DNA of 64,000 nt from Psychrobacter namhaensis (GTDB lineage Bacteria > Pseudomonadota > Gammaproteobacteria > Pseudomonadales > Moraxellaceae), in contig NZ_JABASS010000006.1 in the NCBI RefSeq assembly GCF_016107545.1, positions 62,001 to 126,000 of the forward strand, given 5' to 3'. Position numbers and translations under genes: made by a program. The notes beneath the pieces are model-generated. The model was given only the letters and a program-made list of their open reading frames with translations. It was not told where the DNA came from and searched no databases. Positions 1 to 64,000 of this stretch are shown here, piece by piece (within the stretch, counting starts at the first letter, position 1; the number at the start of each line of letters is the position of its first letter).

Positions 1-255
1 CCATTTGCTAATAATCACCAAAGCATGCAGATTGGTGAGCTCGTAATCGAAAATCAAGTAGATAAAGTCATCATATATGGTGATATTGAACTGACTTTGG
101 ACGCCACTGGCTATCAGCAAGCCCAGCAGTTACATGAGCTGACTGCTAAAATTGTGCAGGCTTTTGAGACCCCTGACATTTATAGTAATAATGCGGAAAA
201 GTCAAAAGAAAATGATGACCAGTCGGGTAGAGATATCGACAACCCTTTCCTGTAA
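1..255 (+). CDS. C-terminal part of an unidentified protein (5' end outside window)
   Basis: The reading frame is open from the first base of the window to the TAA at 253-255, so this is probably the last 84 codons of a longer gene and not a complete small ORF. A methionine at position 25 exists but has no convincing ribosome binding site. The visible part has an alternating hydrophobic stretch (IENQVDKVIIYGDIELTLD) that looks like beta strands, then a short helix. It ends in a polar, acidic tail rich in N, D, E and K that is probably disordered. I do not recognise the family and give no function. Confidence 0.6.
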   Translation, partial: PFANNHQSMQIGELVIENQVDKVIIYGDIELTLDATGYQQAQQLHELTAKIVQAFETPDIYSNNAEKSKENDDQSGRDIDNPFL

Positions 256-513
256 CTCTTTGATATGGTTTTGTTTTTATGGCAAGAATAAAGCATAAAA
301 AATTACTAGGCAAACCATAAAAATTGCTTATAATGAGTCAAGACATCGCTTATGTCGCGCAAGTCTTTGAAAAAACGTATAAGTAAGGGCGGTTAATGAG
401 CTGTTCAACAGGGTAAAGCCGCGATACTTGTAGTAAAGATTCTAGCAAAGGATAAGCATAGAACACCAGAAACATAACGTTTCGAATAATCATTGTACGA
501 AGGGAGTCAATCT

Positions 514-897
514 ATGAAGTTATTTACAAAAACCACGTTAGCAGTTGCAGGTATCAGTTTAGCCAGCATGGCATTCGCCGCTGACCCATTAGCCAATACT
601 ACTTGGCAGACATATGATGAAGGCAAGCCAAAAGGTACCGTAAAGATTACTGAGTCAAACGGTGTACTAACAGGTACTCTTATTGCTACTAACTCAGCCA
701 AAGGTAAAAAGCACATTGGCACAACTATTATTAGAGGTCTAAAAGCTGATGGTGGTGGGAAGTACAGTGGTGGTACGATCACTGATCCTGAGAAAGGCAA
801 AGACTATCGTATGACAGCAAATTTAAGCGGAAATACCTTAAAACTAAGAGGTTATATTGGTCCATTCTCACGCAGTCAAGAGTGGAAAAAGAAATAA
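514..897 (+). CDS. DUF2147-family exported protein
   Basis: The protein has 127 residues. The start is the ATG at 514, preceded by AGGGAG at 501-506; an in-frame TTG at 493 is less likely because the Shine-Dalgarno lies downstream of it. Residues 1-22 form a typical Sec signal peptide (MKLFTKTTLAVAGISL, then SMAFA before ADP), so the mature protein is periplasmic. The rest resembles DUF2147 proteins: a short beta-rich domain opening with a W-x-T-x-D-E-G-x-x-K-G pattern and ending in a G-x-x-R-S-Q-E-W motif near the C-terminus. The molecular function of the family is not established. It stands alone and converges on amt, with a shared terminator between them. Confidence 0.8.
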   Translation: MKLFTKTTLAVAGISLASMAFAADPLANTTWQTYDEGKPKGTVKITESNGVLTGTLIATNSAKGKKHIGTTIIRGLKADGGGKYSGGTITDPEKGKDYRMTANLSGNTLKLRGYIGPFSRSQEWKKK

Positions 898-936
898 GCC
901 AATCGTTCATTCTTAAAGTCTAGTATAAATCTGATC

Positions 937-976
937 AAAAAATCCCGCATTACCGAAAGGTATTGCGGGATTTTTA
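937..976. terminator. Bidirectional rho-independent terminator between the DUF2147 gene and amt
   Basis: A hairpin of AAAAATCCCGCA...ACC paired with GGT...TGCGGGATTTTT closes on a GAAA tetraloop, with two mismatched positions in the stem. An A-run on the left and a T-run on the right let it act for both converging genes. Confidence 0.85.
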
Positions 977-1007
977 GTGCGTGTCGGTTAATCGACCTTC
1001 AACACCT

Positions 1008-2270
1008 TTATCTTACAAACTCTGGATAAGCTTCCATACCACATTCAGCTATATCTGCCCCTTCATACTCATCTTCTTCAGAGATACGTAGACCGATGAC
1101 AGCCTTGATGATGGCCCAAACGATTAAGCTGGCAACGAATACCCAAACAAAAATAGTAGCGGCACCTGCAATCTGACCCAAGAGCGTCGCTGCTGGATTG
1201 GTAATCGGTACGATAAGTAGACCAAATAGGCCAACCACGCCATGAACGGAGATCGCCCCCACAGGGTCGTCTATCTTTATTTTATCTAGTGCTAGAATAG
1301 AGAGCACAACAATCACACCAGCGATGAGACCAAAAAGGGTCGCTTGCAACGCAGATGGGGTGGAAGGCTCTGCAGTGATTGCGACCAACCCTGCAAGTGC
1401 ACCATTTAAGAGCATCGTCAAATCAGCTTTACCAAAGATGAGGCGTGCTACTAATAAAGCACCAACGGCACCACCAGCAGCTGCTGCATTGGTATTCAAA
1501 AAGACCATCGCAACTGAGTTGGCGCTAGCAATGTCGCCAAGCTTTAGCACAGACCCACCGTTAAAGCCAAACCAGCCCATCCATAATATAAGAGTACCAA
1601 GCGCTGCTAATGGTAGGTTAGCACCTTGAATTGCGCGTATCTCCCCATTAGGCCCATACTTACCTTTACGTGCACCTAATAGTAAGACGCCTGCCAAGGC
1701 CGCGGCCGCCCCTGCCATATGGACGATACCAGAACCTGCAAAATCAGAAAAACCCATGTCGCCGAGATTAAATAGGCCAAAGACGTCTTTGCCACCCCAC
1801 GTCCAGCTGCCCTCTAATGGATAAATCACGCCAGTCATCACCACGGCGAATAATAAAAACGACCACAGCTTCATGCGTTCAGCCACAGCCCCTGATACGA
1901 TAGACATACAGGTCGCGACAAACACCACTTGGAAGAAAAAATCAGACGCAGCAGAGTAAACAGAATCACCGCCAAAACCATTTTCAGCTGATGCGGTTAG
2001 CGCATCTTCTACTAATGTCGCATTGCCTGCAATGCCACTCAAAAATAGCTCACCACCATACATAATGGCGTAGCCACATATCATGTACATGATAGAAGCG
2101 GTCGCAAAGAGCGCGATGTTTTTGGTTAGAATCTCAACCGTATTTTTTGAACGAACAAGACCGGCTTCTAACATGGTGAAGCCCGCTGCCATCCACATGA
2201 CGAGCGCCCCACATATCAAAAAGTAAAAGGTGTCAAGTGCGTACTGGAGCTCAAAGATTTGATTTTGCAT
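1008..2270 (-). CDS. amt: Ammonium transporter (Amt/MEP/Rh family)
   Basis: A 420-residue inner-membrane channel for ammonium/ammonia with about 11 hydrophobic segments. Family landmarks are visible: EAGLVRSKN near residues 36-44, the first pore histidine in GSGIVHMAGA, and the second in SVHGVVGLFG. No cleaved signal peptide is evident, unlike E. coli AmtB. The ATG is preceded by AAGGGGGAATTAAT. It lies 78 bp downstream of glnK on the same strand, the classic glnK-amt operon in which GlnK blocks the channel when nitrogen is plentiful. Transcription probably comes from the sigma-54-like promoter upstream of glnK. Confidence 0.96.
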   Translation of the reverse strand: MQNQIFELQYALDTFYFLICGALVMWMAAGFTMLEAGLVRSKNTVEILTKNIALFATASIMYMICGYAIMYGGELFLSGIAGNATLVEDALTASAENGFGGDSVYSAASDFFFQVVFVATCMSIVSGAVAERMKLWSFLLFAVVMTGVIYPLEGSWTWGGKDVFGLFNLGDMGFSDFAGSGIVHMAGAAAALAGVLLLGARKGKYGPNGEIRAIQGANLPLAALGTLILWMGWFGFNGGSVLKLGDIASANSVAMVFLNTNAAAAGGAVGALLVARLIFGKADLTMLLNGALAGLVAITAEPSTPSALQATLFGLIAGVIVVLSILALDKIKIDDPVGAISVHGVVGLFGLLIVPITNPAATLLGQIAGAATIFVWVFVASLIVWAIIKAVIGLRISEEDEYEGADIAECGMEAYPEFVR

Positions 2271-2348
2271 ATTAATTCCCCCTTGAATTGATGCAATACA
2301 GCTATCGGTGTGTGCTATAAGTCTGTGTCTATAGGTTGGCCTTAGGCT

Positions 2349-2756
<408 letters not shown>

Positions 2757-2769
2757 TTACCATAAGTCA

Positions 2770-2785
2770 TTCAAGAACTGTGCCA
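2770..2785 (-). promoter_or_regulatory. Sigma-54-like promoter for glnK-amt
   Basis: Read on the minus strand the sequence is TGGCACAGTTCTTGAA, against the consensus TGGCACG-N4-TTGCA. The -24 element is perfect and the spacing is right. The -12 element has A where C is usual. It sits about 85 bp upstream of the glnK ATG. The same variant -12 element occurs upstream of urtA. I did not find a convincing NtrC site next to this copy. Confidence 0.55.
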
Positions 2786-3025
2786 ATTTACTCAAGGGGG
2801 AGAGGTAGGATTGGATTTATTTGCTCAAAAATAACCACAGCAGTGGCAAGTGATACCGTCTATGTGGTCATGACATCAGTTGCCATAATAAGCACAGACA
2901 ATGTCAATCAACCGTTGGCGTTGAATCAACGAAAACTTTATTATAACCAACTTTTTAGGTACTTGGGGAGGCGATCCATCTATTTCATGTGACGATTTGC
3001 TAACTTGGTTTGAGGAGTTGATAGG

Positions 3026-3205
3026 ATGAATAGAGGTAAACGTACTGCTGAGAGGGAAAGGGTAAAACAAAGACAAGCCGCAGAGCACGATATTGACGTT
3101 CATGCTCTGCGTGTAAATAAGCAAATAAAAAGGCGTGAAGGTATGAGTAGCTTAACGCTAAGCTTTAGGGAACAGGAGGTAGGGGGTTTTGGTGCTGCCT
3201 AGCAG
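3026..3205 (+). CDS. Possible small basic/charged protein (59 aa)
   Basis: An ATG at 3026 is preceded by GAGGAG at 3012-3017 with 8-nt spacing, a near-ideal ribosome binding site. The product starts MNRGKRTAERERVKQRQ and is strongly charged in its first 40 residues, then ends in a short hydrophobic tail. Its last 48 bases overlap the 3' end of the convergent usp gene, which argues against a conserved gene. No family is recognised. It is listed because the initiation signal is strong; it may be spurious. Confidence 0.25.
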
Positions 3206-4012
3206 TTTTTTAGTGTCACTGCCTTTTACGAGTTCGCGCAGACGAGAGTGACCAAAGGCGCCCGTCATCAATAAACCTATATTATTTTCGTTTTGATAGT
3301 AAGTTAAGGCAGCTGTGACGTCACGGCTGTCTAGTAGTGCTTTTTTAGACTTAATGCCCGCTTGCTTGAGCCGTGCATAGGCTTCACGCAGCGCATCGCA
3401 GTTTTCAGAGTTCTCTTTACCCACCATGACCACGTGCACGGTCAACGCTCGCACGAGTGACGTTTTGCACAGCCAGTTGAGTAGCTTATGGCAGGTTGGA
3501 CTGTTATCGAAAGCAAATAAGGCAGTGGTAGGGGGCAAAAATGGTGCATGCGTCACCAAAATGGGGCAGTGGCTCACTCTGATGAGTTGGCTTAAGGGAG
3601 ACTTGCAGGTGACATTGTGGCCTATGACGATCAATTGTGCTTTGTCATCGACATAGTCAATACTTTCGTTAAGTTTCTCGTGCCGATGCAACGTATAAGT
3701 CTTAAGTTTGTGATGTTGCTGTTCACAGTAGGACGTGGCTTGATGAAGCAACAACTTACCTTGGGCTTTTAGCTCGCAGTTACTTAAATGCTCTTTGGTC
3801 GTGAACTGCTCGAGCAGCGTGTGCTCATCATCGATATTAAGACAGCCTGAATAGTTCACCGCTGCTTTTTGCTGCAAGCTTGGCACAGAGTGCAACAGGC
3901 CAACAGGGGACTGCAGGCGCGTAGAGGCCCACATGCTCGCCTCTAACACGGCTTGCACATGATCAGGGCAGTCTAAGCACGCAATCACACTATCTGGTTT
4001 CAAGTTACTCAT
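3158..4012 (-). CDS. Universal stress protein, tandem UspA domains
   Basis: A 284-residue cytoplasmic protein made of two UspA-type domains. The first (about 1-140) begins SVIACLDCPDHVQAVLEAS and contains LIVIGHN; the second (about 155-284) ends in MTGAFGHSRLRELVKGS followed by PYLLFP. The second domain keeps the G-x2-G-x9-G(S/T)-type nucleotide-binding pattern only in degenerate form. It follows the SulP transporter gene on the same strand with a 161-bp gap, so the two may be co-transcribed. The exact stress role is unknown. The start has only a weak Shine-Dalgarno. Confidence 0.85.
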   Translation of the reverse strand: MSNLKPDSVIACLDCPDHVQAVLEASMWASTRLQSPVGLLHSVPSLQQKAAVNYSGCLNIDDEHTLLEQFTTKEHLSNCELKAQGKLLLHQATSYCEQQHHKLKTYTLHRHEKLNESIDYVDDKAQLIVIGHNVTCKSPLSQLIRVSHCPILVTHAPFLPPTTALFAFDNSPTCHKLLNWLCKTSLVRALTVHVVMVGKENSENCDALREAYARLKQAGIKSKKALLDSRDVTAALTYYQNENNIGLLMTGAFGHSRLRELVKGSDTKKLLGSTKTPYLLFPKA

Positions 4013-4173
4013 AAAACGACCACAACGTTAATAATAATAAAAATCAGCCAATCAGTAGAGGACTAAGAGGTAACGAACCAACCCAGCCTTTTTAATCAAC
4101 GTGATCCTCTATTAAACTTTAGTTTTATAAAACACTGACGAATGTCAGCATGATAAAGCGGACGCAGACTGGC

Positions 4174-5673
4174 TTAATCCAATAAGCCAATATCGCGGCG
4201 ATCGTGGATAGAGAAGCGATCAATCAATGTTCGACTTGCATTATTGAGTCCCACCACTTTGACATCAATGCCTTCACGTTGCAAGCGCATGACCAGCTTG
4301 TCCAAAGTGTCAACGGCGCTGACGTCCCAAAAATGCGCTTGGCTGACGTCAATTTGAATGCTGTCCAAGGCTTCTTTGGTATCAAAGCTACTTAAGAACT
4401 GCGTCGTAGACGCAAAGAAAACCTGTCCCTGAACGTAGTAATAGCGTGTGTTACTGCTGTCATCATACTCGCTAAACACGGTTAAAAACTGACCAATCTT
4501 ATTGGCAAATGCCAGAGCAGAGAGCAACACGCCGACACCGACGCCATAGGCTAAGTTGTGTGTAAAGACCGTGGTCAAAACGGTGGCTAGCATAACAATG
4601 TTAAATGACACGGGGTGCGTTTTAAACTCGCGAATAGATTGCCAATTAAAGGTGCCGATCGATACCATAATCATCACAGCGACCAGCGCGGCCATTGGAA
4701 TTTGGCTGACCCACTCACTTAAAAACACCACCATAATGAGGAGTACCACCCCTGCTATCAAAGTAGACAGGCGCGTACGTCCGCCAGACTTGACGTTGAT
4801 CATTGATTGACCAATCATTGCACAACCCGCCATACCGCCAAAAAATCCTGACACCACGTTCGCCATACCCTGACCACGACACTCGCGGTTTTTATCACTT
4901 GGCGTATCGGTCAACTCATCAACGATCGTGGCTGTCATCATAGACTCCAACAAACCAACGATGGCAAGCGCGATAGAATAAGGCGCGATGATCAGCAATG
5001 TAGTTACATTCAATGGAATGTCAGGCAGCAAAAACATGGGTAATGAATCGGGTAAATCCCCCATACTGCCAACGTTACGAATATCAAGATTCATATACAT
5101 CGCGACCGCCGTCAATCCAACAATACAGATAAGCGGTGAAGGAATCACGCGACCGATTTTAGGAATAAGCGGGAAAAAGTAGATAATCGCCAAACCCGCT
5201 GCCGTCATGATATAAACGGTCATACCTACGCGTTCGGTCATTGGGTTCAGCTCGGGTAGCTGGGCTGCAAATATCAATATTGCCAGCGCATTAACAAAGC
5301 CAATGACCACTGAGCGGGAAACAAAGCGCATCAAGTTACCGAGCTTTAGAATTCCCATGACGATCTGGATTGCACCGCACAGTAAGGTAGCGGCTAGCAG
5401 ATACTGTAAGCCATGCTCGGCGACCAAATCCACCATCACCAGCGCCATCGCCCCAGTCGCAGCCGAAATCATCGCTGGACGGCCACCGACAAAACTAATC
5501 ACCACGGCGATACAAAATGAGGCATATAAGCCGACCTTTGGGTCAACGCCTGCGATGATAGAGAAAGCAATGGCTTCTGGAATCAGGGCCAATGCGACGA
5601 CCAAACCTGATAAAACATCACCGCGAACATTGGAAAACCACTCGTCACGCAAGGTATCAATAAAAGATGTCAT
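4174..5673 (-). CDS. SulP-family inorganic anion transporter with STAS domain
   Basis: The protein has 499 residues from the ATG at 5673; an in-frame TTG at 5700 would add nine residues but has no ribosome binding site. The membrane part has the SulP opening ([20 protein letters not shown]) and the conserved [25 protein letters not shown] segment, with about 10-12 membrane spans. A C-terminal STAS domain follows (about 405-499, [20 protein letters not shown]). SulP proteins carry sulfate, bicarbonate or related anions; the overall look recalls BicA-type bicarbonate carriers, but substrate cannot be read from sequence. A universal stress protein gene lies just downstream. Confidence 0.88.
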
Positions 5674-5700
5674 AAGTAAACTGTATAGGGTTAGAGGCAA

Positions 5701-6325
5701 AAAAACTAATCATTGCGCAGTAATAAAATGATCGCGTCGCTATAAAAATAGCTATTCTTCTTGATTTTGCGGCAACACGCACGGCGTCATGTTGGGGCAT
5801 TGAATTATTAACGGTCAGTCATAAATATATCTACTGATTTATTTACTGGTATCACTAATACGTTCACCCATAATAAATCTAGGATATTATCTAAAAAAAT
5901 AGTGTTTACAACAGGTTGCTTAAAGTAAGGTATTCGAAAATAGCACCGACAACAACAGATAGCGTCAGCAATAATTTGCTGCGGTAGAGGGTGATAAGTA
6001 ATCTGTGAAATAAAAGCGGCAGTCTGACATAGCAGGACCACAACATCTATCGTCGCTAAAGAGATGTGACAATAGCGCGTTAAATGTGGCAACATGCTAA
6101 ACTGAAACGGTTGGGGTGATACTCACTCATATACAGATTAGGGCAGCTATTATAACACTAGCCGCCTCATATAAAAACAGGCGCATAATAGCACAAAGTC
6201 ATAAAAAACCAGTACCGAAATTTGAGTGATACCGTTATGATACTTTTTATCTCAACGGTATCACTCAGCTTCTTAATAGTAGGTTTGTTTGACGCCATTT
6301 TGCTCGACCAATAGAAGGAATAGAT
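5701..6325. other. Gene-free spacer upstream of murD with a 14-bp inverted repeat
   Basis: No convincing gene is seen here. TGAGTGATACCGTT at 6223-6236 is perfectly inverted as AACGGTATCACTCA at 6254-6267, with a 17-nt loop. The core GTGATAC or its complement also appears near 5847 and 6116, giving four copies in about 420 bp. No T-run follows, so a terminator is unlikely. It could be an operator or a structured leader for murD. Confidence 0.5.
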
Positions 6326-7750
6326 ATGACCACCAATACTGCAACTGACGGCTTACTTCATAAAGGCAGTGGTCTACAAGTCGTGGTCGGTTTGGGACAA
6401 TCTGGGCTATCAGTAGCGCGCTATTTGGCTCATCAAGGCTATCAGGTAGCCGTCACTGATGCTCAGGCGACTCCCAGATTAGCTGATCAATTGCCAGCCG
6501 AGATTGATATTCGTCAATTTGGCGCAATCGACGCCGAACTGTTGCAGCAAGCGGCACGTATTATTATCAGCCCTGGCATCTCCCTTGATACCGAAGCCGT
6601 AGCTGCCGCCCGTCAAGCGAATATTCCAGTCGTCAGCGATATTCAGCTGTTTTGTGACGCTTGTACGGTACCGATAGTGGCGATTACGGGGTCTAATGCC
6701 AAAAGCACCGTTACCACGTTAGTGGGACAAATGGCGGCGGATGCTGGTGTCAATGTCGGCGTTGGTGGCAATATTGGCGTACCAGCACTCACTTTATTGG
6801 ATAATACCGATATGGAATTGGCCGTGCTTGAGCTGTCTAGCTTTCAGTTAGAAACAGTGACTAACTTGGGGGCACAGGTTGCGACGGTACTGAATATGTC
6901 GCCCGATCATTTAGATCGCCATGGTGACATGCTCGGTTATCACCAAGCCAAACACCGTATCTTTCAAGGGGCCAAGTCAGTTGTCATCAATCGTGAAGAC
7001 GCACTGACAAGGCCGTTGGTTGCCGACAATTTACCCAGAATCAGCACGGGTATTCATGCGCCAGATAAAGGTCAGTATGGTCTTATCACTGATCCTGAAG
7101 GCCAGATTTATCTTGCTCACGGTACAGAAAGGCTACTATCGGCAGACAAACTGTTGATTAAAGGCCGTCATAATCTGCTCAATGCGCAAGCAGCACTAGC
7201 GCTTGGTGAGCTTGCAGGCTTACCACTTGATAGTATGCTAGATACTTTACAGCAGTTCACAGGTCTTGCGCACCGCTGCCAATATGTGGCAACTGCTGCT
7301 GACATTGATTACTTTAATGACTCAAAAGGCACCAACATCGGCTCGACCATGGCTGCCATCGAAGGGCTGGGCGCGGTCTATGCACCAAAAGATGGGAAGC
7401 TGTTGTTGATCTTGGGTGGACAGGGTAAAGGCCAGCAATTTGGCGAGCTGACCCCTTTTATCAATCAGTATGTGAGTCAAGTGCTGTTTATCGGTGAGGA
7501 CGCCCAGCAGATTGAGCAGCATCTACGGGCAGGCAACATAAGCGATGACGTTGCCTTATATCAGTGTCAGACGTTAGAAAACGCTTTTGCGACTATTCAA
7601 CAAGTGACAGCAAGCAGCCTATCACAAGTGCAGGCTGTGCTCCTGTCACCCGCTTGTGCCAGCTTTGACCAATACAGTGGCTATGCTGATCGCGGTGACC
7701 ATTTCAGTCAACTGGTTGATCAATTAAGTCTGCCCAGTCAAGCAGTCTGA
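6326..7750 (+). CDS. murD: UDP-N-acetylmuramoyl-L-alanine--D-glutamate ligase
   Basis: A 474-residue cytoplasmic Mur ligase that adds D-glutamate to UDP-MurNAc-L-Ala in peptidoglycan precursor synthesis. The N-terminal Rossmann-like domain starts VVVGLGQSGLSVARYL. The ATP-binding motif is TGSNAKSTVTT at about 121-131. The central domain holds LELSSFQLE and NMSPDHLDRHG, and the C-terminal domain shows YFNDSKGTNIGST and LSPACASFDQY. The ATG follows AAGGAATAGAT. It precedes ftsW by 285 bp; the usual dcw neighbours (mraY, murG, murC) are absent, so the dcw cluster is split in this organism. Confidence 0.97.
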   Translation: MTTNTATDGLLHKGSGLQVVVGLGQSGLSVARYLAHQGYQVAVTDAQATPRLADQLPAEIDIRQFGAIDAELLQQAARIIISPGISLDTEAVAAARQANIPVVSDIQLFCDACTVPIVAITGSNAKSTVTTLVGQMAADAGVNVGVGGNIGVPALTLLDNTDMELAVLELSSFQLETVTNLGAQVATVLNMSPDHLDRHGDMLGYHQAKHRIFQGAKSVVINREDALTRPLVADNLPRISTGIHAPDKGQYGLITDPEGQIYLAHGTERLLSADKLLIKGRHNLLNAQAALALGELAGLPLDSMLDTLQQFTGLAHRCQYVATAADIDYFNDSKGTNIGSTMAAIEGLGAVYAPKDGKLLLILGGQGKGQQFGELTPFINQYVSQVLFIGEDAQQIEQHLRAGNISDDVALYQCQTLENAFATIQQVTASSLSQVQAVLLSPACASFDQYSGYADRGDHFSQLVDQLSLPSQAV

Positions 7751-8035
7751 TGATCGATTAAGGGCGTTGGTGTTGCAGGTTAGGTCAGTAGTCCTTGAGT
7801 GAGGACGAATGTAGGCGGGCATTTTATTTATAAATGATTGTTTTGCTTATAAATTACTGCTACTGTCCATAATAACTGGTCAAACAAGTCGGCTGCTATG
7901 CTCTTTACTTGATTGTCTGTTCAGTCATCATATGTATATGGGTAGCTGCGCATTTTGATAATACTTACTTTATATTTTTTAAACGGTGGCGTTTAATAGA
8001 CGCCGTGTTTTTCGTTCGTTAGTGTATATAAAATT

Positions 8036-9232
8036 ATGGCGCTCTCTTCTTTTTTTCGTTCCTCGTCTCAGCCCAAACAAGCCTCTGGTTCAGACGGTAT
8101 ACTTTCTATGCCGTCAGCTCGCGCAATTTTAATATCGAGTGTCGGCTGTATGCTGGTCCTCAGTTTATTGATGGTGGCTTCTGCGTCTATTCCTTTTGCC
8201 CTCAGCCGCGGTATGACAGAGCTATACTTTTTCAATAACCAGCTGCTGTACATGATGATTGGTCTTATTATCGCCGCTATCCCTTATTATGGTGTGTCGT
8301 TGCGAACGTTATATAAGACCGAAACCCAGTTTATTTTATTGGGTATTACCGGCATATTGCTCGTAGCAACGCTGTTTAGTACGCCTATTAATGGTTCTAA
8401 GCGTTGGTTGAACTTAGGACTGTTTAATTTTCAGGTAGCAGAGCTGGCCAAATTAGTCATGATTGTCTTCGTGTCTGATTTTGTCGTGCGCCGCTCTTTT
8501 GAGGTGCGTAATGGCTTAGATGGCTTCTTACGAATTATGCTGGTGGTGGCGCTAATAACCATCCTACTGTTATCGCAACCAGATTTTGGCTCTTTTGTCG
8601 TTATTTTGGGTACCATTTTTGCGATTTTTTACATCGCTGGTGCCCCTTATAAGCATTTCTTAGCCTTGGGTGCAGCCGCTATTGGTGGGGCTGTCTTAAT
8701 GGTGACAACGGCGCAGTACCGATTGGTGCGTGTGATGTCATTTATGGATCCGTTTGACGATGTGCAAGATACGGATTATCAACTAGCTCGTAGCTTGATC
8801 GCCTTTGGTCGCGGACAGTTTACGGGTGTGGGCTATGGTGAGAGCGTGCAAAAACTGTCGCATCTACCGGAAGCTCATACCGACTTTTTATTGGCGATTA
8901 CGGGTGAAGAGCTGGGCTTTGTTGGCGTGACGATGGTGTTGGTGCTCGAAGCGCTGATTATCGGTAGTGCGATGCGTATCAGTTATAATGCGCTCAAGCG
9001 CCGGCAGATGCGTATGAGCTACACCGCCTTTGGTATTGGTGTGGTGTTTATCGCGCAGACGATTATTAATGCCGCGATGAATATGGGCGCGATTCCGACG
9101 AAAGGTTTGACCATGCCGTTCTTTAGCTATGGCGGTTCTTCCATGTTGATCAGTCTAGTCATGGTAGCGCTATTGCTAAAAATCTACAAAGAAAGTCCTG
9201 AGATCGAAAAAAGCCAGTGCCGATATTATTAA
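8036..9232 (+). CDS. ftsW: Septal peptidoglycan glycosyltransferase FtsW (SEDS family)
   Basis: A 398-residue polytopic inner-membrane protein with about ten hydrophobic segments. Two SEDS signatures are present: LPEAHTDFLLAITGEELGF and, near the C-terminus, MPFFSYGGSSML. The first resembles FtsW more than RodA, and the position after murD also favours FtsW. It polymerises lipid II at the division septum with FtsI. No clear Shine-Dalgarno precedes the ATG at 8036 (a T/A-rich TATATAAAATT), so the start is less certain; an in-frame ATG at 8108 would still leave all membrane segments intact. Confidence 0.93.
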   Translation: MALSSFFRSSSQPKQASGSDGILSMPSARAILISSVGCMLVLSLLMVASASIPFALSRGMTELYFFNNQLLYMMIGLIIAAIPYYGVSLRTLYKTETQFILLGITGILLVATLFSTPINGSKRWLNLGLFNFQVAELAKLVMIVFVSDFVVRRSFEVRNGLDGFLRIMLVVALITILLLSQPDFGSFVVILGTIFAIFYIAGAPYKHFLALGAAAIGGAVLMVTTAQYRLVRVMSFMDPFDDVQDTDYQLARSLIAFGRGQFTGVGYGESVQKLSHLPEAHTDFLLAITGEELGFVGVTMVLVLEALIIGSAMRISYNALKRRQMRMSYTAFGIGVVFIAQTIINAAMNMGAIPTKGLTMPFFSYGGSSMLISLVMVALLLKIYKESPEIEKSQCRYY

Positions 9233-9285
9233 TAGATTTTAGGTTCTTAACAGATTTATTGATAGTCTCTGCCCTCATTTAAACA

Positions 9286-9316
9286 AAAAGCGTCGCTACT
9301 GGTGGCGCTTTTTGCT
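9286..9316. terminator. Terminator between ftsW and gluQRS
   Basis: AAAAAGCG and CGCTTTTT form the stem, with a partly paired 14-nt interior. A-run and T-run flanks make it usable from both directions for these convergent genes. Confidence 0.8.
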
Positions 9317-9328
9317 TTTTGATGAGGT

Positions 9329-10270
9329 TCAATGAGGCGCGTTCAGTTGTTGCTTACCTTGTAGCGGTGTGTTGTCCCATTGAGCAATCGCTTGCTTGAG
9401 CATATTGGTGGGGGTATCTTGATCGACGGCGGGTTGTTGTAAGAGTTGTAAAGCAGTAGCGATGAGCTGGCTTGGATCCCGCGTGTCAATCGGCTGAGCG
9501 AGATTCTGTTTAGAAAGCTTTTGTCCATCAGGATGACATATTAATGGCAAATGATACCAATGATCGATAGTTGGCAGATGAGCCGCCCGCATGATACTGA
9601 TTTGCGCTGTGGTCATGGGTAGGATATCCAAACCGCGCATGACGTGGGTGACTTGCTGCAGACCGTCATCGAGGCTGGCGGCCAAAATATAGTTGATCAT
9701 ACCATCTTGGCGGCGCGCCACCATATCACCTAACGTTTGCTGAGGGTTATCCCATTGTATCCCTTGGATACCGTCGTTAAAGCCAATCCTATGGTCTGGC
9801 AGCTGTATGCGTAGTTTATGCTCTTGTCTATTAAGATCAGCTTTGATACAGCAGCGCGGATAACGCTTCCTATTAGGTGAGCCTTGGCTGGTATCATTGA
9901 CAAGCCTGTTTTGTTCTTCTTGCGCCCAGTACTGCTCCAAATCTTTGCGTGAGCACTGGCAACCATAAGTCAGTGGGCGTAGGGCTGACGACAAGTAGTC
10001 ATTGTAGATATCAATACGCTCAGATTGATAAATGATATCACCGTCCCAGTGTAAGCCCAGTGTCTCTAAATCGATCAGAATCTGCTCAGTAAACTGTCGA
10101 TCACAGCGTTCTGTATCGGTATCTTCGATACGTAGCAGCCATTGTCCATTCAGGGACTTTATGTGGCAAAAACTGGCAAGGGCAGTGGTTAGTGAACCAA
10201 GGTGCAACTCCCCAGTGGGTGAGGGGGCAAAGCGGCCAATAGGCTGTGGTGCGAGGGCTTGATTGGGCAT
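9329..10270 (-). CDS. gluQRS: Glutamyl-Q tRNA(Asp) synthetase
   Basis: A 313-residue truncated GluRS paralogue that lacks an anticodon-binding domain and attaches glutamate to queuosine in the anticodon of tRNA-Asp. The class I motif region reads [16 protein letters not shown] at residues 12-27, and the KMSKS-like loop is QKLSKQN. A likely zinc site is made by CQC (about 103-105) and the later CC pair. It lies downstream of dksA on the same strand, the common dksA-gluQRS arrangement. Here 318 bp and a strong terminator separate the two genes, so read-through would be limited. Its Shine-Dalgarno is weak. Confidence 0.95.
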
Positions 10271-10510
10271 AAGGATCTGGCTAGTTTTTAAAGTAGCGGA
10301 TTATCAGTAAAGGTGATGGATAGAATAATAAAGATACGTGTAAAAAGATATTGCTTAAATAAGCTTATTTTGTGAGTCGTCGCAGTCTCAAAAGGTATGA
10401 TTGGTTGGGTCAGTTTTACTTGCTGTACTAAGGGTACGGTGTTTAGTCGTTGTTTTTGCCCTATGGATTTGTGACATGTGATGGGTCATTAGTCAAAAAA
10501 CGCCTCAACC

Positions 10511-10546
10511 AAAACGCGACGAGCGACCAATCTTGTGGCCGCTCGT
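10511..10546 (-). terminator. Terminator after dksA
   Basis: On the minus strand ACGAGCGGCCA pairs with TGGTCGCTCGT (one G-U) around a six-base loop, followed by CGCG and TTTT. It lies about 45 bp past the dksA stop and would reduce transcription into gluQRS. The rest of the 10271-10588 spacer shows nothing recognisable. Confidence 0.8.
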
Positions 10547-10588
10547 GCTGGTATTTATACTCTGGTACTTACGTCAATAACAGCTTGT

Positions 10589-11026
10589 TTACGCCCCTTG
10601 GTTTTGACGCTCTTTAATCTCAGACAATGTTTTACAGTCAATACATTGAGTGGCTGTGGGACGCGCTTCTAAACGGCGCAGACCAATCTCCACACCGCAG
10701 GTTTCACAAAAACCATAGTCATCATTTTCGATTTCCACCATAGATTTATCGATTTTGCGAATGAGTTTACGTTCACGGTCACGTGTACGCAAAGCCAACG
10801 CAAATTCTTCTTCTTGAGTGGCACGATCGTTGATGTCCGGCATAGCGCTTGACTCATCTTGGATGTAGTTCTTAGTACGATCCGCTTCGCCAATCAACTG
10901 GCTTTTCCAGTCTAATAAAATAGCCTTGAAATGCTCTAGCTGTGCATCAGACATGTACTCTTCGTCTGGGGCTGGCACATAAGGCGTAAACTTAACTTCA
11001 CTTGGATTTGGGGTCAGGGTGCTCAT
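10589..11026 (-). CDS. dksA: RNA polymerase-binding transcription factor DksA
   Basis: A 145-residue cytoplasmic protein that enters the RNA polymerase secondary channel and potentiates ppGpp. The coiled-coil tip carries the acidic DINDRATQEEE segment. The C-terminal zinc finger is CETC...CIDC with 17 residues between the cysteine pairs. The length is close to that of E. coli DksA (151). The ATG is preceded by AGGATACCCAT. The neighbouring gluQRS downstream is the typical partner. Confidence 0.97.
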   Translation of the reverse strand: MSTLTPNPSEVKFTPYVPAPDEEYMSDAQLEHFKAILLDWKSQLIGEADRTKNYIQDESSAMPDINDRATQEEEFALALRTRDRERKLIRKIDKSMVEIENDDYGFCETCGVEIGLRRLEARPTATQCIDCKTLSEIKERQNQGA

Positions 11027-11517
11027 ATGGGTATCCTACTTTTTCAAATTAATTCAATAAAACGACGTATCAAAAGATAAGACGTTATTAATGTACAAAC
11101 GCTATCATTTATTCCTTTATCAAACGTTTTACTACGTGGTGATACAAGTAACACAGCTGATCTAATAGTACGTTATTTTGGTATGCTCACATCGACATGC
11201 AATAGTCAGGTATATTGTTATAGATATTTTTAAGTAAATGGCATTGTCTAAAGACTACGACCAATCACTGACTATGAAGATTTAGCTTGGGGTCGACGTA
11301 GCCATCCTAGCTATTATCATTCGGCCTAATATCAAATATTAGACAGTCCTCGTTGCATTTTACAAGTTGTATCATTGTTTCTAATAATAATGAAGTTATT
11401 TTTTACGTTAAAGTCAGATTTTCTATTAACAGCCGTTGTATATCCCGTTAAGTAATAGCCCTTAAAGGCACAAGCTATAAGGGCTGGCACTATTATTTAT
11501 GCCATTAAATCTGGCCA
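11027..11517. other. Spacer between dksA and cpdA
   Basis: This is an AT-rich 491-bp stretch without a supportable gene. The only structure is AGCCCTTA at 11457-11464 inverted as TAAGGGCT at 11478-11485, about 33 bp past the cpdA stop. It lacks a T-run and would be at best a weak terminator for cpdA. The dksA promoter should lie at the left end, but I cannot place it with confidence. Confidence 0.4.
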
Positions 11518-12363
11518 TCAAGTATCCAGTCTTTCAACCCAGCTTGCAACCTTTCCATTGTTGGCTAATTGCAACCAGCGATAACCAGGTCGTCCGCCTT
11601 TATCATGGGCAAAGTCATCCTCATAGGGCATAAACTGATAGCAGGTAGACGGTGTGCTATAAACGGTGACACCTTGACGCTGGCGGACCTGCTCTTGATG
11701 AGTATGTCCACTGATAATCACTTGTAGATGCTCAAACGGTGCCATATGTTGCCAAAAACTTTCGGTGTTTTTTGCCATATGGGTGTCAATCCAATTCGAA
11801 TCTACAGGAATGAGGTGATGGTGTAAGGCAATTAGCGCAGGTTTATGACAGGTACTAAGCCTATTACATAACCAGTCAATATCAGTGGAGGTGACTTCGC
11901 CCGCCACTTCGCCAGTGACGGAGGAGTCCAGTAATAGCAGCTGCCAGTGCTCCGCCTCAATGACATGCCGGCTAAGCAGACGTGAATCCGCAGGTCGGGC
12001 AACCAGCTCACGTTGAAAGAAAGGCAGATCTTTCCCGTTCTCATCAGTCACGTCGTGATTGCCAGCAATACAAGCAAAAGGAATGTGGGTCGCCTGCAAG
12101 ACTTGAAAGATATAATCATAAATAGTGGACTCTACCTGATTGACTAAATCACCAGTCACGATGATCAAATCGCAGCGCATATCTTCACTCAGTGCTTGCT
12201 GTAGTACTTTCTCAAAGCTACGCTGACAACTGGCTGCCTCGTCACAATGGCTGTGACTATCAGTACTGGCAGCGACAGGCGTGGATAAATGTAAATCACT
12301 GAGCTGTAAAACATTTATTTGATCATCTGGCGTGCTGATTTTATTGACAGGATAGCTTAGCAT
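11518..12363 (-). CDS. cpdA: CpdA-like metallophosphoesterase (3',5'-cyclic-AMP phosphodiesterase)
   Basis: A 281-residue calcineurin-like phosphoesterase. All metal-binding motifs are present in order: SDLHLS (22-27), TGDLV (about 70), AGNHDV (about 99), LHHH (about 180) and SGHTHQE (about 219). The motif layout and length match the class III cAMP phosphodiesterase CpdA, which would lower cAMP and so modulate the Crp/Vfr regulon. Other substrates are possible for this superfamily. GAGGGA precedes the ATG. It is a lone gene between dksA and znuB. Confidence 0.85.
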   Translation of the reverse strand: MLSYPVNKISTPDDQINVLQLSDLHLSTPVAASTDSHSHCDEAASCQRSFEKVLQQALSEDMRCDLIIVTGDLVNQVESTIYDYIFQVLQATHIPFACIAGNHDVTDENGKDLPFFQRELVARPADSRLLSRHVIEAEHWQLLLLDSSVTGEVAGEVTSTDIDWLCNRLSTCHKPALIALHHHLIPVDSNWIDTHMAKNTESFWQHMAPFEHLQVIISGHTHQEQVRQRQGVTVYSTPSTCYQFMPYEDDFAHDKGGRPGYRWLQLANNGKVASWVERLDT

Positions 12364-12625
12364 TGGGTCAGTCCCTCATCGAAACAAAACAATTGATGTT
12401 GCTAGAATGAATAGGCATAAACGGGCTATTAGCAGTTTTTTCACCGCTCACTACTGCTATGAGTGTGAAGATGAACTCACACTATAATGATAATAGCTAA
12501 TCAGCACCAACCGTATTAGGGCAAGTTTACCTCATTAAGCAAATGAAAGCTTTAGTAATATTAATGAAATAAAGTTGGATGAGACAGTTAAGGAAAACAG
12601 TTAAATAGCATGGGCTGTGACACGA

Positions 12626-13444
12626 TTAATGGCGCGTTGACCAAAAATTTGCTGCGATAATTTTTGACAAAATCAGCGCCATAAAAAATAAAATTGCTAA
12701 TATCAATACGATAGACAGCCCAGTCTGGATATCCAGCCAGATACTGCCCCACACCCCCAAGGTCACGCCAAGTTGGGCGATAAGCAACGACACAATGACC
12801 ATTTGTTTTGGCGATTTTGACCATAAACGTGCCGTTAGCGCTGGCAACACCAATAAACCACTGATTAATAAACTCCCAACAGCTTGCAAGGCAATCGCAC
12901 AAAATCCTGCCAAGAGTCCCATAAAAAACAGGCGCTGGCGTGTGGGGTTAACACCCTGTATGCGTGCCAATGCTTCATGAGTGGCAAGTTTGATTTGAGC
13001 AGGCCATATATAAATGAGTAGACACAAGCCAACCAGTACGCTACCAGCGATTAAGGGCAAGTCGGCCCAGTCAAGCTCCAGCAAGTTACCAAATAAAAAT
13101 CCCAAGACATTGGCTTGTTGGTCGGTCAGCTGGGTTAAGGTTAATAACCCTAAACACAACAATGAGACGGCAACGACTGCCAACACCGCATCCGCTGGCA
13201 GGCGCTCATCATCAATGAACACCAGTCCCAACACGACCACCACGCTGACTAACGCAATACCAATACCCATCGGCAATTGCCACAGTACAGCCAATGCAAC
13301 ACCCAGTAAGGTGCCATGTGCTAATGCATCGGCAAAAAATGCCATGCGCCGCCACAGAACCAAGCATCCTAAGGGAGCAGACAATAGCGCTAAAATGCTG
13401 CCAGCGATCCAAGCGGGGGCAATGATGGCTAACCAAGCAGTCAT
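12626..13444 (-). CDS. znuB: Zinc ABC transporter, permease subunit
   Basis: A 272-residue integral membrane protein with about eight hydrophobic segments, of the ABC-3 permease family. It contains the conserved start APWIAGSILALLSAPLG-like region (APAWIAGSILALLSAPLG), FADALAHGTLLGVAL near residues 37-51, and LLISGLLVLPALTARL. It pairs with ZnuC and ZnuA to import zinc. It follows znuC by 91 bp on the same strand and would share the Zur-controlled promoter upstream of zur. Confidence 0.95.
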   Translation of the reverse strand: MTAWLAIIAPAWIAGSILALLSAPLGCLVLWRRMAFFADALAHGTLLGVALAVLWQLPMGIGIALVSVVVVLGLVFIDDERLPADAVLAVVAVSLLCLGLLTLTQLTDQQANVLGFLFGNLLELDWADLPLIAGSVLVGLCLLIYIWPAQIKLATHEALARIQGVNPTRQRLFFMGLLAGFCAIALQAVGSLLISGLLVLPALTARLWSKSPKQMVIVSLLIAQLGVTLGVWGSIWLDIQTGLSIVLILAILFFMALILSKIIAANFWSTRH

Positions 13445-13535
13445 AATAAATATCCGTAAAGTTGCTGATAAAGGCTAAAAGCGATATTTGTATTTAATAC
13501 ATTTAGCGTTAGAGGTTTGAGGTACATTATTACCC

Positions 13536-14318
13536 TTAAAGCTCGCTTGGGGCGTGATGCTCGCAGGCATGAGGCTGATGCACGTATGGTTGCTCATAAT
13601 GGTGACCAAATAGCTTCTGGAACTCCGTGCTAATCGCAAGCTCACTTGGCCGCCCTTCACAACAAATATGCTTATTAAGGCAGATCACGCGGCGACTGCC
13701 GCGCATTACCCAATGTAAGTCATGCGATACCACCAGCATGGCACAGCGCAAAAAGTCTGGCAGCTCATCAATGAATTGATACAACCAAACTTCAGTATCA
13801 GGATCAAGACCTTGCATTGGCTCATCTAAAATTAATAAATTGGGTTTGTCTAATAACGCGCGGGCCAGCAATACCCGCTGGGTCTCACCACCGGATAGAT
13901 GTAGCATTTGCCGCGACAGCAAGTGGGTCAAGGACAGATTATCAAAGATAAACTGCCGCTGTTTGGCTGTTAAACGTTTCTTATTTGCTTGACCCAATAA
14001 ATCGCTTACGCGTAACGGCAATATCGGTGGTATGGCAAAGCGCTGCGGTACATAGCCAAGTTGTAACGGCTCATGCGCTTTGATACTACCTTTAGTTGGT
14101 TCAATCAAACCTAAAATGAGTTTGACCAATGTCGATTTACCAGCGCCATTGGGCCCAATAAGACTGACAGTCTCATTCACAGCAATATCGATATCAATAT
14201 GTGAGAGTAAGCGCTGCTGTCCAATGCGATAGCTTACATTTTGTAAACTTAACAATGGTTTCTTATCATCGGTACTGGCGACTGATGGTTGGTTTGAGGG
14301 TGATTTAGAAGCATTCAT
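13536..14318 (-). CDS. znuC: Zinc ABC transporter, ATP-binding subunit
   Basis: A 260-residue ABC ATPase on the cytoplasmic side of the inner membrane. Walker A is GPNGAGKST (about 54-62), the Q-loop falls in LGYVPQRFA, the signature is LSGGETQRV, and Walker B is LLILDEPMQGLD. The His-rich C-terminal tail (HHYEQPYVHQPHACEHH) is notable and could bind zinc directly. It lies 49 bp after zur and 91 bp before znuB on the same strand. Confidence 0.95.
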   Translation of the reverse strand: MNASKSPSNQPSVASTDDKKPLLSLQNVSYRIGQQRLLSHIDIDIAVNETVSLIGPNGAGKSTLVKLILGLIEPTKGSIKAHEPLQLGYVPQRFAIPPILPLRVSDLLGQANKKRLTAKQRQFIFDNLSLTHLLSRQMLHLSGGETQRVLLARALLDKPNLLILDEPMQGLDPDTEVWLYQFIDELPDFLRCAMLVVSHDLHWVMRGSRRVICLNKHICCEGRPSELAISTEFQKLFGHHYEQPYVHQPHACEHHAPSEL

Positions 14319-14367
14319 AAGGTCACAGCGGCTTAAAGGAATAATAAGAAATAGGGAGCATCAATCG

Positions 14368-14916
14368 TCATACCGTTTGGCCTGACTGACATGTCTGACA
14401 CAAACCGCTCAGTTCAATGACACTACGCGCCACGACAAAACCAACATCTTGCTCTGCAAAGCTCATCATCTCTTGCACAGGCACACTGCTACATTCTTGT
14501 ACCTGCTGACACTGCTCACAGATCAAAAAAGCGGCCGTATGCTGTGCTCGCGGATGACAGCAGGGCACATACGCATTGATAGATGTCAGCTGATGAATCA
14601 AACCTTCGGCCAGCAAAAATTCCAAGCTGCGATACACCGTTGGCGGTGCGACGTTTTTTGCATCATTTTTTGACGCTTTTATGTCCTCATCTTTAGCGGA
14701 CAAGCGGGCTTGTTGCAACTGAGTGATCAAATCATACGCGCCCACAGGCTTAGTCGCTTGCAGGACAAGCGCATATATTTGTTGGCGTAGTGGGGTAAAA
14801 CGGACGCCGCGTGCCCGACACTGCTCCTTTGCCGCTGCGACTCGATCCGTCACCTCTTGCGTTGAAAAGTGCTGAACGTTATGCAGATGCTCACAGGTAG
14901 ATGAAGTGACAGACAT
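14368..14916 (-). CDS. zur: Zinc uptake regulator, Fur family
   Basis: The protein has 182 residues from the ATG at 14916, which has AGGAG nine bases upstream; a longer frame to 14994 exists but lacks such a site. The Fur-type winged helix carries RGVRFTPLRQQIYALVL and PPTVYRSLEFLLAEGLIHQL, and the C-terminal metal domain has CEQCQQVQEC and a final CQTCQ, two Cys-x2-Cys pairs for structural zinc. An insert rich in D and K (SAKDEDIKASKNDAK) precedes the recognition helix. It heads the zur-znuC-znuB operon and is predicted to repress both itself and znuA. Confidence 0.95.
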   Translation of the reverse strand: MSVTSSTCEHLHNVQHFSTQEVTDRVAAAKEQCRARGVRFTPLRQQIYALVLQATKPVGAYDLITQLQQARLSAKDEDIKASKNDAKNVAPPTVYRSLEFLLAEGLIHQLTSINAYVPCCHPRAQHTAAFLICEQCQQVQECSSVPVQEMMSFAEQDVGFVVARSVIELSGLCQTCQSGQTV

Positions 14917-15006
14917 GGCGCAAGCTCCTAGTATTGACATAATAACGCCAGACAGTATAAGCGAAGGGCAAAAAAATAAGCGATAAAATAACACAGTACG
15001 CTATTA

Positions 15007-15023
15007 ATGTTATAGTATAACAT
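15007..15023. promoter_or_regulatory. Zur operator between zur and znuA
   Basis: ATGTTATAGTATAACAT is a perfect 8+1+8 palindrome. It matches the core of the gammaproteobacterial Zur box (TGTTATANTATAACA) at every fixed position. It lies 91 bp upstream of the zur ATG and 115 bp upstream of the first possible znuA start, positioned to control both divergent units. Confidence 0.88.
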
Positions 15024-15137
15024 ATTAACAATAAAAATAATCTCACTGTTATTCTATCAATCCATGCTCTATCGTCTTTGCGCCAGTGCGTCACACTGAC
15101 TTGTACTGTCATACCTGTTTAATAGGAATATCATCAC

Positions 15138-16088
15138 ATGATTGCTCACCATACTCTCAATAGTTCCGCTGTCCCGCAGCATTCATACCCTGAAAAACCC
15201 AGCCAACCGACATTTTTTGATCATGTAAGAACCATGCTTAAGCGTTCAAAATGCTTGATGATAGGTGTAGTGCTAACGCTTAGCGCTTTTGGCTCTCTAC
15301 AGGTACAGGCCGCAACGGTCAGTGTGAGCAATCATCCGATGTTTTTACTCAGTCAGGCGGTGACTGAGGGCACGCCTTCTGCCAATCAAATTTTACAAGC
15401 TGGCAACGTGGGCCATCATGGTAGTATCAGTCCCAGTGACATGAAAGCCATTAAAGACAGCAAATTTGTGGTCTGGTTTGGTCCATCACTAGAAAGCAGC
15501 TTGACTGGCAGCTTGGAGAATGCGCCCAACGCCATTGCTTTATTTGACTTTAATGCTTTTAATCGCCACCCGCTGCGTGATGTAACAGGCGCGCCAATTA
15601 AAGGGACCCTCGATCCGCACATTTGGCTGGATCCTGAAAACGCCAAAGCCATCACTCGGGCATTGGCGGTCATTCATAGTCACGCCAATCCAGAATACAA
15701 AGCGACTTATCAGGCCAATGCCAAAAAGTTTGCTCAGCGTATGGAGCAAGCGGTAGCAAAGGTACAGAAGACCACCCAGAAAAAACGCCCTTATTGGGCC
15801 TATCATGATGCGTACCAATATATTGAAAATGCAGCACAAATACAGCTGGCAGGCAGTGTAAGTACAGATCACCACTTGTCTCCCAAAGCCAGCCAGTTAC
15901 GCTGGCTGAATGAACATCGTCCCACCAAACAGATGTGTTTGGTCAGCCAAAGCCAACCTGCAAAAGGGCTACTGGCTAAACTCCAACCTGTAAAAACCAC
16001 CATACAGGCTGAGGACATGAGCGCTAGCAAAGATTTTGTTAGTGGTTGGCAGACGATGGCGCAGCAAATCTCTCAATGTATATTGTAA
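15138..16088 (+). CDS. znuA: Zinc ABC transporter, periplasmic binding protein
   Basis: A TroA/ZnuA-family solute-binding protein, 316 residues from the ATG at 15138. A standard signal peptide (MLKRSKCLMIGVVLTLSAF, cleavage after VQA) begins only at residue 33. An internal start at 15234 is therefore quite possible, although AGGA precedes the upstream ATG. Likely zinc ligands are the histidines in VSNHPMF, DPHIWLDPENA and YHDAYQY. The His/Asp-rich loop of many ZnuA proteins is missing. It is divergent from zur-znuCB across the Zur operator. Confidence 0.93.
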   Translation: MIAHHTLNSSAVPQHSYPEKPSQPTFFDHVRTMLKRSKCLMIGVVLTLSAFGSLQVQAATVSVSNHPMFLLSQAVTEGTPSANQILQAGNVGHHGSISPSDMKAIKDSKFVVWFGPSLESSLTGSLENAPNAIALFDFNAFNRHPLRDVTGAPIKGTLDPHIWLDPENAKAITRALAVIHSHANPEYKATYQANAKKFAQRMEQAVAKVQKTTQKKRPYWAYHDAYQYIENAAQIQLAGSVSTDHHLSPKASQLRWLNEHRPTKQMCLVSQSQPAKGLLAKLQPVKTTIQAEDMSASKDFVSGWQTMAQQISQCIL

Positions 16089-16369
16089 ATAAGCTGTTTA
16101 AAAGTCATTGGCTCAAAGCCCCTGGGCCACCGTGACACCGTTAGACTTTAGACCTTGTGTGATTGACCAATAGGCAGGCCAATCATACATAGTTTAGCTA
16201 GATGACTGATAAAAGGCATATTTTGCTTGCTTAACAGTCTCATGCTCCCTATAATAAAGAGCGTTTTATTTTGGTTAACAGGTAATACCTATAGAAATGA
16301 GCCATTCACGGATAAAAGTGTCGTAAGCATGCTAGATTATCCCAAAGTTGTAAGGCTGTAGGAATACCG

Positions 16370-16768
16370 ATGACCAAGCCTGCCAAACGCACGCAAAAAG
16401 ATAAAATTGGTGTCTATATTAAGCGCCAAGCGTGGATATTGTTCATCCTTATTATCCTTGTTTGGGTCATAGATACGGTTTGGCTATGTAGTGAGCTTGT
16501 TGTAGCAAAGAGTGCCGCGATCGGTGCGCTACTCAGTTTTACTACCCAAGCAGTATTTGCTTTTTTTATCTTTTGGTATACCGGATATCGCGCGCGCCAA
16601 CATATTGTTAGCCAGCTTTATCGGGGTCAGATGGCCAAATGGCTGTTGACTGTGTTTGGTTTTACACTAATTTTTATTACCGTACAACCCCTATCTGCGC
16701 TTGCGCTGTTTATCGGTTTTATGGTAATGCAAATTAGTCACAGTTGGATGTTGTGGCATATACGCTAG
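16370..16768 (+). CDS. atpI: ATP synthase subunit I
   Basis: A 132-residue membrane protein with four hydrophobic segments and a basic N-terminus (TKPAKRTQKDK), as in AtpI, the assembly factor for the c-ring. A helix ends in IGALLSFTTQAVFAFFIF, characteristic of the family. AGGAAT precedes the ATG. It is separated from atpB by 688 bp containing a terminator-like hairpin, so unlike in most relatives it may be transcribed apart from the main atp operon. Confidence 0.8.
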   Translation: MTKPAKRTQKDKIGVYIKRQAWILFILIILVWVIDTVWLCSELVVAKSAAIGALLSFTTQAVFAFFIFWYTGYRARQHIVSQLYRGQMAKWLLTVFGFTLIFITVQPLSALALFIGFMVMQISHSWMLWHIR

Positions 16769-17220
16769 CGCTAATAAATTATCGCTATATAGATCATTTA
16801 TTAATAGTACTGGCAAGCCACCCTGCCGTCCAGCTTCTCTATGACTAGTTCGATAAAGTCAAAGCGTAAAAAACTGTCTTGGGACAGTGCCAGTAATGGC
16901 AAAGACCGCAGTATGAGTGTCTTAAATAAGTGTGGCACGCAAGCATGCGCTGCTAGGGTAGGGCGGGTTTGGCTATCAACACTGTTTATTATGATGAAAT
17001 TCTCATAATTTAATTGTAGACGCAAAGCCACGTTATGCATTGTTACGATTGGCTAACTTATTCATACAGTGGATAAAAGAAACATAATTGACTTTACACG
17101 AATACAACGCTGCATTAATATAGGCAGCTAAATATTTTGCTTATAAGCGCTACACCAAGCGCCGGTCGTAAAAACACAACCAGTAGGCAACACACATATA
17201 ATAATTTTGCGTACATATGC

Positions 17221-17256
17221 AAGGGCTATTACTGAGTTATCATAAGCCCTTTTTTG
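17221..17256 (+). terminator. Rho-independent terminator upstream of the atp operon
   Basis: AAGGGCT and AGCCCTT form a seven-base stem around a loop of about 17 bases, followed by TTTTTT. It lies 450 bp past the atpI stop. The 16769-17456 spacer holds no supportable gene. The hairpin may end a long atpI 3' UTR or an unannotated small RNA. Confidence 0.6.
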
Positions 17257-17444
17257 ATAGCTAAAATTTATCTTAAGCTGTTAGATGTAGCATTAGTAAT
17301 AGAACTATGGGTTGGATGTTGTTGGTTACATGAGTGCTTTAGTATGGTTTATTTTCCTGCTTGTTAGCAAGATAAATAGACGCGGCTAAACCTCATCAGA
17401 TGACAACCATATTTTTGGTAGTTGATTAAATCGTTGATTAATAA

Positions 17445-18323
<879 letters not shown>

Positions 18324-18338
18324 TTAGACATTCAATAG

Positions 18339-18605
<267 letters not shown>

Positions 18606-18722
18606 TCCGAAAGCTCAGTTGTAAATGTTTGGTATTCGGAGATTTTCTATCAAATATAGTTAGAATTCGACTGCCAAACATGATCAATGAAACTGATTTT
18701 TCATTAACAAAGAGGTGATCAC

Positions 18723-19193
18723 GTGAATATCAATTTTACCCTCGTCGGTCAAGCCATTGCTTTTGCAATATTTGTGATTTTTTGCATGAAATTCGTGTGG
18801 CCACCACTTATCGGTGCCATCAATGAGCGTCAGCGTAAAATTGCTGAAGGCTTGAATGCCGCAGAAAAAGCAAAAGCAGATCTGGCAACCGCGGAGCAAG
18901 ATGTCCAGCAGGAGCTTGATCTTGCAAAGACCAAAGCTGCTGCCTTAATCGAGCAAGCGAACAAGAGTGCCAACCAGCTTGTCGAAGATGCAAAATTGCA
19001 AGCCCAAGCGGAAAGCGAGCGCATTCGTCAACAAGCTCAAGCTTCTATCGACCAAGAAATCAATCAAGCTCGTGAGTCATTACGTGCTCAAGTTGCTGAA
19101 CTGGCTGTCCTTGGTGCAGAGAAGATTTTGCAAGACAAAGTCGATGTGCAAAAACATGCCAGTATGTTAGATCAACTGGCGGCGAAGCTGTAA
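18723..19193 (+). CDS. atpF: F1F0 ATP synthase subunit b
   Basis: A 156-residue peripheral-stalk subunit with one N-terminal membrane helix (about 5-27). A long, Ala/Glu/Gln/Lys-rich coiled coil follows, with [18 protein letters not shown] and the conserved [17 protein letters not shown] near the C-terminus. Initiation is at GTG, with AGAGGTG five bases upstream. It is one of two GTG starts supported by a strong ribosome site among the large operons here. Confidence 0.97.
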
Positions 19194-19206
19194 TTGTGAG
19201 GATATA

Positions 19207-19830
19207 ATGGCTGACTTATCAACCTTAGCACGACCGTACGCTAAAGCCGCGTTTGACTATGCCAACGAAAATGGGGTAGTAAATGAGTGGGAAAACTTCT
19301 TATTTATTGCCAGTACCGTTGTCAATGACAAGTCGTTCAGTACTTGGCTAGACAATCCAGCTGTTTCTGCTGAGCATAAGTCAGCTGCTTTGGTCGATCT
19401 TTATGATGCGCAAGTAGCTAGCGCTAATGACTCTGCTTTTAAGCAGTTATTAGATGAGGCTCGAGGGGTTCGCCCTGACAGTGACGCCAGCTATCCAAAA
19501 GTATCAGTAGCACTTAGTAACTTCGTTAAACAGTTATCAGAACAAGAGCGTCTGGCGCTGCTTCCTGAAGTTTATGAGCATTATCGCCGTCACAAGGCAG
19601 TAAGCTTAAAGCAGCTTGACGCATATGTGACCTCTGCTTATCCATTGACCGACGCCCAGCGTGAAACGCTGCAAACGCGTCTTGCCGCATCGCTAAATGC
19701 GAGTGTGGTGATTCACGAATCGGTCGATCCAAGTCTATTGGCAGGCGCTACGATCAAAGTCGGTGACAAAGTCATTGATGATTCGATGCGCGGCAAGTTA
19801 CAACAGTTAAAAACACAGCTAACTGCCTAA
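19207..19830 (+). CDS. atpH: F1F0 ATP synthase subunit delta
   Basis: A 207-residue OSCP/delta subunit linking F1 to the peripheral stalk. The N-terminal signature is [13 protein letters not shown], and the C-terminal part has the family pattern [19 protein letters not shown]. It is somewhat longer than the E. coli protein (177) because of an enlarged central region. It starts 13 bp after atpF. Confidence 0.95.
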
Positions 19831-19923
19831 TGCCATTCATCAACGCAGCCATGTAATGTCTGCGTGATAGTAAGAGCATTTAAGTCAGTGGGCGGGTTAT
19901 CATAAATTAAAGGAAACAAGGCA

Positions 19924-21468
19924 ATGCAACAATTGAATCCAGCGGAAATCAGTAACCTGATTAAGCAGCGTATTCAAGACCTTGATGCGGGTGCAACTGC
20001 AAAGAATGAAGGCACGATTGTCAAAGTATCTGACGGTATCGTGCAGATTCATGGTCTTGAAGATGCCATGTACGGCGAAATGATTGAGTTTGAAGGCGAA
20101 ATCTACGGAATGGCGCTCAACTTAGAGCGTGATTCTGTCGGCGCGGTAGTACTTGGTGATTACCTAAAGCTGCAAGAAGGTCAAAAAGCCTATTGTACTG
20201 GTCGTATTCTTGAAGTACCAGTAGGTCCTGAGCTGCTAGGCCGTGTTGTTGACGCTTTGGGTAATCCTATTGATGGCAAAGGTCCTATCGATGCCAAGAT
20301 GACTGATAAAGTCGAAAAAATTGCCCCAGGCGTAATCGACCGTCAGTCAGTAGATCAGCCAGTAATGACTGGTTATAAAGCCGTTGATACCATGATCCCA
20401 ATTGGTCGTGGCCAGCGTGAGCTTATCATTGGTGACCGTCAAACGGGTAAGACCGCGATGGCTATCGATGCAATCATCGCGCAGAAGACATCTGGTATTA
20501 AGTGTGTGTACGTCGCAATTGGTCAAAAACGCTCTACTATCGCTAACGTGGTACGTAAGCTTGAACAAACTGGTGCGTTAGAATACACCACTGTTGTGGT
20601 TGCTTCAGCATCAGAGCCAGCAGCACTACAGTACATCGCACCGTATTCAGGTTGTACGATGGGCGAATACTTCCGTGATCGCGGTGAAGATGCACTGATT
20701 GTATTTGATGACTTATCAAAACAAGCAGTCGCGTATCGCCAAATTTCACTACTATTACGTCGTCCACCAGGTCGTGAAGCTTATCCTGGTGACGTATTCT
20801 ATTTACACTCACGCTTACTTGAGCGTGCATCACGTGTGAATGCTGACTACGTAGAAAAATTCACCAATGGCGAAGTGAAGGGTAAAACAGGTTCTTTGAC
20901 CGCTCTACCTATCATTGAAACGCAAGCGGGTGACGTATCTGCGTTCGTACCAACCAACGTGATCTCAATTACTGATGGTCAGATTTTCTTAGAATCAAGC
21001 CTATTTAACTCAGGTATCCGTCCAGCAGTAAACGCTGGTATCTCGGTATCTCGTGTGGGCGGTGCAGCTCAGACTAAGATCATCAAAAAGCTATCTGGTG
21101 GTATCCGTACGGCTTTAGCTCAGTATCGTGAGTTGGCTGCGTTTGCTCAGTTCGCCTCAGATCTTGATGATGCCACTCGCGAACAGCTTGATCATGGTGA
21201 GCGTGTTACTGAACTCATGAAGCAAAAACAGTATCAGCCGATGTCAATCTCTGAACAAGCCGCGGTTATCTATGCGTCGAATGAAGGGTTTTTAGCGGAC
21301 GTACCTGTTGAAAAAATCGGTTCTTTCGAAGAAGCTTACTTACGTTATATGCATGATGAGCAAAGTGAATTGATGCGTGAGATTGATGACACTGCGAACT
21401 ACAACGATGATATCGCAGGTCGTTTAAAGTCAGCTTTAGAGACCTTTAAACAAAATCACAGTTATTAA
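19924..21468 (+). CDS. atpA: F1F0 ATP synthase subunit alpha
   Basis: A 514-residue subunit of the F1 hexamer carrying the non-catalytic nucleotide sites. The P-loop is GDRQTGKT at 170-177, and the C-terminal-domain signature [15 protein letters not shown] is intact. AAAGGAAACAAGGCA precedes the ATG. It follows atpH by 93 bp. Confidence 0.98.
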
Positions 21469-21676
21469 TTTAACGGGTTAAGCCGAGTTGGTTATTACTG
21501 TCGTGTACAAAGTGGCGCGTTGTCTGTTTAGATACTTGCGCCACTGTTCTAACCATTACCGGTATTAGATCGCGTAATGCACAAGATATAACATGTTACT
21601 CTGTAAGAGTGATGTTGTGTATCAAATGATTGTCGCATGCGCCAATGCTTTTTAACCCTCTTATATTGGAATCATT

Positions 21677-22558
21677 ATGGCAAGCTTAAAAGAGATACGT
21701 GCCAAAGTCACCAGTATTAAAAGCACCCAAAAAATTACTCGTGCTATGCAAATGGTAGCGGCAAGTAAAATGCGCCGTGCCCAAGAGCGTATGGAAGTGG
21801 GTCGCCCGTATGCTGATAGTATGCGCCGGGTTATTTCACATTTGGTGCATGCTTCATCAGACTACAAACATCCGTATATGGTATCGCGTCCAGTCAATAA
21901 GGTTGGCTACATTGTCATTACCTCTGACCGCGGTCTGGCGGGTGGTTTGAATATTAACCTGTTCAAAGCTTTATCTAAAAGTATCCAAGATTATCAAGAT
22001 CAGTCTGTCCAAGCTGAATTTGCAGTCATTGGCGCTAAAGGTGTGAGTTTCTTTAAAAACTTTGGTGGCAAAGTCACCTCAGCGGTGACGGATTATGGCG
22101 ACAAACCAACGTTTGAGCAATTAAACGCACCTGTCCAAGCCATGCTTGAGGATTATAGTAACGGTAATTTAGACCGTATCTATGTGGTGTATAATCAGTT
22201 TGTTAATGCCATGACCCAAAAGCCAATAGTCAATCAGTTAGTGCCTCTGCCAGAGGACTCATTTGATGATGAAGACAGCGGCTTACAGACAGAACTTAGC
22301 TGGGATTACATCTACGAGCCTGACATCAAGACATTGATTGATGAATTGCTTGGTCGCTATATTGAGTCGATTGTTTATCAAGCGGTAATGGAAAACATTG
22401 CCTCTGAGCAGTCTTCACGTATGGTTGCGATGAAAGCGGCAACAGATAATGCTGGTGACCTTATTAACGATTTACAGTTGGTTTATAACAAGCTGCGTCA
22501 AGCGGCGATTACCCGAGAAATCTCGGAAATCGTTGGCGGTGCTGCTGCTGTTTCATAA
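21677..22558 (+). CDS. atpG: F1F0 ATP synthase subunit gamma
   Basis: The 293-residue central rotor shaft. It starts [20 protein letters not shown], continues with [18 protein letters not shown], and ends with the conserved [20 protein letters not shown] 208-bp spacer from atpA has no gene. It is followed 38 bp later by atpD. Confidence 0.97.
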
Positions 22559-22578
22559 TTGACTACACCTATATATAG

Positions 22579-24030
<1,452 letters not shown>

Positions 24031-24134
24031 GTTGTGTTAGCATTTGCTAAAAGGCAAATAGGTCATAATAAATCTATTTGCCACTAAGTAACGCATCGCA
24101 GTTTTGATTGTGTTTTGATCGTAAGGAGTTAAGT

Positions 24135-24551
24135 ATGGCAACGTTACAATGTCGCGTCGTAAGTGCTCGTGAAGAGTTGTATTCAGGCGAAATTAGCATG
24201 TTAATAGCTACTGGTACCGAAGGCGAGATTGGTGTATTGCCAGGTCATACACCGCTTATTACTTTGTTAAAGCCGGGTGCAATGCGAGTGCAGACACCAA
24301 ATGGTGAAGAAGAAGTGATTTATGTATCAGGTGGTGTGTTAGAAGTACAACCGAAGATGGTAACAGTATTGGCTGATACAGCCGTGCGTGCCCATAACCT
24401 TGACGAAAGCAAAATCGTTGAAGCACGCAAAAAAGCAGAGCAAATGCTGGTTAACCAATCTGATACGTTACAAACCAATGCGGCTCTGGCATCGCTTGCA
24501 GAATCAGTAGGACAGTTACAGACGATTCGTAAGTACAAAAACCGCGCTTAA
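24135..24551 (+). CDS. atpC: F1F0 ATP synthase subunit epsilon
   Basis: A 138-residue subunit. The start is the ATG at 24135, with AAGGAG at 24123-24128; an upstream in-frame start at 24108 would place the ribosome site inside the gene. The N-terminal beta-sandwich (GEIGVLPGHTPLITLLKPG) and the two-helix C-terminus (AEQMLVNQSD and later) regulate ATP hydrolysis. It is the last gene of the operon. Confidence 0.96.
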   Translation: MATLQCRVVSAREELYSGEISMLIATGTEGEIGVLPGHTPLITLLKPGAMRVQTPNGEEEVIYVSGGVLEVQPKMVTVLADTAVRAHNLDESKIVEARKKAEQMLVNQSDTLQTNAALASLAESVGQLQTIRKYKNRA

Positions 24552-24601
24552 TCTTATGGTTTAAAAGGCTAATGGTTTAATCTAGTCTGATAACCAATCA
24601 T

Positions 24602-24633
24602 AAAAAAACAGTCCATGATGGGCTGTTTTTTTT
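24602..24633 (+). terminator. Terminator of the atp operon
   Basis: AAAAAACAGTCC pairs with GGGCTGTTTTTT around ATGAT, with a T-run of eight. It lies 50 bp past atpC. Confidence 0.9.
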
Positions 24634-25163
24634 GTGCCTATGATTAATCCCATGGATTTTACGACTTATTCAATCAAGCATTTTGCTGCCGTTTACCTAA
24701 AGAAGATAAATGTTCCCAAAATATCTGTGTGATGGCATAGGAGCCAACTATTATTAAGAAATTTCTAAAAATGATACTGGCGACAACGACAATATATAGT
24801 TATATTAGAGACGATAGATAGTAAGTACTAAGTGAGAGTTAACAACACTGTGGTTGTGTGACTCGCTACGCGTGGCTGCCTGCATGGGCTAAATACTAAA
24901 GCGTGAATAAAAACCGCCTTACTCAAGGGTACGTCCTTAGAATGGATGATTTTTGGACGTAAACTAAAGTTTTAATCGGTGTAGTTTATAGGTTTTGTTA
25001 ACGACTATAAGCTATAGTACAGGAAGCCGTAGGTTTAATAGTATACTGTGCTACCAAGTTTGTAACAGCTATACGAACATCAATTGTGCCACTGTATGGT
25101 GCTATTAATTTTACCGCTCTTACTTTTACTGCTTTTAAATTAGATGTATTAGAGGATATAACA
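24634..25163. other. Long spacer upstream of bfmR
   Basis: There is no supportable gene in this 530-bp stretch. It is AT-rich and probably holds the bfmR promoter and any autoregulatory sites. Candidate -10 hexamers such as TATAGT near 25014 occur, but no clear -35 is paired with them. Confidence 0.4.
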
Positions 25164-25880
25164 ATGACAACGACTGAAGAAGACAACACCCCCCGAATTT
25201 TGATTGTTGAGGATGATGAGCGTCTGGCCATGTTGACTCAAGATTACTTGGTCAAAAATGGTTTAGAAGTAGCCATTGAAACTGATGGCAACCGTGCGAT
25301 TCGCCGTATCGTGAATGAACAGCCAGATATGGTCGTGCTTGATGTCATGCTTCCTGGTAGCGATGGTCTGACGGTGTGCCGTGAAGTTCGCCCCCATTAT
25401 CAAAACCCTATTTTGATGTTGACGGCTCGTACTGAAGACATGGATCAAGTACTAGGTCTTGAGATGGGTGCTGATGACTATGTTGCAAAGCCAGCTCAGC
25501 CACGCGTATTGCTTGCTCGTATTCGTGCTTTACTCCGTCGCTCAGAAAATGCGCCGTCAGAAGATGTCCCACAGCGCTTAGAGTTTGGTGAATTGGTCAT
25601 CGATAATGGTGGTCGTTCAGTCAACCTAGGTGATGAGTTGGTTGATTTCACGAGTGCAGAGTATGACCTACTGTGGTTGCTCGCTTCTAATGCTGGCCGA
25701 ATTTTGTCACGCGAAGATATTTTTGAGCGCCTACGTGGTATCGAGTATGATGGGCAGGATCGCTCAATTGATGTACGTATCTCACGCATTCGTCCAAAAA
25801 TTGGTGATGATCCAGAAAACCCAAAGCGCATTAAAACCGTTCGTAGTAAGGGTTATTTGTTTGTGAAGGAAGGCAATTAA
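25164..25880 (+). CDS. bfmR: Response regulator BfmR (OmpR/RstA type)
   Basis: A 238-residue OmpR-family regulator; AGAGGA precedes the ATG at 25164. The receiver domain has the acidic pocket EDDE, the phosphoacceptor Asp60 in VVLDVMLPG and the lysine in YVAKPAQP. The C-terminal winged helix has FTSAEYDLLWLLASNAG and DVRISRIRPKIGDDPE. As recalled, the sequence and length match Acinetobacter BfmR very closely; that protein controls biofilm pili, capsule and envelope stress responses. It is paired with bfmS 314 bp downstream, but a strong terminator lies between them. Confidence 0.93.
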   Translation: MTTTEEDNTPRILIVEDDERLAMLTQDYLVKNGLEVAIETDGNRAIRRIVNEQPDMVVLDVMLPGSDGLTVCREVRPHYQNPILMLTARTEDMDQVLGLEMGADDYVAKPAQPRVLLARIRALLRRSENAPSEDVPQRLEFGELVIDNGGRSVNLGDELVDFTSAEYDLLWLLASNAGRILSREDIFERLRGIEYDGQDRSIDVRISRIRPKIGDDPENPKRIKTVRSKGYLFVKEGN

Positions 25881-25925
25881 GTCTGTTTTTCTCAGACAGT
25901 ATCTTGTTGATTATGACCGTAAAAT

Positions 25926-25953
25926 AAAAAACCAGCTTACCTGCTGGTTTTTT
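25926..25953 (+). terminator. Terminator after bfmR
   Basis: AAAAACCAGC pairs with GCTGGTTTTT around TTACCT, with a seven-base T-run, 45 bp past bfmR. It implies bfmS has its own promoter or depends on read-through. The remaining spacer to 26194 has no gene. Confidence 0.9.
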
Positions 25954-26194
25954 TGTGGCTAAATTTTAATTTTTAAACTTAAATACAGCATTATGTGTTT
26001 TAATTAAGCAATTATTGTGGGTGCTGTACAAAAACAGATGTATCAATGCCGTTTTAGGCGATGATCATACATCCGTTAAAGTACAGCAGTCAGAATGGCT
26101 CTTTATTCAACAGTGCGCGATATCATTTATAATGCAGCCTTTAGTGGCTAAATGATATCAGCAGTTTTTATTTATTAAGTTGGTCACGGCACGT

Positions 26195-27883
26195 ATGTCA
26201 TTAGTTTCTTCTTTAAAACACAGTATCTTCGTTCGTATTTATGCTGGACTACTTATAGTCTGTTTATGTGTGGCGTTATTTGCTCAGCTGTTGATGGATA
26301 CAATCAATAAAGAACGCGTGCAGTCCTACCGTGAAAACATGGCCATGGGCGCTTTTCATCTGGTCAGTGAAGGTATTTCACATCAAGACAATGAAGAGCA
26401 GCGTGAGTATTGGCTGTCCGATGCCAGTAGCTTATTTGGCTCACAATTTCGTGTTGTACCTATTAGTGAGATAGATTTTAACGCCAGTGAACTGCGACGT
26501 TTTGAAAATGACAAAACGGTCGTTCGTTATGTCACTCAACCTATGTATGCTGATGTCTATTATCGTCTGCCAGATGACCAAAGCGTTTTAACCGCAAGGA
26601 TATCACAAGTAACTGAGCAGCAAGTACGGGCAATCGCTGTGTTCTTGTTGGATGATTTGTCTTATTACATGACGTTGTCTGACAAACGGGCACGCTTGGC
26701 TCAGCTCGAAAAAAAGTTCTCCTTTCCATTAGAATTTAAAGCCGTCAACGCGCTTGATTTGGATACCGATCAGCTGGCGCGCTTACGCCGTGATGAAGTC
26801 GTCATCTCGTTACAGGACACCAATAGCAGCAAAAGTAATTCAGCTATCAAGGTAATAGTGCCGTCTGAGATTAACGACATGGCAATTTTGATCGGTCCTG
26901 TGCCACTGTTTAATTGGTATCCCCTTAATTTGATTATTAGTATGATTCTTATCAGCATGTTTTTAATCAGCTTGGGTGTGTATGCGCTTATTTTCCCTCT
27001 CGAACGCAAACTACAATTGATACAAGTCGGGGTTAATGAGGTCAGTAAAGGCAACCTTGATATTCAAGTTCAGGTACTGGGACAGGATGAGATTGCTCGT
27101 CTGTCAGCGACCTTTAACGCCATGACCTCGCATATCAAGCGTTTGATTGAATCACAGCGAGAGTTGACGCGTGCCGTGTCCCATGAGCTGCGTACCCCTG
27201 TTGCGCGTATTCGCTTTGCCGTAGATATGCTGGCTGATACGGATGATGAGGACTCACGCTTTATGCAGCGTGACTATATCGATGAAGACATTGAATCGCT
27301 GAATGGTTTGATTGATGAGATTTTGACCTATGCCAAGCTTGAAGAGGGGTCACCAAAACTGGATTTAGAACCAGTGAATCTAAGAGAGCTACTTGAGCAG
27401 ATTGAACGTGAAACCAATGCTCTAGGCAAACCTATCAAAATTGTGACTAAATTACCCAGTGCTAAAGTCACGGCAGTCGCAGATCGACGTTATTTACACC
27501 GTGTGATTCAGAACCTCGCAGGTAATGCGTTACGTTATGCAGAAACGACGATTATCATTAGTGCGGGCGTCAAAAAAGGCAATGCCTTTGTGAGTGTAGA
27601 AGATGATGGTCATGGTATTCCTGAAGCAGATCGCGAAAAGGTGTTTATTCCGTTTTCACGGTTAGATGACAGTCGTACACGCGCATCAGGTGGCTATGGT
27701 CTGGGCTTGTCTATTGTGTCGCGCATTGCCTTTTGGTTTAATGGCAGTATGAAGGTAAACGAAAGCCAAGAGCTTGGTGGTGCCCGATTTGTCATGACTT
27801 GGCCCATCAAACCACTGACACAAATTCTGGCGGCTGATGAATTGACGCAAGAAAAAAGCGAGCGTGACTTTGAAGTGAAATAG
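26195..27883 (+). CDS. bfmS: Sensor histidine kinase BfmS
   Basis: A 562-residue inner-membrane kinase. TM1 is about 10-32, a periplasmic sensor of about 210 residues follows, and TM2 is about 245-270. HAMP is next, then the H-box VSHELRTPVARIR with His near residue 330. The N box is LAGNALRYAE, and the G boxes are EDDGHGIPEADRE and GGYGLGLSIVSRI. It should phosphorylate and dephosphorylate BfmR. The ATG at 26195 has no strong Shine-Dalgarno, and a TTG at 26180 is possible. A 13-bp repeat duplicates the sequence around its stop codon. Confidence 0.92.
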   Translation: MSLVSSLKHSIFVRIYAGLLIVCLCVALFAQLLMDTINKERVQSYRENMAMGAFHLVSEGISHQDNEEQREYWLSDASSLFGSQFRVVPISEIDFNASELRRFENDKTVVRYVTQPMYADVYYRLPDDQSVLTARISQVTEQQVRAIAVFLLDDLSYYMTLSDKRARLAQLEKKFSFPLEFKAVNALDLDTDQLARLRRDEVVISLQDTNSSKSNSAIKVIVPSEINDMAILIGPVPLFNWYPLNLIISMILISMFLISLGVYALIFPLERKLQLIQVGVNEVSKGNLDIQVQVLGQDEIARLSATFNAMTSHIKRLIESQRELTRAVSHELRTPVARIRFAVDMLADTDDEDSRFMQRDYIDEDIESLNGLIDEILTYAKLEEGSPKLDLEPVNLRELLEQIERETNALGKPIKIVTKLPSAKVTAVADRRYLHRVIQNLAGNALRYAETTIIISAGVKKGNAFVSVEDDGHGIPEADREKVFIPFSRLDDSRTRASGGYGLGLSIVSRIAFWFNGSMKVNESQELGGARFVMTWPIKPLTQILAADELTQEKSERDFEVK

Positions 27884-27928
27884 TGAAGTGAAACAGTATC
27901 GTCGTATCGTCGTATCGTCGTATCGTCG
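27871..27928. repeat. Short tandem repeats at the 3' end of bfmS
   Basis: Two adjacent arrays are present. TGAAGTGAAAYAG occurs twice (27871-27883 and 27884-27896), the first copy containing the bfmS stop. It is followed directly by four perfect copies of TATCGTCG (27897-27928) and a partial fifth. Slippage-prone repeats such as these often vary in copy number between strains. Confidence 0.9.
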
Positions 27929-28068
27929 TATTGGCTCATTGATCTTCTTTAGTTAAAATAGGGTTAACGTAATCAATGGGTTATGGGGTAGGCTGACTAC
28001 ATAGGTCGACTGATTATCGGTAAACTGATGGTTTTGAAAAGTAGCTTGCAAGTATAGGAGAGCAAAGC

Positions 28069-28248
28069 GTGCCATATTTATTTGGTGGTTTGATAGTTCT
28101 GAATGCGCTAACGTTGGGTTATTACCTATTCTTGCAGCAGCCATCGACTACACAAACGTTAAAAGCGGCAAAAGACGACATAACGCAGCCCTTAGCGTTT
28201 ACCAATAGTGCCAAATATATTCCGCCTGTCATTGGAACGAAAGACTAG
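28069..28248 (+). CDS. Small predicted membrane protein (59 aa)
   Basis: A GTG start at 28069 is preceded by AGGAG at 28056-28060 with eight-base spacing. The product opens with MPYLFGGLIVLNALTLGYY, a single strong membrane span, followed by a polar 35-residue tail that ends VIGTKD. Residue composition and the hydrophobic/polar split are protein-like, and no other gene occupies the spot. It lies between bfmS and the convergent envZ-like gene. The family is not recognised. It might be a small partner of one of the two kinases, but nothing in the sequence proves that. Confidence 0.6.
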   Translation: MPYLFGGLIVLNALTLGYYLFLQQPSTTQTLKAAKDDITQPLAFTNSAKYIPPVIGTKD

Positions 28249-28316
28249 GCCGTACGGCTTCAAACCACCGTAAAAAAAATATGTAAAGACTTCTTTAGAT
28301 GTCCACTCCTGCATTT

Positions 28317-29795
28317 TTAGGCATCTTTACCCGATGTCAGGTCGTGAGAGACAGGGGTTTTCTCTGTATCAGCGGCCACCGTCTTATCCCCAGCAACCTT
28401 GGAGAGTAGGGGAATACGCACGCACACTTGTAAGCCACCATCAGGATGGTTGATGGCTTCCACGGCCCCGTGGTGCAGACGCGCGATACGCCCTACAATG
28501 GCAAGACCTAGCCCGCTACCTTGGGTGGTACGCGCTGTCTCTCCACGCTCAAAGGGCTGCATAATCCTCTCTAGTTGATCTTCTGCCACCCCATCACCGC
28601 AGTCACGCACACATATCACTAACTGTTCTTGTGCTTCTTTATTGACAGCACTCTCGCTGACCACATCGCTGTCTGCTTCTGGCGCGGTTTCTGTGAAAGT
28701 TGGCACGACCGTCGCTGACAGATAAATTGGTGGTTTACCGTAGCGCTTCGCATTGTTTACCAAATTGATAATGAGACGTTTGATAGACATGGGACGGACG
28801 GGGACCACTTTGTGACACTCTGATTGGTAAACAAATTCCATCGGCGAAAACTGCACCATAATTTCATTAAATATGGTATCCAAATTGGTTAGGCTGACCG
28901 GTTCATCGGAGCCATCTTTCATAAATGAGATAAATTGCTCCAAAATAGCGTCCATATCTTCAATATCGTAAATCAACCCTTCTCGAAAAAAGTCATCTGG
29001 CAGCATCTCGGCGGTCAAGCGCATGCGCGTCAATGGGGTACGCAGGTCATGTGAGATACCAGCCAGCATGATCGTTCGTTCTTTTTGCGCCTGATTTAAA
29101 GTGGTAAATAAACGGTTGAACGCCATGTTTACTTGACGTATCTCGGTAGGACCTTTTTGCGTGGGTAATGTGGTGGCATGTCCAAGGCGAATATAGTTGG
29201 TTGCTGCACGCTGTAAATATCGTAGCGGACGATTTAGTTGCCGTGCGAGTAAAATAATGGTTAAGAGGGACAAAATCGGCAGGCCAATAAGGAACAGTAC
29301 CAGCAACCCTGGACTGTATTGAGAGTAATAAACCACCGGTTCGCGAATCCAAAAACTGTTATCGCGGCTGTCTTGTACCCAAAGTTGCGGCGTTGGTTTA
29401 AATTTAAAATACACCTCAACAGGACGACCCAACTGCGCGCCGATTTCGCGTTGGAGCACATCGGTAAAGACGCCAACAAAGGCCTTATCAGAAACCTCTG
29501 GAAAGTCATTAGGATTATTCACCACCACCACATGGGAATGCTGGTAAATCCATTGACGCACCTTAGGCCGATTTTGCCAGTCTTCATTGACGCTGTTCAT
29601 TAACTGCAGCTCGCTTGTCAGGTAGCGCGCATGGTTTTTTAGCTCGGGCAAATACAGGCTGCGCCAAAAAAACAGAATCGACAAACTGACACTGATAAGA
29701 ACGATAAAAGCGACCATCAAGGTTGTCAACCAAGTGTTAGAGTAAGAGCGTGGCAGCCAACCTTTACGACGGGGTTTTGGGTTTGGGGTGGTCAT
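28317..29795 (-). CDS. envZ: EnvZ-type osmosensor histidine kinase, without adjacent ompR
   Basis: The protein has 492 residues from the ATG at 29795; a longer frame to 29834 lacks a better start. TM1 is about 23-45, a periplasmic domain of about 110 residues follows, TM2 is about 163-185, and HAMP is next. The H-box AGISHDLRTPLTRMRL (His249) closely resembles EnvZ. The N box is LVNNAKRYG and the G boxes are VRDCGDGV and GSGLGLAIVGRI. A 20-residue acidic insert lies between the N and G1 boxes. In E. coli and Acinetobacter envZ follows ompR; here the gene upstream is the divergent rpsP operon, so the kinase stands alone. Confidence 0.88.
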   Translation of the reverse strand: MTTPNPKPRRKGWLPRSYSNTWLTTLMVAFIVLISVSLSILFFWRSLYLPELKNHARYLTSELQLMNSVNEDWQNRPKVRQWIYQHSHVVVVNNPNDFPEVSDKAFVGVFTDVLQREIGAQLGRPVEVYFKFKPTPQLWVQDSRDNSFWIREPVVYYSQYSPGLLVLFLIGLPILSLLTIILLARQLNRPLRYLQRAATNYIRLGHATTLPTQKGPTEIRQVNMAFNRLFTTLNQAQKERTIMLAGISHDLRTPLTRMRLTAEMLPDDFFREGLIYDIEDMDAILEQFISFMKDGSDEPVSLTNLDTIFNEIMVQFSPMEFVYQSECHKVVPVRPMSIKRLIINLVNNAKRYGKPPIYLSATVVPTFTETAPEADSDVVSESAVNKEAQEQLVICVRDCGDGVAEDQLERIMQPFERGETARTTQGSGLGLAIVGRIARLHHGAVEAINHPDGGLQVCVRIPLLSKVAGDKTVAADTEKTPVSHDLTSGKDA

Positions 29796-30053
29796 ATAAA
29801 TCCAACATGTTGGGAGATATTTTATTAAACTCAAAGTAGAGATAACGACTTGTCTGACTACTTTTAAAGCACAGTTTCATTCTTCTAAGGATGAGAGCGA
29901 TCATTTTAATGATTGACAGTGCTATGATGCTATAGAGTAGCACAATAAACCAACAACACGACTGGTTGAAATTCACCCCTGTTATCAATAATGTTTTACA
30001 TGGATGGGCATTTAAGCTATTGTTAATAAATAATTAAATAAGCGCAGTTTATG

Positions 30054-30082
30054 TTTTCAATGAATCAAGACTGTGATATAAT
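30054..30082 (+). promoter_or_regulatory. Probable sigma-70 promoter of the rpsP operon
   Basis: TTTTCA and a perfect TATAAT are separated by 17 bases, 40 bp upstream of the rpsP ATG. The -35 is weak, and the surroundings are AT-rich. Confidence 0.5.
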
Positions 30083-30121
30083 TATGCCCTTTTTGGTATA
30101 CCTGCGAAAGAGAGAATTCAC

Positions 30122-30391
30122 ATGGTTGTTATTCGTTTAGCACGGGGCGGTGCCAAGAAACGCCCATTTTATCAAGTAGTTGTTGCTGATCAACGCCGCG
30201 CGCGTGACGGTCGCTATATTGAAAACATCGGCTTTTTTAACCCACTCGCTAAAGAGTCTGAAGAAGCAGTACGCCTAAATATGGAAGCGTACAATGCGTG
30301 GATCGCAAAAGGTGCACAACCTTCAGATCGCGTTGCTTCATTGGTAAAATCTTACAACAAGTCTGCCGCTCAAACTGAAGCAACTGCTTAA
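30122..30391 (+). CDS. rpsP: 30S ribosomal protein S16
   Basis: An 89-residue small-subunit protein. It begins [20 protein letters not shown] and contains [17 protein letters not shown], both diagnostic. It is first in the rpsP-rimM-trmD-rplS operon; AAAGAGAGAATTCAC precedes the ATG. Confidence 0.98.
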
Positions 30392-30558
30392 GTTTTTTGC
30401 TGTCACTGAGATGCTGGTAACACGTTTATAAGCATGACTCAGAAGACTTTAGAATACATAGCGTAACTGGTTTGACCAGGGTGCGCCATTAACTGTTTAT
30501 CGCTTTTGACTCAATTGTCCTTTACAGTTGGTGTTTTAATCATTTTAGGTTAGCCGTT

Positions 30559-31092
30559 ATGTCATCTACTCCAAACGCTAGTTCCCTTATGAAGATCGGT
30601 CAGCTTAAGAAGCCTTATGGCATCAAAGGCTGGCTTTGGGTGTTTAGCGATACTGATGATCGTACGGCCATATTTGACATGCAGCCGTGGTGGATGAAAA
30701 CCGCCACTGGCATGAAACCTTTGACTGTGAAAGCTTGGCGTGAACAAGGAGTAGGAATTGTCGCTCAATTTGAGCAAATTCCTGATCGTAATGTTGCTGA
30801 GACCATGAACGGGGTGACCGTTTGGGTTGAACAAGACGTTTTGCCTGAGACAGCAGAAGACGAATATTATTGGTCGGATTTGGTCAGTCTGCGCGTGATA
30901 AACGAGCAGGATGAGTATCTAGGCAATATTACTGAAATGTTTGAAACCGGCGCCCATGACATCATGCGGGTAACGGCAAATTCAGACAGTTTGGATAGTG
31001 AAGAGCGCCTGATTCCATGGCACAAGCAAACTGTGATAGAGGTCGATATGACTGAAAAAACAGTGCGGGTGGCGTGGCCAAGTGACTATTAA
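30559..31092 (+). CDS. rimM: Ribosome maturation factor RimM
   Basis: A 177-residue 16S rRNA processing factor that helps mature the 30S head around S19. The N-terminal beta-barrel starts IGQLKKPYGIKGWLWVFS, and the C-terminal PRC-barrel has EYYWSDLVSLRV and RLIPWHKQTVIEVD. It is second in the ribosomal operon, 167 bp after rpsP. AGGTTAG precedes the ATG. Confidence 0.96.
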   Translation: MSSTPNASSLMKIGQLKKPYGIKGWLWVFSDTDDRTAIFDMQPWWMKTATGMKPLTVKAWREQGVGIVAQFEQIPDRNVAETMNGVTVWVEQDVLPETAEDEYYWSDLVSLRVINEQDEYLGNITEMFETGAHDIMRVTANSDSLDSEERLIPWHKQTVIEVDMTEKTVRVAWPSDY

Positions 31093-31199
31093 TATCGTAC
31101 TTAGTGATATCGTTTCTGGTGGTATCGCTTCTGGCTTTTTAGTCAGACGGCATTAGTTTTCACACCGATTGTTTTAGCCTTAAGGTAAGTAGACATCAG

Positions 31200-31970
31200 A
31201 TGTATTTTGCCGTCATTAGTATTTTTCCTGAGATGTTTGCCACGATTCGTGAGTTTGGAATCACGGGACGGGCGGTGACTCAAGAGCAAATTACGATTGA
31301 CTGCATCAATCCACGTGATTATACCACTGATAACTATCGCCGTATTGATGAGCGCCCGTATGGTGGTGGTCCTGGGATGGTGATGATGGCTGAGCCATTA
31401 TCAAAAGCCATTGAGGATGCGCGCCTGCGAGCCGGTCAACATGGTTGCCGTGTCGACAGTGAGCACTGTCCGGTGATTTATATGTCACCACAAGGGCAGA
31501 CGCTCAGCGAGAGTAGCGTGGTCAGTATGGCTAAGTATGATGGCATGATTTTATTATGCGGTCGTTACGAAGGTATTGATGAGCGCTTACTCACGCAGTA
31601 TGTCGACATGGAAGTATCACTTGGTGATTATGTGTTGACTGGTGGCGAGCTGCCAGCAATGGTGCTAATGGATAGTGTGATACGTCGTTTGCCTGATATC
31701 ATGGGCGATGACAAGTCAGCTGAGCAAGACTCCTTTGTGGATGGCTTGCTTGATTGTCCACACTATACGAAGCCGCATGAGTTTGCTGGTATGGCAGTAC
31801 CTGAGGTTTTACTTTCAGGTCATCATGCCAATATCGCTAAGTGGCGCTTTAGTCAGCAAGTCAGTCGTACGCAAGCGCGTCGTCCAGATTTATGGCAAGC
31901 GTTTACCCCAACGCTTACGCAAGCGAAGTGGCTAAAAGCATTGGCAAAAGCAGATAAAAACGAGTTTTGA
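31200..31970 (+). CDS. trmD: tRNA (guanine-N1)-methyltransferase
   Basis: A 256-residue SPOUT-family enzyme making m1G37 in tRNAs. Knot and active-site elements are intact: [25 protein letters not shown] and [18 protein letters not shown]. The catalytic Asp in the segment [17 protein letters not shown] is present. The Shine-Dalgarno (AAGGT) is distant, so the start is a little uncertain, but the N-terminus [13 protein letters not shown] fits the family. Confidence 0.97.
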
Positions 31971-32139
31971 TAAACAGTTAAGCAATAGAATTTTGAGCAA
32001 TAATAAAACGAGTCATAGCATAATGGCCGTTGGTTATAACCCATTTACGTTGTGTCTCACTATAAAGAGATGCGATTAATTATTACAAACAGGTGATATG
32101 CGTTAAGCCTCTATTATCTAATGTGAGGAGATAACTCTC

Positions 32140-32562
32140 ATGAGCAACAAGCATCCATTGGTTCAGGTCATCGAAAACGCTCAATTGCTTGAGCGCCCAA
32201 GCTTTGCACCCGGCGATACCGTTGTGGTTCAAGTAAAAGTACGTGAAGGTGAGCGTGAGCGTCTACAGGCTTTTGAAGGCGTTGTAATCGCTAAGCGTAA
32301 CCGCGGTGTAAACTCGGCGTTTACCGTACGTAAAATCTCAAGCGGCGTTGGTGTTGAGCGTGCATTCCAATTGCATTCACCAATCATTGATAGCATTGAA
32401 GTGAAACGCCGCGGTGCTGTTCGCCGTGCGAAACTGTACTACTTACGTGAGCGCTCTGGTAAATCAGCCCGTATCCGCGAAAAGCTTGGTGCTCGTCCAG
32501 TTGCTCAGAAAAAAACTGACGCTGGTGTACCGGATGCAGTTGAAACTGCCCCTGGTATCTAA
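32140..32562 (+). CDS. rplS: 50S ribosomal protein L19
   Basis: 140 residues. The core (1-115) has [20 protein letters not shown] and [14 protein letters not shown], typical of L19. About 25 residues of C-terminal tail ([17 protein letters not shown]) extend beyond the E. coli protein and look disordered. GAGGAGATAACTCTC precedes the ATG. It is the last gene of the operon. Confidence 0.97.
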
Positions 32563-32676
32563 GCACACGCTGGCTGTTCTTAGTTGATCGTATGATTGAC
32601 TAAGCTCAGGCAATAGTAGATACAAGCCCTTATTCATAGGTTTATTTATAAATAAGCGGGCCATACCAAAAAAGAC

Positions 32677-32714
32677 AAAACCCCAATCTATGCGAAAGCT
32701 AGATTGGGGTTTTT
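32677..32714 (+). terminator. Terminator of the rpsP-rplS operon
   Basis: A perfect 14-base stem, AAAACCCCAATCTA with TAGATTGGGGTTTT, has a nine-base loop and a trailing T-run. Confidence 0.93.
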
Positions 32715-32770
32715 GTATGTGGGGTTTTAAGTTTGAGCGTTGGCGTTAAACAATCAACTTAGTGATCAAA

Positions 32771-33328
32771 TTAGACGTCAAAGTTATCGACGCGGCTACT
32801 TTGATGTTTGGACTTACTGTACTTGCGTAATCGAATGTATATCGTCTTAGTGACGGTAGCGACAGTTTTCTGCTGTTCATCGACGAGATCGACTGTGTAC
32901 GTGCGAAACACCGCATCACCGTTTTTTGCCAGTTCTTGAATAGTGGTAATCTCGGTGCTGGGAATCTTCATTCGAGCGGTGACTTTGCTGTTACCAGGAG
33001 CGACAAACTCGATATGTGAGCTTTTATCCCAAACCACGTAACTGCTACCCAATTGGTGCATCAGCATTATCATATAAAATGGATCAACCATGGCGTACAA
33101 GCTGCCCCCAAACTGGGTGCCAACGATGTTTTTGTTCAGACTGTTTAACCCCATACTCACCACGCACAGTCCTTGATCAAGGTCGATGTGATCAATTTTA
33201 ATGCCAGCACCAACGTATGGGGCATAAGTGTTGATACGCAACTTAAGTAAATGCGGTGTCAGCAGCGGCATGATATTTTTTTTAGCTTTACGTTTTAATG
33301 TCTCAAAATTGATGGGTAATAAACTCAT
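32771..33328 (-). CDS. Hot-dog fold thioesterase-like protein (DUF4442)
   Basis: A 185-residue protein. The hot-dog core contains NIVGTQFGGSLYAMVDPFYMIM near residues 67-88, like the substrate-facing helix of DUF4442 proteins, and strand-rich VTARMKIP and TYTVDLVDEQ. Related proteins are proposed acyl-CoA thioesterases; the substrate here is unknown. The last 15 residues are basic and polar. AGGATTGATTT precedes the ATG. It stands alone. Confidence 0.75.
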   Translation of the reverse strand: MSLLPINFETLKRKAKKNIMPLLTPHLLKLRINTYAPYVGAGIKIDHIDLDQGLCVVSMGLNSLNKNIVGTQFGGSLYAMVDPFYMIMLMHQLGSSYVVWDKSSHIEFVAPGNSKVTARMKIPSTEITTIQELAKNGDAVFRTYTVDLVDEQQKTVATVTKTIYIRLRKYSKSKHQSSRVDNFDV

Positions 33329-33452
33329 AAATCAATCCTATTATCTTGCTTTTTAATTTTACATGCTTGCTGATTGAGATACATTTACATGCTAAGTACT
33401 AAAGAGTGCGGGACCAAAAAACCTTTATCATAATGAAAAACCACGAAGCTCG

Positions 33453-33628
33453 CTAGGGCGTGTCCTCAATTCAATCGATAGTCATCTAAATGGACTAAAA
33501 AAGGCTAAATTTTGCCAAACAGCGGCAAATAGTTGGTTAATATTTCAATATTATCTGCACTATTTTTCTTGTTTGCCTGCAATTTATCTCATTTTTATCA
33601 CCATTTTTAAAATGAGGACACGCCCTAG
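33453..33628. mobile_element. MITE-like element (176 bp) with 16-bp perfect terminal inverted repeats
   Basis: CTAGGGCGTGTCCTCA at 33453-33468 is perfectly inverted as TGAGGACACGCCCTAG at 33613-33628. The interior of about 144 bp is AT-rich and has no ORF. The outer CTAG is palindromic, so a TA or CTAG target duplication would be hidden within it, as for IS5-family (IS427-like) elements that duplicate TA and begin GGG. The family assignment is inference. It lies in the 692-bp spacer upstream of the DUF3360 gene, which otherwise holds nothing I recognise. Confidence 0.75.
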
Positions 33629-34020
33629 TCTTAAAGCGGGCTAAAGCATTGATCGAGTAACGCTAGTTTTATACTACTTGATCTACTATAGCGTAACTTA
33701 TTAAAGCGTTATTAGCGGTAAAAATAGGTATCCACCATAGCTATTGTCCCTTTTTCTGAGCTCATATTAACCGATCAACGTCGGTTCTCCTACTATTACT
33801 TTTTCGAAATAAAAGCCAATTAAGGTTCATAAAATGATAAATGCAAACTTTTAGTTATCATTAATAATGAGACGCATAGTATCTTTAAATAATTATAGGC
33901 TCGCAATTCAAGGTCTCATGACATACAATAGCGTGCAATTTGTGATGGACGCTTTACTGGATATAGAGCTAAGTCAACTATTGTAATTAACCGAAGTCTC
34001 AGTCGACATAAGGAAATGTG

Positions 34021-35547
34021 ATGAGTAATACTCAGATACCTTCTCCAGGGTCTAATCAGAAGCCTTCCAATCCATCCGACTACGACAGCGAGCTTGCAGG
34101 CAGTTATCGTGATTTGCATCAATCAAGCGCAAGCTTTGACAGTCGTGACGCGTATCTAAATCATGAACTACAGATCATGCAGCCAAAGCGCTGGCGTGCA
34201 AACTTACCGTTTCGTGATTATCGTTTTGAATATGAAGATACCATTCCAGCAATGGCCGCAACCATTGGTAAGGTGGTCATGGTGGGTGCCATTGCCGCAA
34301 CTTTTGCAGGGCCACTTGGTTTGGGCGACGCGTTTGTTTTAGAAAACGTGCGTTATGAGCTATTAATTGTCTCGTTTTTTGTCATTTTATTTTCAGGGTT
34401 TTTGCTACCGACAGCCAACCTTGCGGGTACTCACGGTCCATTAATTCCGCTGATTCCTATTGTGGTTGCCGCTGGCGGTCACCCGATGGCCTTTGGCCTG
34501 CTCATTGGTGCCTTCGGTTTGCTCCTAGCCATCAGTAAAGGGGGCAGTTTGCTGGCAAACTTGACCAGTAAAGGCGTGTGTGGTGGTTTGCTGCTTTATT
34601 TAGGTTTCATTGGTACGATTTCACAAGTTAAAAATCTGTTTGCTTGGGCGGAAGGCATTGGCATGGCGCACATTGCCTTTGTGGTGATTCTACTGACGAT
34701 TGTACTGTATGCGGTGCTTGAGAATTTCCAAAAGCGGTGGTTAGCTGTGCCCTTAAGCTGCTTATTGGGCGGGGGTGTCGCTTTTGCCATGGGCGCACCG
34801 TTTGCGTTTGAAACGGCACCAGGTCTACCAAACATGAACCCGATGTACTGGTGGGGCGAAAACACCGGTTGGATGCTAGGACTACCCACTGTTGAGAGCT
34901 TTATTGTGGTGCTGCCATTTGCCGTACTGGCTGTCGCCATGTGGTCACCAGACTTCTTGGGTCATCAAGTCTTTCAGAAAATCAGCTATCCAAAACGTAC
35001 TGAGCGTGTGCTCATGGATATCGATGATACGATGACAAGCGCTTCTATTCGTCAGGTGGCAGGCTCGATACTGGGCGGCGCGAATTTTGCGTCGTCATGG
35101 GGTACTTATATTGTACCAGCGGCGATTGCTAAGCGTCCTATTCCGGCAGGGGCTGTGTTAACGGGTGTGTTTTGTCTGATTGCGGGTGTGTGGGGTTATC
35201 CCATGGATTTGGCCATTTGGGAGCCAGTGATGTGTGTGGCGCTGATTGTGGGGGTTTTTATTCCCTTGCTTGAAGCGGGTATGGAGATGACACGTGAAGG
35301 TAAAACGACGCAGTCCGCAGCGATTGTCGTGTTTGCTTCCGCGTTAGTCAATCCGGCATTTGGGTGGTCGATCACCTTGGTGCTTGATAATCTAGGACTT
35401 ATTGGCTCTAAAGAGCGTAGTGCCAATCTCTCGAAAATGAGCCGCTGGATTATTCCTGTGATTACCTTTGTGGTCTTAACTGGGGTGATGGCTATCGTTG
35501 GTATGTTGCCTGGTATTCCAGCGCTGTTACCAAACTTCCGTCATTAG
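34021..35547 (+). CDS. DUF3360 polytopic membrane protein, putative transporter
   Basis: A 508-residue protein; AAGGAAATGTG precedes the ATG at 34021. A cytoplasmic N-terminus of about 75 residues is followed by roughly 11-12 membrane helices. Glycine-rich signature stretches (LPTANLAGTHGPLIPLIPI, KGGSLLANLTSKGVCGG, SILGGANFASSWGTYIVPA) recall the SulP/NCS2-type fold and the DUF3360 family. The second region may be the substrate site. Function is not established. It has no operon partner; a MITE-like element sits 390 bp upstream. Confidence 0.75.
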   Translation: MSNTQIPSPGSNQKPSNPSDYDSELAGSYRDLHQSSASFDSRDAYLNHELQIMQPKRWRANLPFRDYRFEYEDTIPAMAATIGKVVMVGAIAATFAGPLGLGDAFVLENVRYELLIVSFFVILFSGFLLPTANLAGTHGPLIPLIPIVVAAGGHPMAFGLLIGAFGLLLAISKGGSLLANLTSKGVCGGLLLYLGFIGTISQVKNLFAWAEGIGMAHIAFVVILLTIVLYAVLENFQKRWLAVPLSCLLGGGVAFAMGAPFAFETAPGLPNMNPMYWWGENTGWMLGLPTVESFIVVLPFAVLAVAMWSPDFLGHQVFQKISYPKRTERVLMDIDDTMTSASIRQVAGSILGGANFASSWGTYIVPAAIAKRPIPAGAVLTGVFCLIAGVWGYPMDLAIWEPVMCVALIVGVFIPLLEAGMEMTREGKTTQSAAIVVFASALVNPAFGWSITLVLDNLGLIGSKERSANLSKMSRWIIPVITFVVLTGVMAIVGMLPGIPALLPNFRH

Positions 35548-35568
35548 TAGCTTGCAAGTAGTACGCTT

Positions 35569-35597
35569 AAAAAACCAGCCTTGTGCTGGTTTTTTTT
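35569..35597 (+). terminator. Terminator after the DUF3360 gene
   Basis: AAAACCAGC pairs with GCTGGTTTT around CTTGT, followed by a T-run. It excludes the GTG at 35583 as a plausible uvrC start, because that codon is inside the hairpin. Confidence 0.9.
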
Positions 35598-35690
35598 ATG
35601 GCAGTTGCTAAACATGTCATCAGCTTGCAAAATCGGTGTGGTCGCCCCATAAATATTGATATTCATCACGTTTTAAGAGCAAAATATTCT

Positions 35691-37535
35691 ATGGTCAATG
35701 TTTCAGCATCGAGCCCCGCCGACGATAAAACAGTCCGCCTTAAGCATTTAATTCAGCGCCTGCCAAACTTGCCAGGGGTCTATAAAATGCTGGGTAAAAA
35801 CGGTGATATTCTGTACGTTGGTAAAGCCAAATCGCTAAAGAGTCGTGTAAATAGTTATTTTGCGAAAACGATTGACCACCCCAAGACACGGGCGCTGGTG
35901 GCTCGTATTCACAATATCGAGACCATTATTACTCGTAGTGAAACTGAAGCGTTGTTACTCGAGCAAAACCTGATTAAAGAACATCGTCCGCCTTATAACG
36001 TTCTGTTGCGTGATGACAAATCCTACCTTTACGTGTTCATTTCAGCGGATGATCCTTATCCCAGACTGGCGTATGGGCGCGGCAAAGGCAATCATCAAAA
36101 AGGACGGTTTTTTGGGCCTTTCCCCTCAGCCCATGCCGCTAAAGAAACACTGGTGCTGATGCAAAAAATGTTTCAAATGCGCCAATGTACCAATACTTTT
36201 TTTAAACAACGCAAGCGCCCTTGTCTTGAGTACCAGATTAAGCGTTGCCGTGCGCCTTGCGTGGGTTTGGTGTCGCCAGAAGAATATAGCGAAGATGTTA
36301 ACAACACGATTCGCTTTTTAAAGGGCGATTCTAGCGACATTCATAGTGCCCTGATTGAAAAAATGGAGAGTGCTGCTGAAGCGTTGGATTTTGAAAAGGC
36401 CGTATTTTATCGCGATCAGCTGTCGATGCTGCGCGAAGTACAAGCGCGGCAAGCCGTTTATACGGTAGAAGGTGAGGCCGATGTGATTTCTATTGCCAGT
36501 CAGGCAGGTATGACTTGTGTCAACGTACTTACCGTGCGCGGTGGCCGTGTGTTGGGTGGTAAGAACTATTTTCCTGATGTCGATAGTAGTGAGCCGCTTG
36601 CAGATAACTTGTCGGCCTTTATTACGTCGTTCTATTTTCAGGTGACCGATGATTTACCAGCAGAGATTATTTTAAGCCATGAGTTGCCGGATCAAAATGC
36701 CGTTAGTGAGGCACTGGCAACGCATTTTGGTAGCAAAGTCGTTATTAAGAATAAAGTACGCGAGCACCGTTCAGAATGGCTAGACTTAGCAAAACTGAAT
36801 ACAAATAATGCGCTAAAAACCAAGCTGGGTGATTATTTAGAGCTGCATGCACGCTTTGGCGCTTTAAAAGACGTGCTAGCCGATGTCACAGATCGAACCA
36901 TTGATCGGATTGAGTGTTTTGATATTTCCCATACCATGGGCGAGGCGACCATTGGCAGCTGCGTGGTCTTTGATCAAGGTGGCTCGCGTCGTCGTGATTA
37001 CCGTCAGTATGCGATTCATGATATTCAAGGCGGTGATGATTATGCGGCAATGAAGCAAGTGTTGACGCGTCGCTATAAGAAACAGCCACTGCCAGATTTG
37101 TTGCTCATCGATGGTGGTAAAGGACAACTTGGCATAGCAAAAGACGTGCTGACAGAATTGGGTATTCTTGGTGATACCTTGCTCATTAGTGTGGCAAAAG
37201 GCGAGGGGCGCAAGGCTGGACTTGAAGTACTACACTTTATCGACCATGAGCCGCTTGATTTGCCAATGGATAGCAAAGCGCTGCATTTATTGATGCATAT
37301 TCGTGATGAGGCGCACCGTTTTGCGATCACAGCGCATCGTAAGAAGCGTGATAAGCGCCGTTCCTCGTCCGTGCTTGAGGTGATACCAGGACTCGGTGAA
37401 AAGCGCCGCCGTGACTTACTCAATCACTTTGGCGGTATGCAGCAGCTGCTTGGGGCCTCTCAGCAAGAATTGGCAGGTGTGCAAGGCATTGGTCCGGTGC
37501 TGGCGAAGACGGTTTATAAAGTACTGCATGAGTAG
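35691..37535 (+). CDS. uvrC: Excinuclease ABC subunit C
   Basis: 614 residues from the ATG at 35691, close to E. coli UvrC (610). It makes the two incisions in nucleotide excision repair with UvrA and UvrB. The GIY-YIG nuclease is at the N-terminus ([23 protein letters not shown]). A UVR motif ([16 protein letters not shown]) lies near residue 200. The RNase H-like nuclease contains [12 protein letters not shown] and [10 protein letters not shown], and C-terminal helix-hairpin-helix repeats include [19 protein letters not shown]. The ribosome binding site is weak. Confidence 0.96.
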
Positions 37536-37616
37536 CCTGACCAAATATTATACTAAGTAGCTATGACCTGAACTTGGTTTTGGCCGTGTCTTAATATGAT
37601 GCGTTGGCCACACTAT

Positions 37617-37672
37617 AATGGGGACATCATAGACAGTTTTACCCAACCATGATATCCCCATTATTTTATTTT
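37617..37672 (+). terminator. Terminator after uvrC
   Basis: AATGGGGACATCAT pairs with ATGATATCCCCATT with one mismatch, an 18-base loop and trailing ATTTTATTTTT. It lies 80 bp past the uvrC stop and just before the convergent folA end. Confidence 0.75.
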
Positions 37673-37689
37673 TAACAAGCGAGTCGCTA

Positions 37690-38262
37690 TTATTTATTGG
37701 CTTTTCTTTGGTAAGTCACAAATCTAAACGCTAACTCGCTTTTTTCATCGCGCATTTGCTCAGATTCTGCTGCGACCACAAAGTCATCGGGCAATTCTGG
37801 ATAAAAAGCCTCCCCATCAGAAATGTCAGTGTCTACGTGGGTCAATTCGATACGATCCGTGTACATCATGGCGTCATTAAATACGCGCTCACCACCAATC
37901 ACCCAAATCGTGTCAAGATGCGCGCCGTGGGCGAGACTAGCGGCTTGCGTTAACGCATCGTCTAAATTGTGTACGACATAGGCGTTATCGTTGCCGACTA
38001 GGCCTGCTTTTTCAGCGTAATCCAACTGGCTACTGATAATAAAGCTCACGCGCTTTGGTAACGGTTTGCTGCCCATCGACTCAAATGTCTTGCGGCCCAT
38101 AATGACGATACCTTGCGTCGCGCCCTCATTTTCTTTGGTGGACAGCTTTTTGAAATGCTGCAAGTCTGTTGAGATATGCCACGGCAGCTTATTATCCTTG
38201 CCGATACAGCGATTACTACTAATAGCAGCGATTTGGGCGACTTCAGTGCGGGCATAACTCAT
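37690..38262 (-). CDS. folA: Dihydrofolate reductase
   Basis: A 190-residue enzyme that reduces dihydrofolate with NADPH, regenerating the cofactor consumed by ThyA. Motifs are IAAISSNRCIGKDNKLPWHI at the N-terminus, the catalytic Asp33 in STDLQHFKKL, GIVIMGRKTFESM, and WVIGGERVFNDAM. AGGATATATT precedes the ATG. It follows thyA by 46 bp on the same strand, part of the lgt-thyA-folA group common in gammaproteobacteria. It is about 30 residues longer than E. coli FolA. Confidence 0.97.
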   Translation of the reverse strand: MSYARTEVAQIAAISSNRCIGKDNKLPWHISTDLQHFKKLSTKENEGATQGIVIMGRKTFESMGSKPLPKRVSFIISSQLDYAEKAGLVGNDNAYVVHNLDDALTQAASLAHGAHLDTIWVIGGERVFNDAMMYTDRIELTHVDTDISDGEAFYPELPDDFVVAAESEQMRDEKSELAFRFVTYQRKANK

Positions 38263-38308
38263 AATATATCCTTGTTATTCTCATTAAAAATGAAGTAAAA
38301 ACAGCTGC

Positions 38309-39178
38309 TTATACCGCCACTTTTGCTTTAATAGCAGGATGTGACTCATAGCCATCCACGCTAATATCTTCATAGGTAAAAGCAAAAATATTATCAACAT
38401 CCGCGTTGAGCGTCAATGTTGGCAGCTGATAAAGCGAGCGTGTCAGCTGTCGTTCGACTTGCTCGCGGTGGTTTTGATAAATATGACAGTCGCCGCCCGT
38501 CCAGATAAACTCGCCAACGTCGAGTCCACAAACCTGCGCAACCATGTGGGTCAATAGCGCGTAGCTTGCGATATTGAACGGCACACCTAGGAATAAATCT
38601 GCTGAACGCTGATAGAGCTGGCACGACAGTTTATTGTCCGCGACAAAGAATTGAAACAGCGTATGACAAGGCGGCAAGGCGACTTGTTCTGCCTCACCCG
38701 GATTCCAACCTGACACAATTAAGCGTCGTGAATTGGGGTTGTGCTTTATTTGCTCAATAACTTGCGCTATTTGATCGACGCCATCGCTGTCGTAGCTGCC
38801 ATCTTCACGCTTACTTGCGCCATAATTACGCCATTGATGACCATACACTGGGCCTAAATCGCCAGCAGGACGGTTGAAGCGGGCGGTTTGTTCTGCCGTT
38901 GCCCACTCATTCCAAATACGCACGCCGTTTTCTTGTAAGTAGTTGACGTGGGTGCTCCCGCTTAAGAACCATAGTAGCTCATAGACGATGGATTTAAAGT
39001 GTACTTTTTTGGTCGTTAACAGAGGAAAGCCTGTCGTTAAGTCAAAACGTAACTGCGCGCCAAAGTGGCTTAACGTACCCGTACCAGTACGATCGCCTTT
39101 TTCCGTACCATTAGCGAGGACGTGGCGCAGCAAATCAAGATACGCTTGCTCGTTATTACTTTGGTTGCCATTGATCAT
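38309..39178 (-). CDS. thyA: Thymidylate synthase
   Basis: A 289-residue enzyme converting dUMP to dTMP with methylene-tetrahydrofolate. The active-site cysteine is Cys171 in [16 protein letters not shown] (30-34), YGHQWRNYG and [19 protein letters not shown] are intact. The extra length over E. coli ThyA (264) comes from an insert after the Trp-rich region (about 93-135), as in long-form ThyA proteins. It is located between lgt and folA on the same strand. Confidence 0.97.
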
Positions 39179-39336
39179 AAAAAATGCTCTTTAATTACTG
39201 CCGACAGCGCCTACTACTGGGCGAATTATCGTTATAAACACTGTCATTGTTAAAAGTATTGCTAGGGTAGGTGTTTGTCACCATTTGCCCTATTATTCAT
39301 ATTCAAGTTATCACTGTCGGTATTGAAGCAACCGTC

Positions 39337-40221
39337 TTAATAAGCAGCTTGCTTGCCCCAATCATAGATACCGCGTTTGTAAGCGTAACCGACCAAGAAC
39401 AGACCAATAATAATCATCGGGGCGCTCAAAATTTGTCCTTTGGTCATCCAACCTAACAAAATGAATCCTTGGTCGACATCCGGCTGACGGAAGAACTCGA
39501 TGATAAAGCGGCTAAAACCGTAACCCAACATGAAAACACCAGTGACTGCCATACGAGGACGAGGTTTTGAGGAATACCACCACAAAAAGAGAAACAGTAG
39601 CAGCCCTTCGGCAAAGGCTTCATACAACTGTGACGGGTGGCGCGGCAGTAGATACTGTCCATTGACCTCAATCATAATATCTTGCAGCTCAGGATTGGCC
39701 TGTAGTAGCTGCATATCAAAGCCCGCCGCCTGAGGAAAGTAAGTGAGCCAATTATAACCGCCATCAGAGACGCGGCCCCACAACTCACCATTGATATAGT
39801 TACCAATACGGCCAAACAACAGACCAGTCGGTACGCACGGGACGATAAAATCAAGCACCTGAAAGGGTGTTTTTTTATACTTGCGGGCGAAATACAGCAT
39901 ACCAAGCATGACACCGATGAGGCCACCATGAAATGACATACCGCCTTCCCAGACTTTGAATAGATAAGCGGGATTTTCTAGCAGCTCGCTGAATTGATAA
40001 AACAACACATAGCCGACCCGGCCCCCTAAAATGACACCCAGTGCCCCAAAAAACACCAAGTCCGAGACCATGTCTGTAGACCAGTTGTCGCGTTTGGTGC
40101 TGCGATACCATGCCAAACCATAAGCGGCAGCAAATGCCAGTAAATACATCAGTCCATACCAATGGACTTCGACGGGTCCAAGTGCTAAGGCGACAGGATC
40201 GTACTGAGGATGAATCATCAT
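39337..40221 (-). CDS. lgt: Prolipoprotein diacylglyceryl transferase
   Basis: A 294-residue inner-membrane enzyme that moves diacylglycerol from phosphatidylglycerol to the lipobox cysteine of prolipoproteins. Seven membrane segments are visible. The signature GGMSFHGGLIGVMLG (about 92-106) and FGRIGNYINGELWGR are intact, including the catalytic His and Arg positions. Two adjacent ATGs could start it. Substrates in this window would include UrtA and the 61858 and 63772 lipoproteins. Confidence 0.96.
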   Translation of the reverse strand: MMIHPQYDPVALALGPVEVHWYGLMYLLAFAAAYGLAWYRSTKRDNWSTDMVSDLVFFGALGVILGGRVGYVLFYQFSELLENPAYLFKVWEGGMSFHGGLIGVMLGMLYFARKYKKTPFQVLDFIVPCVPTGLLFGRIGNYINGELWGRVSDGGYNWLTYFPQAAGFDMQLLQANPELQDIMIEVNGQYLLPRHPSQLYEAFAEGLLLFLFLWWYSSKPRPRMAVTGVFMLGYGFSRFIIEFFRQPDVDQGFILLGWMTKGQILSAPMIIIGLFLVGYAYKRGIYDWGKQAAY

Positions 40222-40451
40222 AAGGGCATCATAATATTGATAATAAAGTGCTGACTATAATAGCAAATTTCATCCGCGGGGCATACACAATTGCGAGGCG
40301 GCAGTCACTGGAGGTGGGTAAGATGAGGCATCACTTCTAACCGTACTTTATTTGCTTTATGGGGGAGTGACGCTAGATGATAGCCTAGGGCAAACATGCC
40401 GTCTTTAACGCTATCGGGCTGTCATTATCACGTGAGCGTGACCGAGTGGGG

Positions 40452-41150
40452 TTAAATGGCGACCAATTCTTGCACGTTGTTTGCTAGCATGCTGTCGCCT
40501 GTCCCCTGCGACACTACTTGCCCGCGTGACAGTACGGTGTAGTTGTCAGCAAGCTCCTCGGCAAACTCGTAGAACTGCTCGACCAGTACAATGGCCATGT
40601 CGCCTTGATTGGCCAAATCGCGCAGGACGCGGCCAATATCTTTGATAATAGATGGTTGAATACCTTCAGTCGGCTCATCTAAAATCAATACGGTTGGCTC
40701 AGAGGCTAGCGCACGAGCGATAGCCAGTTGCTGCTGCTGACCCCCTGATAAATCTCCACCGCGACGATGTTTCATCTCGTCGAGTACGGGAAAAATGTCA
40801 TACAAATGCGTCGGCACTTGCCGCGCTTTGCTACGTGAAAACTTGGCCATACCAATCAAAATGTTTTCCTCGACCGTCAATGTCGAAAAGATATCGCGCC
40901 CTTGCGGCACGTACGCTAGGCCTTCCCGTACGCGCTGCTCAGATGATAATTTGCTAATGTCTTTATCATTGAGAAAAATTTGTCCTGACTTGATTGGCAA
41001 TATGCCCATCAGACATTTAAGCAGCGTGGTTTTGCCTACGCCATTGCGACCAAGTACCACACTACATTCGCCCACGGGCGCGGTAAACGAGACATCGCGT
41101 AAAATATGACTACCGCCGTAGTATTGGTTGATGGCATTAACTTGTAACAT
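40452..41150 (-). CDS. urtE: Urea ABC transporter, ATP-binding subunit UrtE
   Basis: A 232-residue LivF-like ATPase. Walker A is GRNGVGKTTL (about 35-44), the signature is LSGGQQQQLAIARAL, and Walker B is VLILDEPTEGIQPSII; the GIQPSII ending is characteristic of UrtE. GGAGACAATT precedes the ATG. It is last in urtABCDE. A 230-bp spacer with no gene separates it from lgt. Confidence 0.95.
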   Translation of the reverse strand: MLQVNAINQYYGGSHILRDVSFTAPVGECSVVLGRNGVGKTTLLKCLMGILPIKSGQIFLNDKDISKLSSEQRVREGLAYVPQGRDIFSTLTVEENILIGMAKFSRSKARQVPTHLYDIFPVLDEMKHRRGGDLSGGQQQQLAIARALASEPTVLILDEPTEGIQPSIIKDIGRVLRDLANQGDMAIVLVEQFYEFAEELADNYTVLSRGQVVSQGTGDSMLANNVQELVAI

Positions 41151-41182
41151 AATTGTCTCCTAACCTCGAATTGTATAACGGC

Positions 41183-42115
41183 TTATCGACCCAAGTAGGA
41201 CTCAATCACCGCTTCGTTGGCTTGTACCTCAGCTAACGTACCTTCGGCCAAAATAGCCCCTTGCGCCAATACCGTTACTTTTTCGCTAATAGCATCGATA
41301 AAGGTCATGTCATGCTCGACCACTACTAAAGTATGGTTCTTTTTGAGACGCAGGCACAGCTCAGCGGTGTGCTCGGTTTCGGCATCGGTCATGCCAGCCA
41401 CAGGCTCATCAAGCAAAATAAGCTTGGGACTTTGCATAAGGAGCATGCCAATCTCAAGCCACTGCTTTTGCCCGTGTGAGAGCAGGCCAGCAGGTTTGTT
41501 GATACTGTCTGTTAAGCGGATTTGCTGCAAGGTAGCATCAAGGGTATTGCGAGTGTCGGCATCAAGTTTATTAAACAAGCTTTTGACGACGCGCTTGTCT
41601 TTGGGTGCGGCAAGCAACAAATTGTCCATCACCGTAAAATTTTCGAACACGGTCGGTTTTTGAAATTTACGGCCAATACCAGCCTCGGCGATCTCTTCGG
41701 TTGATAAGCTGGCAAGGTTGTGGGTTTGACCAAAAAATACGCTGCCCTTAGTGGGACCGGTTTTACCAGTAATGACGTCCATCAGCGTGGTTTTGCCCGC
41801 GCCATTGGGGCCGATGATGCAGCGCAGCTCACACTCTTCAATGTAGAGCGACAAATTATTGAGTGCCCGAAACGAATCAAACCAAACACTCACCTCTTCT
41901 AAGTACAGAGCAATGCCATGGCTAAAATCCACCTCTGCTGATTTTGGGTGACTGAGGCCATCACCGCCATGCGTACGTCCATATTCATTGGTTGGATTAG
42001 ATGGCTTGCCGTTATTACTAATATTGCCATTAGCGCTAAGGGTATTATTTAATGACTCACTTTCGGGCGTGACACGAGTAGGCGGCTTGGACGATAGTGA
42101 TTTTTGATTTAGCAT
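41183..42115 (-). CDS. urtD: Urea ABC transporter, ATP-binding subunit UrtD
   Basis: A 310-residue LivG-like ATPase. The first 65 residues are polar, Asn/Ser/Pro-rich and probably disordered, and absent from many UrtD proteins. The ABC domain begins LYLEEVSVWFDSFRAL, a UrtD hallmark. Walker A is GPNGAGKTTLMD, the signature LSHGQKQWLEIGML is the characteristic UrtD variant, and Walker B is LILLDEPVAGMT. Its ATG overlaps the urtC stop as TAATG, suggesting translational coupling. Confidence 0.94.
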   Translation of the reverse strand: MLNQKSLSSKPPTRVTPESESLNNTLSANGNISNNGKPSNPTNEYGRTHGGDGLSHPKSAEVDFSHGIALYLEEVSVWFDSFRALNNLSLYIEECELRCIIGPNGAGKTTLMDVITGKTGPTKGSVFFGQTHNLASLSTEEIAEAGIGRKFQKPTVFENFTVMDNLLLAAPKDKRVVKSLFNKLDADTRNTLDATLQQIRLTDSINKPAGLLSHGQKQWLEIGMLLMQSPKLILLDEPVAGMTDAETEHTAELCLRLKKNHTLVVVEHDMTFIDAISEKVTVLAQGAILAEGTLAEVQANEAVIESYLGR

Positions 42116-43185
42116 TATTGCTTCTCCTTTTTAAAGCGGTCAAACAAGCCCATAATACCGTTGGGTAAGAACAGGGTGACCACCACGAACAGCCCGCCTA
42201 GTATCAATAGCCAAAACTCAGGATAGGCGACCGTAAAGTAGGTTTTAACCGAATTGACCACACCGGTGCCTAAGATGGCACCAATCAGTTTGCCTCTACC
42301 GCCCGTTGCCACCCAGACCGCCATTTCAATGGAGTTCACAGGGTTCATCTCGCTCGGATTGATGATCCCCACTTGTGGCACATAGAGCGCGCCTGCAATA
42401 CCTGCAATGACGGCGGATAATACCCAAGCAGACAGCTTGTACCATAGCGTGCGATACCCCAAGTACTGTAAGCGGTTTTCGCTATCACGAATGGCGCCAA
42501 GCACACGGCCATAAGGCTGATTCATCAAATAGCGTAGGCCCATGTAGGACAGCAAAAGCGCGACGGCAGTAACAAAGCACAGCAAGGCGCGGGTTGAAGC
42601 GGCAGTAATGTCATAGCCAAGTAGCGTGGTAAAGCCCGTAAAGCCATTGTTGCCGCCAAAGCCCGTTTCGTTACGGAAGAATAATAAGGCTGCGGCGTAC
42701 ACCATCGCTTGGGTGATGATCGAAAAATACACGCCTTTGATTTTGGAGCGAAAGGCAAAGAAGCCAAAAATAAAAGCGATCAGACCAGGTACCAGTACCA
42801 CCAGCGCCATGGCCCACCAAAAGTTTTGGGTGCCCGCCCAGTACCACGGCATTTCAGTCCAGCTTAAAAAGCGCATAAAATCGGGCAAGGCGTCGCCCGC
42901 TGTTTCGCGTGTTAAGTACATGCCAAACGCATAACCACCCAAGGCAAAGTACAAACCGTGGCCCAAACTCAAAATACCGGCGTAGCCCCATACGAGATCT
43001 AACGCTAAGGCCACCATGGCCAGTGCCATGATTTTGCCAATGAGCGTGATCCAGTAGGCGGATAGGTAAAAAGGGGAGGCCTCTGGCATCAAGTGTAGCC
43101 AAGGCAGTATCAGTAGTATGGCAAAGCACACACCAATTAAAATGGCGCTACGCGGTGTATCAGACAGTAATTTGGTCACTATCAT
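42115..43185 (-). CDS. urtC: Urea ABC transporter, permease UrtC
   Basis: 356 residues from the ATG at 43185, which has AAGGAG six bases upstream; a frame extending to 43224 would overlap urtB and lacks a ribosome site. It is a LivM-type permease with about nine membrane segments, including LVWGYAGILSLGHGLYFALGG and FRNETGFGGNNGFTGF, typical of UrtC. It starts 10 bp after urtB. Confidence 0.95.
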   Translation of the reverse strand: MIVTKLLSDTPRSAILIGVCFAILLILPWLHLMPEASPFYLSAYWITLIGKIMALAMVALALDLVWGYAGILSLGHGLYFALGGYAFGMYLTRETAGDALPDFMRFLSWTEMPWYWAGTQNFWWAMALVVLVPGLIAFIFGFFAFRSKIKGVYFSIITQAMVYAAALLFFRNETGFGGNNGFTGFTTLLGYDITAASTRALLCFVTAVALLLSYMGLRYLMNQPYGRVLGAIRDSENRLQYLGYRTLWYKLSAWVLSAVIAGIAGALYVPQVGIINPSEMNPVNSIEMAVWVATGGRGKLIGAILGTGVVNSVKTYFTVAYPEFWLLILGGLFVVVTLFLPNGIMGLFDRFKKEKQ

Positions 43186-43195
43186 AGCGGTCTCC

Positions 43196-45070
43196 TTATT
43201 CGACAAAGCGGCCTTTGAGTGCAAATAAACCTTGTGGCCGCTTCTGAATAAACAGAATCACAAGAACCAACAACACAATTTTAGCCAATACAGCGCCAAT
43301 ACCAATCTCGAGTACTGTGCCGCTGATACCAAGCCCTAAGGCGGCTAATACCGCGCCCCATACTTGTCCGACACCGCCCACGACCACGACCAAAAACGTG
43401 TCAATAATATAAGTTTGACCCAAATCAGGGCCCACATTGCCTACTTGAGCCAAAGCGCAGCCAGCCATGCCAGCCAGTCCAGAACCCAAACCAAATGCCA
43501 TCATATCGATACGGGCGGAGCGGATACCGACAGCACGCGCCATTTGACGATTTTGAGTGACTGCTCGTATAAACAAACCAAAGCGAGTTTTGTTAAGTAA
43601 ATACACCAAGAGCGCCACGATAATGATAGTAAACACGATGATGGCAATACGGTTATAAGGAAGCACAAGGCTTGATGACACTTGATAAGCGCCGCTGAGC
43701 CACGCCACGTTACTAACTTCCACGTTTTGCGCGCCAAAAATCATCCGTACCAATTGCATCAAAATTAGACTCACCCCAAAGGTGGCCAATAAAGTCTCTA
43801 GCTCACGGCCATATAACGGACGAATCACGATACGCTCAATAATCATGCCGATGATAGCGCTGACCATAAAAGCCGCTGGAATAGCGGCAAGCAAATACCA
43901 ACCAACCATATCTGGCAGGTAAGTTTGAAATAAGTTTTGCACCATATAAGTGGTGTAAGCACCAATCATAATCAGCTCACCGTGCGCCATATTAATCACG
44001 CCAAGCAGACCAAAGGTAATGGCAAGGCCAAGCGCTGCCAGCAGTAAAATACTGGCGGTACTCATACCCGTGAAGATATGACCGGTCCATGTGCTTATTT
44101 GGATACGGCGCGCCACGCTATCTCTGGCATCGATAAGGGCCGCTTCGAGCGTGGAGTTTACATTATCATTGGCAAGGGCAGACTCGATATCTACCAATAC
44201 CTGCGGGCTGTCGCTGTCAGCAAGCACAGACAGTGCCGCAATTTGCGTTGGCAGATCACCGTTTTTGAAGTCAATACGCGCTTGCAATGCGGCCAGTGCT
44301 TTTTTGACTTTAGCATTGTCCTCGGTAGCCGCTGCTGCTGTAATAATGGCGGGATCTACTTGGTCAATATTGTCAGCCAAAATCGCCACGGCTTGTAGAC
44401 GCTGGGCGGGTTTGTCAGACTCTAGCTTGACCTTGGCGCGCCCAAAGATAAGCGCCGAGCGGAGCGCATTGGTCAGGGTGATTGGTGACAAATCACTTGG
44501 CCAATCTGCCGTCTCTTTTTTATCAGGATAAGTAAACAGCTGATCATCGGCATTGAGCAAATAAGTTTGTCCACTGTTACCTTGATATAGCTCGTCATTT
44601 TCAATGAACGCTACCAAATTATCCAGGCTCTCAACCGAACCTGGCCAGTGACTTAGCATGGCTTGCCGCTGACCAAAATCACCCGCCACAAACTGCTCGA
44701 TAGCGTCCCCTGAGGCCGCAGTTGAGGGCAGGCTGGTTGGTGCTGATTCTGGCGTGATGAGCGATTGCTCGTGCTGAGTTTGCAGGGTGTCACTGGGCGT
44801 ATTTAGCGCAGCTGCTGTCACTGCTACCGTATTTGCTTGGGTGGCCATTTCGCTGCTGTGCGTATGCTCGGTTTGGCTCTCATGAGCGTGAGCCACCGTG
44901 ACCGTACTGAGTATTAATAACCACAATAGCTGTCGTGGCAGCCACTGCATAAAAGCAGATGACAGGCTTATTTTTTCATTGATGCTGGTGTTATTAATGG
45001 AGGCGCGCTGATAGGGTGTGACGACGGGCGTGGGGTTTCCTATGGTAGCACGTAAAGTATGGCGCTGCAT
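43196..45070 (-). CDS. urtB: Urea ABC transporter, permease UrtB with periplasmic N-terminal domain
   Basis: 624 residues from the ATG at 45070, preceded by AGGGAG seven bases upstream. A signal-peptide-like segment (PRQLLWLLILSTVTVAHA) begins only about 45 residues in. A periplasmic region of about 260 residues follows, with Ala-rich helices (about 100-330), then a LivH-type permease with eight membrane segments (GLAITFGLLGVINMAHGELIMIG onward). The long periplasmic domain is known in proteobacterial UrtB, but its role is unclear. The gene lies between urtA and urtC. Confidence 0.93.
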   Translation of the reverse strand: MQRHTLRATIGNPTPVVTPYQRASINNTSINEKISLSSAFMQWLPRQLLWLLILSTVTVAHAHESQTEHTHSSEMATQANTVAVTAAALNTPSDTLQTQHEQSLITPESAPTSLPSTAASGDAIEQFVAGDFGQRQAMLSHWPGSVESLDNLVAFIENDELYQGNSGQTYLLNADDQLFTYPDKKETADWPSDLSPITLTNALRSALIFGRAKVKLESDKPAQRLQAVAILADNIDQVDPAIITAAAATEDNAKVKKALAALQARIDFKNGDLPTQIAALSVLADSDSPQVLVDIESALANDNVNSTLEAALIDARDSVARRIQISTWTGHIFTGMSTASILLLAALGLAITFGLLGVINMAHGELIMIGAYTTYMVQNLFQTYLPDMVGWYLLAAIPAAFMVSAIIGMIIERIVIRPLYGRELETLLATFGVSLILMQLVRMIFGAQNVEVSNVAWLSGAYQVSSSLVLPYNRIAIIVFTIIIVALLVYLLNKTRFGLFIRAVTQNRQMARAVGIRSARIDMMAFGLGSGLAGMAGCALAQVGNVGPDLGQTYIIDTFLVVVVGGVGQVWGAVLAALGLGISGTVLEIGIGAVLAKIVLLVLVILFIQKRPQGLFALKGRFVE

Positions 45071-45259
45071 GTGTGGCTCCCTGTTTTTCACAGACAACAA
45101 ACCCTCAGCCTTTACTATGTGGCGTATCAAATAGTAAAGATATGGTTAAGGTTTGAAGGTCTGTAAATGGTTGAAAATAAATGTGGAGAGTCGGCAAGAG
45201 GACGGTTACTGATGTGATGTCTATCTTGCGTTTCTCGCCCATGTGCTTGTCAGCACAAT

Positions 45260-46597
45260 TTATTTGGGGATATACTCACTCCATGGCTGCGCTCGGATGA
45301 CCTCTGGCGTTTTAAAAATGGTGTCAAACTGACCATCCGCCCGTATTTGACCAATCATGACAGGCTTCCACAAATGATGGTTTTCCTCATCCATTTTCAA
45401 TGTGTATCCTGACGGGGCGTCAAATGTTTGCCCAGCCATGCTGATGCGCACTTTATCAACATCGGTAGTACCAGCATCTTCAACCGCTTGTTTCCACATA
45501 TTGATACCGACATAGGTGGCTTCCATCGGGTCATTGGTCACCACTTTGTCAGCGTTCGGTAGGTTATGGTCTATGGCATATTGTTTATAGCGTTTAGTGA
45601 AGTCGCTATTGGTTGGGTTTTTGATCGACATAAAGTAGTTCCATGCCGCCAAATGTCCTTGTAGTAAGCTGGTATCAATGCCGCGCAGCTCTTCTTCGCC
45701 CACAGAGAACGCCATGACTGGGATATCTGAGGCTTTGATCCCTTGGTTGGCAAGTTCACGATAAAACGGCACGTTTGAGTCGCCATTGATGGTAGAGATT
45801 ACCGCTGTCTTTTTGCCCGTTGAGAATTTTTTAATGTTGGATACGATGGTTTGATAGTTACTGAAGCCAAATGGCGTGTACTCTTCCATGATGTCTTCAT
45901 CAGCCACGCCTTTTGACTTTAAAAACGCCTTTAAAATCTGGTTGGTGGTACGTGGATAGACGTAGTCAGTACCCAGCAATACAAAACGCTCGGCGCCGCC
46001 GCCTTCCTCACTCATCAAGTACTCTACCGCTGGGATGGCTTGCTGGTTTGGGGCAGCCCCAGTATAAAAAATGTTTTTTGATTGCTCTTGACCCTCATAC
46101 TGTACGGGATAAAACATCAAGCCATTTAATTCCTCAACCACTGGCAGTACGGACTTACGTGATACCGATGTCCAACCACCAAAAATCACATCGACTTTGT
46201 CTTGTGTTAATAGCTGACGGGCTTTTTCAGCAAATAAGGGCCAATCAGAGGCAGGGTCAACGACCACAGGTTCTAGTTGTTTACCAAGCACGCCGCCATT
46301 GGCATTGATCTCATCAATGGTCATTAGCGCAGTGTCTTTTAAAGAGGTTTCAGAGATGGCCATGGTGCCAGACAGCGAGTGTAAGATGCCTACTTTGATT
46401 GTGTCGCCGTCAGCCACAGGGACGGTTGTGGTTTCTGTCGTTGTCTCTGTTGTCGCAGTCTCAGCAGGCTTTTGACAGCCAGCGAGACTCAAGCTACCAA
46501 CGACGGCAATGGCTAATAGCGAAAAGTGTGATTTCATTTTGCCGTGGAAATGAGCGTTAATAAATTGAGGATTGGCTAGCATGGGTAACGAAAACAT
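45260..46597 (-). CDS. urtA: Urea ABC transporter, substrate-binding lipoprotein UrtA
   Basis: 445 residues from the ATG at 46597, which has AGGAG seven bases upstream. The lipoprotein signal (MKSHFSLLAIAVVGSLSLAG then Cys) starts about 21 residues in, so the n-region is unusually long. The mature protein opens with a Thr/Glu-rich linker and then DTIKVGILHSLSGTMAISE, the UrtA hallmark; GGWTSVSRKSVLPVVE and NIFYTGAAPNQQAIPA are also diagnostic. It is the first gene of urtABCDE. No urease genes lie nearby. Confidence 0.95.
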   Translation of the reverse strand: MFSLPMLANPQFINAHFHGKMKSHFSLLAIAVVGSLSLAGCQKPAETATTETTTETTTVPVADGDTIKVGILHSLSGTMAISETSLKDTALMTIDEINANGGVLGKQLEPVVVDPASDWPLFAEKARQLLTQDKVDVIFGGWTSVSRKSVLPVVEELNGLMFYPVQYEGQEQSKNIFYTGAAPNQQAIPAVEYLMSEEGGGAERFVLLGTDYVYPRTTNQILKAFLKSKGVADEDIMEEYTPFGFSNYQTIVSNIKKFSTGKKTAVISTINGDSNVPFYRELANQGIKASDIPVMAFSVGEEELRGIDTSLLQGHLAAWNYFMSIKNPTNSDFTKRYKQYAIDHNLPNADKVVTNDPMEATYVGINMWKQAVEDAGTTDVDKVRISMAGQTFDAPSGYTLKMDEENHHLWKPVMIGQIRADGQFDTIFKTPEVIRAQPWSEYIPK

Positions 46598-46653
46598 GGA
46601 CATCTCCTAAATAAACACAAAGATAAATACTGCTCCTGAACACTAATTAAGAG

Positions 46654-46669
46654 TTCAAGTTCCATGCCA
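46654..46669 (-). promoter_or_regulatory. Sigma-54-like promoter for urtABCDE
   Basis: On the minus strand the sequence is TGGCATGGAACTTGAA, against the consensus TGGCACG-N4-TTGCA. The -24 GG is intact, and the -12 element is TTGAA, the same variant as upstream of glnK. The predicted start would leave a leader of about 45 bases before the urtA ATG. Confidence 0.55.
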
Positions 46670-46760
46670 AGTCAAAAAGTCCCCTAATCGAGTAATAGTT
46701 GAGCAATAATCAAATATTATCGGCTATTTTCCTTAATTTAGTGCATGACTGTGCATAAGT

Positions 46761-46777
46761 TGCACCATAAAGGTGAG
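46761..46777. promoter_or_regulatory. NtrC-like binding site upstream of urtA
   Basis: TGCACCATAAAGGTGAG matches the NtrC consensus TGCACY-N5-GGTGCA except for the last two bases. It lies about 105 bp upstream of the sigma-54-like promoter, the usual enhancer distance. A further half site, TTGGTGCA, is at 46789-46796, and TGCATGACTGTGCA lies at 46742-46755. No gene is seen in 46604-47053. Confidence 0.5.
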
Positions 46778-47053
46778 AATAAAAAAGGTTGGTGCAGCAA
46801 GATAGAAGGGCTGAATTACAGATATAAAGACATTTATTGCTAAAAATCGCCAAAACGGCTACGGTGATATCGTTAAGGCATGCGTGATTCTGGGCGGTTA
46901 TAGGTTTTTAATTTTATATAACAGTCCATTTGCGTTAATCCATTGTGGTTTTTGTTTTTTAGAGATGAGCAAATAAAATCTAAAACGAGGATTGTTACTC
47001 GTGTCAGAGTGCCTACGTGTCTACGCGTTGAATGATTCTACAAAAGGAGTGTT

Positions 47054-47869
47054 ATGTGTATTGTCGCCATTGCTTGGCAGTTGTTTGATGAGCTGCCATT
47101 GGTACTACTGTCAAACCGCGATGAGTTTTTACAGCGTCCAACTGAAAGGTTGCACCAGTGGCCCGACCAGCCAATCTATGCTGGGCGTGACAGCCAAAGC
47201 GGTGGTACTTGGTTGGGGGTTCACCAAGAGCAAAGTGCAGATTTTCACCAACAGAACGGACGCTGGGCTGCGGTATTGAACTTTCGTGATGGCGTACAGG
47301 CAGGTTCGAACGAACGTTCGCGCGGTGAGCTGGTAACGCGTTTTTTGACCAGCAGTATGAGCCCAATGGCTTTTGCGCGGCAGGTGAGCTTACAAGACTA
47401 TGCTGGCTTCAATCTTATCGTTGGTGACGCCGCCCAAGCGGTCATCGTCAATAATCGCGGCCATGCACCCACGCCACTATATACCGGACTGCACGTTCTC
47501 TCCAACGGTCAACCAGAAGAAAGCTGGTTTAAAACCGAGCGTTTACGAGCGCGTTTACGGCAAGAAGTGTTGCCGCTGATTGCAGAGAACAGCTCACCTG
47601 CGCACTGGCAACAGGCGGCCTTCAATGTGTTATCAGATAGCACACAAGCGCCAGCGGACAAACTGCCCAATACTGGCGTAGCTGTTGAGATTGAGCAGAT
47701 GCTATCTTCTGTTTATATCGAGCCTGTTGCTTTTGGCAGTAAGGATCAGAACACACCAACTTATGGGACGCGTACCCAAAGTATTTTAACTTTGCATAAA
47801 GACAGGAAAAAAGACGCCACCATTACTGCTGGGATTAGCAGTAGAGAGTGTCATCATGATGCAAAATGA
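47054..47869 (+). CDS. NRDE (TANGO2-like) family protein
   Basis: A 271-residue protein beginning MCIVAIAW with the name-giving motif LLSNRDEFLQRPT at about 18-30. GGTWLGVH, AAVLNFRD and FNLIVGDA follow, as in the NRDE/TANGO2 family. The Cys at position 2 after Met could be an N-terminal nucleophile, as in related Ntn hydrolases. Family function is unsettled; heme transport or lipid metabolism has been proposed for eukaryotic members. AAAAGGAGTGTT precedes the ATG. It is divergent from urtA. Confidence 0.85.
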   Translation: MCIVAIAWQLFDELPLVLLSNRDEFLQRPTERLHQWPDQPIYAGRDSQSGGTWLGVHQEQSADFHQQNGRWAAVLNFRDGVQAGSNERSRGELVTRFLTSSMSPMAFARQVSLQDYAGFNLIVGDAAQAVIVNNRGHAPTPLYTGLHVLSNGQPEESWFKTERLRARLRQEVLPLIAENSSPAHWQQAAFNVLSDSTQAPADKLPNTGVAVEIEQMLSSVYIEPVAFGSKDQNTPTYGTRTQSILTLHKDRKKDATITAGISSRECHHDAK

Positions 47870-47885
47870 TGATAAAACTTGCCCA

Positions 47886-47936
47886 TAAAAAATACCCACG
47901 ATAATGGCTAAAATCTCTAGCGATTATCGTGGGTAT
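47886..47936 (-). terminator. Terminator after rppH
   Basis: ATACCCACGATAAT and ATTATCGTGGGTAT form a perfect 14-base stem, extended by GCT/AGC inside. On the minus strand it is followed by TTTTTT, so it ends rppH transcripts. On the plus strand there is no T-run, so termination of the NRDE gene there is doubtful. Confidence 0.85.
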
Positions 47937-47942
47937 CTATTA

Positions 47943-47981
47943 TTGTGTTATCAACCGAGTATTGTTGTGTTATCAACCGAG
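47943..47981. repeat. 22-bp-period tandem duplication downstream of rppH
   Basis: TTGTGTTATCAACCGAG occurs at 47943-47959 and again at 47965-47981, with five bases between the copies. It lies between the rppH stop codon and its terminator. Confidence 0.9.
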
Positions 47982-47987
47982 CGATCT

Positions 47988-48506
47988 TCACACCAACAAG
48001 TGATTGTCTTGTTCAGGAATGATCAGCTCTTGTTTTAGGGGAAGCTCGCGTACCAGCTCTTGCAAAGCACGGCGATAGACTCCTCGTTTAAAGTGAATCA
48101 CTTGTCCAAGTGGATACCAGTAGCTGACCCATTGCCAATGATCAAATTCTGGCTTTCCTTCATCAAAGCGAATATGTTGAGTATTTGGCTCATCTAAGCG
48201 GAGCAAAAACCATTTTTGTTTTTGCCCAATACATAAAGGGTACTGTCCATGCCGCACATAGCGTTTTGGCAGTCGATAACGCAACCAATCTTGCGTCACT
48301 GCCAATAATTCTACATGACGTGGATGCAGGCCGACCTCTTCCCAGAGCTCGCGATACATCGCATCCATCGGCGTCTCCCCGCGGTCGATACCACCTTGCG
48401 GGAATTGCCAAGCGTTGTGACCAATACGTTTTGCCCACAGAACTTGCCCTTGTGTATTTGCCAAGATGATGCCGACGTTGGCGCGAAAGCCGTCTGCATC
48501 TATCAT
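47988..48506 (-). CDS. rppH: RNA pyrophosphohydrolase RppH
   Basis: A 172-residue Nudix hydrolase that removes 5' pyrophosphate from mRNA and starts decay. The Nudix box occupies 38-60 with GGIDRGETP, then REL-EE-G in standard spacing (Glu44, Arg52, Glu53, Glu56, Glu57). The N-terminus [17 protein letters not shown] and [13 protein letters not shown] are diagnostic of RppH rather than another Nudix protein. It is a lone gene. Confidence 0.96.
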
Positions 48507-48970
48507 GACTAAACCTTTTTAATTTGTTTAAAATACCGCTTATTTCGACCTGATACCATGACAGCAAGCATAATTATTATAGGGTGATTGTTATCGCTAT
48601 CAGGCAAAAATAAGATTCATTACCGTTATTAAACCAAGAAACAAGCAAAATGTGTAACAGTATTTTGCTATAAAATGTTTCACGAGTTTAACCGTTTAAA
48701 ATCAATGGTTTATAATTGGGCATTTTTTGGTCTACGTCATAGATATTTTTATGGTTGACGTCTGCTTCATTGCCAGCCGCTCAGTAAAGGGATAAACGAA
48801 GAGGCTTTTAGGTAAGTGATGTCTTTATAAAATCTGGTTTGGGCTTATGCTACACTAACCCAATAAACGATGGTATAAAATCATAATAGCCTACCTCGAT
48901 AATCAGTTTTTTAAGTAAAAAAAACCAATTAAAAAGAAGCCAATTAAAAAGCAACTAAGGGAAATCTAAG
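48507..48970. other. Spacer between rppH and the OsmC-like gene
   Basis: A divergent, AT-rich intergenic region of 464 bp. It must contain the promoters of both genes. TATAAT-like hexamers are frequent, but no single promoter stands out. No ORF or inverted repeat worth reporting was seen. Confidence 0.4.
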
Positions 48971-49384
48971 ATGTCAGAATCAAAAGCAAGCGTTACGTGG
49001 CAAGAAAATAAAGCATTTATGGGCGTCTCACCGTCAGGACATGAGGTACAAATCGATGCCGATAAGGAGAAAGGGGCAAGCCCGATGGAGCTTATTTTGT
49101 TAGGGCTTGGCGGCTGTGCGAGTTATGATGTGGTATCGATTCTGCAGAAATCTCGCCAAGAGGTACAAGATGTACGTTGTGAGTTGACCGCCAAGCGTGC
49201 TGAAACAGTACCAGCGGTATACACTGACATTCATATGCATTTTGTTGTGACGGGTCAAAACATTAAAGACAAACAAGTTGAAAAGGCTGTGAATCTATCA
49301 GCAGAAAAATACTGCTCGGCCAGCCGGATGTTGGCACAAGGCGGCGTGAATATCACGCATGATTTTGAAGTTATCGCAGGGTAG
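48971..49384 (+). CDS. OsmC/Ohr family protein (YhfA-like)
   Basis: A 137-residue protein. The OsmC pattern is visible: ASPMELILLGLGGCASYDVV with the first conserved Cys near residue 54, and AEKYCSASRML with the second near 116. The two cysteines could act in hydroperoxide reduction, but YhfA-like members are not proven peroxidases. AAGGGAAATCTAAG precedes the ATG. The MAPEG gene follows 14 bp later. Confidence 0.85.
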   Translation: MSESKASVTWQENKAFMGVSPSGHEVQIDADKEKGASPMELILLGLGGCASYDVVSILQKSRQEVQDVRCELTAKRAETVPAVYTDIHMHFVVTGQNIKDKQVEKAVNLSAEKYCSASRMLAQGGVNITHDFEVIAG

Positions 49385-49398
49385 GGGCAAAGAAAATA

Positions 49399-49824
49399 AT
49401 GAATGCACTCTTTGGATTGGTCCCTGATATCGCTGCCTCTGCAATATGGGCCATGGTGGTAGCAAGCCTACTGCCGCTTTTAATGGCGTTGACAGCAAAA
49501 ATCATTGGTGGCTTTAGTCTGACTGACAATGCGCATCCGCGTGATTTTCTGCAGCGTACGACGGGTGCGGCCGCACGTGCTAACGCAGCACAGCAAAACA
49601 GCTATGAAACCTTGCCGGTATTTTTGGCAGCAGTACTGGTGGCCATGTTGTTCTTTGTGCCGCAACTGATTATCAATACATTGGCTTGGCTGTATGTGTT
49701 GATTCGTATTGGGTATTGCGCGGCGTACATCACCAATTTGGCGACATTTCGCTCCATCCTGTGGGTGTTATCGATTGCTTGTTGTTTGATGTTATTTTAC
49801 TTAGCGATTCGAGTCAGTGTTTAA
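49399..49824 (+). CDS. MAPEG family membrane protein
   Basis: A 141-residue protein with four hydrophobic segments. The loop after the first helix has NPR-like NAHPRDFLQRTTGAAARAN and then AAQQNSYETLPVFLAAV, typical of bacterial MAPEG proteins (relatives of microsomal glutathione transferase). YVLIRIGYCAAYI resembles the third-helix motif. The substrate is unknown. It is probably co-transcribed with the OsmC-like gene, which would put two potential redox-detoxification proteins together. Confidence 0.85.
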   Translation: MNALFGLVPDIAASAIWAMVVASLLPLLMALTAKIIGGFSLTDNAHPRDFLQRTTGAAARANAAQQNSYETLPVFLAAVLVAMLFFVPQLIINTLAWLYVLIRIGYCAAYITNLATFRSILWVLSIACCLMLFYLAIRVSV

Positions 49825-49870
49825 CGACAGATAGTGATAAACATCCTTTTTTTAATATAAAAGCAGTGAA

Positions 49871-50896
49871 TTATTCGCCTACACTGGTGTACAGTGCGCT
49901 AATAATTGCTGCTTTGTTTTTTTCTCGTTTGATACCTTCCCACAGGGTTTGCGCCTCACGATAACCTTTGGTCAGCATACCCAGCCACTGCTTATAGCGA
50001 CCCACTAAAACCACGTCATTTTTAGCTGCGCCCTCTAAGAATTTAATCTGATGAGCGATCAGATCTTGCCACAATAGTATCGTCGTATTTTCTGAATTTT
50101 TATGACGGTCACTATCGACTTGTGCAATCAAATCGGGACGAGTGACTGCGCCGCGACCTAACATTAGGTGGGGGGTTGCTGCTTGAGTCATACAATCCTT
50201 TGCTTGCTCTGCTGTCCATATCTCGCCATTGGCAATCACTGGAATGCTAAGCGCATTAAAATTTTGGATTTTATCCCAATAGGCAGGCGGCTTATAGCCT
50301 TGGGTTTTTGTGCGGGCATGAATGGTCAGCCAATCAGCGCCGCTAGAAGCAATGGCTGCGCGAATGTCATCCATGCGACTGGTGTCGGTATAGCCCAAAC
50401 GAATCTTCGCAGACACAGGAACATCGGTAGGTACAGCTCGACGCACGGCGCTGATAATGTCGTACATCACTTCTGGTTCATCAAGCAGCACTGAGCCGCC
50501 ACGATGACTATTGACGGTCTTAGCAGGACAACCAAAGTTGATATCAATGGCTGGTGCGCCAAGCTCACAAGCATAAGCCGCATTTTCTGCCATGAGCTGC
50601 GCGTCGCTACCGAGTAGCTGTACGTGAATGGGCGTGCCTGATGCTGTCTTGGCGCCATGGTGCAGCTCAGGGACGTATTTATAAAATACGTGAGCAGGCA
50701 AGAGATGCTGAGTGACTCGAATAAACTCACTGACTGACCAATCATAAGGACGGCCCAAGTCGGCGGCAATTTGCGTTAAGATTTGCCGCATCAAAGGATC
50801 AGTCAGGCCCTCCATTGGTGCAAGGAGGCGGACAGGGTCAGCAAATAACTGGTGTATGGTGTTTTGTCGTGCTTGAAGCTGCTGATTATGGTTCAT
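49871..50896 (-). CDS. dusC: tRNA-dihydrouridine(16) synthase DusC
   Basis: A 341-residue flavoenzyme. It has APMEGLTDPLMRQIL at the N-terminus, IDINFGCPAKTVNSHRGG with catalytic Cys123, LTIHARTKTQGYKPPA and MLGRGAVTRPDL. The APMEGL opening and the helical C-terminal domain (KQWLGMLTKGY) fit DusC rather than DusA or DusB. It reduces U16 in tRNA. Its 3' end converges on the MAPEG gene 46 bp away. Confidence 0.93.
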   Translation of the reverse strand: MNHNQQLQARQNTIHQLFADPVRLLAPMEGLTDPLMRQILTQIAADLGRPYDWSVSEFIRVTQHLLPAHVFYKYVPELHHGAKTASGTPIHVQLLGSDAQLMAENAAYACELGAPAIDINFGCPAKTVNSHRGGSVLLDEPEVMYDIISAVRRAVPTDVPVSAKIRLGYTDTSRMDDIRAAIASSGADWLTIHARTKTQGYKPPAYWDKIQNFNALSIPVIANGEIWTAEQAKDCMTQAATPHLMLGRGAVTRPDLIAQVDSDRHKNSENTTILLWQDLIAHQIKFLEGAAKNDVVLVGRYKQWLGMLTKGYREAQTLWEGIKREKNKAAIISALYTSVGE

Positions 50897-50968
50897 GCTG
50901 GTTATTCACTGCTAAGAAGTCGTTATAAATAGATCAGGTTTTAGGTTGATCGATAATACTAAGAAGGG

Positions 50969-52468
50969 TTAAGTGTTGCCGAAAATCACTTTTTTGCCCG
51001 TCTGTAATCCTGATATCAAGTCTTTAATATTATGAATATCCAAATTACTCTGCGCGCGCGTACAGGCGACATAAAGCAAGCGCAATTCTTCTGGGCTTAT
51101 TTTGACAGCATTGGTGGTGACATCATAATAAAAGTCATCATCCAATTGTACTTTTCCCCATTCCAGCCCTTTGGCTTTATGGGCCGTAGAGATGACATAG
51201 TCAGCATTTTCGATACTGGTTAGGCTGTTGACCGCTTGGCTGAGCACATTGGTGCCATGATCGTCGACCAATTTGACTAGGGTTTTTAGATCGCTGCCCT
51301 CAGAGGTTTCGGCGTACTCTTGTACATCACCCCAATTATAAAAATACGCCAGCTCGGGTACGCCGTAAGCGGATTTGCCGTTTTTTAAATTTTCTGCCGC
51401 CTGACAGAATTTGAGCATGCGATCGGTATCGGCTTGTAGCGCCACCCGATGGCCAAGTTTAAGACCTGTCAATAGCTGCGCCATGGCTGCGGCATTGGTA
51501 CGGCACAAAATGGCATCTTTTTTACTATGTACCATGCCTTTGTCGGTAGAGGATTGTTTATTGGGATTGCCTTTTAGCGGTACGTCTTCTTGCAAGGCTT
51601 TTAATAGAGTATTGGCCACTTCTGCAATCGGTTCACCAAAGCGAAACGACTGGGTCAATAAGGTTTGCGGTAGGGGCAGTTTTTTCATGGCATTGACTGC
51701 ACCGCGCCATTCGTAAATCTGCTGATGCGCGTCACCCACATAAATCACTTGCCGTGGCTGCTGAGTCAAAATCCCCATCATCAAGGGATCAGCATCTTGC
51801 GCTTCATCAAATAAGATAAAGTCCGCTGGAATGCTAGGCTTGGACAACGCCCAAAGCTTGAGATAAATGTCATGTCCGATACCGGCAGGATGACGGGCAT
51901 CGATCGACTGTAGCCAGCGCTGCTCAACGGCAGGGTAGAGCATCTCACGTAGCTGCTCTGCATCTGACGCATCGAGCCAGCTTGGAAACAGTATGTGCCT
52001 GGGTGCAGGATAGCTGGCATGCGTACTACAAAAATTGCTCACAGCATCGCTGACGAATCGCGACAGACGAGCTGGCGTCAGGGTAATGTATTTATTCACG
52101 CCATCCATTTGCCGACGTACTTGCACAGGTTGCAATCCCAAATCATCACCGAGACGTTTGGGAGAAAAGCGTGGCAACGACAGCTTGGCAGTGATATCGC
52201 GAGCGACATGTCGATAGGCCAGCGAGTGAAAGGTGCGACATTCTACATGGGGCGGAAACTTGGAGCGAGCATCATTGGCAATGGCTTTGTTAAAAGCCAA
52301 GTACAAACCGCGTCCACGTAGACGTTCACCGATCAGTTTTAGTGTCGTTGTCTTACCAGCGCCCGCATAAGCGACCACTTTAAATGACTTGTGATCCATT
52401 GCCATATTCAGCGCACTCAGCTGCTCGTCAGTGGGATCGCTCATATAAGCTGGCATAGATGCGGACAT
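50969..52468 (-). CDS. UvrD/Fbh1-like SF1 DNA helicase
   Basis: 499 residues from the ATG at 52468, with AGGTAG upstream. The SF1A motifs run in order: VVAYAGAGKTTTLKL (Walker A), AFNKAIANDA, CRTFHSLAYRH, ILFDEAQDADPLM (Walker B/II), QQIYEWRGA (III), LTQSFRFG (IV), STAHKAKGLEW (V) and LRLLYVACTRAQSN (VI). The length is well short of UvrD or Rep (about 700), and the FNKA/FHSLA pattern resembles Fbh1-type helicases. It probably removes recombination intermediates or protein from DNA; the exact role is unknown. It is a lone gene between dusC and tatC. Confidence 0.87.
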   Translation of the reverse strand: MSASMPAYMSDPTDEQLSALNMAMDHKSFKVVAYAGAGKTTTLKLIGERLRGRGLYLAFNKAIANDARSKFPPHVECRTFHSLAYRHVARDITAKLSLPRFSPKRLGDDLGLQPVQVRRQMDGVNKYITLTPARLSRFVSDAVSNFCSTHASYPAPRHILFPSWLDASDAEQLREMLYPAVEQRWLQSIDARHPAGIGHDIYLKLWALSKPSIPADFILFDEAQDADPLMMGILTQQPRQVIYVGDAHQQIYEWRGAVNAMKKLPLPQTLLTQSFRFGEPIAEVANTLLKALQEDVPLKGNPNKQSSTDKGMVHSKKDAILCRTNAAAMAQLLTGLKLGHRVALQADTDRMLKFCQAAENLKNGKSAYGVPELAYFYNWGDVQEYAETSEGSDLKTLVKLVDDHGTNVLSQAVNSLTSIENADYVISTAHKAKGLEWGKVQLDDDFYYDVTTNAVKISPEELRLLYVACTRAQSNLDIHNIKDLISGLQTGKKVIFGNT

Positions 52469-52685
52469 AATAAAGCTACCTAAAATACGAAAAGGGATTA
52501 AAAACAACGACGGCAAAAAAGCCACTGCATAAACAATGGCTGATAGACGATAGTGATGCTCAATCGTGATAATAAGCACTGAGCTCATTCATGGGATAAG
52601 GGAAAAACAAAATAATGGTAAATTAAAACATTATTTTTTTCTATTGAATAGATTTATATCAAACCACGTAAGGACATTAAGTCTT

Positions 52686-53567
52686 TTATTCTTTATCTAT
52701 TGAGGCAAGAGCAGGGCTAGGCTCATCTTTGATTAAAATTTTAGCCAAAAACAATCCAAGCTCAAACAATAACCACATTGGAATCGCTAGCATTAGCATC
52801 GATACGCCATCAGGCGGTGTGACGACGGCCGCCACGGCAAAACAACCAACAATAATATAACGACGTTTATCTTCTAGGCTCTGAATGGAGACAATGCCAG
52901 CCAATATCAATAGCAAGGTCACCACTGGAATCTCAAACGTTAACCCAAACACCATAAATAATTTTAAGGCAAAGTTTAGATAACTATCGATATCTGTCAT
53001 CGGTAGGACGTTTTGCGGGGCAAACATGATAAAGAATTTCAACACGCCTTTTAGCACGATAAAATAAGAGAAAGCCACGCCAGCATAGAATAAAAAGATA
53101 GAAGACAGAAGCACTGGTATAGCGATTTTCTTTTCTTTTTTATACAAGCCAGGCGCGACAAATGACCAGATTTGGTAGAGAATATAGGGCATCGCCAAAA
53201 ACGCGGCAACAAAAACGGTCAGTCGTATCGGTGCCATAAAGTTGGAGGTGATGTCTGTCGCAATCATCGTCGAGTTAGCAGGCAACTGGGCGACTAACGG
53301 ATCTGACAAAAAATTATACAGCTCGCGTGAAAACCCTGCTAAACCCAAAAATATCACCAGTACCGCCACACATATTTTGATGAGGTGTCTACGCAGTTCA
53401 ATCAGATGCTCAGTAATAGGCATATCAGCCAACGCATTTAAAACCTCGCCAGACTCCTTGTCATGGTCTGCCTTTGCCGTTGCTTTAACGTCTGGGGTAT
53501 CTGGGTGAGCCACATCTATATCAGTGATTTTTTCTTGGCGGCTTTTTTTGCGTTTGAACAATCCCAT
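52686..53567 (-). CDS. tatC: Sec-independent translocase TatC
   Basis: A 293-residue inner-membrane receptor for twin-arginine signal peptides, with six membrane segments. MPITEHLIELRRHLIKICV carries the conserved HLxELRRR-like signature after a charged N-terminal extension of about 50 residues. FSYFIVLKGVLKFF and FGLTFEIPVVTLLL, including the conserved Glu, are intact. The start overlaps the tatB stop as TAATG, and AGGAAA precedes it. Confidence 0.96.
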   Translation of the reverse strand: MGLFKRKKSRQEKITDIDVAHPDTPDVKATAKADHDKESGEVLNALADMPITEHLIELRRHLIKICVAVLVIFLGLAGFSRELYNFLSDPLVAQLPANSTMIATDITSNFMAPIRLTVFVAAFLAMPYILYQIWSFVAPGLYKKEKKIAIPVLLSSIFLFYAGVAFSYFIVLKGVLKFFIMFAPQNVLPMTDIDSYLNFALKLFMVFGLTFEIPVVTLLLILAGIVSIQSLEDKRRYIIVGCFAVAAVVTPPDGVSMLMLAIPMWLLFELGLFLAKILIKDEPSPALASIDKE

Positions 53568-54163
53568 TATTTGGTTTCCTGCTGATTTACAGAAGCCTGT
53601 GGCTTTAAGGGCTTGTCCAAATGAGCGTTTAATAACGTATCGGCCTTATAGTTCGGTAAGTATGGCGGCATAGGCAGACGACGCGCCTTGTCATAAGCAC
53701 CTAGGCGAAACCACATGTTTTCCCATGGTCTGGTGATCATGGGTTGAGCAACTGGCAGAGTATTGCTACGGTTGGCCGCGCCTACACCATCATCGTTGAG
53801 ATCGTGCTCTGGTTCTGGGCTGACTTCTGCGTGCTCTTTATTCGTGACGGTGGTATGTGTGGCCTTTATTGAGTGGCTTTGCGAGCTTTCAAACTCTTTC
53901 ATATTGCCCCGCATCTCAGCCATCTCTCGCCTCATCTCTGCTTCAGTTTGGCGAATCTTAGCCAGCTCTTTTTGCATTTGTTGCCGTGTCTCAGCTAAGT
54001 CCAGCTCCGCCTCTATCTCAGACTGTAGGGTGGAGACCGTGCGACGAATCTTGGCATACCATTGCCCAGCGGTACGCGCTGCCTGAGGCAGTTTTTCTGG
54101 ACCCAAGACAATGAGGGCGATAACACCAAAGAGGAGTAATTCAGAAAACCCAATATCAAACAT
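53567..54163 (-). CDS. tatB: Sec-independent translocase TatB
   Basis: A 198-residue protein. The N-terminal FDIGFSELLLFGVIALIVLG then PEKLP is the TatB membrane helix and amphipathic hinge. A long coiled coil follows (about 42-95, rich in E, Q, R and M), then a linker and a C-terminal segment (PWENMWFRLGAYDKARRLP) that is not part of the core family and might be lineage specific. It lies between tatA and tatC on the same strand. Confidence 0.93.
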   Translation of the reverse strand: MFDIGFSELLLFGVIALIVLGPEKLPQAARTAGQWYAKIRRTVSTLQSEIEAELDLAETRQQMQKELAKIRQTEAEMRREMAEMRGNMKEFESSQSHSIKATHTTVTNKEHAEVSPEPEHDLNDDGVGAANRSNTLPVAQPMITRPWENMWFRLGAYDKARRLPMPPYLPNYKADTLLNAHLDKPLKPQASVNQQETK

Positions 54164-54213
54164 AACGGCTGAATGTCACTATTTTAAATGAAGCAGGCTA
54201 GAGGCTGTAAGCG

Positions 54214-54486
54214 TTATACATTGTGCTTGTCATCAGCAGGCGCAGTATGAATATCGCTATCATTCACCTTTTTGTTTGCTGGATGTTCTGTTGTACGTGC
54301 ATTGCCCTCGTGGTCGAGGACAACATGCTTTTTGGCATGATCGCTCTCTTCGTCTTTGACCGCTTCTTTAAAGCCTTTGACCGCACCGCCCAAATCTTTG
54401 CCAGCATTCCTGAGTTTTGAGGTGCCAAATACGACAACCACCACAACCAACAGTATCAGCCAATGCGTAATAGAAAAACTACCCAT
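54214..54486 (-). CDS. tatA: Sec-independent translocase TatA
   Basis: A 90-residue pore-forming subunit. The membrane helix is [17 protein letters not shown], and the amphipathic helix [20 protein letters not shown] follows. The acidic, His-containing tail (about 45-90) is variable as expected. AAGGATACCATT precedes the ATG. It is first of tatABC, 193 bp after hisIE. Confidence 0.95.
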
Positions 54487-54679
54487 AATGGTATCCTTGT
54501 GACTTGGTTTTCAGTCTTTATATGCGTGCTTTGAGTTTATAAAAGCGTGAAAATAAAACAAAAAGCATCGATATATAGTTTGAAGTGAAACAGAGCTATA
54601 TTATAACCTGCCCTTATGACAAAAAGGTGAAAGCAACCACAATCAAATAGATTAGGCGCTTATTTTGTCATTTTACAAG

Positions 54680-55516
54680 TTAACGTGCGGCTTTTTCATC
54701 GATTCCTGAGAGACCAAAGCGCCGACCCAGCTCGTTTAACACGGCATCTGACTCTATATCGAACCACGCCAGTCCAACCAAGGTATGAAACCAGACATCC
54801 GCCACTTCATAAATGAGCTCATGACGGGCCTCATCGTACTGCGCTTTGTCTCTATTTTCATCACAATTGGCAAAGTCTTTGGCAGCGATGATACTCTCCG
54901 TACTCTCTTCACCAACTTTTTCTAATATCTTATTCAAGCCTTTAGCGTACAAGCTGGCCACATAAGAGCTGTCAGCATCGGCTTGTTTTCGCTCTACCAA
55001 TACCTGATCCAGTTGTTGTAACACCGAGTTTTTATCAACGCGTGCTTGGCCCGTGTCAGGGTTGGCAGTTGCGCGAGTGTTTTTGGTTTGAGAATTGGCA
55101 CTGGTAGACTCATGGGCTTGATAAATATCAGCAGGGTCTTTTAGGACTTTATCAACCGTCTGCCATTTTGGTGTTTGGCCAGATAAATCTAAACGCTGGT
55201 AAAAACAAGACTCGCGCCCAGTATGGCAAGCAATGCCACCCGCTTGGGTGACACTAAGCACAATCACATCGGCGTCACAGTCCAAGCGAATATCATGTAC
55301 GGTCTGAGTGTGACCTGACGACTCTCCTTTGTGCCACAATTTGGCCCGCGAGCGCGAAAAATAAACCGCGGTTTGTGTTTGCGCAGTCAATTGCAGCGCG
55401 TCGCTATTCATCCAAGCCATCATCAAAATACGACCAGACTTGTGATCTTGAGCAATTGCCGGAATTAAACCATCAGCATTAAAATTTATGGCGGTCAGCC
55501 AAGCAGGTAAAGTCAT
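54680..55516 (-). CDS. hisIE: Bifunctional phosphoribosyl-AMP cyclohydrolase / phosphoribosyl-ATP pyrophosphatase
   Basis: A 278-residue fusion for steps 2 and 3 of histidine synthesis. HisI (about 1-125) shows [25 protein letters not shown] and DCDADVIVL; the later [10 protein letters not shown] motif carries the zinc cysteines. A polar linker (about 130-165) leads to HisE, with [20 protein letters not shown] and [12 protein letters not shown]. It is followed by tatABC on the same strand, a common pairing in Pseudomonadales. Confidence 0.95.
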
Positions 55517-55718
55517 AATATGTCTATCATCTTATAGTGAAAAAGTAAAAAAAGGGTAAGGGGTTAGTCATTGACCATTCTATGGATGGTCAGAGTGATT
55601 TGAGTCAGACTGTTATCGGTATAAGGGCAACATTTGAATCAGTTGCTGTTTGAGCTGACATACTACTATCTAAGCTGACACCCTATTATTGTACGTGCGC
55701 CTAATGTATAGCGTCATT

Positions 55719-56162
55719 TTAATGCTTAAACAGATGCGGATACAACGCTTCTTTGATCGTGTGATCAAGTGGGGTTGTCTTATTCAGGCGAAAGTCATAA
55801 CTGACAAAATGCTGCCGTGCTTTTGCCACCGTTTCACCCGTGTACATACGGGTGACTCTTGTTATCAAGTTGCCGCCCTTATCATACAGTGGCTCAACGC
55901 CCACCTCAAACAATAGCTCTTCACGTACCCGTACACGGCTCATGATATGTAGCTGTAACTCATCAACCAATAAGCCTTGATAGTCCGCGTTGACCTCTTT
56001 AATACCTTTAGAGTATAAAAACCTTAAGCGTGCCTCAGATAATAAAGCGGTCAGGGATTCAAGCGTCATATATTGCCCAGTATCGATTTCGGTATGACGC
56101 ACACGCATTACCGTCTCGAAGACGAATAGATCATTATCAAAGTTTAACTCATGTTTTGACAC
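55719..56162 (-). CDS. Hot-dog fold acyl-CoA thioesterase-like protein
   Basis: I place the start at GTG 56162, which has AGGAG five bases upstream and gives 147 residues, the usual size of 4-hydroxybenzoyl-CoA-type thioesterases. A longer frame to 56333 adds 57 residues of low-complexity, His/Ser-rich sequence without a ribosome site. The core has VMRVRHTEIDTGQYMTLESL, aligned to the R-x-x-x-T/D-x-D-x-x-x-H active region but lacking the usual Asn/His details, and then SRVRVREELLFEVGV. The substrate is unknown. It is divergent from rpmI. Confidence 0.7.
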   Translation of the reverse strand: MSKHELNFDNDLFVFETVMRVRHTEIDTGQYMTLESLTALLSEARLRFLYSKGIKEVNADYQGLLVDELQLHIMSRVRVREELLFEVGVEPLYDKGGNLITRVTRMYTGETVAKARQHFVSYDFRLNKTTPLDHTIKEALYPHLFKH

Positions 56163-56457
56163 GTTATCTCCTAGACTGATTGCAGGTGATGAGCTCTGCT
56201 TATCATGGGATAGGTGGGCTGCGTCATAATGATTATGACCATAGGATGTAGAGTCAATAAAAGTGGTCAATAGCGTTGCTTTATCGGTGCTTAGATTATA
56301 CCAAAGCTTAGTGTTACTAAAGCACAGCTGCAACTGACATTCAATCTATTTAGAAAAATATTCGTTTTTTTATTAGGATGCTGTATGAGCAGATCGTCAC
56401 TCAGCTCATACAGGTTGTTTGTCTTTATGGGCGACTAGAAGAGAGCCAAAACTTTAC

Positions 56458-56487
56458 TTGGCAAAACAACGTGCTATCTGCTAAAAT
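56458..56487 (+). promoter_or_regulatory. Sigma-70 promoter for rpmI-rplT
   Basis: TTGGCA and TAAAAT are separated by 18 bases, 110 bp upstream of the rpmI ATG. The leader has GAGGCAAAT at 56503-56511, and the same nine bases recur at 56585-56593 as the rpmI ribosome binding site; ACCTC at 56498-56502 could pair with either. Confidence 0.6.
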
Positions 56488-56597
56488 AGCGCCTCCCACC
56501 TCGAGGCAAATAGAGAGATAGTTGTTGTTTATATGATGATTATTCATTATTACTATTTGACGACCAGGTTCTAACACAGAAAAAGAGGCAAATCATC

Positions 56598-56795
56598 ATG
56601 AAAGTTAAGATGAAAACCAGAAGCGGTGCCGCTAAACGCTTCAAAAAAACAGCGAACGGCTTTAAGCGTAAGCAAGCATTCAAAAGCCATATTTTGACCA
56701 AGAAATCAGCTAAGCGTATTCGCCAGTTGCGCGGTCTTAAGATGGTGGACAAGTCTGACGAAGCAGCAGTTCGTCGTATGTGCCCATACATCTAA
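56598..56795 (+). CDS. rpmI: 50S ribosomal protein L35
   Basis: A 65-residue, very basic protein. [19 protein letters not shown] and [15 protein letters not shown] are diagnostic. AGAGGCAAATCATC precedes the ATG. It precedes rplT by 135 bp. infC, which normally lies directly upstream of rpmI, is absent from this locus. Confidence 0.97.
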
Positions 56796-56930
56796 TAGCC
56801 TATTGTCACTTGTGTTTAATTAAAAATTATTTGATTAAAGATATCTGACTTTGCAATCTGACAACGATGTCTATTATTCAATGACATCGTGATTCGTTTA
56901 ACAATGATTAAAGAAATCTTGGAGTAAATT

Positions 56931-57287
56931 ATGGCCCGTGTAAAACGTGGTGTACAGGCAAATCGCCGTCACAAAAAAATCTTAAAGCGCGCAAAAGGCT
57001 ACTACGGTGCCCGTTCACGTGTTTACCGCGTAGCGGTACAAGCAGTGACCAAAGCTGGTCAATATGCATATCGTGACCGTCGCAACAAAAAACGTACTTT
57101 CCGTCGTCTTTGGATCGCACGTATCAATGCTGGTGCACGCTTAAACGGCTTAAGCTATAGCCGCTTTATCAATGGCATGAAAAAAGCTAACATCGCCATC
57201 GATCGTCGCGTTCTAGCAGACATCGCTATGCATGATGCAGCGACTTTCACAGCATTGGTCGAAAAAGCAAAAGCGGAATTGGCCTAA
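56931..57287 (+). CDS. rplT: 50S ribosomal protein L20
   Basis: A 118-residue assembly protein of the large subunit, with [19 protein letters not shown] and [20 protein letters not shown]. In E. coli L20 represses its own operon by binding the rpmI leader, so the repeated motif upstream of rpmI is worth noting. TTGGAGTAAATT precedes the ATG. Confidence 0.98.
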
Positions 57288-57373
57288 ATATTACCCATCC
57301 TTTAGGTATCAGGCTTACTTAAGCAAGTATCTAAACGGATAGGACTAATATTGATTAATAGTACGATATTAAT

Positions 57374-57403
57374 AAAAGCTACCGCTGGTCGGTGGCTTTT
57401 TTT
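57374..57403 (+). terminator. Terminator after rplT
   Basis: AAAGCTACC pairs with GGTGGCTTT around GCTGGTC (one wobble), followed by a seven-base T-run, 87 bp past rplT. The spacer to pheS, at 57581, holds no other feature I can support. Confidence 0.85.
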
Positions 57404-57515
57404 ATATTAAATTATTTTAAGCGTATGCGATGTTGGACTTGATTGACGTCAAAACACGCTGATCACCGTCTAAATATTCAAGCCATTCATATCATCTGTC
57501 TTTGTACTAAAATGA

Positions 57516-58646
<1,131 letters not shown>

Positions 58647-58700
58647 AGTTTCGTTGTTAATACGTCTACCTTTACTCCAAAAATTTGATTCGAGATATTT

Positions 58701-61115
58701 ATGAAAATTAGCGAACAGTGGCTACGTCAATGGGTAAATCCCGATAATACCAGTGAGCAGTTGGCCGAACAGCTGACCATGGCAGGGCTTGAGATTGACG
58801 ATCGTTATGCAGTTGCCCGTGCATTCAGTGGCGTGGTCGTCGGTGAAGTCATCAGCATTGAGCCGCATCCAGATGCGGATAAGCTACGCGTCACACAGGT
58901 GAATATCGGTGGCGCTGAGCCCGTACAAATTGTCTGCGGCGCACCCAACGTTACTGTTGGTATGAAAGCACCAGTGGCTACCGTTGGTGCAGTATTACCG
59001 AGCGATGACAAGAAAGGCTTTAAAATCAAAAAAAGCAAACTGCGCGGTGTGGCTTCAAACGGTATGCTCTGCGGCGCATCCGAGATTGATTTAACCGATA
59101 GCATTGATGGTCTGCTTGAGCTGCCAGCTGATGCACCAGTCGGTACCGATATCCGTGACTATTTAGGCTTAGACAATCAGATATTGGATATCTCAATCAC
59201 CCCAAACCGTGGCGATTGCTTTAGCGTACGCGGTATTGCCCGCGAGATATCGGTCATTAACAATTTGCCGATGCAAATGCCAGAGATCCCTGCCAATGTG
59301 GCAGTTACTGATAACGGCGCTGATACGCCTACGCCCGCCGTAACCGTCAGTGCAATAGAAGCGTGTCCACGTTATTTGTTGCAATCTATTAGCAATATCG
59401 ATCGTAGTATCGACACACCAAAATGGATGCAAGACGCGCTGGTGCAATCCGGATTACGTTCGCATAACTTCTTAGTCGATGTGACCAACTATGTGTTGAT
59501 GGAGTTGGGGCAGCCGCTACATGCATTTGATGCCGATACGATCAAAGGCGATATCGTGGTGCGTTTGGCACAGCCTGAAGAAAGCCTGACGTTGCTCAAT
59601 GAGCAAACCATTACCTTAACGGGTGATGAGTTAGTGATTGCCGATGACAAAGGGGCGTTAGCACTTGCTGGTATCATGGGTGGTCAGCGTAGTAGTGTCA
59701 CCGACAGTACGACCAACATCGTCTTAGAAAGTGCTTTTTTTAACCCGTTAGCGATCGCTGCGCGCGCACGCCGCTTTGGTCTTCATACTGATGCATCACA
59801 GCGCTTTGAGCGTGGGGTGGATTTTGAGTTACCAGAGATTGCGCTCGCACGAGCTTGTGATTTAATCACTAGCATTACGGCGGGGCAAGCTGGACAGATC
59901 GTGACAGTTGAGCACTCTAAATATCTGCCAGTGTGCGCGCCCATCACGTTGCCAATCGCTAAAGTCCGTGACGTTATTGGTATTGAGATTGATCCATCAG
60001 AGATGGTGCGTATCTTAATCCAACTGGGTTTTGACGTAGAGCAACAGAGCGACGCGCTGGTTTGCAAGCCGCCGTCTTATCGCTTTGATATGAGTATCCT
60101 CGAGGACTTGATCGAAGAGATTGCCCGCATCTATGGCTATGACAATATTCCAAGTGTCTTGCCGCATTTGCAAGTGAGTATGGATTATGACGATACCGCA
60201 GACTTGATTCATGAGATGAAGCTGGCGCTGGTCGACAACGGCTATATGGAAGCGATTAGCTTTAGCTTTAGCGATGCAAAACTAGAAGCCTTGCTCGATG
60301 ATGAAGCATTGGGTGAGGTTTTGGCATTGGCCAACCCAATCTCTAGTGATTTGGCGGTGATGCGCCGTACTTTGCTCTCTAGCTTATTGCCATGTGTACA
60401 GTACAATCTAAACCGTCAGCAGCCACGTGTCCGTTTTTTTGAGACAGGCCTTAGCTTCGTCGGTCAGAGCGTGAGCGACTTGGTCCAAACACCAAGTATT
60501 GCTTTGGTGGCAGTGGGTGACGTATGGGATGAGCAAGCTTATCAAAATCGTGCGCTAGATTTTTATGACTTAAAACACGATATTGAGCAACTGCTACCAG
60601 CGCAAATCGATAGCGCCCGTATTCGCTATGAGCGTAGTGGGCTTGCCTTCTTGCACCCCGGCCAAAGCGCTAAATTATATATCGACGACGTATACGTTGG
60701 TTGGCTAGGTCAGTTGCATCCAAGCACGGCCAAACAGTTGGATTTGCCTACGACATGGGTGGCTCAATTGTCACTTGCGCCGTTGCTGACTCTCGCCCGT
60801 GAGCAGCATGCGATCACCACGCCTAGTAAATTCCCACAAGTACGTCGCGACATCGCCATCTTAGTAGATAGCGATACTAGCGTACAAACGCTAGCGTCAA
60901 CGATACGTACTGCTGCCGGTAATCTATTGACCGATCTTTGGTTGTTCGATGTTTATCAAGGTGACAACGTACCAGCAGGACAGCGTTCATTAGCTTTTGC
61001 ATTAGTGTGGCAAGACAGTACGCAAACCTTGTCTGACGAAGCAGTAAAAACGGCCACTGATAAGGTGGTGCAAGCGCTGGTTGACCAACACGCAGTGCAG
61101 CTGCGTGACAGCTAA
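58701..61115 (+). CDS. pheT: Phenylalanine--tRNA ligase beta subunit
   Basis: An 804-residue subunit. It begins MKISEQWLRQWVNP and has the tRNA-binding OB fold (GVVVGEVISIEPHPDADKLR), B3/B4 editing domain, B5, the catalytic-like core (ESAFFNPLAIAARAR, HTDASQRFERGVD), and the C-terminal ferredoxin-like anticodon domain (KFPQVRRDIAILVD and DNVPAGQRSLAFAL). No truncation is seen; the length is typical. Confidence 0.98.
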   Translation: MKISEQWLRQWVNPDNTSEQLAEQLTMAGLEIDDRYAVARAFSGVVVGEVISIEPHPDADKLRVTQVNIGGAEPVQIVCGAPNVTVGMKAPVATVGAVLPSDDKKGFKIKKSKLRGVASNGMLCGASEIDLTDSIDGLLELPADAPVGTDIRDYLGLDNQILDISITPNRGDCFSVRGIAREISVINNLPMQMPEIPANVAVTDNGADTPTPAVTVSAIEACPRYLLQSISNIDRSIDTPKWMQDALVQSGLRSHNFLVDVTNYVLMELGQPLHAFDADTIKGDIVVRLAQPEESLTLLNEQTITLTGDELVIADDKGALALAGIMGGQRSSVTDSTTNIVLESAFFNPLAIAARARRFGLHTDASQRFERGVDFELPEIALARACDLITSITAGQAGQIVTVEHSKYLPVCAPITLPIAKVRDVIGIEIDPSEMVRILIQLGFDVEQQSDALVCKPPSYRFDMSILEDLIEEIARIYGYDNIPSVLPHLQVSMDYDDTADLIHEMKLALVDNGYMEAISFSFSDAKLEALLDDEALGEVLALANPISSDLAVMRRTLLSSLLPCVQYNLNRQQPRVRFFETGLSFVGQSVSDLVQTPSIALVAVGDVWDEQAYQNRALDFYDLKHDIEQLLPAQIDSARIRYERSGLAFLHPGQSAKLYIDDVYVGWLGQLHPSTAKQLDLPTTWVAQLSLAPLLTLAREQHAITTPSKFPQVRRDIAILVDSDTSVQTLASTIRTAAGNLLTDLWLFDVYQGDNVPAGQRSLAFALVWQDSTQTLSDEAVKTATDKVVQALVDQHAVQLRDS

Positions 61116-61137
61116 AATTTGTTATCGTTAACACGTG

Positions 61138-61176
61138 ATGCTCTATAGTCTTTTCATTGTTGAGGCTATAGAGCAT
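61138..61176 (+). terminator. Hairpin after pheT, weak terminator
   Basis: ATGCTCTATAG and CTATAGAGCAT form a perfect 11-base stem with a 17-base loop, 22 bp past pheT. There is no T-run after it, so termination may be partial; ihfA is often co-transcribed with pheST. Confidence 0.55.
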
Positions 61177-61340
61177 TGCTATTTGTAAAAACTGTTATTG
61201 ATAGGGCGTGCTAAGTGGTTATTAATAAAGGACTTTAATGCAATCTTTGTGAAAAAGAAGGCAAAAAACCTTTATAATAGCTACCCTCATACCGCTAAAC
61301 CATGATATTTGACATCACGACATAGCATAGGAGTCGTACT

Positions 61341-61640
61341 GTGAGCACCTTAACCAAATCTGACATGATTGAGCATTTGATGAGTCATCTTAACCTCACA
61401 CGCCAAGAAGGCCGCTGTTTGGTGGAGAGTTTTTTTGATGAATTGTCAGAGAGTTTGATTGATGGCAAAGAGGTCAAGCTTTCAGGCTTTGGCAACTTCG
61501 AACTGAAAGATAAAAATAGCCGTCCAGGTCGTAATCCTAAAACAGGAGAGCCTGTTGCAGTATCTGCACGCCGTGTGGTGACCTTTAAAACGGGACAAAA
61601 ATTCCGTCAAAAAGTCGATGAGCGTCTGTTTGATGCTTAA
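61341..61640 (+). CDS. ihfA: Integration host factor alpha subunit
   Basis: A 99-residue DNA-bending nucleoid protein. Initiation is at GTG with AGGAG eight bases upstream. LTKSDMIEHLMSHLNLTRQE begins the fold, VKLSGFGNFELKDK follows, and the beta-arm tip RPGRNPKTGEPV holds the intercalating proline. It is a heterodimer with IhfB. It lies downstream of pheST, the E. coli-like order. A TATAAT at 61273-61278 may be its own -10. Confidence 0.97.
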   Translation: MSTLTKSDMIEHLMSHLNLTRQEGRCLVESFFDELSESLIDGKEVKLSGFGNFELKDKNSRPGRNPKTGEPVAVSARRVVTFKTGQKFRQKVDERLFDA

Positions 61641-61794
61641 TGTAAACTGGCGCAGTTACTTTGTTGATAATTTAACTATTGACGCTATCGCCTTGTAAGG
61701 CATCAAATGGTTGGTGGCTTACACTAACTACTTAGAGGCGGCAACGAAAATGAAATATGAGTCATATTTATTAAGGCCTATAAAATAATAGGCA

Positions 61795-61824
61795 TAAAAA
61801 AAGAGAGCACACGCTCTCTTTTTT
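61795..61824. terminator. Bidirectional terminator between ihfA and the lipoprotein gene
   Basis: AAAAAGAGAGC pairs with GCTCTCTTTTT around ACAC, with A- and T-runs on both sides. Just upstream, AAATATGA and TCATATTT form an 8+1+8 palindrome at 61753-61769, and GCCTAT/ATAGGC a second small hairpin. Confidence 0.88.
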
Positions 61825-61857
61825 ACTACAGTCTATTTATCGCTTATGCAATAAAAA

Positions 61858-62196
61858 TTACTGAGCTTCTTCAACAACTACAACTTCGTCAGCAGCGTCA
61901 ACAGCTGGATCAGCAACTACAGGTTCTGCCACTGTAGGATCTGTTAGGTCAGTTGCAGTAGCGTCGATGTCAGCTTCTGCTTCAGCAACCGCCGCTTCAG
62001 CATCAGCAACTCCAGTTTCCGCTTCAGCAGTAACTTCGCCTTCAGCAGCAGCTTCGTTTAGCTCTTCTGAAGCGTCTTGTACTTCTTCTTGCGCATCAGC
62101 TAAATCTTCAGCAGCGTTTTCTTTGTTGCTGTCACAGGCAGTTAGGCCCATAGTTGCAGTCATGATACCAGCTAAAGCAAGTAATTTAAGTTTCAT
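61858..62196 (-). CDS. Small acidic Ala/Glu-rich lipoprotein
   Basis: A 112-residue protein. The signal MKLKLLALAGIMTATMGLTA is followed by the lipobox Cys21. The residue after Cys is Asp, the +2 signal that keeps lipoproteins in the inner membrane of E. coli; the rule may differ here. The mature part is almost only A, E, D, V and T, with an Ala/Glu heptad-like pattern (about 30-78) that suggests a coiled coil, then a Pro/Val-rich tail. No family is recognised. GGAGAAAACCTT precedes the ATG. It is a lone gene with an AT-rich upstream region (62197-62733) in which I see no other gene. Confidence 0.75.
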   Translation of the reverse strand: MKLKLLALAGIMTATMGLTACDSNKENAAEDLADAQEEVQDASEELNEAAAEGEVTAEAETGVADAEAAVAEAEADIDATATDLTDPTVAEPVVADPAVDAADEVVVVEEAQ

Positions 62197-62733
62197 AAGG
62201 TTTTCTCCGGAAAAATGAAATGAGCAGTAGCAGCGAAAAAGGTTGAAATCCGAGATTTCCCAGAGTTCAACTAATCTAAGTCACAGCTACTCAGCTTCCA
62301 CGCATTCTATACGCTTTCTATCTAAATAGAAATAGGTTGTACAATTAAGTAACAATAAAAGTGAAAAATAATTTTTTACTTTGTTTACTTAATATAATTT
62401 CTCATACAAACATTTGAATTAATCATCGTATAATCAATGACATCAAGCCGTTAGCAGAGTTTTTCGCTGTCTTGATTTCTCTCTATTTTCTCAGTCATTA
62501 TGCGAATTATATAGTTAGAATTGGTAAGCGAGACGTGTGTTTTTGTTAGTAATAGGCAAAACATTTAGACACTCGTTCACAGCACTGACTGACACATTAA
62601 AAGGTAGGAAATTGACACAGTAAACTAAGCTATACAAGCGAGGATTAAACTAAAAACCACATAACGGCAAAACTATCAATAATAACTATCAATACGAATA
62701 GCGGTATATATCGTATGGTTGAGGAATAATAAT

Positions 62734-63618
62734 ATGAAATGGCAAGGCAGACGAGGCAGTTCTAACGTACGTACAAGCAAGGGGGGCGGAAAGCTGATCG
62801 GTGGTGGCATCGGCGGTATTGTTATTGCGGGTATTTTGTGGTTGGTGTTTGGCGTAAATCCAATGACCGCTTTGCAAACGGGTCAAGTAGTAACGGGAGG
62901 GGGCGGTACCTCTACCGAACCTGCGACCAGTACCGACCGAGATACGCAGTTTGTAAAAGTGGTGTTAGCGGATACAGAAGAGGTCTGGCATCAGATATTT
63001 AGTGAAGCGGGGAGCACTTATAAAGAGCCTTCTTTGATATTGTTTAATGGTCAAGTCAGTTCAGCCTGTGGAAGTGCCAGCGCGGCAACAGGTCCGTTTT
63101 ATTGTCCAGGGGATCAGACGGTTTATTTGGATACGTCGTTCTTTGTAGAGATGCGTCAAAATCTTGGAATTGCAGGTGACCAGCAAGGCTCTGGTGGTCA
63201 AGACAACCAAGGCAAGGCTGGTGATTTTGCTCAGGCTTATGTCATCGCCCATGAAGTCGGTCATCATGTACAGACACTGCTTGGCATTACCCAGCAAGTT
63301 GGTGAGGCTAGTCGCCAAGTCACGCGGGCAGAAGCCAATAAGCTGTCAGTATTACAAGAGCTACAGGCGGATTGTTTTGCGGGGGTTTGGGCGCAGCGTA
63401 ATCAAGAGCGTGTACAGTTTTTGGAAGCGGGTGATATCGATGAGGCCATCAATGCCGCCGGCCAAATCGGTGATGATCGCTTAGCACGAGCCAGTGGTGG
63501 GGCGGTAGTACCTGATAACTTCACTCATGGTACCAGTCAGCAGCGTATTCAGTGGTTTACCCGTGGACTGGAGAGTGGCAACGTACAGTCCTGTGATACT
63601 TTTAGTGGCGCTTTATAA
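62734..63618 (+). CDS. Neutral zinc metallopeptidase, YpfJ family
   Basis: 294 residues from the ATG at 62734, with GAGGA eight bases upstream. A glycine-rich basic N-terminus (RRGSSNVRTSKGGGKLIGGG) runs into a single membrane segment (about 31-50), so the catalytic domain is probably periplasmic. The zinc site HEVGHH is in YVIAHEVGHHVQTLLG near residue 174; ELQADCFAGVWA supplies the downstream Glu. FYCPGDQTVYLDTSFF is typical of YpfJ. The substrate is unknown. Its stop codon lies in an 18-bp tandem duplication. Confidence 0.88.
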   Translation: MKWQGRRGSSNVRTSKGGGKLIGGGIGGIVIAGILWLVFGVNPMTALQTGQVVTGGGGTSTEPATSTDRDTQFVKVVLADTEEVWHQIFSEAGSTYKEPSLILFNGQVSSACGSASAATGPFYCPGDQTVYLDTSFFVEMRQNLGIAGDQQGSGGQDNQGKAGDFAQAYVIAHEVGHHVQTLLGITQQVGEASRQVTRAEANKLSVLQELQADCFAGVWAQRNQERVQFLEAGDIDEAINAAGQIGDDRLARASGGAVVPDNFTHGTSQQRIQWFTRGLESGNVQSCDTFSGAL

Positions 63619-63638
63619 AATAGTGGCGCTTTATAAAA
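63603..63638. repeat. 18-bp perfect tandem duplication spanning the stop codon
   Basis: TAGTGGCGCTTTATAAAA occurs twice without a gap, at 63603-63620 and 63621-63638. The first copy encodes the last residues (SGAL) and the TAA of the metallopeptidase gene. Confidence 0.92.
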
Positions 63639-63654
63639 ATTAATAAACATGCCC

Positions 63655-63688
63655 AAAAAAGCCTGCAACGTCGATTGCAGGCTTTTTT
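63655..63688. terminator. Terminator between the metallopeptidase and glycine-zipper lipoprotein genes
   Basis: AAAAAAGCCTGCAA and TTGCAGGCTTTTTT form a perfect 14-base stem around CGTCGA, usable from both directions for these convergent genes. Confidence 0.93.
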
Positions 63689-63771
63689 ATGTGCTAAGGC
63701 GTCTGGTTTAACGAGACTGCCTTACAATAGAGTGGCGTGATTCTTAAGTCTCTTAAGTAATAATACAGCGA

Positions 63772-64000
63772 TTATCTGCTGTTATCAAGAATATACGCAC
63801 CTGCACCACCAACGGCTGCCCCACCAAGGGCGCCACGAGCGATATCTTTACTGTCGCCACCACTTCTGATTAGAGCACCGGCCGCCGCGCCAGCCGCCGC
63901 GCCTTTGGCTGTATTACTCAAACCACTATTGTATCCACCAGTTGAGCAACCGCCCATAATAAGAGCCGAGCTAGTAAGAGCAGTCATTGCGATAGTTTTA
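63772..64000 (-). CDS. Glycine-zipper lipoprotein, 5' end outside window
   Basis: The visible part ends in a signal peptide read KTIAMTALTSSALIMGG before the lipobox Cys. The frame stays open to base 64000, so the true start is probably just outside; the ATG at 63987 would cut the signal short. The mature part has glycine-zipper repeats (AAAGAAAGALI, GALGGAAVGGAGAYI), like small outer-membrane or envelope lipoproteins of the SlyB/YMGG type. The function is unknown. Convergent with the metallopeptidase gene. Confidence 0.75.
   Translation of the reverse strand, partial: KTIAMTALTSSALIMGGCSTGGYNSGLSNTAKGAAAGAAAGALIRSGGDSKDIARGALGGAAVGGAGAYILDNSR

Follow-up and report, generated by a model that had tools for sequence, protein, structure and literature searches.

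How the urea transporter operon of Psychrobacter namhaensis is switched on, and why the sigma-54-like promoter in front of it carries A in place of the canonical C at −12, are the questions that this locus raises. Sigma-54 promoters are considered to stay locked until an activator spends ATP on opening them, with the C at −12 forming part of the lock. We describe the operon and its upstream region, compare the putative promoter with those of other nitrogen genes, and consider what the base at −12 may do.

The urt operon and its upstream region

The DNA analyzed, a 64-kb stretch of contig 42 of the 2.9-Mb genome (hereafter the window), harbors urtABCDE on a single strand, the minus strand, with all five subunits scoring past the cut-offs of their curated models (Table 1). 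urtA is present in 58 of the 105 genus genomes searched, and the genomes that have it form two clades, clade 1 (that of the window, 28 species) and clade 2 (30 species), which, as species of a single genus, are non-independent samples. Two ATGs, at 46603 and 46597, are candidate starts for urtA; 46597 is preferred because an AGGAGA ribosome site is found there and a relative (L033) lacks the first ATG, and 46603 is also possible. Because a TANGO2-domain gene begins divergently at 47054, the intervening gap of 450 bp is taken as the urt regulatory region. The genes downstream of urtE in the window are unrelated. Urease genes directly follow urtABCDE in the other clade (L330-L340, L343) and are located elsewhere in the clade of the window.

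Table 1. Coordinates of the genes and of the putative regulatory features in the window
Feature	Position	Strand	Remarks
amtB-type ammonium transporter gene	1008..2270	-	TIGR03644 and TIGR00836 above cut-off
glnK (P-II protein)	2349..2687	-	NCBIfam P-II models, E 6e-53, slightly below cut-offs; amtB next
glnK −24/−12 element TGGCACAGTTCTTGAA	2770..2785	-	−12 base A; 18/18 Psychrobacter loci read
urtE	40452..41150	-	TIGR03410 above cut-off
urtD	41183..42115	-	TIGR03411 above cut-off
urtC	42115..43224	-	longest open frame; TIGR03408 above cut-off
urtB	43196..45130	-	longest open frame; TIGR03409 above cut-off
urtA, urea ABC transporter substrate-binding protein	45260..46597	-	TIGR03407, 592 bits versus cut-off 492.75
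Predicted transcription start	46643	-	from spacing to −12 only
urtA −24/−12 element TGGCATGGAACTTGAA	46669..46654	-	−12 base A (46655); TGGCAY-N5-TTG in 58/58 urtA upstream regions
Conserved TGCACTAAATTAA block between NtrC site and promoter	46733..46746	-	clade-1 alignment, 28 species
NtrC-like site TGCACCATAAAGGTGAG	46761..46777		conserved half TGCACC
Extra NtrC half-site TTGGTGCA	46789..46796	+	TGCACCA.. in clade-1 alignment

The sequence-only reading had placed a sigma-54-like element about 50 bp before urtA and an NtrC-like site with an extra half-site further upstream, and each was found where it had been placed, with the element ending 51 or 57 bp 5′ of the candidate ATGs 46603 and 46597, respectively. 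In all 58 genomes that contain urtA, TGGCAY-N5-TTG sits 70 to 107 bp 5′ of the urtA start, with GG at −24 within TGGCAY and the right spacing to the TTG at −15 to −13. In contrast, the canonical C at −12 is seen in only one of these regions (L063, genome G062); the base is A in 56 and G in the last (L057, genome G074). The sequence-only reading had passed over the A at this position. The window contains five matches to TGGCAY-N5-TTG[AC][AT] compared with a Markov mean of 0.58, or about 0.0007 per 150-bp upstream stretch; when one mismatch is allowed the excess is weak (12 compared with a mean of 7.6). In the alignment of the 28 clade-1 species, the columns of the promoter, a TTTATGGTGCA half-site and the TGCACTAAATTAA block are conserved amid variable flanks. 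Another well-conserved block, ATTATTGCTCAA in the clade-1 consensus (window about 46697-46712, minus strand), is likewise flanked by the NtrC sites and the promoter; to our knowledge it matches no known site.

The consensus NtrC palindrome is TGCACC-N5-GGTGCA. TGCACCATAAAGGTGAG, centered about 126 bp before the start that spacing predicts, is off this consensus at 2 of 12 palindrome letters. Palindromes with up to three mismatches show no enrichment in the window (17, versus a mean of 29.6 in shuffles), and thus the palindrome alone is not significant. Upstream of urtA, a palindrome of this quality is found in 28/28 clade-1 genomes and 13/30 clade-2 genomes (41/58 overall). Within clade 1 the TTTATGGTGCA columns are kept and the other half reads C[TC]CCCC in most relatives, while the 30 clade-2 species have tandem GGTGCA half-sites and not a single palindrome. 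In 57 of the 58 genomes, GGTGCA half-sites, usually several, are present in the 170 bp that precede the promoter, and their density there is 12.1 per kb compared with 0.59 per kb window-wide. The putative NtrC unit conserved at urtA is the GGTGCA half-site, with the full palindrome weak in relatives. Of the earlier reading, an NtrC region upstream of the promoter is supported, and the palindrome as its conserved unit is not; in none of the 58 genomes was the operon kept with both motifs lost.

The conservation of the element and the density of the half-sites place the urtA promoter and its NtrC half-sites beyond chance. That the region contains no sigma-54 promoter, and the element is a chance likeness or the site of another factor, would be in keeping with a −12 base off consensus and a start site that is predicted only, but it is hardly credible given that the element is conserved in every urtA genome at 70 to 107 bp before the start and that the same element is found at five nitrogen genes (see next section). 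We consider it likely that the urtABCDE promoter is a genuine NtrC/sigma-54 promoter, in which the canonical C at −12 was replaced by A and the A was then kept. Phosphorylated NtrC binds upstream GGTGCA sites and remodels the RpoN polymerase at −24/−12. From this established knowledge we infer that urt depends on NtrC and RpoN, such that nitrogen limitation would lead to phosphorylated NtrC at the GGTGCA sites, which would in turn activate the sigma-54 (RpoN) promoter of urtABCDE.

Sigma-54-like elements at other nitrogen genes

The sequence-only reading had joined urt and the glnK promoter in a local nitrogen-limitation regulon. At glnK a −24/−12 element is present in every Psychrobacter locus read, but there is no recognizable NtrC site. 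GGTGCA occurs within 170 bp upstream in only 1 of 18 Psychrobacter loci, and no conserved NtrC palindrome (up to three mismatches) was found in 500 bp, and thus NtrC control of glnK is unsupported by sequence. Nor is the regulon local: within the window 44 kb separate glnK from urt, and −24/−12 elements are also found on other contigs, at nirB, at the divergent narK-type nitrate transporter gene and at ureD, where they are kept across species. Outside the family, no site at full blind score was found in 28 glnK loci (27-28 genomes of the order); the weak TGGCAY matches there, with C in seven and A in one, are near chance and were not used as evidence.

These further elements were among the matches to TGGCAY-N5-TTGNW in the genome of P. 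namhaensis itself, which number 83 versus 20 in a reversed control and in which coding matches predominate. Of these, 71 were checked against open frames, six being in the window and six more, all TTGGT, being left out. Ten of the 71 are outside open frames, located before nirB, narK, ureD and the genes L273, L276 and L088, with four lacking a clear gene; the cross-species follow-up covered the nirB, narK and ureD elements. A conserved TTTTGGTGCAT block, common to nirB and narK, lies between the two genes.

The ureD gene differs in its arrangement relative to urt. Where it stands apart, TGGCAY-N5-TTGT precedes it in 16/16 genomes (98 kb off in G065 and on another contig in 15, which in fragmented assemblies is no strict proof of separation), and GGTGCA was found in 15/15 ureD loci tested. 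Where ureD instead lies about 6 kb after urt on the same strand, no such element was found in 12/12 genomes; one of these loci, L343, has a score-9 match that reads TGGCAA, as in its sisters, and was not counted. Because ureD has no element of its own in the adjoining arrangement, one promoter probably serves both urt and ureD there. Read as a natural experiment, the ureD arrangement supports the suggestion that the element functions. Two further ureD loci (L341, L342), counted under neither arrangement, have no element.

The base at −12 and the sigma factor that reads it

To read the −12 base, sites were scored blind to that position. In Psychrobacter the base is A at glnK (18/18) and at nirB (26 of 27 readable loci, with C in L312 of G062 and two more loci unreadable; A also in 3/3 additional loci), C at narK (25/26, with no site found in L311) and T at ureD where it is detached from urt (16/16). 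Distinct spacers number nine in the urtA group, five for glnK, three for nirB, six for narK and five for ureD. The −12 base is gene-specific and is conserved within orthologue groups while the spacers vary. A at −12 is not indispensable, as the urtA promoters of G062 and G074 show. G062, a divergent genome that is 83% complete, has C at −12 of both urtA and nirB, which is possibly ancestral or a reversal.

Comparison with other bacteria suggests that these bases changed at different times. In other families, C is found at −12 of urtA in all 12 readable of 45 loci and of nirB in all 18 readable of 29 loci. For urtA, the contrast of A in 33/35 with A in 0/12 gives p 2e-9 in a Fisher test that ignores shared descent. 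The Fisher test for nirB was not used, since its comparison set had been chosen (the order plus g7, g8, g14 and g16, with g2, g5, g9, g12 and g13 left out). Within the family, Acinetobacter urtA has A in 2/2 loci. The glnK loci read in Moraxellaceae outside Psychrobacter number 32; A is present in all 12 clear sites (g15, six; g11, three; g9, two; g14, one), and some of the genera have no glnK element among the loci read. At nirB in these relatives, C is found in g7 (three), g8, g14 and g16 and T in g2 (two) and g5 (one), with the rest weak. Given these nirB readings, nirB seems to have changed its base more recently than urtA and glnK did.

It is possible, though rather doubtful, that the −12 base is nearly neutral and was inherited by descent with drift. 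The species are all related, and both the C and G exceptions at urtA and the mixed nirB bases of other genera would fit drift. However, spacer positions 6, 7 and 10 are free within groups in which −12 is fixed, with A in seven of the nine urtA spacers, and one sigma factor reads promoters that keep different bases, be it C, A or T.

That sigma factor appears to be a single RpoN. In the genome of P. namhaensis the RpoN DNA-binding domain has one match; RpoN was found in 104 of the 105 genus genomes, with one match each in 103 of the 104. In G048, rpoN appears in four pieces with stops on contig 55, whether by an assembly error or as a pseudogene. Among the genomes of g10, a genus of the family, a rpoN match above cut-off was found in 7 of 17, a weak match in one and none in nine, seemingly through repeated loss. 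For the sigma-54 activator domain, the P. namhaensis genome gave two strong and three weak matches. One of the strong matches is NtrC (L002; TIGR01818, 654 bits versus cut-off 558.6), the C-terminal domain of which matches the solved NtrC structure 1ntc. The second falls short of every model listed for it, and our guess is that it is PilR.

RpoN Region I is present, and the crosslinking arginine R383 is presumably retained in Psychrobacter RpoN, as judged by residue count. The helix-turn-helix reads HESTVSRLTTSK[TSN][IM]LTPQGL in all 50 Psychrobacter sequences read (its own rpoN, L001:298-1983, among them; L096-L124, L155-L174), while the 30 other family RpoN loci read have HEST[IV]SRVT.[QN]K..[HL]TP[RL]G. 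The helices of g7, g10 and g14 are also off the usual form. The RpoN helix-turn-helix is reported to contact the −12 region (PMC5505868, PMC7057263). The sigma-54 of this lineage might thus have changed its −12 specificity, with the RpoN helix-turn-helix coevolving with A, and the finding of a genus-specific helix in this −12-binding part in 50/50 RpoN sequences (of 104 genomes matched) would fit such a change. Three observations make it improbable: A is found at glnK in g9 and g11, which have an ordinary helix (TTQK..TPRG), and in g15 (TTNK..TPRG); g7 has an altered helix yet C at nirB; and Psychrobacter narK keeps its C in 25/26.

C at −12 occurs in 96% of compiled sigma-54 promoters, and the paper that gives this figure says that the consensus C holds basal transcription in check and that C is less conserved at bypass sites (PMC4551910). 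Because of these reports, we propose that the −12 base may be a set-point for promoter opening, a proposal that we offer tentatively and with rather less than even confidence. The promoters read by the one sigma-54 would then differ in their setting: at narK, with its C, the lock on DNA opening would be full, and at urtA, glnK and nirB (A) and at ureD (T) it would be partly relaxed, such that these promoters would open at lower levels of phosphorylated NtrC or leak slightly. A broader form of the idea, that across the nitrogen regulon of Psychrobacter and its relatives −12 is an evolved per-gene dial at which C was replaced at different times and the new base then kept, is conceivable but somewhat unlikely. 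Such a dial would have the A of glnK and urtA shared with Acinetobacter, the A of nirB only in Psychrobacter, and T at ureD. If it is correct, partly unlocked promoters, with a low threshold or basal transcription and in part independent of the activator, coexist by design with strictly activator-dependent ones, such as the fully locked divergent narK promoter beside nirB, in one regulon with one activator and one sigma factor.

Temperature may offer another reason for an A:T pair at −12, which could ease strand opening in the cold as an adaptation of a cold-living genus. Bypass opening at glnAp2 is reported to increase with temperature (PMC4551910) and distortion to start at −12 (PMC5505868), both of which would accord with this notion. 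We nonetheless regard cold adaptation as quite improbable, as A is also found in Acinetobacter urtA (2/2) and in g15 glnK (6/6 with a site), and narK retains C in the same cells.

Comparison with known sigma-54 systems

The urt genes of Pseudomonas putida are reported to be induced by nitrogen limitation and were assigned to NtrB/NtrC (PMC7801951), the Pseudomonas stutzeri urease genes ureDEFG and ureA are under NtrC/sigma-54 (PMC8443478), and urease is under sigma-54 in other proteobacteria (PMC12316311). The two Pseudomonas systems resemble the present one in genes or pathway, in regulators and in the response to nitrogen limitation, and urea uptake under NtrC and RpoN is a known pattern, here extended to this group. 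The difference is in the promoter. The urtA promoters read outside the family, among which those of Pseudomonas are not included, have C at −12 (12/12 readable), whereas those of Psychrobacter and Acinetobacter have A.

A base other than C at −12 is, by itself, not new, because 4 of 29 intergenic sigma-54 sites in Salmonella lack C (C in 25, T in 3, A in 1), and the pspA and pspG promoters of Salmonella and E. coli, which are functional sigma-54 promoters, naturally have T there (PMC3844500). C at −12 is thus typical of sigma-54 promoters without defining them. In contrast with those 4/29 sites, of the five nitrogen promoters compared here, four have a base other than C. Bradyrhizobium japonicum (at −12) and Rhodobacter sphaeroides (at −11) likewise have one base near −12 that parts promoter groups (PMC3162934, PMC11999139). 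In those bacteria, however, the base follows sigma-54 paralogues or consensus classes, while here there is one RpoN match per genome (103/104). The activator-bypass sigma-54 promoters of E. coli also have a nonconsensus −12, there tied to easier opening, but this was shown with a sigma-54 lacking Region I (PMC4551910), and Region I is present in the RpoN considered here.

A search of the open-licence literature yielded no paper that treats NtrC control of Psychrobacter urt or promoter-specific −12 bases in Moraxellaceae. Within that literature, and as far as the search can tell, a regulon under a single RpoN whose −12 code is conserved promoter by promoter is new. The natural −12 variants, above all the divergent pair of nirB (A) and narK (C), provide a test of whether the lock is tuned promoter by promoter. 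Motif searches that require C at −12 would miss most nitrogen promoters in Psychrobacter. The genome also contains sigma-54 candidates that do have C at −12, reading TGGCAY-N5-TTGC[AT] and located before the OmpR-like (L273), AlgR/LytTR-like (L276) and cobA-like (L088) genes.
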